From assembly GCF_902616385.1 (NCBI RefSeq), contig NZ_CACMSM010000011.1, positions 1 to 42,003 of the forward strand: a stretch of 42,003 nt of DNA, read 5' to 3'. This document shows, piece after piece, positions 1 to 42,003 of the stretch. The notes under the pieces are model-generated. The model had not been told where the DNA came from. It worked only from the letters and a program-made list of their open reading frames with translations, and did no database searches. The position numbers and the translations under genes were made by a program. Source of the DNA: an uncultured Prochlorococcus sp. (lineage in GTDB: Bacteria > Cyanobacteriota > Cyanobacteriia > PCC-6307 > Cyanobiaceae). How positions within the stretch are numbered: the first letter of the stretch is position 1; the number at the start of each line of letters is the position of its first letter.

Positions 1-905
1 GCAAGCCAGTAAAAAAGGCATTAATAACTCATGCTCATTTTGATCACTTTACATTTGGCTGTGAAGAATACATTTCTACTAAGGAAACTGCGATACTTCT
101 TAAAGAAAGAGTTGGGGACAATATCAAAATTAAGACTTTTGAATATGGAGAAGAATTTAAGATAAATGGAATTAATATTTCTTTTCATCCATCTGGTCAC
201 ATCCTTGGATCTAGTCAAATAAGGTTTATTTTTGCTGAAGAAAAATGGTTAATCTCAGGTGACTTTAAGCTTCAAAAAGATCAGACTTGCAAACAATATG
301 AAATAGTAAAAACTGATTATTTAATAAGCGAATGTACTTTTGGTTTGCCAATATTTAAGTGGGATGAATCAAATAAAATAGCAAATGATATTTCAAAATG
401 GATAACTAATTCACCAGAAAAAACTTCTTTACTTTACTGTTATTCACTTGGAAAAGCTCAGAGATTGTTAAACGAAATTAGTCAAACAAATTTTAAAGGC
501 AATATTTATTCCCATAGCAGTATTCACAAAATGAACAATAGTTATAGGGAACTTGGAATTGATATTAAAGATACTATAAAAATTGAAAATAAAAAAAAGA
601 TAGATGAACTTAAAGGAAGTCTAATATTATTACCGCCATCTTTAAGTAAAGGTTCTTATTTAAAAAATTTCAAAAACATTCAAACAGCTTTCGCGAGTGG
701 ATGGATGTCAATAAGAGCTTTAAGAAAAAGATCAGGATATGATAAAGGATTCGCAATCTCTGATCATGCGGATTGGGATGGAATTCTGGAAGTAGTAAAA
801 AAGTCTGAAGCAAAAAATGTATTTTTTCATCATGGAGATAGTGAAGCCTTAAGTAAATATTTAGTTGAAAAGGAATCAATAAATGTCCTTTTATTTGGTA
901 AATAA
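1..905 (+). CDS. Ligase-associated DNA exonuclease, MBL fold (5' partial)
   Basis: Metallo-beta-lactamase/beta-CASP type nuclease, probably a Mn-dependent DNA exonuclease that trims ends for the neighbouring ligase. The frame is open from the left window edge (codons start at base 3), so the true start lies outside; the first internal ATG (345) would cut off the active site. Visible metal-binding motifs in order: HAHFDH (bases 30-47), HPSGH, SGDF, then SDHADW and HHGD near the C-terminus. These match the family annotated as ligase-associated DNA exonuclease. The gene ends 2 bases before the ATP-dependent ligase and is the first visible gene of a four-gene repair cluster. Family assignment is firm; nuclease polarity and substrate are inferred from characterised homologues. 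Confidence 0.88.
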   Translation, partial: KPVKKALITHAHFDHFTFGCEEYISTKETAILLKERVGDNIKIKTFEYGEEFKINGINISFHPSGHILGSSQIRFIFAEEKWLISGDFKLQKDQTCKQYEIVKTDYLISECTFGLPIFKWDESNKIANDISKWITNSPEKTSLLYCYSLGKAQRLLNEISQTNFKGNIYSHSSIHKMNNSYRELGIDIKDTIKIENKKKIDELKGSLILLPPSLSKGSYLKNFKNIQTAFASGWMSIRALRKRSGYDKGFAISDHADWDGILEVVKKSEAKNVFFHHGDSEALSKYLVEKESINVLLFGK

Positions 906-907
906 AT

Positions 908-2548
908 ATGAGCTTAAAAAAGTTTTCAGAATTATTTGGCGATCTAGATTCAATTAATAGTACAAATAATAAAATTGAAGTTTTAATGAATTATTTTTTA
1001 TCTAATTATCCAATAGATAATTCATGGGCAATATATTTACTAACTGGAAAAAATAATAAGAGATTTATTAGTGGAAGATATTTGAAAAATCTTTTTTCTC
1101 AAATATATGAATATCCTCAATGGTTAATTGATACATGTTATTTAAAAGTTGGTGATTCTGCAGAGGTAATAACGTTATTACTTAAAAATAAAACTAATTC
1201 TAGAAAAAAGAAATTATCAAATATAAGTCTCAATGAATTACTAAGCGAAACAATACCTGCATTATCAAAACTTAATGAGGACGAGAAAAATTTAGAAATT
1301 AAAAATCTTTGGGAAACATTACCTGAAGATTACCATCTAATTTTTAATAAAATTCTTACAGGAACTTTTAGAGTAGGAGTCTCTATCGGACTAATCACAA
1401 AATCAATATCAAAACTAATTAATATTGAGGAAGAGATTATTTCTCATAGGTTGATGGGTGATTTTAAACCTTCAATTGATTCATATGAATTTTTAATTAA
1501 CAAGAATATCAATCAACAAGAGTTAAATTCCAAACCATTTCCATTTCTTCTAGCAAATACTATTGAAGATAAAATCTTCAAAAATTCAATAAATGATTTT
1601 CAATTTGAATGGAAATATGACGGTATAAGGATGCAATTAATTAAAAGATCAGGCAATGTTTCGTTATGGACAAGAGGGCAAGAATTAGTAAATGAATCTT
1701 TCCCAGAAATAGTAGAGAAAATGTCACATATAAAAGATGATTTTGTTCTTGATGGCGAATTATTAGTTTGGAATTTTAAAGAACAAATTGCCTTTGATTT
1801 TTCTTTACTTCAAAAAAGAATAAATAGAAAGTCTCCTACTAGATCAATCCAAATAAAATATCCAATTATTTTTATTGCTTATGATCTTTTAGAGATTAAT
1901 GGGAGAGATATAAGAGAAATTAAATTAGAAAATAGAAGAATTGAGTTAGAAAAATATTTTTCAAAATGGCAAATTAAAACTGAGAATAATATCTCTGATA
2001 TTTTCAAAATATGTGATTTAATCTTTCCTAAAGATTGGCCTGATGCTTTAACTTATAAAGAAAAATCTCGAGAAAATAATACTGAAGGATTAATAATTAA
2101 GAAAAAGACTTCTATATACTCCTCTGGAAGAAAGACAGGTATTTGGTGGAAATATAAAGTTGATCCTATGCAACTAGATGCTGTTCTAATTTACGCTAAA
2201 GGGGGTAGTGGTAGAAGAGCTGGTCTTTATACAGATTACAGTTTTGCATTATGGAAAGACAATGAATTAATTAAATTTGCAAGTGCATATTCTGGTTTAA
2301 CGAATATTGAGATTAAAGAGCTAGATAAATGGATAAGAAAAAATACAATAGAAAAATTTGGTCCTGTTCGATCGTTAAAACCAGAAATGGTATTCGAAAT
2401 ATCTTTTGAGAAAATACAAATTTCTAAACGTCATAAGTCAGGCATAGCAGTACGATTTCCAAGAATAACAAAATGGAGAAAAGATAAAAAAATTAATGAT
2501 GCAGATAGCCTAGAGAATGCTTATGAACTAATGAAAAAAATATCATGA
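908..2548 (+). CDS. ATP-dependent DNA ligase (repair-cluster type)
   Basis: Seals nicks in duplex DNA through an enzyme-AMP intermediate. The nucleotidyltransferase motif I is KYDGIR with the adenylated lysine at residue 236; RGQE, DGELLVW, EGLIIKK and WWKYK supply motifs Ia/III/IV/V. About 210 residues of helical DNA-binding domain precede it and an OB-fold domain follows, giving 546 residues, normal for the bacterial ligase that travels with an Lhr-type helicase. It starts 2 bases after the exonuclease stop and overlaps the helicase start by 4 bases (ATGA), so translation is probably coupled. This is a dedicated repair ligase, not the replicative NAD+ ligase LigA. Confidence 0.92.
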   Translation: MSLKKFSELFGDLDSINSTNNKIEVLMNYFLSNYPIDNSWAIYLLTGKNNKRFISGRYLKNLFSQIYEYPQWLIDTCYLKVGDSAEVITLLLKNKTNSRKKKLSNISLNELLSETIPALSKLNEDEKNLEIKNLWETLPEDYHLIFNKILTGTFRVGVSIGLITKSISKLINIEEEIISHRLMGDFKPSIDSYEFLINKNINQQELNSKPFPFLLANTIEDKIFKNSINDFQFEWKYDGIRMQLIKRSGNVSLWTRGQELVNESFPEIVEKMSHIKDDFVLDGELLVWNFKEQIAFDFSLLQKRINRKSPTRSIQIKYPIIFIAYDLLEINGRDIREIKLENRRIELEKYFSKWQIKTENNISDIFKICDLIFPKDWPDALTYKEKSRENNTEGLIIKKKTSIYSSGRKTGIWWKYKVDPMQLDAVLIYAKGGSGRRAGLYTDYSFALWKDNELIKFASAYSGLTNIEIKELDKWIRKNTIEKFGPVRSLKPEMVFEISFEKIQISKRHKSGIAVRFPRITKWRKDKKINDADSLENAYELMKKIS

Positions 2549-5031
2549 AAAATATTACGAAAAATAATAAGCAAGATAATTTAATTTCTAAAATTAAACA
2601 GTTTTTCTTCGCAAATGGATGGGAGCCACTACCCTATCAGATCGAATCTTGGGAAGCATTTTTAAATGGAGAGAGTGGAATAATACAAGTTCCTACTGGA
2701 TGCGGCAAAACTTATGCTGCATTAATGGGACCTCTATCAAAAATAGAAGATCCCAAAAATAATAAAAGTGTGAATATATTATTAATAACCCCTTTAAAAG
2801 CACTAAGTAGAGATCTAAAAAATTCCATACAATTAGCAGCTTTGCATTTTAATAAAGAAATCACTGTTGAAATTAGGAACGGGGATACAACCCCATATGA
2901 AAAGAAAAAGCAACTAGCTAAACCACCTAATATTCTTATTACTACTCCAGAGTCTTTATCTCTTTTACTTTCTAATAAAGAATCTAATAAACTTTTCAAG
3001 GAGTTGTCATCAATAATTATTGATGAATGGCATGAATTGATGGGTAGTAAAAGAGGAAACCAGTGCGAGTTATCTTTAAGTTGGCTAAGAGGTAATATAA
3101 AAAATTTACAAATTTGGGCAATGTCTGCAACTATTGGAAATATTGAAGAAGCAGCAAGAGCAATAGTTGGGATGAGCGCTATTAAACCCAAAATTATAAT
3201 TACAAATATTCAAAAAGAGATCGAAATTATAAGTGTTTTACCAGAGGAGGAAACTACCTTTCCATGGAGTGGACATCTTGGGATTAGAAGTCATTCTTCA
3301 CTATTAAAAATCCTGGATAAAAATAAAAGCACCTTATTATTCACCAATACGAGAAATCAATCTGAAAGATGGTATCAATGTCTTAAATTTTTTCTCCCAG
3401 AGATGGAAGACAAAATTGCACTTCATCACGGCTCCCTTGATAAAGAAGATAGAAAAAGAGTTGAAGAAGGGGTTAAAGACGGATTAATAAAATGGGTAGT
3501 CTGCACAAGCTCTTTAGATTTGGGAGTTGACTTCCAACCTGTAGATCAAATAGTTCAAATTGGTAGTGCAAAGAATTTAGCTAGACTTATCCAAAGAGCG
3601 GGAAGAAGTGCTCATAGACCAGGCGGAAAATCAAAAATAATTTTTATGCCTACTAATTCTTTAGAGTTATTAGAGATTAGTGCAATGAGAAGAATAATAA
3701 AAAGTGGTATATCTGAGGAAATTAGACTCCCTGAATTATCTTATGATGTGCTTCTACAACATCTAATAAGTTTGGCATGTGGAAATGGCTTTGATCCAAA
3801 AATTGAGAAAGAAAGAATTAAAAATTGCTGGAGTTATAGAAACTTAAAAAATCAAGATTGGAATTGGTGTCTTGACTTTTTAGAATATGGAGGAAAATGT
3901 CTTAAAGCATACCCAAAATATAAAAAGATAGTTAAAGAAGAATCACAAAATAATAATGAAAACTTTAAATATTTTGTAAAAGACAAATCTTTAATAAGAA
4001 TGCATAAGTTCAATATTGGGACAATTACAAGTGACAAATTTGTGAATGTCAAATATATGAAAGGTAAATCTTTAGGTAATTTAGAGGAGAATTTTGCCTC
4101 AAAATTAAATCCCGGGGATACATTTTACTTTGCCGGCAAAATGCTTCAATTTGTAAGAATAAGAGATATGATTTTATACGTTAAAAAATCAACAAAAAAA
4201 AGTTCTCTAATTCCTGCATGGGTTGGAGGTCAAATGGCAATTTCTGATCTACTTTGTGAGAGTTTGAGAAAAGAAATAGATATATGCAACGAACTAGAAA
4301 ACTATGATTGCTTAAATCCTGAACTCAATTCATTACGCCCAATATTGAAGAAACAAAAATTTCTTTCAAATATTCCAAAGAAAGATGAATTCCTTATAGA
4401 AATATATAAAACCAAAGATTTATCAAATCTTTTTGTTTTTACACTTGATGGCAAATTTGTAAATGAAGGAATTGCATTTTTATGGGCTTTGAGATTAGCA
4501 AAATTAAAACAATCTACATTTAGTATTACCGCTAATGATTTTGGATTCAGCTTAACTACTGCAGAAGATTATGATTTTTCCATAATAAAAAAAGAAGCTG
4601 ATTACTTTTTGAATAACAAAAAATTAGAAGAAGATCTAGAAAATGCAATTAATTTTTCAGAATTAACAAAACGTAGATTTAAAAATATTGCCCAAATAAG
4701 TGGACTAGTAAATCAAAATAATCCAACCAAAACAAAAACTTCTTCCCAACTTCAAATAAGTTCAAGTCTTTTCTACGATGTCTTTACTAAATATGAAGAA
4801 GGCCATCTTTTGATAAAACAATCTCATCAAGAAGTTAAAGAATATCAATTAGAAAATAAAAGAATATCTAGATCATTAGAAAGATTAAAAAATTTAAAAA
4901 TGCTATTAAACGAGATAAAAACTCCAACTCCTTTTGCTTTCCCTTTATTAGTTGAAAGACTTAAAAATACTTTAAGCAATGAACCAATAGAAAAAAGAGT
5001 AGAAAAACTTATAAAAAAATATAGTGATTAA
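2545..5031 (+). CDS. Ligase-associated DExH-box helicase (Lhr-core type)
   Basis: ATP-driven 3'-5' DNA helicase of the Lhr-core group (828 residues, the usual length). Motif I PTGCGKT begins near residue 50, motif II is DEWH near 160, motif III SAT near 194, and motif VI QRAGRSAHR near 350; a winged-helix and an Lhr-specific C-terminal domain follow. The ATG overlaps the ligase stop by 4 bases, and the PdeM gene begins on the next base after its stop. The gene order matches the bacterial cluster in which the helicase, ligase, MBL nuclease and metallophosphoesterase are thought to repair DNA together. The C-terminal third is Lys/Asn rich, as expected from base composition. Confidence 0.9.
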   Translation: MKNITKNNKQDNLISKIKQFFFANGWEPLPYQIESWEAFLNGESGIIQVPTGCGKTYAALMGPLSKIEDPKNNKSVNILLITPLKALSRDLKNSIQLAALHFNKEITVEIRNGDTTPYEKKKQLAKPPNILITTPESLSLLLSNKESNKLFKELSSIIIDEWHELMGSKRGNQCELSLSWLRGNIKNLQIWAMSATIGNIEEAARAIVGMSAIKPKIIITNIQKEIEIISVLPEEETTFPWSGHLGIRSHSSLLKILDKNKSTLLFTNTRNQSERWYQCLKFFLPEMEDKIALHHGSLDKEDRKRVEEGVKDGLIKWVVCTSSLDLGVDFQPVDQIVQIGSAKNLARLIQRAGRSAHRPGGKSKIIFMPTNSLELLEISAMRRIIKSGISEEIRLPELSYDVLLQHLISLACGNGFDPKIEKERIKNCWSYRNLKNQDWNWCLDFLEYGGKCLKAYPKYKKIVKEESQNNNENFKYFVKDKSLIRMHKFNIGTITSDKFVNVKYMKGKSLGNLEENFASKLNPGDTFYFAGKMLQFVRIRDMILYVKKSTKKSSLIPAWVGGQMAISDLLCESLRKEIDICNELENYDCLNPELNSLRPILKKQKFLSNIPKKDEFLIEIYKTKDLSNLFVFTLDGKFVNEGIAFLWALRLAKLKQSTFSITANDFGFSLTTAEDYDFSIIKKEADYFLNNKKLEEDLENAINFSELTKRRFKNIAQISGLVNQNNPTKTKTSSQLQISSSLFYDVFTKYEEGHLLIKQSHQEVKEYQLENKRISRSLERLKNLKMLLNEIKTPTPFAFPLLVERLKNTLSNEPIEKRVEKLIKKYSD

Positions 5032-5682
5032 ATGAAAAAGAGTTCTTTTAAATTTTGTTGGGATGATACCTTATTAGAGATGCTTCCTTCAAGAGCTTTA
5101 TTTCTTCCGGACACAAAAGAGTTATTAATATGCGATATTCATCTTGGGAAAGCTGAGTATTTTCAGCAAAATGGTATACCACTTACTAATAATTCAGATA
5201 AAAATAATTTCGAGAGGATAAAAAAAATAGTAATAAAGTATAGTCCTGAAAAGTTAATAATATTGGGAGATTTATTCCACAGCAAATATTCAATAGATAA
5301 AAATCTTCAAAAAAAAGTTGAGGATCTTCCTGAAATGCTAAAAACTAACGTTGAACTAGTCCTAGGAAATCACGATGTAGGTTGTGATATTAAAAATATA
5401 AAAATTTTTGATATTAGAAAATCTAAAAATATTACTTTTAGCCATGAACCAGTTAATTTTGAAAATAATAAAATCTTGAATATTTGTGGACATTATCATC
5501 CAAAAATCTACTTAAAAAGCAATGGAGATAAATTATCTTTTAGATGTTTTGCAATGGATAAGAATAAAAATACTTTATTTTTACCTGCATTTGGAGACTT
5601 AACAGGAGGATATCCCTGCAAAAAGTCATTCAAAAAATGGGCAATTGTTTCTGAAGAAGAAATTATCGAAATAAAATCTTGA
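5032..5682 (+). CDS. pdeM: Ligase-associated metallophosphoesterase/nuclease PdeM
   Basis: Calcineurin-like phosphoesterase with Mn-dependent phosphodiesterase or DNA endonuclease activity in homologues. Metal ligands appear in order: DIHLGK near residue 35, GDLFHS near 83, GNHD near 115, SHEP and GHYHP. The 216-residue length fits PdeM. It begins immediately after the helicase stop (TAA then ATG), so it is the last gene of the repair operon. No clear hairpin terminator follows; about 200 bases of AT-rich sequence separate it from the next gene. Confidence 0.88.
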   Translation: MKKSSFKFCWDDTLLEMLPSRALFLPDTKELLICDIHLGKAEYFQQNGIPLTNNSDKNNFERIKKIVIKYSPEKLIILGDLFHSKYSIDKNLQKKVEDLPEMLKTNVELVLGNHDVGCDIKNIKIFDIRKSKNITFSHEPVNFENNKILNICGHYHPKIYLKSNGDKLSFRCFAMDKNKNTLFLPAFGDLTGGYPCKKSFKKWAIVSEEEIIEIKS

Positions 5683-5885
5683 GGAAAATCCTATTAAAGT
5701 GACTTAAATTTTTCATTTAGATATACCAATTTATACTTAAAAGTCTCGTTTAGTTTTTTTATCAATTAACTTAATTCTATTAATTATCTACAAGCAAAAA
5801 TAGATAATAAAAAATTTATACAGCTAATGACCCTTTCCTTAGCAGACAATCCACGTTATAAAAAAAATAAACACATTTTATAGAA

Positions 5886-6188
5886 ATGAAAAAATTAATA
5901 GCCTTGATTTTATTTCCATTTCTTTTAATTCCATTTGCGGCAAAAGCAAATGATAATTTTTCCGTTGAGATAGAGGCACTTACACTAGTAATGGAGCAAT
6001 ATAAGGAAGATACTGAATCAAATGTTGAATTAGACATAGAAGACAAAAAGCCAAGTTACATGGCTCTTAAACAAGACGAATGCAATGCAACTGTTGAAGT
6101 TACAGAAAAAACAGGATTAGAGGTTGTAAATACTGAATCTTTCGATGTAAACGTATGCTTGAAAGAAATCTATAAAGTAATCAACTAA
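5886..6188 (+). CDS. Small secreted/periplasmic protein, unknown function
   Basis: 100 residues with a clear Sec signal peptide: Lys-Lys at the N-terminus, a hydrophobic core, and a likely cleavage after residues AKA near position 21. The mature part is acidic with two cysteines (in DECNA and NVCLKE) that could form a disulfide, and no membrane helix. No family recognised. It stands alone between the repair operon and the pst region. A short inverted repeat (GCTAA/TTAGC, about 5822-5842) lies in its upstream region. Confidence 0.7.
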   Translation: MKKLIALILFPFLLIPFAAKANDNFSVEIEALTLVMEQYKEDTESNVELDIEDKKPSYMALKQDECNATVEVTEKTGLEVVNTESFDVNVCLKEIYKVIN

Positions 6189-6230
6189 ATTAGCAGGTTA
6201 TAAAAATATAATAAAAACAAACAAATTAAA

Positions 6231-6295
6231 GAGGTCTTTTACTTAAAGAAGGTAAGACCTCGAGACCTAACAGAAAACTTTGGAACGGGTTCTGC
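6231..6295. other. Paired hairpins downstream of the secreted-protein gene
   Basis: A perfect 8-bp stem, GAGGTCTT (6231-6238) with AAGACCTC (6254-6261), whose loop can pair further around an AAAG tetraloop. A weaker second hairpin CAGAA/TTCTG follows at about 6271-6295. There is no T-run on the plus side; on the minus side TTTAATTTG follows. It could be a bidirectional terminator or a small structured RNA; the sequence does not decide. Confidence 0.4.
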
Positions 6296-6372
6296 ATAAC
6301 CAATTAATAACTTCGATGGAATTGTATAGATGTAATTAAAAGTACAAAACCTAAAATTATTTTTTTAAATAA

Positions 6373-6519
6373 TTATTTCTTCTTTGATAATGTTTGTGAT
6401 TCTTCTCTAGACATTAAAGCCTCGATTTGGGCGAGTACTTTCTGAAGTTCATCCGTCTTTGTAAGAGATGCTTCTGCTACTTCTCTTAATTTTTCTAACT
6501 GTTCTTTAGTTTTATCCAT
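6373..6519 (-). CDS. Small charged helical protein, 48 aa
   Basis: ATG ORF on the minus strand encoding 48 residues. It starts MDKTKEQLEKL and has a heptad-like Leu/Ala pattern, so it is probably one amphipathic helix or coiled coil, ending in Lys-Lys-Lys. Not hydrophobic, no cysteines, no recognised domain. There is no Shine-Dalgarno before the ATG, which is common in this genome. Clean coding-like composition over its whole length supports a real gene; function unknown. Confidence 0.6.
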   Translation of the reverse strand: MDKTKEQLEKLREVAEASLTKTDELQKVLAQIEALMSREESQTLSKKK

Positions 6520-6715
6520 GATAAATAAATTAGAAATTAACCACTTTTAAAAATGGTTTTAATACAGATTTTTCACTCCCACACAGATTCATATTCTCTC
6601 TTATTTTTATAAAGTCAAATAAATTTCCCTTTATTAAGGTTTTATGAGGACTTCCAATTAATTCTTTATTTATTATAGAAACCATAAGATTACCTGAAAT
6701 AGAAAAACTCTTAAA

Positions 6716-6826
6716 TTATGAAGTAAATACAGGCAATCCTATTGTTGCAGTAGTTATGAGAGCTCCTGCGAAAATCAAGAAAGGTAGAAATGGATAGTTT
6801 TTCAAAGATGAACTTACTAATTCCAA
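6716..6826 (-). CDS. Possible small membrane protein with TTG start
   Basis: Reading frame of 36 residues if started at TTG (6826). Its second half is one hydrophobic helix (FLPFLIFAGALITTATIGL). The frame stays open upstream to about 6890 with plausible residues (QESLGVDKQYKYL) but offers no ATG or GTG there. It may be a real TTG-started protein, a 5'-degraded remnant, or chance. It lies just upstream of the 48-aa ORF on the same strand and after the 3' end of pstB. Confidence 0.3.
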   Translation of the reverse strand: MELVSSSLKNYPFLPFLIFAGALITTATIGLPVFTS

Positions 6827-6912
6827 ATAACTATATAGGTATTTATACTGTTTGTCTACCCCTAAGCTTTCTTGAAAGTAAAAATATTTCTCTTAAAGGT
6901 AAAAATTAAACA

Positions 6913-7722
6913 TCAACCAAATTTACCAGAAATGTATTCCTGAGTAGTTTTTTCTTTGGGAGAATTAAAAATTTTCTTTGTCGAATCAAATTCTGCAAGA
7001 TAACCAACTTTTCCTCCATCACCATCTTCATACTCAATTGCATTAAAAAATGCAGTCATATCACTTACTCTTAATGCCTGTTGCATATTATGAGTGACGA
7101 TTATTATTGTGTAATTCTTCTTAAGTTCATGCATCGTCTCCTCAATTTTTAAAGTAGAGATTGGATCTAAAGCTGAACATGGCTCATCCATTAGAATTAT
7201 TTCAGGTTCAATTGCGATGGTTCGAGCAATACATAATCTTTGTTGTTGTCCTCCTGATAAGGAATAGCCACTATCATTTAATTTATCTTTACATTCACTC
7301 CATACAGCAGCTTTTCTGAGCGAACTTTCAACCAGCTCGTCCATATTCCCAGTAAAGCCATTAATTCTTGCCCCAAATGCAATATTTTCGTAGATGGATT
7401 TTGGGAAAGGATTTGGTTGTTGAAAAACCATCCCGATTCTTCTTCTAACTTCAACTGGATCTACTCTTTTGTCATAAATATTAGTCCCATCAAAGAGAAC
7501 AGTTCCTTTAAGTGAACAATTAGGGATTAAATCGTTCATTCTATTCAAAGCCCTAAGAACGGTTGATTTTCCACAACCAGAAGGGCCAATGAGTGAAGTT
7601 ATATCTCCCCTTTTAAAATTACAAAAAACATTTTTTACTGCTTCAAAAGTGCCATAACTAATAGAAACATCCTCAAGAGATAAAATGATATTCTTTGGTA
7701 TTTTTTTATTAGTTTTAATCAT
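6913..7722 (-). CDS. pstB: Phosphate ABC transporter ATP-binding protein PstB
   Basis: Cytoplasmic ATPase that powers high-affinity phosphate import through PstA/PstC. Walker [10 protein letters not shown] at residues 46-54, Q-loop [11 protein letters not shown] signature LSGGQQQR near 155 and Walker B ILMDEP near 176 are intact. The asparagine-rich P-transport hallmarks ([16 protein letters not shown]) separate PstB from other ABC ATPases. The 269-residue length is normal. Its ATG abuts the pstA stop, so pstC-pstA-pstB forms one transcription unit. The binding protein PstS is not in the window. Confidence 0.96.
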
Positions 7723-8616
7723 TTATACTCTCTTAGTTGTCTCAGTAAAAGCAGCTAATATCCTTGAAAATATATTTACTGATAGTATTGATATAACAAG
7801 AATAAAGGAAGCTGCCCAGGCTAATTTATTCTGCGCATCATAAGGTTCAAGAGCAAAATTGTATATTAATACAGCCAAAGAACCCATCTCGTAAAACAAA
7901 TCTTCAAAACCTACTATGTAGTAGTAAGAAAATAAAGCAGTAAAGATCAAAGGTGCTGTTTCACCTGCTGCTCTTGCAATCCCAAGCACAACACCAGTAG
8001 CAATAGATCTAAATGCTGAGGGTAAAGTTATTTTTAATATTGTTGTATACATACTTGCTCCTATTCCTAGAGAAGCATACCTTAATTCATTTGGAACTAA
8101 CTTTAAACCTTCATCAGTAGTTTTTATAACTGTAGGCAACATCAATATTGAAAGAGCCATACCTCCAGCCAAGCCGCTATACATACTTCCAAATAAGATC
8201 TTTGTTGAAACGATTAAGGCATAAATAAATACACCTGCAATTATTGAAGGAACACCCGCTAAAACATTTACTCCGAATCGAATAAATTTTGAAAAAGGCC
8301 CACCTTTTGAATATTCAGCCAGATAAATACCTCCCCCTACACCTACAGGTATAGCGATAATTGAAGCAATAGTTGTAATTATTAGTGTCCCAATTAATGC
8401 AGGATTAATTCCTCCTGCATCTAAATCATCTCCAGGAGGATTTGGTTCTAAAGTAAATAGATCAGAATTTATCTGAGCACCTCCTTTAATAAGAATATAT
8501 GTAACCACAAAAATCAAAGGAAGTATAGCAATGAATGCACAAAAAACTGATAAAGAAGTAAAAAATTTATCTCCTACATTTCTTGATAGTTTTTTCTGGT
8601 AATAAAGAGAATTCAT
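7723..8616 (-). CDS. pstA: Phosphate ABC transporter permease PstA
   Basis: Inner-membrane permease half of the phosphate importer; 297 residues with about six membrane helices. The cytoplasmic EAA-type loop is visible around YASLGIGASMYTTILKITLP, followed by RAAGETAPL, a conserved PstA stretch. It starts 6 bases after the pstC stop and ends directly at the pstB start. Middle gene of the pst operon. Confidence 0.95.
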   Translation of the reverse strand: MNSLYYQKKLSRNVGDKFFTSLSVFCAFIAILPLIFVVTYILIKGGAQINSDLFTLEPNPPGDDLDAGGINPALIGTLIITTIASIIAIPVGVGGGIYLAEYSKGGPFSKFIRFGVNVLAGVPSIIAGVFIYALIVSTKILFGSMYSGLAGGMALSILMLPTVIKTTDEGLKLVPNELRYASLGIGASMYTTILKITLPSAFRSIATGVVLGIARAAGETAPLIFTALFSYYYIVGFEDLFYEMGSLAVLIYNFALEPYDAQNKLAWAASFILVISILSVNIFSRILAAFTETTKRV

Positions 8617-8622
8617 AATTAT

Positions 8623-9570
8623 CTAATATTTGAGACTAAATTTTTTAACTAGCCATTGAGCAAAGATATTGACAACTAAAGAAAGAATCATAAGTACAAA
8701 AGCTGCATAAAAAAGGGATGAGACCTGACTTCCATCAGCTTCACCAAACTGGTTTGCAAGCATAGAGGAGATGGTATATCCAGGCGATAATAGTGACCAA
8801 CTAAATGCATTAGAATTGCCAATAATCATTGTGACAGCCATAGTCTCTCCCATAGCTCTGCCTAGAGCTAATAGAACACCTGCCATAATCCCTGATAATG
8901 CTGCAGGCAAAATTACCGAAAATATAGTTTTCCATCTACTTGCACCAATTCCATAGGCTGCATTCCTAAGCTTTTTAGGAACTTGATTAAGAGAATCTCT
9001 AGCTATCGAAGTCACAATTGGCAAAAGCATAACCACTAAAATTATTATCGCTAAAAGTGAATTCCGACCTGCAGGCTCCGAACTGAATAAAGGAATCCAA
9101 CCAAAGAAATTATGTAAAAAGGCAAAAAAGTCTCTAAAGAAAGGTTCCATAACAAAAATTGCCCATAATCCCAATACAACAGATGGTATGGCTGCTAGTA
9201 ATTCAACAAATGAACCAACTATTTCTCTGACAAATTTCGGAACAAAATCCTCTGTTATAAATATCGCAGTTCCAACGCCTAAAGGGATAGTAATCAATAA
9301 TGAAAGAAGAGAAGTAACTAATGTCCCATATATTGCAGTAAAAGCTCCATATTCATCTTTTACTGGGTTCCATTCAGAAGTAACAAGAAAATTCAAGCCA
9401 TACCTAGAAAAGGATTCAAATGACTGAATAAAGACTACTAAAATAATCCCAAATAACACTACTGCTACAAGACTAGACAAAACTAGGGTTGTATTTTTAA
9501 AAATGATATCTATATTTTTTTCAATCCCGAATCTTTTACGATTCTTGAAAAGAATTAATTTCTCTTCCAT
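8623..9570 (-). CDS. pstC: Phosphate ABC transporter permease PstC
   Basis: Inner-membrane permease partner of PstA; 315 residues. An N-terminal cytoplasmic segment of about 30 residues is followed by six predicted helices. The EAA loop is near NAAYGIGASRWKTIFSVILP, and GRAMGETMAV is the PstC-type signature. It is the first gene of the operon and carries the Pho-box-like promoter upstream (see 9601-9634). Confidence 0.95.
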   Translation of the reverse strand: MEEKLILFKNRKRFGIEKNIDIIFKNTTLVLSSLVAVVLFGIILVVFIQSFESFSRYGLNFLVTSEWNPVKDEYGAFTAIYGTLVTSLLSLLITIPLGVGTAIFITEDFVPKFVREIVGSFVELLAAIPSVVLGLWAIFVMEPFFRDFFAFLHNFFGWIPLFSSEPAGRNSLLAIIILVVMLLPIVTSIARDSLNQVPKKLRNAAYGIGASRWKTIFSVILPAALSGIMAGVLLALGRAMGETMAVTMIIGNSNAFSWSLLSPGYTISSMLANQFGEADGSQVSSLFYAAFVLMILSLVVNIFAQWLVKKFSLKY

Positions 9571-9600
9571 TAAAAAAGTATATTTATTTAAATCTACTAA

Positions 9601-9634
9601 TAAATATTGTAAAAGACTTTAAGAGGGGTTAAAG
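9601..9634 (-). promoter_or_regulatory. Pho-box-like site and promoter of pstC
   Basis: On the minus strand CTTTAACC-CCT-CTTAAAGT (9634-9616) gives two 8-base half-sites with 3-base spacing (11-base period), resembling the cyanobacterial PHO box CTTAACCT repeat. -10-like hexamers TACAAT (9611-9606) and TATTTA (9606-9601) follow, about 30-40 bases before the pstC start. This fits activation by PhoB in phosphate starvation. The second half-site is a poor match, so this is a prediction. Confidence 0.5.
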
Positions 9635-9716
9635 GAATATGAAAGTCATGATAATTTGACATTTATTGGGAAATTTAAAAATTGAAAGAATTAAATATCA
9701 AATTATTTTGATATAT

Positions 9717-10772
9717 CTACTTTAATAGCTCAACTGCTACAACAAGATTTCCTAATAATCCGTTCAAAATATTAAGCTGTTCTTTACTACCAAAAGCTAT
9801 TAAAACCTGACCTGGTTGAAGGATGAAATTACCTCCAGGATTAGTAAACAACTTTTCATTTTCTTTAATAGCTAAAATTTTTGCACCGCTCTTTTTCCCT
9901 ATTCCAAGTTCAGAGAGTGATCTTTTCTCTGCTGTTTCAAAAAGACTAATATCATTACTTAATTCAAATTCTTCAATTTCGCATTCACTTCCTGCTAAAA
10001 GATCTAGAAAATCAATGGCTATTGGTCTTAAAGCCATTGAGGCCATCGCTCTACCTGCAGCTATATAAGGGCTTACAACTATACTTGCCCCGGCTAATCT
10101 CAACTTACTTGCGGCTTCTTCAGTTCCCGCTCTTGCTATTACTCTTATAGAACTTCTTATCCCCTTAGCACTTAAAACCACATATAAATTTGCAGCGTCA
10201 TTAGGCAAAGTAACAACCAAACTCTTACATTTTTCTAACCCTGCCAGTTTTAAAGTCTCATCAAGAGTCGCATCAGCACAAAGCACTTCTAAACCATTTT
10301 CTTCAGCAATCTTTTTTCTATCTTCATCACTCTCAACAACAATTATTGGAATATTTTGCGTTTTTATTTGATTAGATATTTCCTGACCAACCCTCCCATA
10401 TCCGCACAAAATTACATGATTTTCCATTTTTCTAAGAAGTCTTTTAAAACGTAATTCGTTTACTCTTTGAAAATAGCCGGATTCGAATAATCTAACAGCT
10501 TTTTGAAAAGTAAATTGAATAAATATCAATCCGCCAACGATTACTAAAACAGTTACGATCCTGCCTTCAGGACTTAAAGGTTGAACTTCTCCAAAACCAA
10601 TAGTGGTTATTGTGATCAGAACCATCCATAAGCAATCACTCCATTCCCATCCCTCTGTTATTCGATAGCCAATTGCACCTAAAAAAAACAGAAAGAATAA
10701 AGAATAAATAAGACCAAACCAAGGCCTTAAATAGTCTTTAATAAAATAGAACTCAAATAATCTAAGCTTCAT
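9717..10772 (-). CDS. Two-helix K+ channel with TrkA-N/TrkA-C (RCK) domains
   Basis: 351-residue channel subunit. Two membrane helices flank a pore loop with selectivity filter TTIGFGE near residues 55-61, then an RCK/TrkA-N Rossmann domain begins at VILCGYGRVGQ near 119, and a TrkA-C-like domain closes the protein. Homologous channels are tetrameric and gated by nucleotides or ions bound to the RCK ring. It is transcribed toward pstC with about 150 bases between; no operon partner is evident. Whether it conducts K+ selectively is inferred from the filter. Confidence 0.88.
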   Translation of the reverse strand: MKLRLFEFYFIKDYLRPWFGLIYSLFFLFFLGAIGYRITEGWEWSDCLWMVLITITTIGFGEVQPLSPEGRIVTVLVIVGGLIFIQFTFQKAVRLFESGYFQRVNELRFKRLLRKMENHVILCGYGRVGQEISNQIKTQNIPIIVVESDEDRKKIAEENGLEVLCADATLDETLKLAGLEKCKSLVVTLPNDAANLYVVLSAKGIRSSIRVIARAGTEEAASKLRLAGASIVVSPYIAAGRAMASMALRPIAIDFLDLLAGSECEIEEFELSNDISLFETAEKRSLSELGIGKKSGAKILAIKENEKLFTNPGGNFILQPGQVLIAFGSKEQLNILNGLLGNLVVAVELLK

Positions 10773-10954
10773 ATCCCTTATTATCGTTAACTATTTAAAA
10801 ATTTCAAAAAATTTTCTATTATGTTCTTAAAACTATTTATTTGTTTAAGTGAAATACATATTAAGCAGGATAATAATATTTATTTTCGTAGTTGTATGCA
10901 TTAAACAAATGATTACTGTCTCAGGTCTTATTTAATACTTTATTAAAAATTAAT

Positions 10955-11086
10955 TCAAGGTTTTACTTGTACTGATTCAATAAGAAAATCAGAAGCTGCT
11001 TTTAACCAATCAGCGACGGTAAGACGAAGGTCAGGTTGAGAATATACAAGCGCGACAATAATTCCAACTAAGATTATCTTTACCAT
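10955..11086 (-). CDS. Small single-helix membrane protein, 43 aa
   Basis: ATG ORF of 43 residues. Residues 2-15 are hydrophobic (VKIILVGIIVALVY), followed by a short polar amphipathic tail with WLKAASDFL. No cysteines and no known family. It has its own flanking gaps of 77 and 182 bases. Coding composition and a normal ATG support a real gene; function unknown, perhaps a regulatory or assembly peptide of a membrane complex. Confidence 0.6.
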   Translation of the reverse strand: MVKIILVGIIVALVYSQPDLRLTVADWLKAASDFLIESVQVKP

Positions 11087-11163
11087 GGCATTTCAAATAT
11101 TCTTATGAATTAAAGCACACCTATTTAGTAAAAAGAACCTTAAATTTATAAAAAATAGATTAA

Positions 11164-11562
11164 TTAAAATTTTTCTAATTGATTAAACAAGTATTCCACT
11201 CTTCTAAGATTAACGCCTAGATCTGATTGCCCTAACCTTGCTGCAGATCTTATCTGAATAATTCCTTTTGATCTATCTACATAACTTCTTACATCAAGCT
11301 TTAAAATTTCAAGATCGTCAGGAAATCTAAAAATCAAGCTTCTACAAACACCTCTCCAATAATTCCTTCCACTTTCAATAACTTCTGTACGGGGTAATCC
11401 TTCTGCTAAAGAAACAAGTTGAATAAACTTTTGATCAACATTTATTAGTTTCTTTTCTACTAAGACACTATTTAATGGATTAGTTATTGGAGCTAGACCT
11501 TGGATGGAAGAAACCATATTTTTTAGGAACGATGTAGATGTTCTAACTGATTTCACATACAA
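11164..11562 (-). CDS. DUF1499 family protein
   Basis: The C-terminal half matches the DUF1499 pattern: IIQIRSAARLGQSDLGVN then RRVEYLF, equivalent to the conserved 'RSxSRxGxSDxGxNRxR' block. Family function is unknown; other members are often membrane-linked or periplasmic. The start is uncertain: TTG at 11562 gives 132 residues, GTG two codons later is possible, and the internal ATG (MVSSIQGL, residue 16) gives a shorter form close to the family N-terminus. No signal peptide is obvious. Confidence 0.75.
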   Translation of the reverse strand: MYVKSVRTSTSFLKNMVSSIQGLAPITNPLNSVLVEKKLINVDQKFIQLVSLAEGLPRTEVIESGRNYWRGVCRSLIFRFPDDLEILKLDVRSYVDRSKGIIQIRSAARLGQSDLGVNLRRVEYLFNQLEKF

Positions 11563-11637
11563 AGTGAGAGAAAAAAAAAATTTTTCCCATAAATTCGATC
11601 TCTTTATAGAGATTACTTATTTTTGCAATCAAAAATT

Positions 11638-11775
11638 CTAAAATTTGAGATTTTTTATTGTTTTTTTTGATAAAGATGGTTGCCTACTTTGTTTACTATT
11701 TAGTTTCCTAACCCATAAAAAAACTCCCACAAACAAAAAAATTTCAACAATAATTCCAACCTTTATTAAACTCAT
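11638..11775 (-). CDS. Small single-helix membrane protein, 45 aa
   Basis: ATG ORF with a good ribosome binding site (GAGGAT 6 bases before the ATG). It begins MSLIKVGIIVEIFLF; one membrane helix spans about residues 5-22, then a strongly basic tail (KLNSKQSRQ, KKTIKN) that should stay on the cytoplasmic face. 45 residues, no recognised family. A competing plus-strand ORF here has poor composition and is rejected. Confidence 0.65.
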   Translation of the reverse strand: MSLIKVGIIVEIFLFVGVFLWVRKLNSKQSRQPSLSKKTIKNLKF

Positions 11776-11871
11776 TTTTTATCCTCTTTTTTCTTGTTGG
11801 TGCCCTCTATGTATGGAACAAGGATATTTAATAAACATTTTTTAAATGAAATTAACGGTTTCATAATCTAT

Positions 11872-12255
11872 TTACTTGCCTTTTCTCCACATACTCCTCC
11901 CTTTAATGAGATCATCTATATTTGGCCAAGCTGCTATTAATTCTTTAAGTGCCTTTCTATTAGGAGTATAGAAAACACATGACAATGCACTTATTACATA
12001 AAGTATGAACCATAACTTACTTTCTGAATAAGCTAAAAACAAAGAGAAAAGAAAACTTCCAATAAAGAAAAAGAAAAATGACCTATTTAATATTTCTAAT
12101 GGAGTTCTTTTGAGTCTGTAGAATTTAATCTTTTTAATATCTTCTTCATTATCTTTCTGAAATTTACTTTCGTACGAATTAATTATTTCTTCTTCTAGAA
12201 CTTTTTCATACTCTAAATTATCAAGTGGATCGCTTTGATCCTTTTTATTTATCAT
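11872..12255 (-). CDS. Conserved hypothetical membrane protein, two helices
   Basis: 127 residues. The N-terminal half is acidic and charged (about residues 1-50); two adjacent membrane helices at roughly 60-78 and 82-98 form a hairpin; the tail is short (LIAAWPNIDDLIKG). No domain recognised. The helical hairpin with a charged N-terminus resembles cyanobacterial small membrane proteins of unknown function. It is monocistronic as far as can be seen. Confidence 0.65.
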   Translation of the reverse strand: MINKKDQSDPLDNLEYEKVLEEEIINSYESKFQKDNEEDIKKIKFYRLKRTPLEILNRSFFFFFIGSFLFSLFLAYSESKLWFILYVISALSCVFYTPNRKALKELIAAWPNIDDLIKGRSMWRKGK

Positions 12256-12538
12256 TGGTATCTATACAGTACAAATATGGTAACTAATTTAAGGTATTTT
12301 AAAAAGTATCAAATTTTATCTCTTAACTGTAGCTATACGAACAGATCATGGTTTTGAAAATACTTCAAAATTGTCTTATTTATAAAAGATAAATTAGTCA
12401 AAATATTCTTTTTAATTTTCCCAAATCTTTCGGTCATTTAAAACAATCACTTCTATAAACTTCATAGCATTAATTAAATTGGGAGGCAATATCTAAATCT
12501 AGAGTTAAAATAGTTTAGAGATTTTAATAATAATCTAT

Positions 12539-12850
12539 ATGCAAAGGTATTTGATTTCCTACGAATTTACTGATGGCGAGGATCAAGAAGAAGGAGCAGA
12601 AATGCTAATTAATTGGTACGAATCAGGTGGTCCCCAAAACAGACCTGAAAACTATGAGGTTCATTCTTGGATTTTTATGGTTCAAAATGGGATAGGGCAT
12701 TCTGTAGTAAGTGCAGATTCTCTTGAGACAATTTGGAAGCAATGGCACCCCTGGAGAAGGTTAATGGATATAAGTATTCAGCCGTGTATGGATCTTGATG
12801 AGACCGTCGGATTATTCAAAAAGCAAAAAATGAATACACGGATAGTCTAA
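12539..12850 (+). CDS. DUF3303-like small protein
   Basis: 103 residues with a ferredoxin-like alpha/beta pattern: an N-terminal strand (RYLISYEF), a helix with WYESGGP, strand SWIFMVQNG, then SADSLETIWKQWHPW and ISIQPCMDLDE. This order and the late 'W..W.....I.P' motif resemble the DUF3303 family of uncharacterised stress-associated small proteins. The match is from memory of the pattern. It stands alone with about 280 bases upstream. Confidence 0.65.
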   Translation: MQRYLISYEFTDGEDQEEGAEMLINWYESGGPQNRPENYEVHSWIFMVQNGIGHSVVSADSLETIWKQWHPWRRLMDISIQPCMDLDETVGLFKKQKMNTRIV

Positions 12851-12943
12851 AAGTAATTGACTTCCAAATATAAATTTCTTTTTAGTAGCACCTAATACTA
12901 CATACATATTTCACTGCGTTAAAAAGGATAAGATTAATATTCC

Positions 12944-13138
12944 ATGATGAATGACTCTTATCACATTTACTTCAAAGGAGAAATTCTTTTCAAGAATTTA
13001 AGTAAAGATGAATTTGAATTCGTTTGGGGAAAACTTTATACATCATATATAAATGCCCTAAATAAAGAGCTAACGTACGAACTAATTAGCGAAAACAATA
13101 TTATGGAGCCGGCCTTTAACCTTGAGCCTTCTTACTAA
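12944..13138 (+). CDS. Small conserved hypothetical, 64 aa
   Basis: 64 residues starting at one of two adjacent ATGs (12944 or 12947). It is soluble and acidic, with FKGEILFKNLSKDEFEFVWG: a beta-strand pair followed by a helix. The pattern is common among small Prochlorococcus proteins, but I cannot name a family. No partner gene. Confidence 0.55.
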   Translation: MMNDSYHIYFKGEILFKNLSKDEFEFVWGKLYTSYINALNKELTYELISENNIMEPAFNLEPSY

Positions 13139-13158
13139 ATCAAGAACTAAATCCTAGA

Positions 13159-13401
13159 TTATGAATAAAACAAGAAAAGTTGTTTCTCCTTTATTATGAG
13201 GTGCTCTTTCTCTTCTTTAGTTATATCTAAAGCAATTTTATTTGCCTCAATTTCGACATTCGAACTATAAGTTTCAAAGTCTTCCTCTCTTTTAAATAGG
13301 GCAACAATGCCAATATCTGTTATGAACCAAATGAAATAATCAGTCTCACCAATTGGCTCATCTTTTAAGGAATCAATAATCAAATCACTTGTCGAATCCA
13401 T
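13159..13401 (-). CDS. Small hypothetical protein, 80 aa
   Basis: 80-residue acidic protein, MDSTSDLIIDSL at the start and a charged helical C-terminus (ITKEEKEHLIIKEKQLFLF). No membrane helix, no cysteine pairs, no recognised domain. It lies 22 bases downstream of the 78-aa membrane protein on the same strand, so the two are probably co-transcribed. Confidence 0.55.
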   Translation of the reverse strand: MDSTSDLIIDSLKDEPIGETDYFIWFITDIGIVALFKREEDFETYSSNVEIEANKIALDITKEEKEHLIIKEKQLFLFYS

Positions 13402-13423
13402 TTATCCATTCTGAGAGAGACTT

Positions 13424-13660
13424 TTAATTGCCTCCATTGCAATACCTTACTGCCTCTGAATTAGTACCACCATCTTCAATTATTTCTGCAACACATTTAT
13501 TAAAAAGTTTAGATTCATTTTTTACTGAACAGAATCCAAAAGCGATTGCAGCTAAAGCTATTGCAGATACAAAACTAGACCCAAGTTGTATAAAGCCATA
13601 GGCAAACATAATGTTTTTCTTTCCAGAACATTTTTTTGAATCCTTTTTTTCTTCTGTCAT
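13424..13660 (-). CDS. Small membrane protein with Cys pairs, 78 aa
   Basis: 78 residues: a Lys/Glu-rich N-terminus with one cysteine (KKCSGKK), one membrane helix at about residues 17-43 with Gly/Ala-rich faces (LGSSFVSAIALAAIAFGF), then a tail with CSV, NKCVAEI and RYCNGGN. The tail cysteines could form a disulfide outside the membrane. No family recognised. First gene of a likely two-gene unit; about 950 mostly non-coding bases lie upstream. Confidence 0.6.
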   Translation of the reverse strand: MTEEKKDSKKCSGKKNIMFAYGFIQLGSSFVSAIALAAIAFGFCSVKNESKLFNKCVAEIIEDGGTNSEAVRYCNGGN

Positions 13661-14194
13661 TTAAGTTTTTTTAACTAAGTTAACCCTATTTGATTAGTTT
13701 TAGGTTTGAGAAATATTTGCATAGAAAAAACCGAATTAAACAATTTTTCAATGTCATATGACAAAAATTAAAAATTTCAAGTTTAGATTGATTTTTCTTC
13801 ATTTTAATTTTCAATTTGATACATGATGAAGAAAAAAATTTTTAAATTTTTTATCAACATGAGTTTCTGGTATAGATAATTTATCTTTTTTAAAAAGTAA
13901 TGATCCCAAAGTTATAACAAGAGATTATGTAACTTTTTAAACTATATTTTATTTTTTTTGATGAAGTATTAATACTTAAAAATTTTCCTAGAAAAGCTTG
14001 TTTTGATAATGCTCCCGAAGAGTTATCCACTTTTTAAGCTTTTTTCAACAGGTTTTTCCACAATATGTTGATTAAATTTAAATTTCTATGTGCAAAATAA
14101 AATATTATCTTCTTTTTAGAAAAAACTATCCACAAATTTTTTTTGGGATCACTATGATTTCAAATGGTTTAAAATAAATTTAGGAACAAAGCCT
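13661..14194. other. Long AT-rich non-coding stretch
   Basis: No convincing gene here. It contains homopolymeric A/T runs, an inverted repeat TTTTTCTTCA/TGAAGAAAAA at about 13792-13834, and the DnaA-box-like 9-mers listed separately. In a genome this compact more than 500 non-coding bases is unusual. The minus-strand ORF at 14152-14355 has Phe/Leu-rich, low-quality composition and opposes a better plus-strand ORF. Confidence 0.5.
14023..14134. other. Cluster of three DnaA-box-like 9-mers
   Basis: Three sites in the same orientation within 112 bases: TTATCCACT (14023-14031), TTTTCCACA (14054-14062) and CTATCCACA (14126-14134). The middle one equals the form described for cyanobacterial DnaA boxes; the outer two differ by one base from TTATCCACA. 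An AT-rich segment lies between sites two and three. dnaA, dnaN and other origin neighbours are absent, so this is not the classical oriC context. Confidence 0.45.
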
Positions 14195-14320
14195 ATGAAT
14201 CCAAATGATACAAAAAAGGATTTAAATTCCAAAATTAAAAAAGAGTTGGGAAAATCTAAGCTCAAAGTTCTTACTAATGAAAAAGATTTTTTAGTAAAAA
14301 ACCTCAAAAAGGCTGGATAA
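14195..14320 (+). CDS. Small basic protein, 41 aa
   Basis: ATG ORF of 41 residues beginning MNPNDTKKDLNSKIKKELG, highly basic, with one or two helices and no membrane segment. AGGA lies 9 bases before the ATG. It resembles in style the 57-aa basic ORF at 18132 (KNLKKAG here, NSLKKSG there), but this similarity is too short to prove kinship. Function unknown; a nucleic-acid-binding peptide would fit the charge. Confidence 0.45.
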   Translation: MNPNDTKKDLNSKIKKELGKSKLKVLTNEKDFLVKNLKKAG

Positions 14321-14611
14321 TTTATTAGAGCTAAAAATTTAATTAAACAACTCAATTTTTAAAAATACATTTTAGGTCGAAATAAAGATTTCTTGAATAA
14401 TTACGCAAGATATTTTTAATTTTTCAAATATAAAATTTTTATTACAAACACAAGTTAATATTCCAGATACTAAACATATTAAGCAAATCCTAGTTATATT
14501 GTGTAGATCTCCATAAGAGATCAGATCAGAAATATAAACGGAAAATTCCTAGTTTTTTTAATATATAAACAATTATTTTCCCTGTATTCGAATCATTGTT
14601 TCCATCAAAAG

Positions 14612-14863
14612 ATGAATACCCAAGAACTAAAAGTCAATTATAAAAAGCTTTTAAATAAAGCTGCTCAAGCAAACGGGCGTAAAGAAACTGTTTCTTACTT
14701 AAACCGTGCTGCTAAAATCAAGTCAAAACTTTACTCAACTTCTAAAGTAAGTTGCTCTAGATGTAATGGAGCAGGTTTTTTAAGAATTTCATTAGATGAA
14801 ACTAAAACTTGTTTATCTTGTTATGGAAAGGGATTTTTAATAAAAGAAAATCAGCAGCTTTAA
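14612..14863 (+). CDS. DnaJ-type zinc-finger mini-protein, 83 aa
   Basis: 83 residues. The N-terminal 45 are a helical, Lys-rich segment. The C-terminus holds two CxxCxGxG-type repeats (CSRCNGAGF at about 49-57 and CLSCYGKGF at about 68-76), the zinc-binding unit seen in DnaJ and in small cyanobacterial biogenesis proteins. One zinc ion can be bound by the four cysteines. There is no J domain. It begins a run of six closely spaced small plus-strand genes. Confidence 0.7.
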   Translation: MNTQELKVNYKKLLNKAAQANGRKETVSYLNRAAKIKSKLYSTSKVSCSRCNGAGFLRISLDETKTCLSCYGKGFLIKENQQL

Positions 14864-14880
14864 AACAATTTGATTTATAA

Positions 14881-15036
14881 ATGAAAGATCTCATTCAAGC
14901 TCACAAAAAATTAATTAGAACAGTAAAAGAACAAATGGGATTTTCTGATTATGGGATGTACTGGTTGGCTTTCCTGGAAGGAGGTTTAACTATATGGTTG
15001 CTGGATAGAATATTTTTCCACTGGTTAAAGTTTTAA
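14881..15036 (+). CDS. Small membrane-associated protein, 51 aa
   Basis: ATG ORF, 17 bases after the zinc-finger gene. 51 residues: a basic N-terminal helix (LIQAHKKLIRTVKEQMG), then a Trp/Phe-rich hydrophobic stretch (YWLAFLEGGLTIWLL) and FFHWLKF at the end. The pattern resembles a short monotopic or single-span membrane protein. Not recognised. Confidence 0.55.
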   Translation: MKDLIQAHKKLIRTVKEQMGFSDYGMYWLAFLEGGLTIWLLDRIFFHWLKF

Positions 15037-15127
15037 TTTTATTTATGCAAAAAAACAATTCTGCAGATATTAAATAAATTAATTTATCGAAACCATCTAA
15101 AAAGTTGTAGCATAGTAAAAAACAAAT

Positions 15128-15355
15128 ATGCAATTACTGGGATTAATTCTTCTTCTAGCGAGTAGCTGGTACCTATGGAAATTAACATCAAATTTTCTTG
15201 ATGAACAAACAAAAAAAGAACTGGCAAATAGTTTTAATAATTTCAAAAATAAATTATCTGTGGGGAAACAAAACTTCTCTAAAGAAAAAATAAGTGAAGC
15301 TTGGGAAAAATACAAAGAAGAAGGTGGGGCTTTATCTAATAAAGAAAAAAGCTAG
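15128..15355 (+). CDS. Small membrane-anchored protein, 75 aa
   Basis: 75 residues: an N-terminal membrane anchor (LLGLILLLASSWYLWKL), then a polar, Lys/Glu-rich helical tail ending in NKEKS. It probably sits in the thylakoid or plasma membrane with the tail in the cytoplasm. Its TAG stop overlaps the GTG start of the next gene by one base (TAGTG), so translation is likely coupled. No family recognised. Confidence 0.6.
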   Translation: MQLLGLILLLASSWYLWKLTSNFLDEQTKKELANSFNNFKNKLSVGKQNFSKEKISEAWEKYKEEGGALSNKEKS

Positions 15356-15609
15356 TGGACTTTTTTATTATTACAAGTCTCACTAAAGATATTTCTAGAA
15401 TTGATCTAATTGGTATTTTGTTTGGTCATTTAATTTTTGGTGTTGCTTTGACACAGCTTTTAGATTGGACGTGGTTAAAAAACCTTATGAGTGAAGAAGA
15501 TAAATCAAGGATGCTTAAAAGCTATACATGGAAAGACTTATTGGTAGATGGAGCAATTGTTACGGTAGTTCTAGGAATAATCTTTTTGATAATTAGCATT
15601 TTTCTATAA
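15355..15609 (+). CDS. Small two-helix membrane protein, 84 aa
   Basis: 84 residues, GTG start overlapping the previous stop. Helix 1 lies at about 18-37 (LIGILFGHLIFGVALTQLL), a charged loop (SEEDKSRMLKSYTWKDL) follows, and helix 2 lies at about 65-84. The hairpin topology with an amphipathic loop resembles subunit-like proteins of photosynthetic or respiratory complexes, but no family is assigned. The next ORF starts directly after its stop. Confidence 0.55.
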   Translation: MDFFIITSLTKDISRIDLIGILFGHLIFGVALTQLLDWTWLKNLMSEEDKSRMLKSYTWKDLLVDGAIVTVVLGIIFLIISIFL

Positions 15610-15699
15610 ATGAACGTAACTTACAGCCTTTTAGTTTTTTTAATGATTTCAATTGTGATTTTCACTCAAATAATCAATTCCGCTGATAAATCAAAATAA
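15610..15699 (+). CDS. 29-aa single-helix peptide
   Basis: ATG directly after the previous TAA. 29 residues: MNVTYSLLVFLMISIVIF, a single membrane helix, then a polar tail (NSADKSK). Its length and shape are like the tiny photosystem or cytochrome subunits, but it has no sequence hallmark of a named one. Its own stop is directly followed by the next ATG. Confidence 0.5.
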   Translation: MNVTYSLLVFLMISIVIFTQIINSADKSK

Positions 15700-15801
15700 A
15701 TGACCGAAGTAACTAGCAACTCCTCAACAGGTTGGTACTTAATCGCTTTGGTAAGCACTTTATCTTTTTTAGCCTTAATTTACTTTGGCCAAAAAAGATA
15801 G
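15700..15801 (+). CDS. 33-aa single-helix peptide
   Basis: ATG immediately after the preceding stop. 33 residues: polar N-terminus with Thr/Ser (MTEVTSNSSTGWY), then one membrane helix (LIALVSTLSFLALIYFG) and a basic end (QKR). A Trp-Tyr at the membrane border is typical of small inner-membrane subunits. It closes the stop-start-coupled chain; function unknown. Confidence 0.5.
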   Translation: MTEVTSNSSTGWYLIALVSTLSFLALIYFGQKR

Positions 15802-15830
15802 ATTAAATTTTGAAAAACTATTTAAATCCC

Positions 15831-15865
15831 AAAAAAAAAACTCTGCAAATACTTGAGATGCAGAG
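15831..15865 (-). terminator. Rho-independent terminator (minus strand)
   Basis: Stem CTCTGCA (15841-15847) with TGCAGAG (15859-15865), 11-base loop. Read on the minus strand it is followed by ten Ts (15840-15831). It therefore ends minus-strand transcription, about 25 bases after the small ORF at 15889-16011. On the plus strand only TATTT follows, so it may also weakly terminate the micro-ORF chain. Confidence 0.65.
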
Positions 15866-15888
15866 TATTTAATTATTAAGTGATTGAT

Positions 15889-16011
15889 TTATATAAATCT
15901 ATTGATTATGAAACCTTTTTTCTTAATTAAAGAAAAAGAGACCGATGAATGTGATGAAGATACTAAATTCACGGTCCCTTTGATAACCGCATTTTTCGGT
16001 AGATACGACAA
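15889..16011 (-). CDS. 40-aa protein with TTG start and perfect Shine-Dalgarno
   Basis: A full anti-SD complement AAAGGAGGTGA ends 4 bases before a TTG codon at 16011, and the frame runs 40 codons (MSYLPKNAVIKGTVNLVSS to FIINRFI). A strong terminator follows the stop. Perfect SD, ORF and terminator on one strand argue for a genuine transcription unit. The protein is Ser-rich and weakly basic, with a beta-like N-terminus; no family recognised. A 44-codon plus-strand ORF over the same bases (15908-16042) lacks an SD and is less likely. Confidence 0.55.
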   Translation of the reverse strand: MSYLPKNAVIKGTVNLVSSSHSSVSFSLIKKKGFIINRFI

Positions 16012-16143
16012 TGAATCACCTCCTTTACTAATGTTTTTTTAAAGATAACTAAAAGAATTAAACAAGGAAAGAAATACGTTAAAAATTTAAAAGTTTTTTA
16101 ACAAATCCAAGATATAAATCTCTTCAATACAAAGGAAAAGATA

Positions 16144-16809
16144 TTACCAGGGCAAAATTTCTCCATTGGCATGCCAAAACATCCCCGAGTTATTTTTATT
16201 TAAAGAATCAATACGTTTTAAAAGGCCATTTGCTGATTCTTCAGGACTAATTCCATTTCTTGTAAAGCCAGTCATTCTCGTACTCACTAACCCAGGATGC
16301 AAAATAGCTATATAAATATCATCTCTTGATAAATCTATAGAAAGTGATTTTGCTGCCATTGACAAGGCTACCTTAGACATTCTGTAACCATAAGAACTTC
16401 CAGATGAATTATCTTTAATAGATCCCATTCTACTTGTGATAAAAGCAACTTTAGAAGATCTTTTTAAAAGGTGTTTAAGTGATTGGGTCATACATATTGG
16501 ACTCAATGCATTGACTTCAAATTGCCGCATAATACTTTTTTTATCTAATTTTTCGAAAGAATTAAATTCATAAATTCCTGCATTATGAATTAAGCAATCT
16601 AAATTAACTCCAGATAATTTTTTACACAAATTTGTTATCGACTCATCAGAAGAAATTTCTATATTCTCTTCAATTCTCACTCCTAAATCTCTAAGTTCTT
16701 TTGAAGCTTTCCTACACGTTGCAATTACATTATCTCCCCTCTTATGAATTTGCCTACATAGTTCTAATCCAATACCCCTATTTGATCCTGTAATTAGATA
16801 AGTCAACAT
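16144..16809 (-). CDS. Short-chain dehydrogenase/reductase (SDR)
   Basis: 221-residue classical SDR with an NAD(P)-binding Rossmann fold. The glycine motif TGSNRGIG is at residues 7-14, NAGIYE at about 96, a Ser in the FITSRMGS strand, and the catalytic YxxxK as YRMSK at about 142. It resembles the C-factor-like SDR group that lacks a known substrate. Monocistronic; flanking genes give no pathway hint. The enzymatic fold is certain, the substrate is not. Confidence 0.85.
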   Translation of the reverse strand: MLTYLITGSNRGIGLELCRQIHKRGDNVIATCRKASKELRDLGVRIEENIEISSDESITNLCKKLSGVNLDCLIHNAGIYEFNSFEKLDKKSIMRQFEVNALSPICMTQSLKHLLKRSSKVAFITSRMGSIKDNSSGSSYGYRMSKVALSMAAKSLSIDLSRDDIYIAILHPGLVSTRMTGFTRNGISPEESANGLLKRIDSLNKNNSGMFWHANGEILPW

Positions 16810-16983
16810 CTCTAAACTAAAAAATAAAAAATTAATCTAAATCCAAATATAAAAGAAAAAGAACTAGAAAAAGAAAAAATTTATAAAATTCCTTATTAGA
16901 TTTTTTAAGGTTATGATGGAATATGAAATTTAAAAGATTTTATCAAAGAAAGTAAAGATATATTTAATATCAAAATTTAATTT

Positions 16984-17190
16984 ATGGAAATTTTTAATCA
17001 AGAATTTATACAAGAGCTTATTAGGTTAACGTGGAGAAATCCTGCATTCATGGCTATAGCTATTGCTTTAATTTGGCTAATCCCACAATTATTTATCAGA
17101 AAAATAATGGCAAAAAAATATGAAGGAAGAAAAATAGAAATTCAGAAAAATAAAATTCAGAAGCTTTACCCAACTAATACTCCTAAATAA
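16984..17190 (+). CDS. Small membrane protein, 68 aa
   Basis: 68 residues. A short amphipathic N-terminus (FNQEFIQELIRLTWRN) is followed by a membrane helix (AFMAIAIALIWLIPQLF) and a strongly basic tail (RKIMAKKYEGRKIEIQKNK). Likely single-span with the tail in the cytoplasm. No family recognised; first of a run of short plus-strand genes spread over 16.98-18.48 kb. Confidence 0.55.
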   Translation: MEIFNQEFIQELIRLTWRNPAFMAIAIALIWLIPQLFIRKIMAKKYEGRKIEIQKNKIQKLYPTNTPK

Positions 17191-17250
17191 GATTTTTATT
17201 TATAAGATGATCTAATGAATCAAAAAATACTTTTTGCATCTAAGTAAAAA

Positions 17251-17439
17251 ATGACCTACAAAATAATCAGAATTGATGGGAAAGATGACGAATTGACAGC
17301 TCAAAGTTTTGATAAGTATTCAGATGCGTACGATTTGTTAGAGGAACTATATGGAGATTTATGTTGTTCAGATGCTGATTATGGAGACATAACCTATTAC
17401 GATATTGTAGAAAATAATTTTAAAAATATTAATGGATAA
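17251..17439 (+). CDS. Small acidic protein, 62 aa
   Basis: 62-residue, very acidic protein starting MTYKIIRIDGKDDEL, with paired cysteines in LCCSDADYGD and an aromatic C-terminal strand (ITYYDIVENN). No membrane helix. It overlaps the next ORF by 8 bases, which suggests translational coupling. Family not recognised. Confidence 0.55.
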   Translation: MTYKIIRIDGKDDELTAQSFDKYSDAYDLLEELYGDLCCSDADYGDITYYDIVENNFKNING

Positions 17440-17641
17440 TAAAAAATGGGCTCCCTCCCAAGAAGAAAATTTAGGGGTAATAACGAGTGTATATGAATTC
17501 ATTAAAGAAGAACTTTCAGAACTTCAAAAAAAAACTGGATGTCCCGATTCATTTATTTATGATTTTATTGGCAAGATACAAAATGAATGGCATCCCGAAT
17601 CATGCCACTCCAGAGTTAGAAATAAAAAAAAGAAAAATTAG
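17432..17641 (+). CDS. Small hypothetical protein, 69 aa
   Basis: 69 residues, predicted helical: VITSVYEFIKEELSELQKK, then FIYDFIGKIQNEWHPESCH and a basic tail of Lys residues. Two isolated cysteines. It starts inside the 3' end of the 62-aa gene. The 'helix, linker, IxNEW' shape is also seen in the ORF at 19381 (VINEWEE), so the two may be distantly related; this is only a visual impression. Confidence 0.5.
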   Translation: MDNKKWAPSQEENLGVITSVYEFIKEELSELQKKTGCPDSFIYDFIGKIQNEWHPESCHSRVRNKKKKN

Positions 17642-17711
17642 AAAATATTAAATCTTCTACTCAAATTTATAAAACTTCTTTAAGATAATCTGAATTTTAA
17701 AATATTAAATC

Positions 17712-17798
17712 ATGATTATTCGGATACTAGGTATTGTTCTTATTCTTGGCACGATTGCATATTATGGTTTGGTTTTGACTGGGCAAAGCAACCTTTAG
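17712..17798 (+). CDS. 28-aa single-helix peptide
   Basis: 28-residue ATG ORF: MIIRILGIVLILGTIAYYG forms one hydrophobic helix, ending LVLTGQSNL. Gly residues are spaced as in helix-packing motifs. Size and shape resemble small membrane subunits, but no named family. Next gene starts 23 bases later. Confidence 0.45.
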   Translation: MIIRILGIVLILGTIAYYGLVLTGQSNL

Positions 17799-17821
17799 TT
17801 TTTTAAATTTTAAAATTTCTC

Positions 17822-18034
17822 ATGAAATGGCCTCCTACTTTGTGTTGGACAGCACCAAAAACTATTAATGGTAATAGGCATTTTCAAGTTAAAGCTTATG
17901 GTGGAAAAAATGAAGATAGGTGGGTTGATATTTTTCCTACCAAAAATAAAAAAGATATTAAAAGGATCTCGTGGGCAAAACTAAAATCAGAATGGTCTAC
18001 TGGATGGTTAAGGCTCCCAAAAGATAAAGATTAA
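17822..18034 (+). CDS. Trp-rich protein, TIGR02450-like
   Basis: 70 residues with six tryptophans. The N-terminus KWPPTLCWTAPK, the central HFQVKAYGG, and the end SWAKLKSEWSTGWLRLP follow the pattern of the small Trp-rich family TIGR02450 ('W...KHFEV......WxxLxxxxxWxPGW'). That family has no established function. No signal or membrane helix. The match is by remembered pattern. Confidence 0.6.
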   Translation: MKWPPTLCWTAPKTINGNRHFQVKAYGGKNEDRWVDIFPTKNKKDIKRISWAKLKSEWSTGWLRLPKDKD

Positions 18035-18131
18035 TTTGTCTATGTTAACAAATATTATTAACCAGAAAAATGTAAAAAATAATACCTAATAGAAAAAAAA
18101 TAACTTCTAAGATTTTTAAAACCTGTTTAAT

Positions 18132-18305
18132 ATGAAGCCAGAACCGAAGAAAAAGCTGCCTAATAAAAAAGTTATTAGTTCAGCAAAATTTGAGGCTAAA
18201 GAACAATTCACAAAATCTGCATTAGAAAATTTAAAAACAGAAAATGAAAGACTTGTTAATTCACTAAAAAAATCTGGGGAGATTAAAGAATCAAAAAGAA
18301 AATAG
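18132..18305 (+). CDS. Small basic coiled-coil protein, 57 aa
   Basis: 57 residues, starting MKPEPKKKLPNKK; a long helix (EQFTKSALENLKTENERL) with heptad-like Leu spacing, then a basic end. High Lys content and no hydrophobic segment suggest a nucleic-acid- or membrane-surface-associated peptide. Not recognised. Confidence 0.5.
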   Translation: MKPEPKKKLPNKKVISSAKFEAKEQFTKSALENLKTENERLVNSLKKSGEIKESKRK

Positions 18306-18356
18306 ACTTACAGTATTTAAAATTTTTTATTATTATATAAATTTAAAGATTGAGAA

Positions 18357-18476
18357 ATGATTGAAAAAATCTCTCTAGCAAATTCTCATTTACCTCAACT
18401 TATTGGGTTTGTTCTGATGTCAATTGGTTACACCTTAGGCAATAAATTTTACCTTCCGGAAATCAAACAAAAATAA
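18357..18476 (+). CDS. 39-aa single-helix peptide
   Basis: 39-residue ATG ORF: a polar start (MIEKISLANSHLPQ) then one helix (LIGFVLMSIGYTLGNKFYL) with Gly-rich face and a basic end (EIKQK). Typical of the small membrane proteins of this region. No family recognised. Confidence 0.5.
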   Translation: MIEKISLANSHLPQLIGFVLMSIGYTLGNKFYLPEIKQK

Positions 18477-18730
18477 TAATTTCTAGCTATTAAAAATATT
18501 TTAAATAAATAACATTGAAAATATATTCCCTATAAAATTCTCAATATTTTTTTGATTTAAAGTAAAAACATTAAAGCTAATTCTGTAATTCAGTTAAGGC
18601 TGGTCTCAAGATATAGCTGACACATAAATGTAACAGTAAAGTACTTAAAAATGTGAAATCAAAAGAAAAAGTAAGATTTCATACTAATTTTTTTTAAATA
18701 TGTTACATTCTTTAATAATTCAAGTTGAGG

Positions 18731-18803
18731 TTTCCTCTGTCAATAAAGCAGCAAAGAGGAAATGTTTGATGATGCAAATGTCATTTACTCTTTGGCTTAC
18801 TAA
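18731..18803 (+). promoter_or_regulatory. Structured leader with mini-ORF upstream of hli
   Basis: Stem TTTCCTCT (18731-18738) with AGAGGAAA (18755-18762). An alternative short hairpin GAGG-TTT-CCTC (about 18727-18737) would compete for the same bases. The 3' arm ends at the A of an ATG that opens a 13-codon frame (MFDDANVIYSLAY, 18762-18803), which stops 23 bases before the hli ATG. A regulated leader is possible, but a chance hairpin is not excluded. The 250 bases upstream (18477-18730) hold no other gene I can support. Confidence 0.4.
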
Positions 18804-18826
18804 TTGATCAAATATGAATTCTAAAA

Positions 18827-19081
18827 ATGGATGCACTTACTAGTTTTATAGTTGTTATCATCGCAATTACAATTCAATTCTCTTTATACGCCATCAAAAG
18901 GTTGCAGGAACCTTTAGAACCAAATTATTTGATAGATAAAAATTCGAAAAAAAATAAAAACTACATGGGTAAATTTTGGAAAAATGCCGAAATAACAAAT
19001 GGGAGATTAGCTATGATTGGATTTTTAGCTTTAATAATAAACTACGGTTTTTTTGGGTGGATAATACCTGGTTTTATTTAA
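18827..19081 (+). CDS. hli: High-light-inducible protein (Hlip)
   Basis: 84-residue single-helix chlorophyll-binding protein of thylakoid membranes, which protects photosystems and pigment synthesis under excess light. The chlorophyll-binding helix shows ENGR-type motif variant AEITNGRLAMIGF at about residues 51-63. Before it lies an unusual N-terminal hydrophobic segment (SFIVVIIAITIQFSLYAI, about 5-22), so the protein may have two membrane spans; most Hlips have one. It follows a structured leader. Gene number within the hli family cannot be assigned from sequence alone. Confidence 0.85.
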   Translation: MDALTSFIVVIIAITIQFSLYAIKRLQEPLEPNYLIDKNSKKNKNYMGKFWKNAEITNGRLAMIGFLALIINYGFFGWIIPGFI

Positions 19082-19176
19082 ACTATCAATACATTAAGGT
19101 CTTAAAGAAAAAATATCTCTCGTTCAAAACGAACTCTCCTTTTAAAAAAAAAATTTTTATTATAAGAAAAAAACAA

Positions 19177-19374
19177 TTGAGTAATTCTGATTTTGATAAA
19201 AATGGGTTAGACAGCTATGGAATACACTGGCTTCAATATGCTGCTTTTGCTGTCTCTGGTTTTGCTATATTTACAACCTGGGCATTTTTTTTTGATGAAA
19301 GATTCCACAACTTTGTAATGAATATTTTCAGGTTTATTAACTGCAGTGGGTTCAACTGTAATGGAGCATTTTAA
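19177..19374 (+). pseudogene. Possible frameshifted small membrane protein
   Basis: An open frame with TTG start at 19177 encodes a good membrane helix (HWLQYAAFAVSGFAIFTTWAF) followed by FDERFHNFVMNIF, then turns into low-quality residues (RFINCSGFNCNGAF). Near 19330 the +1 frame takes over with a second helix-like stretch (SGLLTAVGSTVMEHFKILW) that runs to 19411. A single indel joining the two would give a coherent two-helix protein. Either the gene is broken, the base is an error, or only the first helix is real. The frame upstream to 18976 overlaps hli and is not coding. Confidence 0.4.
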
Positions 19375-19380
19375 AATTCT

Positions 19381-19563
19381 ATGGCTAATCCAGATCAAAA
19401 AACAATATTAATTGATAATGCTTTTGAGGAAATAAAAAACATTTGTATAAATCTTCAAAAAGATACTAATGCTTCGAATTCAGAACTTAAAAGTTTATTA
19501 GAACTAGTTATTAATGAATGGGAAGAAACAGAAGAACAAAAAACTGGTTTTGGATTTAGGTAA
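19381..19563 (+). CDS. Small acidic helical protein, 60 aa
   Basis: 60 residues, ATG start, acidic, with two predicted helices: AFEEIKNICINLQKDT and ELKSLLELVINEWEE, ending in GFGFR. One cysteine. No known family. Its 5' end overlaps the +1-frame continuation of the preceding broken gene. Confidence 0.5.
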   Translation: MANPDQKTILIDNAFEEIKNICINLQKDTNASNSELKSLLELVINEWEETEEQKTGFGFR

Positions 19564-19677
19564 AGTTAGCCACTATCAAAGAAGAGACTTAGGCCTAAAA
19601 TCACTTTAATATGAAGAGATTTTTTACTTTTAAAATTTAATATTAATAATTTACAATTTGTAGAGATAAATTAATAA

Positions 19678-19707
19678 GGAATGAATCTCAAATAGAAGAT
19701 TCATTCC
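19678..19707 (-). terminator. Strong hairpin, probable minus-strand terminator
   Basis: Perfect 11-bp stem GGAATGAATCT (19678-19688) with AGATTCATTCC (19697-19707) and an 8-base loop. On the minus strand TTATTAATTTATC follows, which is T-rich but not a pure run. It lies 26 bases after the tiny ORF at 19734-19775 and would end that transcript. It could also be a stabilising 3' structure of a small RNA. Confidence 0.5.
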
Positions 19708-19733
19708 AGATTTAGCATTAGTTTTATTTAGAT

Positions 19734-19775
19734 TTAAATTTTATAATTTAACTCCTCTGGTGGACTGTCAATCAT
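19734..19775 (-). other. 13-codon ORF behind a near-perfect Shine-Dalgarno
   Basis: On the minus strand AGGAGGGA is spaced 5 bases from an ATG that opens the peptide MIDSPPEELNYKI and a stop. A strong hairpin follows. Strong SD sites are uncommon in this genome, so the unit looks selected. It may be a micro-protein, a leader peptide or a small RNA with an embedded ORF. No other open frame of useful size covers it. Confidence 0.4.
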
Positions 19776-19857
19776 TAGATCCCTCCTATACAATAAGTTA
19801 AACCTACGTCTTACTTATTAAGAAAGTAAATCAGTAAAAATGCTGATTTATTATTTT

Positions 19858-19959
19858 CTAAAATGTTTGAATTAAAGATGCCAATTCTGGTGCATCTAAT
19901 AAAAGTGCAAAAAATGTAAGCACAACTAGTAAAAATATGGAAAAGTAGAATTGAATCAT
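19858..19959 (-). CDS. 33-aa single-helix peptide
   Basis: ATG ORF of 33 residues: one hydrophobic helix (FYFSIFLLVVLTFFALLL) followed by an acidic/polar tail (DAPELASLIQTF). It lies 82 bases upstream of the 13-codon ORF on the same strand, with a 7-bp hairpin (AAATCAG/CTGATTT, 19828-19849) in between. No family recognised. Confidence 0.5.
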   Translation of the reverse strand: MIQFYFSIFLLVVLTFFALLLDAPELASLIQTF

Positions 19960-20059
19960 GTTTAAAAACTACTTAAAAAGAATTTTCTAAGTTGTATAAA
20001 ATAATGCTTTGTTTACATAATTAAATATCACTACCGAAAGAAGTTTAATTAGAGAATGA

Positions 20060-20293
20060 TTAAGATGCTTCAGGGGAAAATATCGTCCTATTTTTTTGCC
20101 AATACTCACAGCCTTTAAGTAAATGATCACCCTGTGGTATGCGTTTCTCGTATTTTGGACAGATCAAGATAGTAGCAAAAGTTTCTGTAGTGCTGTAGCG
20201 AAAGTGATTGCAAGTAATACAAATCTTTGTTCGTTTTCGTTTTAGGGTAGATTCTTTTAGATATTCCCATTTTGACGGATTTACCTTGATCAT
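20060..20293 (-). CDS. Cys-rich zinc-ribbon-like protein in a DUF1651 operon
   Basis: 77 residues with four cysteines: CITCNHF at about 25-31, CPKYEKR at 44-50 and GCEYW at about 61-65, a spacing that could bind one zinc (CxxC ... C ... C). The basic N-terminus (KESTLKRKRTK) would suit nucleic acid binding. Its ATG lies 2 bases after the stop of the upstream DUF1651 gene, so both share the predicted LexA-controlled promoter. Specific family not recognised. Confidence 0.65.
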   Translation of the reverse strand: MIKVNPSKWEYLKESTLKRKRTKICITCNHFRYSTTETFATILICPKYEKRIPQGDHLLKGCEYWQKNRTIFSPEAS

Positions 20294-20295
20294 GA

Positions 20296-20586
20296 TTAGT
20301 GGAATTTATTAGTAACAATTTGCCAACCTCCTGAAAGCAATTCATTCCATGTTTCACTAGCACACTCAATAGAATGAAGTCTTGAATTTTTAATTTGGGC
20401 TGGTTCACCTAATTCATTTGCATAGAAAAGATGAGTATATACTTGTAAGTTATTAGATACAGATTTCTTATAACTCTCAAAAAAAATTAATAAACCACTT
20501 TTTTTGTTAAACAACCAGCCAGTTGGGGGGTCAATAACGCTGCCACGATAAAAATAAGTCCGAACATTAGCAACTCCTGAAGTCAT
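20296..20586 (-). CDS. DUF1651 family protein, copy A
   Basis: 96 residues, matching the marine picocyanobacterial DUF1651 pattern: PTGWLFNKKSGLLIFF, YANELGEPAQIKNSR, then ETWNELLSGGWQ. Function unknown. It is paralogous to the protein at 22732-23031: both start MTxGxANVxTxF and share PxGWL, YANDLGEP/YANELGEP and a late 'W..L...GW'. It is the first gene of an operon with the Cys-rich protein. The promoter and operator (20593-20638) match those of the second copy. Confidence 0.8.
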   Translation of the reverse strand: MTSGVANVRTYFYRGSVIDPPTGWLFNKKSGLLIFFESYKKSVSNNLQVYTHLFYANELGEPAQIKNSRLHSIECASETWNELLSGGWQIVTNKFH

Positions 20587-20592
20587 AAAGAT

Positions 20593-20638
20593 AATACAGT
20601 TGTACTATTAATATAAATGTACTACTCGCAGACGTCAA
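20593..20638 (-). promoter_or_regulatory. Promoter and LexA-box-like operator, DUF1651 copy A
   Basis: Minus strand: -35 TTGACG (20638-20633), 17-base spacer, -10 TATATT (20615-20610), then 3 bases later AGTACAACTGTATT (20606-20593). The last element fits the cyanobacterial LexA consensus RGTACNNNDGTWCB at all but one position and would cover the transcription start. The same arrangement occurs at the second DUF1651 gene. Confidence 0.6.
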
Positions 20639-20706
20639 GTATCCCTCTGATAATTATTTAAATACTAAAATTACTTTCCAGAAATAATCAGTCGTAAGCT
20701 TCTAAA

Positions 20707-21009
20707 TTGGTAATAGTGAATACAAGTAACTCCTTGAAAAGGAAAATATCATTTAAAGAGTATCTCCAAAAGAATGCAATGTATCGAAATCCCTTCTATT
20801 TAGGATGGAACAAAGGTTGGTCTTTTTTATTTTTTTTAGAGGGTGGCATTGCAAAAATTGAAGCAAAAGGTTTTGGTATTTCTATTACAACAAAAGTAGA
20901 GAAAGGAGAATCACCGCTAGAATCTGCGGATAGATTAGTCTCGAAGGAGCAAAGGATTAGAAAATCAAGATATTATTCTTGGGTCAAATCTATTAATGAA
21001 AAAAAATAA
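20707..21009 (+). CDS. Hypothetical soluble protein, 100 aa
   Basis: 100 residues from TTG at 20707; GTG at 20716 is an alternative. No ATG lies nearby. Contains FKEYLQKNAMYRNPFYLGW, a beta-rich centre (GGIAKIEAKGFGISITTKV) and a basic helix ending in Lys residues. No cysteine or membrane helix. Divergent from the DUF1651 copy A operon with a 120-base gap. Family not recognised. Confidence 0.55.
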   Translation: MVIVNTSNSLKRKISFKEYLQKNAMYRNPFYLGWNKGWSFLFFLEGGIAKIEAKGFGISITTKVEKGESPLESADRLVSKEQRIRKSRYYSWVKSINEKK

Positions 21010-21042
21010 ATTAACCAATCCTTAAATTTATAGAGTAATTTG

Positions 21043-21071
21043 TTGACAGTCAATTTAAAATAGAAAATAGT
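21043..21071 (+). promoter_or_regulatory. Probable promoter of the ligase-like operon
   Basis: TTGACA (21043-21048), 17-base spacer, AATAGT (21066-21071). It lies 12 bases before the GTG start of the first gene, so the transcript would have a very short leader. Match to the -10 consensus is 4 of 6. Confidence 0.4.
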
Positions 21072-21083
21072 CATTTATTTTTC

Positions 21084-21341
21084 GTGTCCAATAAATTTTA
21101 TGAATGGTGGAAAAACCATAGAAAAGTTTTAACCTATGGGGCTTTTATTATCTTGTTTGCTTTTTATTTATCTCCTGTTGTCAAAGAAGCAAAATACAAA
21201 AACCAATGTATTAAGTACTCTACTAAAGGAGCTTTAACTAAATTTAATAAGGACGATATAGGAGAAACTTTACTAGAAGAAACAGGTTTGAATATTGATG
21301 AACTAGCAGAGATCGAGGGTTATAAGAATTGCATTAATTAA
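21084..21341 (+). CDS. Small membrane-anchored protein, 85 aa
   Basis: 85 residues with GTG start: a short polar N-terminus (FYEWWKNHRKV), one membrane helix (LTYGAFIILFAFYLSPVV) and a polar tail with two cysteines (NQCIKYS, YKNCIN) that may form a disulfide. Not recognised. It precedes the ligase-like operon and shares its likely promoter, although a weak hairpin separates it from the next gene. Confidence 0.55.
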   Translation: MSNKFYEWWKNHRKVLTYGAFIILFAFYLSPVVKEAKYKNQCIKYSTKGALTKFNKDDIGETLLEETGLNIDELAEIEGYKNCIN

Positions 21342-21344
21342 AAA

Positions 21345-21370
21345 GATCGCAAATATTACGATCAGTTTTT
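21345..21370 (+). terminator. Short hairpin with T-run before the next ORF
   Basis: GATCG (21345-21349) pairs with CGATC (21359-21363), followed by AG and five Ts, with an A-run on the other side. The stem is short, so termination is likely partial; the next ATG (21373) is 2 bases after the Ts. Confidence 0.4.
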
Positions 21371-21372
21371 AA

Positions 21373-21579
21373 ATGATTAAAGGTATGTTTAGACTTATTT
21401 TATTAATATTATTATTTGGACTTATATCAATAAGTCCAAAAACAAGATATTTGGCTGGCATAACTCTAAATAAAATTTCTTCATTTCTTTTATGGACTTT
21501 TAAATATGAAGATAAAGAAAAATGGATTATAGATAAACCAAGTTGGATACTTGACCAAAAACTTAAGCCATCGTATTAA
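21373..21579 (+). CDS. Small membrane protein, 68 aa
   Basis: 68 residues. N-terminal hydrophobic helix (MFRLILLILLFGLISIS) and a second weak hydrophobic stretch (ISSFLLWTF), then a charged, Trp-containing tail (KEKWIIDKPSWILDQKL). Its stop is followed directly by the ATG of the ligase-like gene, so the two are translated as a pair. No family recognised. Confidence 0.55.
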   Translation: MIKGMFRLILLILLFGLISISPKTRYLAGITLNKISSFLLWTFKYEDKEKWIIDKPSWILDQKLKPSY

Positions 21580-22329
21580 ATGAAGACTTATTTAGAAGAA
21601 CGAATTGAATGGTATGACGATAATTATAGAAATGGTAATGCTTTAATCTCTGATAAGCAGTTCGACCAACTTGAAAAAAATTTATTAAGAACAAACCCAA
21701 GTTGTGATTACTTTAAAAAGAAAAATAAACTAGTTTTACCTTCATTAGAAAAGGATTCAATAGATGAATTTTTGAAAGGATTATTAGTAGATACCAGATT
21801 ATTAATTGAACCAAAAATTGATGGTTGTGCTGTTGCTTTACAATATAGGGATGGAAACCTGGAGAAAGCAATTTCAAGAAAAGGGGCAGACGTTACTAGT
21901 AAACTTATTAAAATCCAAGACATTCCCAACAATCTTCCTTTACGAGGAGTTCTTCAAGTTAGGGGTGAATTATATGCACCCAACCAAATTCCAAATATCT
22001 CCCAGAGAATCGCTTCTGGATTTCTAAGAGCTAAAGAAGGATTTTTTGAAAGTCTCAGCTTCTGCGCATTTCAAATACTTAATTCAAAACTTAACCAATA
22101 TGAGTCCAAAAAAAGTCTTTCAAAACTTGGCTTCACGATCCCTCAGGACATTTCATGCAACTTTACGAGTCAAGTTGAAGTGTTTAGAAAACAATGGCTA
22201 GAAGGGAAGCTTTTTATTAAATATCCAACAGATGGAATAGTAGTAAAAATAAATTCTAGAAAATTACAATTGATTAGAGAAAAATCAAATTTAGATTATC
22301 CTTATTGGCAAGTGGCAATAAAACGTTAA
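21580..22329 (+). CDS. Stand-alone NAD+-dependent DNA-ligase-like adenylation protein
   Basis: 249 residues that match only the N-terminal part of LigA. An Ia-like NAD+-recognition segment (YDDNYRNGNALISDKQFD, about 13-30) precedes the adenylation domain: motif I KIDG with Lys79, motif III RGE near 129, motif IV DGIVVK and motif V at the very end (VAIKR). The OB fold, zinc finger, helix-hairpin-helix and BRCT domains are absent; the stop follows directly after motif V. All catalytic adenylation residues seen look intact, so it could adenylate itself, but nick sealing without an OB fold is doubtful. Tightly coupled to small membrane-protein ORFs on both sides. Confidence 0.8.
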   Translation: MKTYLEERIEWYDDNYRNGNALISDKQFDQLEKNLLRTNPSCDYFKKKNKLVLPSLEKDSIDEFLKGLLVDTRLLIEPKIDGCAVALQYRDGNLEKAISRKGADVTSKLIKIQDIPNNLPLRGVLQVRGELYAPNQIPNISQRIASGFLRAKEGFFESLSFCAFQILNSKLNQYESKKSLSKLGFTIPQDISCNFTSQVEVFRKQWLEGKLFIKYPTDGIVVKINSRKLQLIREKSNLDYPYWQVAIKR

Positions 22330-22442
22330 TGGAATTAATACACCAGATTTTTCCTACTTGGCATATCTACTTGGATATGTTTTTGGTTGGCTTTGCAACT
22401 TACGGTTTTCTGAGAATTAAGAAAAAAATAAAAACTAAATAA
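22329..22442 (+). CDS. 37-aa single-helix peptide overlapping the ligase-like gene
   Basis: ATG overlaps the ligase-like stop (TAATG). 37 residues: MELIHQIFPTWHIYL, a hydrophobic segment (DMFLVGFATYGFL) and a basic end (RIKKKIKTK). The direct overlap implies coupled translation. It faces the DUF1651 copy B operon tail to tail. Not recognised. Confidence 0.5.
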   Translation: MELIHQIFPTWHIYLDMFLVGFATYGFLRIKKKIKTK

Positions 22443-22452
22443 AGTTTTTAAA

Positions 22453-22605
22453 TCATCCGTGCTCCTCAAGCATGGATTTAAGTTGTTCGGTATCTAATTG
22501 TTCAAGATAATTTCGCATTGCCAACCAAGATCTTCTGCTTTCTAACTTTCCACTTTGCTTGAATAAATTTGCGGAAACTTGATCTATCAATTCTTTATGA
22601 GTCAT
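22453..22605 (-). CDS. Small helical protein, third gene of DUF1651 operon B
   Basis: 50 residues from the ATG at 22605 (an in-frame ATG further up at 22641 would intrude into the preceding gene and is less likely). Helical, charged: MTHKELIDQVSANLF, LESRRSWLAMRNYLEQL and TEQLKSMLEEHG. The 5' end overlaps the 46-aa gene by 11 bases, so translation is probably coupled. No family recognised. Confidence 0.55.
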   Translation of the reverse strand: MTHKELIDQVSANLFKQSGKLESRRSWLAMRNYLEQLDTEQLKSMLEEHG

Positions 22606-22735
22606 ATTTATATTCTTCATCAAGTTCAATGACAACACCATTAAAAAATTCTGCTAATAATTTTGATGGGTCTTGCATAGATATCTTTCTATCTACTTTT
22701 GATAATTTCTTTTTGATTGGATTTAAGTTAGTCAT
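22595..22735 (-). CDS. Small protein, second gene of DUF1651 operon B, 46 aa
   Basis: ATG overlaps the DUF1651 copy B stop by 4 bases (ATGA). 46 residues: basic N-terminus (NPIKKKLSKVDRK), a middle helix (DPSKLLAEFFNG) and an acidic end (VVIELDEEYKYDS). No hydrophobic helix. Its stop lies inside the next gene. The overlap chain marks a three-gene operon under the LexA-box-like promoter. Not recognised. Confidence 0.5.
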   Translation of the reverse strand: MTNLNPIKKKLSKVDRKISMQDPSKLLAEFFNGVVIELDEEYKYDS

Positions 22736-23031
22736 ACAGATTCAGGTAATTCAAGTTCTTCAAAAGTCCAACCTTCTAATTGAAGGTCATGCCATTTATC
22801 CCAAGCATTATCCAAATACATTTGAGTTGATGATTTAATTGCCATTGGCTCACCAAGATCATTTGCATAATATGTATGAGCAAAAATTCTCATACTATTT
22901 CTTGGAGATTTTTTATTCCTGACAAATAAAATTAATCTGCTGCGGTCTGGGCTAAGCAACCAACCACTTGGGGACTCATTACGATAACCGTAAGAAAAAT
23001 TAGTCCAAACATTAGCTCCTCCTAAAGTCAT
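22732..23031 (-). CDS. DUF1651 family protein, copy B
   Basis: 99 residues; paralogue of the protein at 20296-20586. Family pattern: PSGWLLSPDRSRLILF, YANDLGEPMAIKSS and KWHDLQLEGW. First gene of a three-gene operon whose members overlap by 4 and 11 bases. The upstream promoter and operator copy that of copy A almost exactly. The function of DUF1651 is unknown; the shared regulation hints at a DNA-damage-linked role. Confidence 0.8.
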   Translation of the reverse strand: MTLGGANVWTNFSYGYRNESPSGWLLSPDRSRLILFVRNKKSPRNSMRIFAHTYYANDLGEPMAIKSSTQMYLDNAWDKWHDLQLEGWTFEELELPESV

Positions 23032-23039
23032 TACTTAGT

Positions 23040-23086
23040 AATACATATGTACTATTAATATAAATACATTAGAAATGGATCGTCAA
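23040..23086 (-). promoter_or_regulatory. Promoter and LexA-box-like operator, DUF1651 copy B
   Basis: Minus strand: -35 TTGACG (23086-23081), 18-base spacer, -10 TATATT (23062-23057), then 3 bases later AGTACATATGTATT (23053-23040). It contains the perfect palindrome TACATATGTA and fits RGTACNNNDGTWCB except one base. Spacing between -10 and operator equals that of copy A. Confidence 0.65.
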
Positions 23087-23145
23087 GTATTTTGACAAAT
23101 AAATTATTTACACTAAATAGAGAATAAAAACAGCTCAGTTATTCC

Positions 23146-23194
23146 AAAAAAAATACCCACCAAAAACCTGTTTTAGCAAGCATTTTGATGGGTA
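23146..23194 (-). terminator. Strong Rho-independent terminator of the purK-side RNA
   Basis: Minus strand: TACCCATCAAAA (23194-23183) pairs with TTTTGGTGGGTA (23165-23154), 12 bp with one T-G wobble, and eight Ts follow (23153-23146). On the plus strand the wobble becomes a C-A mismatch, which supports minus-strand use. Confidence 0.7.
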
Positions 23195-23340
23195 ACACCG
23201 GATCCCCGTCAGTTCTCTGCTGCATCGACCTGGAAATGCCAGTAGAGGATTCAAAGTGGGCTTTCGTTTCCGATTACAAGATCGGTTTACTACCGCATCA
23301 CGACAGTCTCCTCATGTCGAAATAGAGTCAGATCAGAGCA
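23154..23340 (-). ncRNA. ssrS: Structured RNA downstream of purK, probable 6S RNA
   Basis: No ORF covers this GC-richer island. Long-range pairs close it: TGATG/CATCA, GGTA/TACC, ACC/GGT and GATC/GATC (23186-23204 with 23280-23300), interrupted by small bulges, enclosing a terminal stem CTCTGCTG/CAGTAGAG (23215-23247). A separate hairpin CGACA/TGTCG lies at 23301-23319. A rod with a central bubble fits 6S RNA, which in cyanobacteria lies near purK as I recall. 6S RNA binds RNA polymerase holoenzyme. Ends and strand are not proven: the minus strand is chosen for the terminator and shared orientation with purK, but a TTGACA-16-TAAATA promoter on the plus strand (23092-23119) is the alternative. 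Confidence 0.5.
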
Positions 23341-23392
23341 CATAAAGAAGAACTTAACCAAAGATCCAGCAATTTAACTCTAACTTATTTTT

Positions 23393-24583
23393 TTATGCAT
23401 TTGGAGATGGCCAAATGTCTCTTACCATAGTTAACAAAATTTGAGCTTCATCATATCTTTCTGAATGAGTTTTACCATTCAATAAGAATGTGATGTGAGC
23501 CATTTTTCTTCCCAGAATTTCGCGAGATTTGCCATAACAATGAATATTAGAACCCTCAATTTCAGATAACATTTTAATTCTGGTTTCCATTGAGATTGGG
23601 AAATTTTTTTTTAACCCCAGTAGATTTATCATAATTGCACCTTCACAGTTCATTTTTATTTCAGGTGGCATTATCCCAGAAGAAATGCAAACATATTGAT
23701 CAAACTGACTGGAAGTGCAAGCTTCAATAGAGTAATGAGCTGAGTTATGTGTTCTAGGAGCTATTTCATTAATTAAAAGACCATTATCTCCATAGAAGAA
23801 TTCAATAGCTAAAACTCCAACGTAATTAAGTTCATTGACTATTGAAGAGAAAATGTTTATTGCAAATAAGTTCAAATCATATTCATTTGTTCCAGGTGCA
23901 AGAACCCAATCACAAACATGGTTTGATTGGAATGTCTCAACTATTGGAAAGAATCTTATCTTACCGGTCTTATCTCTTGAGCCAACGAGTGCTAGTTCTT
24001 TTTCATACTCTATCCATTCTTCTATTAACCATTCATCAGAATTATTCTCTGTTAAAAAAGAATCTAAATCTTCTTTAGTCTTTATTTTTCTGTTACCTTT
24101 ACCGTCATATCCACCTTTATTTGATTTAGCCATTAGAGGAAAATTCCAATTATTGATTTCCTCATACGAGAGATTTTTAAAATCTTCAATGCTTATCCAT
24201 TTTGGACATGGAATATTCATTCTATCTATTAATTTTTTTTGAGAAAACCTATCTACTAATGGCTTAATTGCATTAAGGCTTGGGACAAAAATATCTTTAT
24301 TGTCAATTAAATTTAATTTATCAATTTTTATCCATTCATTTTCAAAAATTATTTTTTCACACTCATTCATTAAAGATTTATTACCTCTTATCTTTAAAGG
24401 ATCAGCTTCTATGACATGATCTGCTTTTGAACCAGCAGGATCATCATAAGATTTTGTTTGCACACATACTTCTAAATTTCTTTTTTTTGCTGCCTCGGTT
24501 AACATCAGAGCCAGTTGACCACCTCCAATTATTCCCAGGGAATAATTTTTCTTAATATCCTTTATATTTTTTTTAAAACTCAT
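23393..24583 (-). CDS. purK: 5-(carboxyamino)imidazole ribonucleotide synthase PurK
   Basis: Converts AIR, bicarbonate and ATP to N5-CAIR in de novo purine synthesis; PurE then completes the step. ATP-grasp enzyme of 396 residues, slightly longer than typical. The N-terminal nucleotide-binding glycine loop LGIIGGGQLALML is at 16-28, the ATP-grasp core shows KSNKGGYDGKGN near 155 and the carboxylate end EIAPRTHNSAHYSIE near 275, which is the PurK hallmark. Divergent from aroB with a 125-base gap. The structured RNA lies just downstream on the same strand. Confidence 0.94.
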   Translation of the reverse strand: MSFKKNIKDIKKNYSLGIIGGGQLALMLTEAAKKRNLEVCVQTKSYDDPAGSKADHVIEADPLKIRGNKSLMNECEKIIFENEWIKIDKLNLIDNKDIFVPSLNAIKPLVDRFSQKKLIDRMNIPCPKWISIEDFKNLSYEEINNWNFPLMAKSNKGGYDGKGNRKIKTKEDLDSFLTENNSDEWLIEEWIEYEKELALVGSRDKTGKIRFFPIVETFQSNHVCDWVLAPGTNEYDLNLFAINIFSSIVNELNYVGVLAIEFFYGDNGLLINEIAPRTHNSAHYSIEACTSSQFDQYVCISSGIMPPEIKMNCEGAIMINLLGLKKNFPISMETRIKMLSEIEGSNIHCYGKSREILGRKMAHITFLLNGKTHSERYDEAQILLTMVRDIWPSPNA

Positions 24584-24708
24584 AGCATGATTTTATTACC
24601 ATTTCTAATTCTTAACAACTGAATTTTTAAGTTTCTAGAGCTTAGATTTTGCTAATATATAAAGTATTTAATACTAAATATTTATAAATTTTAACTAGGT
24701 AATCAATT

Positions 24709-25800
24709 GTGAATAAGAGAAAAATATTAGTCCCATTAGGTGATAAGTCATACGAAGTAACACTAGAAGCAGGGTTACTGAATAATATCAGCGAAGAACT
24801 CTTAAGAATTGGAATAACAAAGAATAGAAAAATACTTGTGATTTCAAATGAAGGAATATCAAATTTGTATGGAGAAAAATTCTTAAATAATTTAAAAGAT
24901 AATCAATACAAGGCCAAAATGTTCCTTATCAAGGCTGGAGAATCATATAAAAACCTAAAAACCTTAAGTGAAATATATGATGTTGCATTTGAATTTGGCT
25001 TAGATAGAAATTCAATAATTATTGCCCTTGGAGGAGGAATTGTTGGAGATGTGAGTGGTTTCGCAGCTGCTACTTGGCTAAGAGGCATCGAATATATTCA
25101 GATTCCAACAACATTATTATCGATGGTTGATTCATCTGTGGGAGGAAAAACAGGAGTAAATCATCCAAAAGGTAAGAATTTAATTGGAGCCTTCAATCAA
25201 CCTAAAGCAGTTTTTATTGATCCAGAAACTTTAAAAAGTTTGCCCAAAAGAGAATTTAATGCAGGCATGGCCGAAGTAATAAAATACGGAGTAATAAGAG
25301 ATAAAGAACTTTTCGAATACTTAGAAATTGAAAAACACAAGAATGAACTTATAAATCTCAAGAATGATTATCTAATTAAAATAATTAATAGTTCAATAAA
25401 AACAAAGTCTCATATTGTTTCTCAAGACGAACATGAAAATGGTGTTAGAGCTATATTGAATTATGGTCATTCTTTTGGTCACGTCATTGAAAATTTATGT
25501 GGATACGGCAAATTTCTTCATGGTGAGGCAATATCAATTGGTATGAATATTGCTGGAAAAATAGCAATTGAGAAAGGGTTATGGTCTCAAGAAGAATTAG
25601 AAAGACAGCAAATTCTATTAGAGAGTTACGATCTTCCTACAGAGATCCCCAAAATAAATAAAGAAGAGGTTCTGACAATACTTATGGGCGACAAGAAAGT
25701 TCGTGATGGCAAAATGAGATTTATATTACCGAAAGAAATTGGTACTGTTGATATATATGATGACGTAGAAGATTCATTATTTTTAAAGTTTTTTTCTTAA
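24709..25800 (+). CDS. aroB: 3-dehydroquinate synthase
   Basis: Second step of the shikimate pathway: cyclises DAHP to 3-dehydroquinate using NAD+ and a divalent metal. 363 residues, normal length. NAD-binding [13 protein letters not shown] is near 107-119, then [20 protein letters not shown]. Metal ligands are the Glu of MAEVIKYG and the His residues of [11 protein letters not shown] and FLHGEAI. GTG start. The 3' end overlaps the convergent methyltransferase by 4 bases. Confidence 0.96.
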
Positions 25801-26987
25801 CGTAAACAGGTTGAATTTATATTCATTTTCTTCTCATTTAACTTTTTAAACACAAACCACTTAAAATCACCCAAACAAACAGGATCAACGAGTCTAAGTA
25901 ATGCCTCTCTCCTTAGAAGGGCATTTGATAAATCCTCTTTAATTTCTTTCTGAATCCCATAAAGTCTCTCTGCCAATCCAAGTGACAACAAAGCCTCTCC
26001 TTGTTTAGTTATTCCAATAGTATCAAATCCAAGAGTCTCAGCATCATTAATTAAAGTTTCTATGCACACATGCGATGTTAAATCGCAATTTCCAGGAGAA
26101 TCTAGGACATTATTCGACATTTTTTGATTTTCATAAGAAACTATCGTCCCATCAGAATTCTTAGAGGTGTAGTATTTTTTGGCTTCTTTAGCGTAATCAA
26201 TTATCAATAAAATACCATTATTAATTTTTTGATAAATAGCTTTTAACCATTTTGAGTTATCTATATGCCATTCTGTAGTCCATCCTTCAAGAGCATCTTC
26301 AGGCGGAATAGTGATTCCCAACTGACTTTTAGCAAGTTCAAAACTTTTTTCCAATTCACTTGTAATTGGCATTTTATCAAAAAATAATTTATGAGATTTT
26401 TTGTCTATAGAAACTGCTTGTCGAATTAATTTTCCCTTTGAAAAGGTTATTCTCTCTACGGGTAAAGCATCCAAAACCTCATTTGCTATAACTATTCCAT
26501 TTATATTATTTTCCTCTACTTCATCCAAACCTTTCCATAAAATATCAATACCTAGGTTCAAAAATTCCTCCAATTTATTTCTTTGTTTTTCTACCATCCC
26601 TTCATTAGGTTCAATAATTACAAAAGAAACTCCTTCTAAAAAATTCTTGTTGTATTCTAAAAAATATTTAATTAATCCACTCATAAAGCTTCCATCTCCA
26701 GCTCCAAATTCAGTTACAGCTAATTTCTGATTAGATAAAAAACTACTTTTAAACTGAATCAACCAATCTTCTATTTGTTTACCCACCAAAAAAGCAAAAT
26801 CATCAGATAAAGATGGTGATGTGACAAAATCTCCTCGAACGCCTAACTCAGCTTTACCGCTGCCGTAATAACCATTAATAGGATCATTTAATGCAAAATT
26901 CATAAAGTCATAAAAACTTATAGTCCCACCCATTTTTTTTATTTTTTTTACTAACCAATCTGGATTATTCGCGGGTAAGCTGTTCAT
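25797..26987 (-). CDS. SAM-dependent methyltransferase, MidA/NDUFAF7 family
   Basis: 396-residue class I methyltransferase of the DUF185/MidA family; the mitochondrial homologue NDUFAF7 methylates an arginine of complex I. Visible: the conserved start region [33 protein letters not shown], the SAM loop [10 protein letters not shown] near 94 and [11 protein letters not shown] near 170. In cyanobacteria a role with NDH-1 assembly is an inference. Convergent with aroB; divergent from the TPM protein with a 31-base gap that must hold both promoters. Confidence 0.88.
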
Positions 26988-27018
26988 CGGCGAAAATATA
27001 AAGAGATAAAACTTATTT

Positions 27019-27816
27019 ATGCCTTCAAAGATTAACTATTTATTAGGAATATTTCTATCTATATTAGTTTTAATTTCACATAAACCCGTTTTCGCTATAA
27101 ATAATCCAAATCTCTTACCAGAAAAAAAAACACCAGTAATTGATTTAGCTAAAACATTAAGCCCTAATCAGAAAAAATCTTTAGAGGAAAAGCTCAACAA
27201 TCTAGAAATTGAAAGTGGGTGGAAAATTAAATATTTATCCCAATTTGAGAGTTCACCTGGTAGTGCAATAAAAGACTATTGGGATTTAGATGAGACAAGT
27301 TTGTTGATAGTTGCGGATCCTAGAGGGGGAAATTTACTGAACTTTAACGTCGGAGAGGCTTATTTTAATTTTATGCCAAGGTTATTTTGGGTTGAACTTC
27401 AAACAAGATTTGGCAACCAATACTATGTTAAAGATCACGGTGAGGATGGTGCAGTATTAGATGCAATTGATTCAGTAAAGATTTGTCTCGAAAGAGGAGG
27501 ATGCCAAGTTGTCCCTGGCCTACCCAAAGAGCAATATGTATGGACTTTATGTACATCGATTCTTGGAGGTTTAGTAGCAGGTTTTGCATCTGCCCCAAGA
27601 AAAGAAGGTCAAGTCATTTCAATTGGATTTTTAGCTCTTCTTTCTCCTTTATGGGGAATGTTATTTGGAATTTTTGGTTTGGCACCGATAATATCCAGAA
27701 CAAATGATTTATTACCTTTATTTAAAAATGGTTTAGCTTTTACAGCCGCAGGAATTGCGGGTTATATCTTGTCTCAAACATTTTTTTCAAGATATGAAAA
27801 GCCCAATAATACCTAA
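27019..27816 (+). CDS. TPM-domain protein (Psb32/TLP18.3-like), membrane anchored
   Basis: 265 residues. A signal peptide of about 26 residues ends near FAINN; the TPM domain follows (VIDLAKTLSPNQKKSLEEKL, then SLLIVADPRGGNLLNFNVG and a late YYVKDHGEDGAVLDAI). Hydrophobic helices at the C-terminus (about 170-190, 195-220, 232-250) anchor it. In plants and Synechocystis, TPM proteins help photosystem II repair. The domain is lumenal or periplasmic. Function here is inferred from the family. Confidence 0.8.
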   Translation: MPSKINYLLGIFLSILVLISHKPVFAINNPNLLPEKKTPVIDLAKTLSPNQKKSLEEKLNNLEIESGWKIKYLSQFESSPGSAIKDYWDLDETSLLIVADPRGGNLLNFNVGEAYFNFMPRLFWVELQTRFGNQYYVKDHGEDGAVLDAIDSVKICLERGGCQVVPGLPKEQYVWTLCTSILGGLVAGFASAPRKEGQVISIGFLALLSPLWGMLFGIFGLAPIISRTNDLLPLFKNGLAFTAAGIAGYILSQTFFSRYEKPNNT

Positions 27817-27838
27817 ATATGATCAGAGATATTTAATC

Positions 27839-28672
27839 CTAAAAAAATTTATCTTCTTCGCGAATTTCACCAGACTCTGAATACCATCGATGAGAAACAT
27901 CCCTTAATTCCTTATTTTCAAACTCAATCCATGAAAAGTTAATTAGCAATTTCCCATCTTCATCAGTTTTATATCTTGGTACTACAGCAGTATTGAAATA
28001 AATTGTTCCTTTGCTATCAATTTTGAACATCTCTCTTAAACCAAGATTTCTTTTAAGCCGGTTGTGCATATGACCAAAAATTACAAGATCAACTTTTCTT
28101 CTCTTTTGTATTTGAGAAATAGCAGCAGACAAATCTCTATCTCCCCAATCTGAAGAGGGTAATTTCCAGTCTTTCCCACAAATGCTTGTAGGTTCTGAAC
28201 CTAAACCCGAAGGACCCGCATGAGACATAATTATTAGAGGTATTTCTTCAATAGTCTCTTCTGAACATTTGATAATTTTATTTATTGAATCTTGTTCGGT
28301 TATAGGTCCATAAACGCCTCTAACTTCTTTTGAAAGATAGTAGCCGCCGCCAGAACTACATGGTCTAGCAGACAATAAATTTATTTGATTATTAAAAACT
28401 TTCAAATCCCATGCACAATATTTTTCACCAAGAACACGTATCTGCTTTGAGAGAGTTTCGCCTGTAGAATCTTTCCCTCTATCATGATTTCCTAAAATCA
28501 CAAAAGTAGGAATTTTGATCTCATTAATTTTTTTAATTATTTTGACACTTCCATCAGAAATATCACCAACAAATAAAACAATATTTGGTTTGATAATCGA
28601 TAAAACTTTCAAGTCTAATTCAGACCATTGACCATGACAGTCACCAACAATAGCAATTTTTAAATTTGTCAG
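27839..28672 (-). CDS. Metallophosphoesterase, TIGR04168-type, non-canonical start
   Basis: Calcineurin-like phosphoesterase, 277 residues if started at CTG 28672. Ligand motifs: GDCHGQW near the start, GDISDG, GNHDRG, SHAGPSG and GHMHNR. Family members are cyanobacterial and plant-plastid phosphoesterases of unknown substrate. The first internal start a gene caller would choose is TTG at 28612, but this would delete the first metal motif (D-x-H), so the true start must be upstream. No ATG, GTG or TTG is in frame between that motif and the upstream stop; CTG (28672) or ATT (28675) remain. It is divergent from nadA. Confidence 0.8.
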   Translation of the reverse strand: MTNLKIAIVGDCHGQWSELDLKVLSIIKPNIVLFVGDISDGSVKIIKKINEIKIPTFVILGNHDRGKDSTGETLSKQIRVLGEKYCAWDLKVFNNQINLLSARPCSSGGGYYLSKEVRGVYGPITEQDSINKIIKCSEETIEEIPLIIMSHAGPSGLGSEPTSICGKDWKLPSSDWGDRDLSAAISQIQKRRKVDLVIFGHMHNRLKRNLGLREMFKIDSKGTIYFNTAVVPRYKTDEDGKLLINFSWIEFENKELRDVSHRWYSESGEIREEDKFF

Positions 28673-28775
28673 AATTTTTTCTGTTTAAAGGCATATAATC
28701 TATTTAGAGATATTCTAAATCCTGACCAGTATAACTTCTACTGCAAAACAGAAATCAGTTCAAAACGAAGAGGAT

Positions 28776-29690
28776 TTGATTTCTGAAATAAAGGAGCGTT
28801 GCGGAAAAGCTAATGCAATTATTCTTGCGCACTATTATCAAGCTCCAGAGATTCAGGAAATTGCAGATTTTATTGGCGATTCATTAGATCTTTCTAGGAA
28901 AGCTGCAAATAATGACGCAGATATAATAATTTTTTGCGGTGTGCACTTTATGGCCGAAACCGCAAAAATACTTAGCCCTAATAAAAAAGTCCTGTTACCA
29001 GATATTGACGCAGGATGCTCATTAGCAGACGATTGTCCTTCAGATAAATTTCAAAAATTCAGAGAAGAAAATCCAGATCACTATGTAGTAAGTTATATAA
29101 ATTGTACTGCAGAAGTAAAAGCTCAAAGTGATCTGATATGTACAAGCAGTAATGCAGTCTCATTAATTAAAAAGATACCTGAAGATAAAAAGATAATATT
29201 TGCGCCAGATCAGAACCTTGGGAGATGGGTACAGAAAAATTCAGGAAGAGATCTTAAATTATGGCGTGGCAGCTGCATTGTTCATGAATCATTTAGTGAA
29301 GAAGCACTTCTAAAATTAAAATATCAAAATCCAGGATCAAAAGTAATTGCTCATCCTGAATGTAGTCAAAATTTACTAATCCTTTCAGACTTTATTGGAT
29401 CAACAAGTAAGCTGCTTGATTTCGTAAGTAAAGATCCATCTAAAACTTACTTGGTACTAACTGAACCTGGAATAATTCATCAAATGAAAAAGAAAGAACC
29501 TAATAAAATTTTTATTGAAGTTCCCGATGTAGAAGGTTGTAAATGTAACGAGTGTCCATATATGAAATTAAATACTTTAGAAAAAATTCTTGATTGTTTG
29601 AAAAATAATTCCCCGTCTATTGAACTAGACCAAGAAATAATAAGAAGAGCCTATGTGCCAATAAAGAGAATGCTGGATATGAGTAATTAA
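28776..29690 (+). CDS. nadA: Quinolinate synthase NadA
   Basis: Condenses iminoaspartate with dihydroxyacetone phosphate to quinolinate in NAD synthesis, using a [4Fe-4S] cluster. Conserved: ILAHYYQAPEIQEIADFIGDS, YINCTAEVKAQ (cluster Cys), HPECSQ (Cys) and CKCNECPYMK (Cys), all intact. 304 residues from the TTG at 28776. The frame stays open upstream to CTG 28722 (start MTSITSTAK if read as Met), which would add 18 residues; both starts are non-ATG. The 3' end overlaps the convergent protease by 4 bases. NadB is not in the window. Confidence 0.93.
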   Translation: MISEIKERCGKANAIILAHYYQAPEIQEIADFIGDSLDLSRKAANNDADIIIFCGVHFMAETAKILSPNKKVLLPDIDAGCSLADDCPSDKFQKFREENPDHYVVSYINCTAEVKAQSDLICTSSNAVSLIKKIPEDKKIIFAPDQNLGRWVQKNSGRDLKLWRGSCIVHESFSEEALLKLKYQNPGSKVIAHPECSQNLLILSDFIGSTSKLLDFVSKDPSKTYLVLTEPGIIHQMKKKEPNKIFIEVPDVEGCKCNECPYMKLNTLEKILDCLKNNSPSIELDQEIIRRAYVPIKRMLDMSN

Positions 29691-31021
29691 TTTAATGAAA
29701 ATACTTTATCTTCCTTATTAATTTTTAGGAATGCATTAAGGTTTGTGGTGTCGGGATTAAATTCGCTTATCTGATTCTTTCTATTAATTATATTTATTAG
29801 CTCTTTTTCACCTGCTCTATATTGTTTATCTTTTCTAGTTCCTATCTCTCTTTGAAGTATAGGGTTTATATTCATTCTTACTTCTATGTCTGGAATAATT
29901 CCAGATTTGTTTATATCAGTGCCGTTCGGAGTTAAATACTTAGCGACTGTAACAGTTAGACCTGAACCATCAACTAAAGTTCTCATGGATTGAACTAGAC
30001 CTTTACCAAATGTTTTCTTCCCAACTAATTTTCCTCTTTTGTTATCTTTTATTGCACCAGAAACTATTTCACTAGCACTAGCAGAACCCTCATTAACTAA
30101 GACAACTAAGGGCTTTTTTGTTAGAGCTTGACCGTTTCCTTTTTTTGTTTCTTTTAAACCATCTTTACTTACTGTACTTACTATTACTCCTTTGTTAATG
30201 AAGTGCCTTGAGATATCAATGCTTGATTCTAATAATCCTCCAGGATTACTTCTCAAGTCAAGAACATATCCTGCGACTTTTTTTGTTTCTAAATCCTTAA
30301 TAGCATCTCTAGTTTCTTTGGATGCATTTGCATTAAATTGTTTAATTCTTAAATAGCCAATTGATAATCCATTTTTGGTTTGATTGACTTTACTTGATAC
30401 AGATTTTATTTCAATTTTTTCTCTTGATAAAGTCTTAAAAAAGGATTGAGTACCTCTAAGAATTTCAAGCTTTACTTTAGTACCTCTTTGTCCTCTTATT
30501 AATTTCACGGCATCCTCAATATTCATACCTTCAGTAGAAATATCATCTATAGATAATATTTTATCTCTTGCTTTAATTCCAGCATCAAATGCAGGGGTGC
30601 CCTCTATGGGAGAAATAATTATTAAATCATCAGATTCTTTATCTTTAACTATTTGGATACCAACTCCAGTTAATTCGCCAGAGGTATCAATTCTCATTTG
30701 ATTAAATTCCTTAGGTTCTAAAAATCTCGTATAAGAATCATCTAAATTAGAAAGCATATCTCTAATCGCATCATAAGCTTCATTGCTGTCTGAATATGTT
30801 TTTGATAAAACTTCTTTTCTTAGATTAATCCAATTGGACTTTTGAAATTTGCCGCTTGAATCAAGAAAATCTCTATATACAATTTGCCAAACATGATCAA
30901 TTACTTCTTTATAACTATTATTTAAAACTGTTGCCTCTGCAAAATTATTTAAAAATAACCCTGAAAAGGATGTCGCAAACAGAAATATATATTTTTTTTT
31001 AAGCAATTTTCTTATCTTCAA
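29687..31021 (-). CDS. C-terminal processing peptidase (S41, Ctp type)
   Basis: 444 residues. Basic N-terminus and hydrophobic signal (FLFATSFSGLFL), signal cleavage near 30. A PDZ domain lies at about 115-195 (GVGIQIVKDKE and GTPAFDAGIKARDKILSI). The S41 catalytic dyad is visible: Ser in NEGSASASEI near 314 and Lys in VGKKTFGKG near 338. Ctp enzymes trim C-termini in the lumen or periplasm, such as the D1 precursor of photosystem II; which of the Ctp paralogues this is (CtpA, CtpB or CtpZ) cannot be decided from sequence here. Confidence 0.9.
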   Translation of the reverse strand: MKIRKLLKKKYIFLFATSFSGLFLNNFAEATVLNNSYKEVIDHVWQIVYRDFLDSSGKFQKSNWINLRKEVLSKTYSDSNEAYDAIRDMLSNLDDSYTRFLEPKEFNQMRIDTSGELTGVGIQIVKDKESDDLIIISPIEGTPAFDAGIKARDKILSIDDISTEGMNIEDAVKLIRGQRGTKVKLEILRGTQSFFKTLSREKIEIKSVSSKVNQTKNGLSIGYLRIKQFNANASKETRDAIKDLETKKVAGYVLDLRSNPGGLLESSIDISRHFINKGVIVSTVSKDGLKETKKGNGQALTKKPLVVLVNEGSASASEIVSGAIKDNKRGKLVGKKTFGKGLVQSMRTLVDGSGLTVTVAKYLTPNGTDINKSGIIPDIEVRMNINPILQREIGTRKDKQYRAGEKELINIINRKNQISEFNPDTTNLNAFLKINKEDKVFSLN

Positions 31022-31082
31022 ATAATTCGATATATTTTATTATAAAAAGAATTTATTTATAATTCAAAAATTTGACAAATCC

Positions 31083-32300
31083 TTAAGGATCAATCCACTT
31101 CCCGTCATCCTTAATAAGTTGGATTAAAGCATTAACACCCTCATCTTCAGGTACTCTTTTTATCTCTTCTTTTCTTCTATATAAGGCAATAGTTCCTTTA
31201 CCTTTTCCAACATAACCATAATCAGCATCTGCCATTTCTCCTGGCCCATTAACAATACATCCCATTATTGCTATATCTAGACCCGTCAAATGTGAAGTAG
31301 CGTTCCTAACTTTATCTACAACTTCTTCTAAATTAAAAAGTGTTCTACCACAACTAGGGCAACTAATATATTCAACCATCGTTTTTCTTAGTCCTAAAGA
31401 TTGCAAAATTGAATAGCATACTGGTATTTCCTTTTCTGGAGCTTCTGTTAAAGAAACCCTGATAGTATCTCCTAATCCCTCTGCTAAAAGCGTTCCAATT
31501 CCAGCAGTACTTTTAATCCTTCCATAATCACCATCTCCAGCTTCAGTCACTCCTAAATGTAAGGGATAGTTATATCCTTCTGAGTCAAGTCTATCTGCGA
31601 TCATTCTGTAAGCCGCCATCATGACTGGAGCCCTAGAAGCTTTCATAGAAATAATTATGTTATGAAAATCAAGCTCATCACAAATTTTGACAAACTCCAT
31701 CGCAGATTCTGTCATTCCTAATGGCGTATCTCCATAAGTAAAAAGCATCCTCTCAGATAAAGAACCATGATTAACTCCAATCCTTAGAGCTTTGTTTTCA
31801 GCCTTTAAAACTTCAACTAAAGGTGTAAATCTTTTAAGTATTGTTTGCTTAATAGTTTCAAATTCCTCATCTGTATATTCAGTTCTCGTAGGGTCTGATT
31901 TTTCAAAAACAAACAATCCAGGATTAATTCTTACTTTATCAACATGTTTTGCAACCTCCATTGCAATTTTCATACCATTATGATGAACATCAGCTACCAG
32001 GGGGGTGTTGATATTGTTTTCTAGTAATTTTGCCTTTATATCTCCTACTGCTTTGGCATGTGCTAAGGAGGGGACAGTTAACCTTACTATTTCACAACCC
32101 ACATCATGAAGTCTTTTGATAGCTAAGAAAGCATTTTCGACATCCATAGTATCTTCATTTATCATCGATTGAACTCTTACTGGATAATCACTTCCAATAG
32201 CTATATCACCCACCATTACTGTTCTAGTTATCCTTCTCTCAATATGAGTTGAATATCTTTTAGAGAGACTATTAACCTCTTTAGATTGAGTTAATGACAT
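31083..32300 (-). CDS. ispG: 4-hydroxy-3-methylbut-2-enyl diphosphate synthase IspG
   Basis: Converts MEcPP to HMBPP in the plastid-type MEP isoprenoid pathway with a [4Fe-4S] cluster. 405 residues. TIM-barrel start with [19 protein letters not shown], then VRLTVPS and RINPG; cluster ligands CPSCGRT near 316 and [10 protein letters not shown] near 348. Electron donor in cyanobacteria is ferredoxin. It supplies precursors for chlorophyll phytyl chains, carotenoids and quinones. Stop and next gene are separated by about 60 bases. Confidence 0.96.
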
Positions 32301-32335
32301 TAAAATTCTTGATATTCAAAAAGGATTTCACTAAA

Positions 32336-32839
32336 TTATACGGCATATAGTTTACCACTTACATTCTCTAGGTCTTTCAAAGTTAGATGGTAAGGTTTAT
32401 TGATTTCTTTTGAAGGAAATCTCAACAAATAAGATGGATGAAAAATTACCATAATTTCTCTCCCATCTTTTTTAACCCATTGACCTCTTAAATTACTTAT
32501 AGGATCTTTAACTTCTAAAATAGCTCTCATAGCAGTAGAACCAGTAAGTAATATAAATTTTGGATCGACTAACTTTATTTGCTGTAATAACCAAGGTTTA
32601 TGAATATTAATTTCTCTAGCAGTGGGTTTTCTATTATTTGGTGGACGACATTTAATTACATTACAAAAATAAACATCCTTCTTATAATCAATTCCAACTT
32701 GCATTAATAATTCGTTTAATAACTTACCAGATTTACCTACATAAGGTTTTCCTTCTAAATCTTCCTGGGCTCCAGGTGCCTCACCAATTACTAACAAATC
32801 TGCGAATACACTTCCTCTCCCAATTACTAACCTTTTCAC
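32336..32839 (-). CDS. Family-4-type uracil-DNA glycosylase, Fe-S ligands lost
   Basis: Removes uracil from DNA after cytosine deamination. 167 residues with family-4 motifs: GEAPGAQEDLEGKPYVGKSG (active-site loop) and HPSYLLR, plus NVIKCRPPNNRKPT. GTG start. Typical family-4 UDGs bind a [4Fe-4S] cluster by four Cys, two of them in an N-terminal CxxC about 20 residues before the active site. Here the protein begins after that CxxC, and the fourth position (after TAREI) reads NIHKP rather than Cys. Only C64 of the ligand set remains (C59 is extra), so the cluster is probably absent. Confidence 0.85.
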   Translation of the reverse strand: MKRLVIGRGSVFADLLVIGEAPGAQEDLEGKPYVGKSGKLLNELLMQVGIDYKKDVYFCNVIKCRPPNNRKPTAREINIHKPWLLQQIKLVDPKFILLTGSTAMRAILEVKDPISNLRGQWVKKDGREIMVIFHPSYLLRFPSKEINKPYHLTLKDLENVSGKLYAV

Positions 32840-33000
32840 AGAAAATAAAACTTTAAATATTTTTATCTTAAGAACTCAAAACATGAAAATAAAATAGATT
32901 AAGAAAATGAACTAAATTAAACCATAGTGTGATAGTTTTATTTATTCTTAATTTATGCATTTGTCATTATTAAAAGTCATATTTGAAAAGTCATAAGTCA

Positions 33001-34179
33001 ATGAGTCAAGTTAATTTATCTGATCGGGCACTTTCAATTGAGCCTTCTCTTACATTGCAGATAAGTGCTAAAGCAAATCAATTATCTGCAGAAGGAGTAG
33101 ATATTTGTAATTTAAGTGCAGGTGAACCTGATTTTGATGCCCCAAAAGAAGTTATAGAGGCTACAAGTAAAGCTATATTTGATGGATTTACAAAGTACGG
33201 GCCCGCAGCGGGGAATTTAGATCTCCGAAAAGCAATTGCAAATAAACTTCAAATTCAAAACGATTTAAATTATGAATTTGAAAATGTAATGGTCACAAAT
33301 GGCGCTAAGCAAGCAATATATAATCTTTTCCAAGTATTGTTAAATACTGGAGACGAAGTTATTATTCCTTCTCCATATTGGTTAAGTTATCCCCAGATGG
33401 TTAGATTGGCGGGTGGGAAGCCAATTTTTACAAATTCTTCTGCAGAAGATGGATTCAAAATAAATATAGAAGATTTGAAGTCTAAAATCTCTTCAAAAAC
33501 TAAATTTATAATTATCAATTCTCCTAATAACCCTACTGGAAGAGTTATGTCAGAGGAAGAATTATTACAAATTGCCGATTTAGCTAGAGAAAATCCAAAT
33601 ATCAATATTCTTTCTGATGAGATTTACGAACTAATCCTTAAAAAAGAATTTAAACACTACAGTTTATCTTTATTAGCAAATGACTTAAAAGATAGAATTT
33701 TTATAATAAATGGGTTTGCGAAAGGATGGGCTATGACTGGCTGGAGGATAGGTTATTTAGTAGGTACCAAAGATGTAATCAAAGCATCCTCAGCATTACA
33801 AAGTCAAAGTACAAGTAATGTTTGCTCTTTTGTTCAAAAAGGTGCTTTAGAGGCTTTAAAAATTAATAATGAGTTTTTCTCAATGGTAAATAGCCATTAT
33901 GATCAAAGAAGAAGACTTCTCTATGAGGGCCTTAATAATATAAATGGGATTTATATTGAAGAACCTAACGGAGCATTTTACGCATTTCCAAAATTACCCA
34001 ACTCCTCAATTACTTCTGTTGATTTCTGCAATAAAGCTCTTCAAGATTACGGTTTAGTTGTTGTACCTGGAAAAGCTTTTGGAGCTGATCAATGTATAAG
34101 AATATCTTGTGCAGCTTCAGAAATTAAAATAAAAGATGGCCTACAGAGGCTTGAAAAAGCAATCTCTGAGTACTATTAA
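33001..34179 (+). CDS. aspC: PLP-dependent aminotransferase (aspartate aminotransferase type)
   Basis: Transfers amino groups between aspartate/glutamate and 2-oxo acids; fold type I. 392 residues from ATG 33001; the open frame reaches TTG 32983, but the ATG fits the family N-terminus. Motifs: SAGEPDFDAP near 40, KYGPAAGN, the Asn-Pro block NSPNNPTGRVM and DEIYE, and the PLP lysine in FAKGWAMTGWRIGY (Lys241). The Ib aspartate aminotransferase group is the best match; prephenate aminotransferase activity is possible in cyanobacteria. 12 bases before the phnD ATG. Confidence 0.92.
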   Translation: MSQVNLSDRALSIEPSLTLQISAKANQLSAEGVDICNLSAGEPDFDAPKEVIEATSKAIFDGFTKYGPAAGNLDLRKAIANKLQIQNDLNYEFENVMVTNGAKQAIYNLFQVLLNTGDEVIIPSPYWLSYPQMVRLAGGKPIFTNSSAEDGFKINIEDLKSKISSKTKFIIINSPNNPTGRVMSEEELLQIADLARENPNINILSDEIYELILKKEFKHYSLSLLANDLKDRIFIINGFAKGWAMTGWRIGYLVGTKDVIKASSALQSQSTSNVCSFVQKGALEALKINNEFFSMVNSHYDQRRRLLYEGLNNINGIYIEEPNGAFYAFPKLPNSSITSVDFCNKALQDYGLVVVPGKAFGADQCIRISCAASEIKIKDGLQRLEKAISEYY

Positions 34180-34191
34180 TTTAACTAAGTT

Positions 34192-35085
34192 ATGTTTAAT
34201 TTAAAGAATTTCCTACTTAGTTCATATCTATTATTTTATGTTTTTTCATCACCTGTATTTTCAAATCCCAAAGTTTTAAAAGTTGGAGCAATACCTGATC
34301 AAAACCAAGATGTTTTGTACAAAAGATTTAATTTATTTTCAAAAGAATTATCCAAACAACTTGATGTAGAAGTTAAATACATTCCTGTTATTAATTATGT
34401 TGCAGCAGTAACTGGATTTAGAACTAAAGATTTAGATTTAGTTTGGTTTGGAGGTTTATCAGGAGTTCAAGCAAGATTACAAACACCTAATTCAATTGTC
34501 ATAGCTCAAAGAGATATCGATAAGGAATTTAAAAGTGTTTTTATAGTAAACAAAAATTTAGAACTTAACTCAATTTCAAACATTAAAGGACTTAAAAAAC
34601 TAAAGAATTTAAGATTTACTTTTGGCTCTGAAAACTCAACTTCTGGAAGATTAATGCCAGAATATTTTTTAAATCAAGCAGGGGTAGAAATTAAACATTT
34701 TAAAGGGAAAAAAGCAGGTTTTAGTGGGAGTCATGATGCCACTATAGCTTTAGTTAATAGTGGGGCATTTGATGCGGGAGCTTTAAATAAACAGGTCTGG
34801 GAAAATAATCTTAAAAATAATCCCAAAAGAACAAGTAATTTAGAATTATTCTGGATCACACCAGAATATGTTGACTATCATTGGGTAGCTCAAGGTGATC
34901 TTGAAAATAGATTCGGGGAAGGGTTTACAAAAGAACTTAAATCAGTAATTCTAAATTTAGATATAAAGCAAAAATCACATAAAAAGATATTAGATATGTT
35001 CAATGCAAAAAGATTTATAAAGGCAGAATCAAAACAATATAAAAATATAGAGCAAATCGGGAGGAAATTAAATAAAATTAGATGA
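34192..35085 (+). CDS. phnD: Phosphonate/phosphite ABC transporter binding protein PhnD
   Basis: Periplasmic binding protein of 297 residues with a signal peptide (SSYLLFYVFSSPVFS). Family features: GAIPDQNQDVLYKRF, DLVWFGGLSGVQAR, TFGSENSTSGRLMPE and YHWVAQGDL. This is the PhnD1 type found broadly in Prochlorococcus; MIT9301 PhnD1 was shown to bind phosphite strongly, so phosphite or a small phosphonate is the likely ligand. Other annotations call it selenate-like. Overlaps phnC by 4 bases. Confidence 0.85.
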   Translation: MFNLKNFLLSSYLLFYVFSSPVFSNPKVLKVGAIPDQNQDVLYKRFNLFSKELSKQLDVEVKYIPVINYVAAVTGFRTKDLDLVWFGGLSGVQARLQTPNSIVIAQRDIDKEFKSVFIVNKNLELNSISNIKGLKKLKNLRFTFGSENSTSGRLMPEYFLNQAGVEIKHFKGKKAGFSGSHDATIALVNSGAFDAGALNKQVWENNLKNNPKRTSNLELFWITPEYVDYHWVAQGDLENRFGEGFTKELKSVILNLDIKQKSHKKILDMFNAKRFIKAESKQYKNIEQIGRKLNKIR

Positions 35086-35822
35086 ATAATACTGTCTTAG
35101 AATTAGAAAATATATCTTATAAATACAAAAATGATCTGATCCTAAATAAAATAAATTTAAAAATAAATTCTGGGGAAAAAATTGCACTTTTAGGTAAAAG
35201 CGGTTCAGGAAAAACTACACTTATATCAGTACTTAATGGCACTATAAAGCCAACTCAAGGTGAGGTTAAATTATTCAATCAAAGTTTCGAGGAATTAGAT
35301 AGAAAGCAGAAAAGTAAAATAACAACTATATGGCAAGATTTAAGATTAATAGAAGATCTCTCTGCAGAACAAAATGTTAATTGTGGACTACTAGCGGAAA
35401 ACAATTTTTATTTCGCTTTTAAAAATTTACTAAATATAAGTTCTTTTAAGAAGGCGCATAAATATATGAAATTATGTAGACTTCATAACTCTATTTACGA
35501 CAAAAAAATCAGAAAACTATCTGGGGGGCAAAAACAAAGGGTGGCTATAGCTAGATCATTAATTCAAGAATCAAATATATTACTTGCAGATGAGCCTTTT
35601 AATAATCTAGATCCCAAATTGATAACCACAATTAAAAACCTTCTGCTAGAAAATGTAGATAAAAATAAAACAAAAAAATCCCCAAAGACGGCATTAGTTG
35701 CATTACATAGATTAGATTTGCTGAACGATTTCGATAAAGTTATTGGAATAAGAGATGGTAAAATTTTTTTCAATCTCAAAAGAAATAACTTAAAGAAGAT
35801 TCATTTAGAGAAAATATATTAA
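35082..35822 (+). CDS. phnC: Phosphonate-type ABC transporter ATPase PhnC
   Basis: 246-residue ATPase. Walker A LGKSGSGKT at about 37-45, Q-loop TIWQDLRL, signature LSGGQKQR near 147, Walker B ILLADEP near 166, and the switch His in LVALHR. Starts inside the phnD 3' end (ATGA overlap) and is followed after 4 bases by the permease; the three genes are one unit. Energises import of the PhnD ligand. Confidence 0.9.
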   Translation: MNNTVLELENISYKYKNDLILNKINLKINSGEKIALLGKSGSGKTTLISVLNGTIKPTQGEVKLFNQSFEELDRKQKSKITTIWQDLRLIEDLSAEQNVNCGLLAENNFYFAFKNLLNISSFKKAHKYMKLCRLHNSIYDKKIRKLSGGQKQRVAIARSLIQESNILLADEPFNNLDPKLITTIKNLLLENVDKNKTKKSPKTALVALHRLDLLNDFDKVIGIRDGKIFFNLKRNNLKKIHLEKIY

Positions 35823-35826
35823 TTAG

Positions 35827-37329
35827 TTGAACAAATTAAAATTAAACTATACCTCATTATCTTTTCTTCCAATTTTGGTATGCATACCTCTAGGGTATCA
35901 ACTAATAAACAATATTCATTTTGGAGGATTTAAATTATTCCAAGAATTCTTAATTTCTTCATTTAATCCCAAGATCGATAATGAAATTATTATTACCGTA
36001 ATTAAGCGATTAAATGAAACTATTTTAATTGGTTTTTTTAGTTGGTTAGTAAGTATTATTTTTGGAGCATTTTTTGGAATAATATCCTCAAATATTTTTT
36101 ATAAAATCTTTAATATTCCAAATTTTTTCTACCGCATAGTAAGGTTTTTTCTAACAATAATTAGATCAATACACGAAGTGGTTTGGGGAATACTATTAAT
36201 GCAAATATATGGAATAAATTTTTCGATAGGAATAATAGCTATATGTATACCTTATATTGCTGTAAATTCAAAAGTTTTTGCTGAACAATTAGAAACTATT
36301 GACTACAAAAATTTTGAATCTATAAATCAAATAAATGGACCTAAATTTTCTTCTTTACTAACTTTAATATGGAATCCAATAATATATACATTTAAAAACT
36401 TTGGTTTATATCGATTAGAGTGTTCAATAAGAAGTACAGTGATTCTAGGACTTTTTGGGATTGGAGGAATAGGTACCAGTATTTTTTTATCTTTCCAAAC
36501 TTTGAATTTTAGAGAATTATGGACTTATTTATGGTCTTTAGCAATTTTGATAATTCTTTCTGGATTAATATTCAAAAAAATAAAATTTAACACTACAAAT
36601 AAAATCCTATCTATTTTTTTTATTTCAATTTTTTTCATAACAATTTTATTTTCTTTTTTATATTTTCTTTATTTTATTTTTAATAATAATTTTGAAAATT
36701 TTAATTCCGCTAGTTCTCTATTTAAATCAAGCTCAGATTTCAGATTATTTGATTTCTTAAAACTTACATTAGAAACAATAATTTTAAGTCTTTTATCAAC
36801 AGGAATCGCAATTAGTTTACCTCCATTAGTAATAGGAATTTTTAACAACAATACTTCTAAAATTTTTATAAAAATTTTTGCATTTTTATTACGTTTAATA
36901 CCTACCCCTGTAATACTTCTAACTCTATTAACTTTTAATAATCCTTCTGTATCTTTAGCAGCTTTAACATTAGGTCTCCACAACGCTGGTATTACTAGCA
37001 AATTACTTTTTACAAATCTAGACAGTCAAGACAAGAGAAATTATATTGCGATGAAATCTTTAGGAATCTCAAAAAAGACTAGTTGGCTATTAGGTTTATT
37101 TTCTCATCAAGCAAAAAGTTACTTGGCATATTGCGCATATAGATCTGACATTATTATTAGAGAAACTGCAATTGTTGGGGTTATTGGAAGTGTTGGTCTA
37201 GGTTGGCAATTGCAAGAATCACTAAGTTCCTTCGCATGGCAAGAAGTTACATTAGTTTTGATAGCTTATAGCTGCATCGCAATAGTTGGCGAATTAATAA
37301 ATGGTAAAATCAAAAATAGTTTAACTTGA
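35827..37329 (+). CDS. phnE: Double-length phosphonate-type ABC permease PhnE
   Basis: 500 residues, about twice the usual PhnE. Two similar permease halves are visible. The first (about 1-250) has an EAA-like loop around DYKNFESINQINGP; the second (about 300-500) has one around KRNYIAMKSLGISKKTS, and both carry the IRSTVILG/RETAIVGVIG-type segment that follows. So a single chain may form the whole permease dimer. TTG start at 35827. Downstream is a clear terminator. Confidence 0.85.
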   Translation: MNKLKLNYTSLSFLPILVCIPLGYQLINNIHFGGFKLFQEFLISSFNPKIDNEIIITVIKRLNETILIGFFSWLVSIIFGAFFGIISSNIFYKIFNIPNFFYRIVRFFLTIIRSIHEVVWGILLMQIYGINFSIGIIAICIPYIAVNSKVFAEQLETIDYKNFESINQINGPKFSSLLTLIWNPIIYTFKNFGLYRLECSIRSTVILGLFGIGGIGTSIFLSFQTLNFRELWTYLWSLAILIILSGLIFKKIKFNTTNKILSIFFISIFFITILFSFLYFLYFIFNNNFENFNSASSLFKSSSDFRLFDFLKLTLETIILSLLSTGIAISLPPLVIGIFNNNTSKIFIKIFAFLLRLIPTPVILLTLLTFNNPSVSLAALTLGLHNAGITSKLLFTNLDSQDKRNYIAMKSLGISKKTSWLLGLFSHQAKSYLAYCAYRSDIIIRETAIVGVIGSVGLGWQLQESLSSFAWQEVTLVLIAYSCIAIVGELINGKIKNSLT

Positions 37330-37369
37330 TTTGTAAGAATAATTTGTTAAATCAAGTAATTATTTTTTT
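37324..37369 (+). terminator. Rho-independent terminator of phnDCE
   Basis: Perfect 9-bp stem ACTTGATTT (37324-37332) with AAATCAAGT (37349-37357), 16-base loop, followed by AATTA and seven Ts (37363-37369). The stem begins inside the phnE stop codon region. Confidence 0.7.
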
Positions 37370-37378
37370 CCGGTTATA

Positions 37379-38023
37379 GTGATTAGTTTACCAAAACAGC
37401 TAGTTGTAATTGGAGATAGCTCAGTTTATGGATGGGGAGATAATGAGGGTGGTGGATGGTGTGAGAGGCTTAGAAAATATTGGTGCAATAACCACAATGG
37501 GCCAGTTATTTATCAACTTGGCGTTAGGGGAGATGGGATAGAAAAAGTTTCATCTAGATGGGAAAAAGAATGGTCATCTAGAGGAGAAACGAGAAGAAAT
37601 AAACCTAAAGCAATACTACTAAATGTAGGTCTTAACGACACAGCAGCAATTGGTCAGAAAAATGGAAGACATCAATTAGATATAGATGGATTTGAATATG
37701 GATTAGAGAGGCTAATTAATGAAATGAACTCTCAAACAAATGTATTTGTTATTGGTCTTACACCAGTTGACGAAAGCAAAATGCCGTTCGCAGGATGTCT
37801 GTGGTACTCAAATAATTTTTGTAATTCTTATGAAAGGAGAATGGAGGAAGTATGCCTCAATCAGAATGTCCCATTTCTTCCTACTTTTAGAGAAATGTAC
37901 TCTGATAAAAGGAGTAAAAATTGGATTACGCATGATGGAATTCATCTAAATTCCGAAGGTCATTTCTGGCTTTTCCAAAGACTTAAAAGCTGGGAGATTC
38001 TCACAAAATGGAAGGAATCTTAG
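37379..38023 (+). CDS. SGNH/GDSL hydrolase
   Basis: 214 residues with the SGNH fold: block I GDSSVYGWG (Ser14 nucleophile), a Gly in LGVRGDGIE, block III LNVGLNDTA (Asn), and block V HDGIHLN near the C-terminus (Asp and His). No signal peptide, so it is probably cytoplasmic. Substrate (ester, thioester or acyl chain) unknown. GTG start, 10 bases after the phnE terminator's T-run. Confidence 0.85.
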   Translation: MISLPKQLVVIGDSSVYGWGDNEGGGWCERLRKYWCNNHNGPVIYQLGVRGDGIEKVSSRWEKEWSSRGETRRNKPKAILLNVGLNDTAAIGQKNGRHQLDIDGFEYGLERLINEMNSQTNVFVIGLTPVDESKMPFAGCLWYSNNFCNSYERRMEEVCLNQNVPFLPTFREMYSDKRSKNWITHDGIHLNSEGHFWLFQRLKSWEILTKWKES

Positions 38024-38039
38024 GTCTTTCCAAATATTA

Positions 38040-38783
38040 TTAATTTAAAAAATATGAATATAAAATAAGCGCAAAGATAGCAAAAACAGAAGCAATACTT
38101 GTCTGAATAGCATTTACCAACTCATTACTTAATTTATATTTGTTTTGAAATTTAGCACCAATAATACTTTCGGAAAGTGTTGCCAAGAATCCAGAAACTA
38201 CAACAACTATAAAATGATATTTTGTAGAAATAATGGATAGACGAAGCATTATAAAAGCCATAAGTATTGATCCCAAAACACTAGCTAATGTTCCTTCTAT
38301 ACTTATTCCTCCCTCAGTTCCCCTATCCACCTTTTTAAGTGAAGTAATTAAGTATGTGTCTTTACCAAATCTTTTCCCAATTTCGCTACCAAAAGTATCC
38401 GCCAACTTTGCAGCAAAACTTGCAGCAAAACCTACTTTAAACATCACTACATTGGCAGCATTAAATTTGGTCATAATGGCAAGAAATAATCCTGTAGCTG
38501 CAGAGCCCCAGACATTCTCAGGACCTCTCCTCCCGCCTCTTTTTTCAGCAATTCCTTGTGCTTTTTTAAATTTAAAACCTATTTTGGTAACGAGGGATCC
38601 AAATAATAAATAAATTACAACTGACATCCATCCCTGCCAAGACAAACATCCCCACAAAATTGTGCCTAAGATACCTGCACTTACCCAACCACTTTTCGTC
38701 ATCAAAGGAATCCTGCAAAATATATAAATCAAAATAAAATTAATGCAAAAACCTATAAAAAATTGATTTCTAATTAAATCCAT
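38040..38783 (-). CDS. DUF92 membrane protein (VTE6/phytyl-phosphate kinase-like)
   Basis: 247 residues, about six membrane helices. Conserved core: EKRGGRRGPENVWGSAATGL, SFAAKLADTFGSEIG and GTEGGISIEGT. The plant member VTE6 phosphorylates phytyl phosphate in phytol salvage for tocopherol synthesis; cyanobacterial members are thought to act similarly. Located 7 bases downstream of rsmE, so probably the last gene of a short operon. Confidence 0.8.
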   Translation of the reverse strand: MDLIRNQFFIGFCINFILIYIFCRIPLMTKSGWVSAGILGTILWGCLSWQGWMSVVIYLLFGSLVTKIGFKFKKAQGIAEKRGGRRGPENVWGSAATGLFLAIMTKFNAANVVMFKVGFAASFAAKLADTFGSEIGKRFGKDTYLITSLKKVDRGTEGGISIEGTLASVLGSILMAFIMLRLSIISTKYHFIVVVVSGFLATLSESIIGAKFQNKYKLSNELVNAIQTSIASVFAIFALILYSYFLN

Positions 38784-38789
38784 ATTTAT

Positions 38790-39563
38790 CTAATTCTTTA
38801 ATTTCAAATCAATTCTCCACTGATTTAGGATTGATGATGCGTTAATACTAGCCGTCGAAGTTCTTAAGATAGTGTCGGAAAGTTTCACAAAGGTAATGTT
38901 ATTTTTATTAAAAAAATCAATTTCTTTAGAGGACCAACCCCCTTCAGGGCCAATTACATTCCAAAATATACCTCCTTTTTTATTTGCAAATTCTTGTTGT
39001 TTTCTTAACCATTTATTTAAGTCATATGGTGTTTCTTCTCTCGTTATAGAAATTGAAACTCTTTCTTGATTATCTCTACTTTTTAGCCATTTAATAATAT
39101 CCATACCATTTAAAATAGATGGTTTCCATAATCTCTCACTTTGCTCAACTGCTTCTTTGATAATTGAATTCCATCTCAAAAGCTTTCTTGAAAAATTTAA
39201 ATTTTTGTTTACCTGTCTTTCTGAAAATAATGGCTGTATATAATCGATTCCTATTTCAGTACACATTTTTATAATATCCTCAAAACCACTTTTTGGTATA
39301 ACAACGGCTATTCCTAATAAGTAAATTTCTTGTTCTTGAAATAAGTAAGGTTTTTTTAATTTAATTATTTCTAAACAATCATTTTTAACTTTTATAGCTT
39401 TCCATAATGAACCCTCTCCATTAGTTATAAATATTTCTTTACCATTTTTTATCCTCATTACTTTGTTTAAATAATGAGCCTCTTCTTTAGAAAGTTCTAA
39501 ATTATTGTTCTTAATATTTTCAATTCTTTCATGGGAAATAATTAATCTTGTTAAGTCTTCCAT
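38790..39563 (-). CDS. rsmE: 16S rRNA (uracil1498-N3)-methyltransferase RsmE
   Basis: 257-residue SPOUT methyltransferase. N-terminal PUA-like domain, then the trefoil-knot domain: EDIIKMCTEIGIDYIQPLFSE, the SAM-binding loop IGPEGGWSSKEID near 205, and LSDTILRTSTASINA near the end. Methylates U1498 of 16S rRNA on the 30S subunit. Second gene of a DUF3531-rsmE-DUF92 run; gaps are 9 and 6 bases. Confidence 0.92.
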   Translation of the reverse strand: MEDLTRLIISHERIENIKNNNLELSKEEAHYLNKVMRIKNGKEIFITNGEGSLWKAIKVKNDCLEIIKLKKPYLFQEQEIYLLGIAVVIPKSGFEDIIKMCTEIGIDYIQPLFSERQVNKNLNFSRKLLRWNSIIKEAVEQSERLWKPSILNGMDIIKWLKSRDNQERVSISITREETPYDLNKWLRKQQEFANKKGGIFWNVIGPEGGWSSKEIDFFNKNNITFVKLSDTILRTSTASINASSILNQWRIDLKLKN

Positions 39564-39572
39564 CTAAAACAC

Positions 39573-40016
39573 TTAATCTTTGAAAACCAAATCTTCATGT
39601 TCTTCAATTGCCCAATCATTATTTTCACCCCCAATAATTAACTCTTCAATTTTTACATAATTATTTGATATCTCATTCAAAGAATTAATTAATATATCTA
39701 TTGAAATGGAGTCTGAAGTTCCAAAATCGACCCAACATCTTCCCCAAAGATTTTGATATTCCATAATTCCTAAATTATGCATTAAGGCTGGAAGAGATGC
39801 ATTTTTTTGATCGTTATCGTAGGACATCCAACTTAGGTCGGAACCCTCTTCATGAGTTTGCAAATTTTCAGAATTAAATCCACCTAACCTTCCCAAAACG
39901 TACCAACTATCAAAAACACCATCTAAATAATTCTTTTCGTCTTGAGTAGGCGATTCTGAAAACCTGATCCATATCCAACAATTAAAAGGATCAACTTCCC
40001 TAAAAATAATATTCAT
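39573..40016 (-). CDS. DUF3531 family protein
   Basis: 147 residues matching the cyanobacterial/plastid DUF3531 pattern: REVDPFNCWIWIRF, VFDSWYVLGRLGGFNS, LMHNLGIMEYQNLWGRCWVD and DWAIEEHED. Soluble, acidic. Function unknown. First gene of a three-gene minus-strand run upstream of rsmE. Confidence 0.8.
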   Translation of the reverse strand: MNIIFREVDPFNCWIWIRFSESPTQDEKNYLDGVFDSWYVLGRLGGFNSENLQTHEEGSDLSWMSYDNDQKNASLPALMHNLGIMEYQNLWGRCWVDFGTSDSISIDILINSLNEISNNYVKIEELIIGGENNDWAIEEHEDLVFKD

Positions 40017-40099
40017 ATTGACTAATAACTTTTTAGATCTATAGCTATTATAAGTAAGTTATTACTAGATTAAAATTTATACCTATAACTTAATTAATA

Positions 40100-40747
40100 A
40101 TGCTTGACTTAAAAGAAATATCTTATCAACCCCAAACTGGTGAAAGAAAAATAATAGACAATTTAAATTTAACAGTTCATGAAAATGAAATCATTTTAAT
40201 TTGCGGCAATAGTGGTTCTGGGAAAACAACACTACTCGAAATAATAAGCGGATTAACAAATCCGCAAAAGGGAAAAATTACTTGGAAGAATAAAATTTTG
40301 TCTCCTAGACAAAGAAGATGGTTTTCTGGAGTAGTATTCCAATTTCCTGAAAGATACTTTATAGGTACAACCATTGGTAAAGAATTAAAAATAGGCCATA
40401 AATCTTTAAGAGAAAAACAAATAGAAATAGTTTTAAATAAAGTTGGTTTGAAAAAAATTAATCTGACTCAACCACCAGAACAGCTAAGTGGCGGACAACA
40501 AAGGCGGTTAGCTGTAGCAGTTCAACTACTTAGAAACCCCTCAATTCTTTTACTTGATGAACCAACTGCTGGATTAGACTATTCAATGAGAAATGATGTG
40601 AAGAATTTAATTCTTGATTTAAAAAATAAAAATACAATTATTATTGTTACTCATGAACCTGCATTATTTGAGGGGATTCCTTCTAGGATATTATCCTTGG
40701 AAAAAGGGAAAATCAAAAGTTTTATGAAAGAAAATCATGCAGGATAG
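40100..40747 (+). CDS. ABC transporter ATP-binding protein (CbiO/EcfA-like)
   Basis: 215-residue ATPase subunit. Walker [10 protein letters not shown] near 36-44, Q-loop FQFPERYF, signature LSGGQQRR near 130, Walker [10 protein letters not shown] near 150. The 'FQFPERYF' Q-loop resembles EcfA/CbiO energy-coupling ATPases. No permease lies nearby, so its transport partner is elsewhere. Its 3' end overlaps hslO by 11 bases. Confidence 0.85.
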
Positions 40748-41645
40748 GATAGTTCGGGCTACTGCAGCCAATGGAGGAATAAGATTAGTTGCGGTATTAA
40801 CAACAGAATCTTCTTTAGAAGCAAAAAAAAGACACGGCCTTTCTTACTTAACCACCTGTATCTTAGGCAGAGCATTTAGTGCTTCACTGCTTTTAGCAAG
40901 CTCGATGAAAATAATGCATGGGAGAGTCACTTTAAGAGTTAGATCTGACGGACCTTTAAAGGGATTACTAGTTGATGCAGGTAGAGACGGGAAAGTTAGG
41001 GGTTATGTAGGGAATCCTAATTTAGAATTGGACCTAGTCAAAATAGATAATAATAAATATTCTTTTGATTTTAAAAAAGCATTAGGTACAGGATATTTAA
41101 ATGTAATTAGAGATAGTGGATTTGGAGAACCCTTTACAAGCACTGTTGAATTAGTAAATGGGAATATTGCTGAAGACTTAGCTTCATATTTATATCATTC
41201 AGAGCAAACTCCCTCTGCTGTATTTATTGGAGAAAAAATTCAAAATAAAAGTTTTATTTGTAGTGGTGGCTTATTAGCTCAAGTATTACCTAAAAAAGAT
41301 ACTGACCCTCTGCTAGTCTCACTACTTGAAGAAAGATGCAAAGAAATTAATTCTTTCAGCGAAGATCTATTTAAGTCAAAAGATAATCTTCTTGAGTTAA
41401 TTAGAAATATATTTCCCGATATTGACGATAAATCAATCTCTGAAAAAGCTCGTTCTCAAGAAGTGAGTTTTAAATGCAAGTGTTCCAAACAAAGAAGTTT
41501 AAATGCGATGAAAATGCTTGATAAGAGCGAGTTAGAGGACATCCTCAAGAAAGATGGCAAAGCAGAATTGGTTTGTGAATTTTGTAAAAATAAATATCTT
41601 ATAAAATATGAAGAAATTAAATCTATGATAGAAAATCAATCATAA
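40737..41645 (+). CDS. hslO: Redox-activated chaperone Hsp33
   Basis: 302 residues. The N-terminal substrate domain begins [14 protein letters not shown] and contains the [20 protein letters not shown] block; the zinc redox switch is CKC near 244-246 and CEFC near 279-282, the four zinc ligands that oxidise to disulfides under stress and turn on the holdase. Starts inside the ABC ATPase gene, so the two are co-translated. Confidence 0.94.
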
Positions 41646-41978
41646 AAAAATTACGCCTAGCCATAAAATAACCATGGCCGGAATACTTTGAATTTTCTGT
41701 ATTGATAAAGAGTTGTTTGATACTTCCTGAATGAAAGAATTATTTTCAAGCAATCCACCAAATATTAATCCTATCGAGAGAAAGGTAACACTCCAACCCA
41801 GAGAAGCTATAAATCTTTTCCCTGATTTAATTTGGGTATAGGTAAGTATTAATGTTGAGATAGAGAGTAAAAGTCTATTATTAGAGTCTGGACTGATAAA
41901 TAACAAAATTAAAAATAATAGCCCAACAGATATTTTTATTGAAAGATTATCAAATGAGGGGGTAGTTATTTTTGGCAA
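41640..41978 (-). CDS. Membrane protein, several helices (start uncertain)
   Basis: At least 112 residues with about four helices ([39 protein letters not shown] and [13 protein letters not shown]). Start given at TTG 41978; the frame remains open upstream to the window edge, so the true start may lie outside. The 3' end overlaps hslO by 6 bases. No family recognised. Confidence 0.55.
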
Positions 41979-42003
41979 ACTATACTGACTTGAATTGTTA
42001 GAA

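Follow-up and report, generated by a model that had tools for sequence, protein, structure and literature searches.

A LexA-type switch normally activates genes that repair DNA damage. In cyanobacteria, including marine ones, the described regulon comprises recA, lexA, and umuDC under operators of the form RGTACNNNDGTWCB (PMC3091678, PMC2921402). Mitomycin C raised only 15 out of 27 and 10 out of 46 genes with predicted LexA boxes in Synechococcus, with recA, lexA, and umuC named in those data (PMC3744912), so predicted LexA boxes alone are a poor guide. In Prochlorococcus PCC9511, lexA mRNA was nearly equal with and without UV (PMC2921402), and a 2010 paper described the role of the SOS system in Prochlorococcus as still to be established (PMC2955971). 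The DUF1651 family, which among bacteria has been described as confined to marine cyanobacteria (PMC5490813), includes phage-induced host genes: PMM0684 and PMM0819 of MED4 and SYNW1658, SYNW1944, and SYNW2106 (PMC5490813, PMC2518516). The last three are absent from the main text of PMC3744912, and the reason why cells keep phage-induced DUF1651 genes was called unclear in 2017 (PMC5490813).

We find that two DUF1651 units of an uncultured Prochlorococcus match the marine LexA regulon in operator class and promoter position, and judging from these sequences both are very probably LexA-controlled SOS operons. The accessible text of PMC3091678 and PMC2921402 does not name DUF1651 operons as regulon members; the supplementary lists of Li et al. 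2010 may include them. A shared LexA operator would assign a regulon to the DUF1651 family and join the question of the Prochlorococcus SOS system with that of DUF1651 phage induction in a directly testable way.

Both units lie on the minus strand of the window (the whole stretch of DNA that was analysed, 42,003 nucleotides) and read TTGACG-17/18-TATATT-AAT-AGTAC-N3-TGTATT. Their features are:

20633-20638, minus strand, unit A -35 element, TTGACG, from the sequence; TTGAC is found in 86/86 distinct type-A upstreams
20610-20615, minus strand, unit A -10 element, TATATT, from the sequence; conserved in type-A upstreams
20610-20623, minus strand, second box of unit A, AGTACATTTATATT, which overlaps the -10 and hardly varies among 86 type-A upstreams
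20593-20606, minus strand, unit A operator 1, AGTACAACTGTATT, a LexA-type box, from the sequence and pattern count
20296-20586, minus strand, DUF1651 gene of type A, 96 aa (Pfam PF07864, 3.7e-14)
20060-20293, minus strand, Cys-rich 77-aa ORF, four-Cys and zinc-ribbon-like by eye, 2 nt after the type A gene
23081-23086, minus strand, unit B -35 element, TTGACG, from the sequence and upstream comparison
23057-23062, minus strand, unit B -10 element, TATATT, from the sequence and upstream comparison
23040-23053, minus strand, unit B operator, AGTACATATGTATT, a LexA-type box, from the sequence and pattern count
22732-23031, minus strand, DUF1651 gene of type B, 99 aa (Pfam PF07864, 3e-10)
22595-22735, minus strand, gene for a 46-aa protein, overlapping the type B gene by 4 nt
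22453-22605, minus strand, gene for a 50-aa protein, overlapping the 46-aa gene by 11 nt

The PF07864 scores of the two DUF1651 genes are 53.3 and 40.8 bits, against a curated cut-off of 22. An earlier, sequence-only reading of this DNA had proposed that the units share a promoter layout, and the layout is confirmed, with spacers of 17 nt in unit A and 18 nt in unit B. Its further claim, that both operators fit RGTACNNNDGTWCB save one common base, also holds: the base is T for C at position 13. The second box of unit A was absent from that reading; because its right half is imperfect (ATATT), it is a putative operator.

Exact matches to AGTACNNNTGTATT number two in the window, confined to units A and B, where 0.01 would be expected; none of 100 shuffles reaches two. 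The one-mismatch fit to RGTACNNNDGTWCB, which the sequence-only reading had offered as evidence, is by itself at chance level. Six such matches occur in the window (four of them being both strands of the two unit operators) against 4.81 expected, and since 39 out of 100 shuffles reach six, the fit by itself proves nothing. Across the 1.5-Mb assembly, the full promoter-operator pattern finds units A and B only, and its backward control finds none. The pattern RGTACNNNNGTAYT occurs in 13 places (backward control, 3 strand hits). Seven of these are promoter-placed, at recA, lexA, three DUF1651 genes, and two small ORFs; the remaining six are inside ORFs. The genome-wide search for the box and for lexA that had been proposed yields a lexA gene and only seven promoter-placed sites, an outcome that favours the sequence-only reading. 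The third DUF1651 gene of the assembly, at C2:118778, does not figure in the sequence-only reading; it has TTGACA..TATAAT..AGTACAAACGTATT. A looser pattern, RGTACNNNDGTWYB, was dropped: It has 34 strand hits where its backward control has 31, and most of the 28 loci read are inside ORFs (three hits have no locus), so the tighter pattern alone was used.

The strain encodes LexA (TIGR00498 profile match, 2e-54), with Ala-Gly at 89, GDSM at 121, and LKY at 163, residues of the kind needed for LexA self-cleavage (PMC2921402). Across the genus, lexA is above the cut-off in 39 out of 41 genomes. GGTAC-N3-TGTATT precedes lexA in all 30 genus loci (29 with GGTACAAATGTATT and one with GGTACTAATGTATT), the published site of MED4 lexA has the same core (PMC3091678), and RGTAC-N3-TGTATT is found before lexA in 24 out of 24 genomes from 15 other genera. 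This lexA operator core is also that of the DUF1651 unit boxes; on this comparison of sequences, T is what the marine lexA operator itself has at position 13, and no flaw. The recA and lexA genes of the same genome are both present with operators of the DUF1651-unit class, recA having the symmetric site AGTACAGATGTACT, and umuD has a near-site, AGTACATATATACT. A narrower site definition that includes RGTAC-N3-TGTATT may serve for predicting marine LexA targets; a refined definition has been considered possibly achievable (PMC3744912).

All 73 genus upstreams examined from this DUF1651 branch carry the box with a score of at least 11.8, in a matrix that favours T at position 13 because lexA sites were included in it; the 99th percentile of shuffled sequences is 11.3. 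Weaker boxes are those of type A at locus L067 (11.8) and of the third MED4 copy (12.1). In the other DUF1651 branch of the genus, none of 29 upstreams scores 8 or more, and none of 130 upstreams of other ORFs reaches 11.8. AGTAC and GTATT are invariant in the 86 distinct type-A upstreams and the spacer bases vary, while type B has AGTAC and GTAT in 96/96 distinct upstreams and the final T in 95/96. Fixed half-sites around a free spacer indicate continuing selection. In other genera, 27 out of 42 DUF1651-like upstreams carry the box at p<=0.01 and 13 of the 42 homologs are without one at p<=0.05, although each of the 24 genomes from other genera in which DUF1651-like genes occur has lexA; the putative control has therefore been gained or lost within the family. 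In genome G084, the umuC match is followed about 190 nt downstream by a same-strand DUF1651 gene, and a box belonging to the latter lies in between.

Under LexA control, a LexA dimer on AGTAC-N3-TGTATT would block RNA polymerase. With its start three bases past the -10, the operator covers the expected transcription start, and in unit A the second box over the -10 may tighten repression. DNA damage, or a lytic phage creating single-stranded or broken DNA, would give rise to RecA filaments and thereby to LexA self-cleavage. Cleavage would permit transcription of short, mostly overlapping operons in which DUF1651, perhaps the effector, is accompanied by the 46-aa, 50-aa, or Cys-rich partners. 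A lineage-specific repressor other than LexA might read the same box, its LexA likeness reflecting convergence or shared ancestry, and the 182 distinct 77-mers of types A and B indeed all lack a symmetric GTACT right half like that of recA. We consider such a repressor improbable, however, since the same asymmetric core stands in the lexA promoter at every genus locus and in every other-genus genome compared, and DUF1651-like genes of other genera bear symmetric recA-like boxes (loci L213, with AGTACATATGTACT, L254, L255, L257, L258, and L260). More improbable again are constitutive or otherwise driven units whose box is an idle leftover from a LexA-controlled ancestor that was duplicated. Because the units are paralogs, a single ancestral promoter could have been copied along with the genes, but the half-sites are invariant across the 96 type-B and 86 type-A sequences bar one final base in one of them, while the spacer varies.

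The WGR domain (PF05406) of PARP1 and PARP2 binds DNA breaks. AlphaFold models of the type A and type B paralogs, which are 38-percent identical, are similar to this domain in predicted fold, without a Pfam WGR match or a W-G-R motif. The best Z is 6.9 for type A (rmsd 3.8 over 78 aligned residues; WGR in the top 13 rows) and 5.7 for type B (rmsd 3.2 over 73 aligned residues; WGR in the top 4 rows), both below the reference value of 8. None of 10 members matches the WGR profile at E<=10, with HMMER filters dropping most matches above about 0.1, and all 10 match DUF1651. Comparison by hhalign with 12 WGR sequences of the cyanobacterial phylum gives no significant result (Prob between 0.3 and 1.7 percent); the score is reached by shuffled columns in 0/60 cases for the other branch, 4/60 for other genera, 8/60 for this branch, and 0/60 for all together. 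By eye, the central strand in this branch lacks W-G-R and has Y-[AT]-N instead, and the other DUF1651 branch has G-[RKI]-I-x-G at the same place. A PDB sequence search gives one hit only (E 0.52), Foldseek finds nothing at E<=0.001 for either model in PDB or for the type B model in BFVD, and DUF1651 proteins have no match in Pfam, PDB sequences, or PHROG beyond DUF1651 and chance level. The ssDNA-binding folds of Pur-alpha and PC4 figure prominently among the upper entries of the Foldseek PDB lists.

From the models, we tentatively suggest that the effector may be a small, WGR-like protein that binds nucleic acid and acts on broken DNA, a possibility that we rate well short of probable. More doubtful is the fuller proposal, that DUF1651 is a stand-alone WGR-like binder of broken DNA that was multiplied in marine picocyanobacteria and put under LexA, the phage-induced genes of the family being an SOS readout. 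The chances are even that DUF1651 is no DNA-binding effector and acts as an adaptor, protease partner, or phage-exploited factor, its regulation alone being SOS; such a role is a rival of the effector step and not of LexA control. The database searches and the hhalign result are in its favour, as are the altered phage infection seen in Synechococcus when a DUF3387-DUF1651 operon is mutated and the proposal that DUF1651 proteins benefit phage (PMC5490813), but both paralog models rank PARP WGR domains at the top. If the WGR-like reading is true, phage attack or UV would flood the cell with end-binding proteins and small partners, and the phage-induced genes of the family would be a plain SOS readout, tolerated or used by phages.

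The sequence-only reading had taken DUF1651 and its control region to be all that the units have in common. This is too narrow: The partners recur in varied combinations, and by sequence the 46-aa, 50-aa, and Cys-rich proteins are a shared pool with no unit-specific genes. The Cys-rich protein is found in the genus, in some genomes at 42, 68, or 85 aa, where it is therefore shortened or frame-shifted; the 77-aa ORF has no Pfam match. In PHROG, the Cys-rich ORF has the best match, at E 0.02, type B reaches 0.44, and type A has no match; these matches are weak, as is a PADLOC match to PDC-S26 (E 0.0017) for a 62-aa reading of the 50-aa ORF.

The type B gene adjoins 6S RNA and purK, like MED4 PMM0684. 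We placed PMM0684 by coordinates (6S RNA at 652620-652804, against published yfr7 at 652625-652844; DUF1651 at 652944); it is a DUF1651 gene with the box AGTACACCTGTATT, whose first base is 22 nt before the ATG. PMM0819 is probably a type-B gene beside hli-like genes (PMM0817 is annotated hli), and PMM0685 is probably the Cys-rich partner. LexA has no occurrence in the main text of PMC5490813 or PMC2518516, and its link to the phage-induced DUF1651 genes is proposed here: A LexA-type switch on DUF1651 clusters probably explains the induction of their relatives under virus attack. Phage induction of these genes could also have a cause other than LexA. The host mRNA described as most induced is that of PMM0686 (PMC2518516), probably the ClpS-like gene of the PMM0684 region; upstream of it, every site scores below 11. 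A phage origin of DUF1651 was rejected, since a tblastn search of 50,697 phage records with a protein from each branch gave no match; a coliphage with a DUF1651 domain is named in PMC5490813. Unit B, with the same promoter, also appears at the end of one putatively viral IMG/VR contig (L267).

The promoters of the two DUF1651 operons in the window are almost identical, and both operons lie on the minus strand together with one small RNA that adjoins unit B and another farther off:

20586-20060, minus strand: unit A operon, DUF1651 type A (96 aa) and a Cys-rich protein (77 aa)
23031-22453, minus strand: unit B operon, DUF1651 type B (99 aa), a 46-aa and a 50-aa protein
23191-23375, minus strand: 6S RNA, adjoining unit B
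13907-14171, minus strand: cyanobacterial sRNA Yfr17

The spacers between the -35 and -10 elements that had been read from the sequence alone (17 nt in unit A, 18 nt in unit B) were borne out, as was the 3-nt gap between TATATT and the LexA-type box. The fit of the boxes to RGTACNNNDGTWCB with one mismatch does not stand as an argument by itself, as the window holds six such matches against 4.8 expected; the tighter AGTACNNNTGTATT has two occurrences against 0.01 expected. The combined promoter-operator pattern matches only units A and B in the 1.5-Mb assembly. A second box in type A, TAGTACATTTATATT, overlaps the -10 element and is nearly invariant among 86 type-A upstreams. The gene between the two units (21580-22329, plus strand) encodes a stand-alone protein of 249 aa that carries the adenylation domain of NAD-dependent DNA ligases (Pfam, 7.5e-20) and, by eye, a KIDG motif; it occupies this place in all 30 regions where types A and B are neighbors (the window, L066-L093, and L097).

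A search of the same genome found lexA, whose product has cleavage-type motifs. The pattern RGTACNNNNGTAYT occurs at 13 places in this assembly (14 strand hits, against three for the backward control). On reading the surroundings of each, seven are promoter-placed and the remaining six are inside ORFs.

Genes with promoter-placed sites
recA
lexA
DUF1651 type A
DUF1651 type B
third DUF1651 gene, C2:118778
76-aa ORF at L016 (G000:C4:75442-75455; ORF L016:1265-1495, minus strand)
68-aa ORF at L020 (G000:C9:24050-24063; ORF L020:1286-1492, minus strand)

The umuD site, AGTACATATATACT, falls outside the pattern by one base. Upstream of lexA itself, RGTAC-N3-TGTATT is found at all 30 genus loci examined (29 with GGTACAAATGTATT, one with GGTACTAATGTATT), and GGTAC-N3-TGTATT in 24 out of 24 genomes from 15 other genera; GGTACAAATGTATT is also the site reported for MED4 lexA (PMC3091678). 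The base at which both DUF1651 operators depart from the consensus, T at position 13, had been taken as a shared miss; it is no flaw, being present in lexA's own operator. The 76-aa protein probably spans the membrane once, and its C terminus is conserved and contains Cys (e.g., PESPEQLASICEKHN..ACQVW in a relative). An [AG]GTAC-N3-TGTATT box precedes it here and in all eight relatives found (one in the genus, seven in other genera), so that it may be a membrane protein induced in the SOS response, for instance an inhibitor of division. The 68-aa ORF, of unknown function, directly follows two adjacent LexA-like boxes, AGTACAGATGTATT and the imperfect AGTAAATCTGTACT.

DUF1651 occurs in all 41 genus genomes drawn, with copies numbering at least those among the matches listed, and lexA lies above the cut-off in 39, G004 and G025 giving shorter matches only. 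Scored with a matrix built from 11 published sites, all 73 distinct upstreams examined in the branch of types A and B (duplicates and ORFs under 70 codons dropped) reach at least 11.8, and 61 exceed 14.9, the value below which 99.9% of 1,460 shuffles fall. None of 29 upstreams of the other, FWLINSN-type branch reaches 8, and the top score among 130 other ORFs from the same regions is 8.2. The box could be anchored in every distinct upstream, 102 of type B and 86 of type A, many of them from closely related genomes. Among the distinct 77-mers (96 of type B, 86 of type A), all have AGTAC and all but one have GTATT, the exception differing in its last base, whereas the bases in the middle are variable; these figures are conditional, since the anchor pattern itself requires a loose box, and no upstream failed anchoring.

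In a search with a profile of the type A and B branch, 29 of 81 family genomes and 16 of 34 genera, Prochlorococcus included, proved to hold relatives. By 200 dinucleotide shuffles per upstream, the box is present at P ≤ 0.01 in 27 of 42 upstreams outside the genus and at P ≤ 0.05 in 29, leaving 13 without it. Several of these upstreams have symmetric sites, such as AGTACATATGTACT (L213), AGTACGTATGTACT (L254), and AGTACATGTGTACT (L257). In G084 (L216, contig C6), a DUF1651 gene lies ~190 nt 3′ of a umuC match on the same strand, with its own LexA-type box, AGTACATATGTATT, between them.

Rfam places 6S RNA at 652620-652804 and Cyano-1 at 654509-654576 in G005, which fits yfr7 (652625-652844) and yfr3 (654511-654604) of MED4 (PMC1242208) and so identifies this genome as MED4. 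The gene next after yfr7, PMM0684, is a DUF1651 gene (652944-653243) whose box, AGTACACCTGTATT, begins 22 nt before the ATG; the Cys-rich 76-aa ORF at 653377 is probably PMM0685. Both are described as group-2 phage-induced genes (PMC2518516). The type-B gene at 774456-774755 has AGTACACATGTATT and is probably PMM0819, since hli-like ORFs adjoin it and PMM0817 is annotated as hli (PMC1838522). PMM0819 is reported as phage-induced in PMC5490813, where a stress or phage role is proposed for DUF1651. The box therefore appears to be present at both of the MED4 DUF1651 genes that are named as induced.

The simplest explanation of this induction would be DNA damage caused by the phage and acting via RecA and LexA. 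Against so simple a picture, mitomycin C raised some but not all of the genes predicted to be under LexA in two Synechococcus strains (15 of 27 and 10 of 46; PMC3744912), and lexA mRNA of Prochlorococcus PCC9511 is described as hardly changing with added UV (PMC2921402), whereas MED4 recA is reported to rise after UV (PMC2955971). LexA has no occurrence in the main text of either phage paper (PMC5490813, PMC2518516). PMC5490813 was the one match for DUF1651 in PMC full text; searches there on PMM0684, PMM0819, and SYNW names found no link to LexA, and the sole match for P-SSP7, MED4, and LexA in PMC was a Synechocystis RNase E paper; it is possible that the supplementary regulon tables of Li 2010 already list these genes under locus tag.

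Built from partly overlapping alignments, the AlphaFold models reach a pLDDT of 77 for type B and 78 for type A, each with a pTM of 0.68. Both consist of four strands, one helix, and another, short strand, the first 16-17 residues being of low confidence. The WGR domains of PARP1/PARP2 rank top in structural comparison for type B (Z 5.7 with 73 aligned at rmsd 3.2, ahead of the first unrelated row at 4.5) and type A (Z 6.9 with 78 aligned at rmsd 3.8, ahead of the first unrelated row at 5.5), with Pur-alpha and PC4 folds further down. Because a Z under 8 may reflect a common arrangement, and because Pfam search and profile comparison gave no support for WGR, we speak of a WGR-like fold and a possible DNA binder rather than of a WGR family member.

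The view that the units share only DUF1651 and its control region proved too narrow, since the 46-aa, 50-aa, and Cys-rich partners recur across genomes. A pattern search of the window, 40 regions, and L267 gave the 46-aa gene 38 times, in 34 cases with a 4-nt overlap with DUF1651, and the 50-aa gene 31 times, in 28 cases with an 11-nt overlap with the 46-aa gene.

Operon make-up in other genomes
DUF1651, 46-aa, Cys-rich: MED4 and L099; also L094 and L095
DUF1651, 46-aa, 50-aa: L100, L101, and L103
DUF1651, Cys-rich: L102

A single pool of small partners has been redistributed among duplicated DUF1651 heads. The end of a putative viral contig from IMG/VR (L267:3940-4579) carries unit B with promoter, box, DUF1651 (91% identity), and the 46-aa and 50-aa genes. 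At L002 (G000:C22:16264), an other-branch DUF1651 gene starts 11 nt after a gene that we take to be ClpS-like, and a presumably ClpS-like ORF also lies near the DUF1651 operon in MED4.
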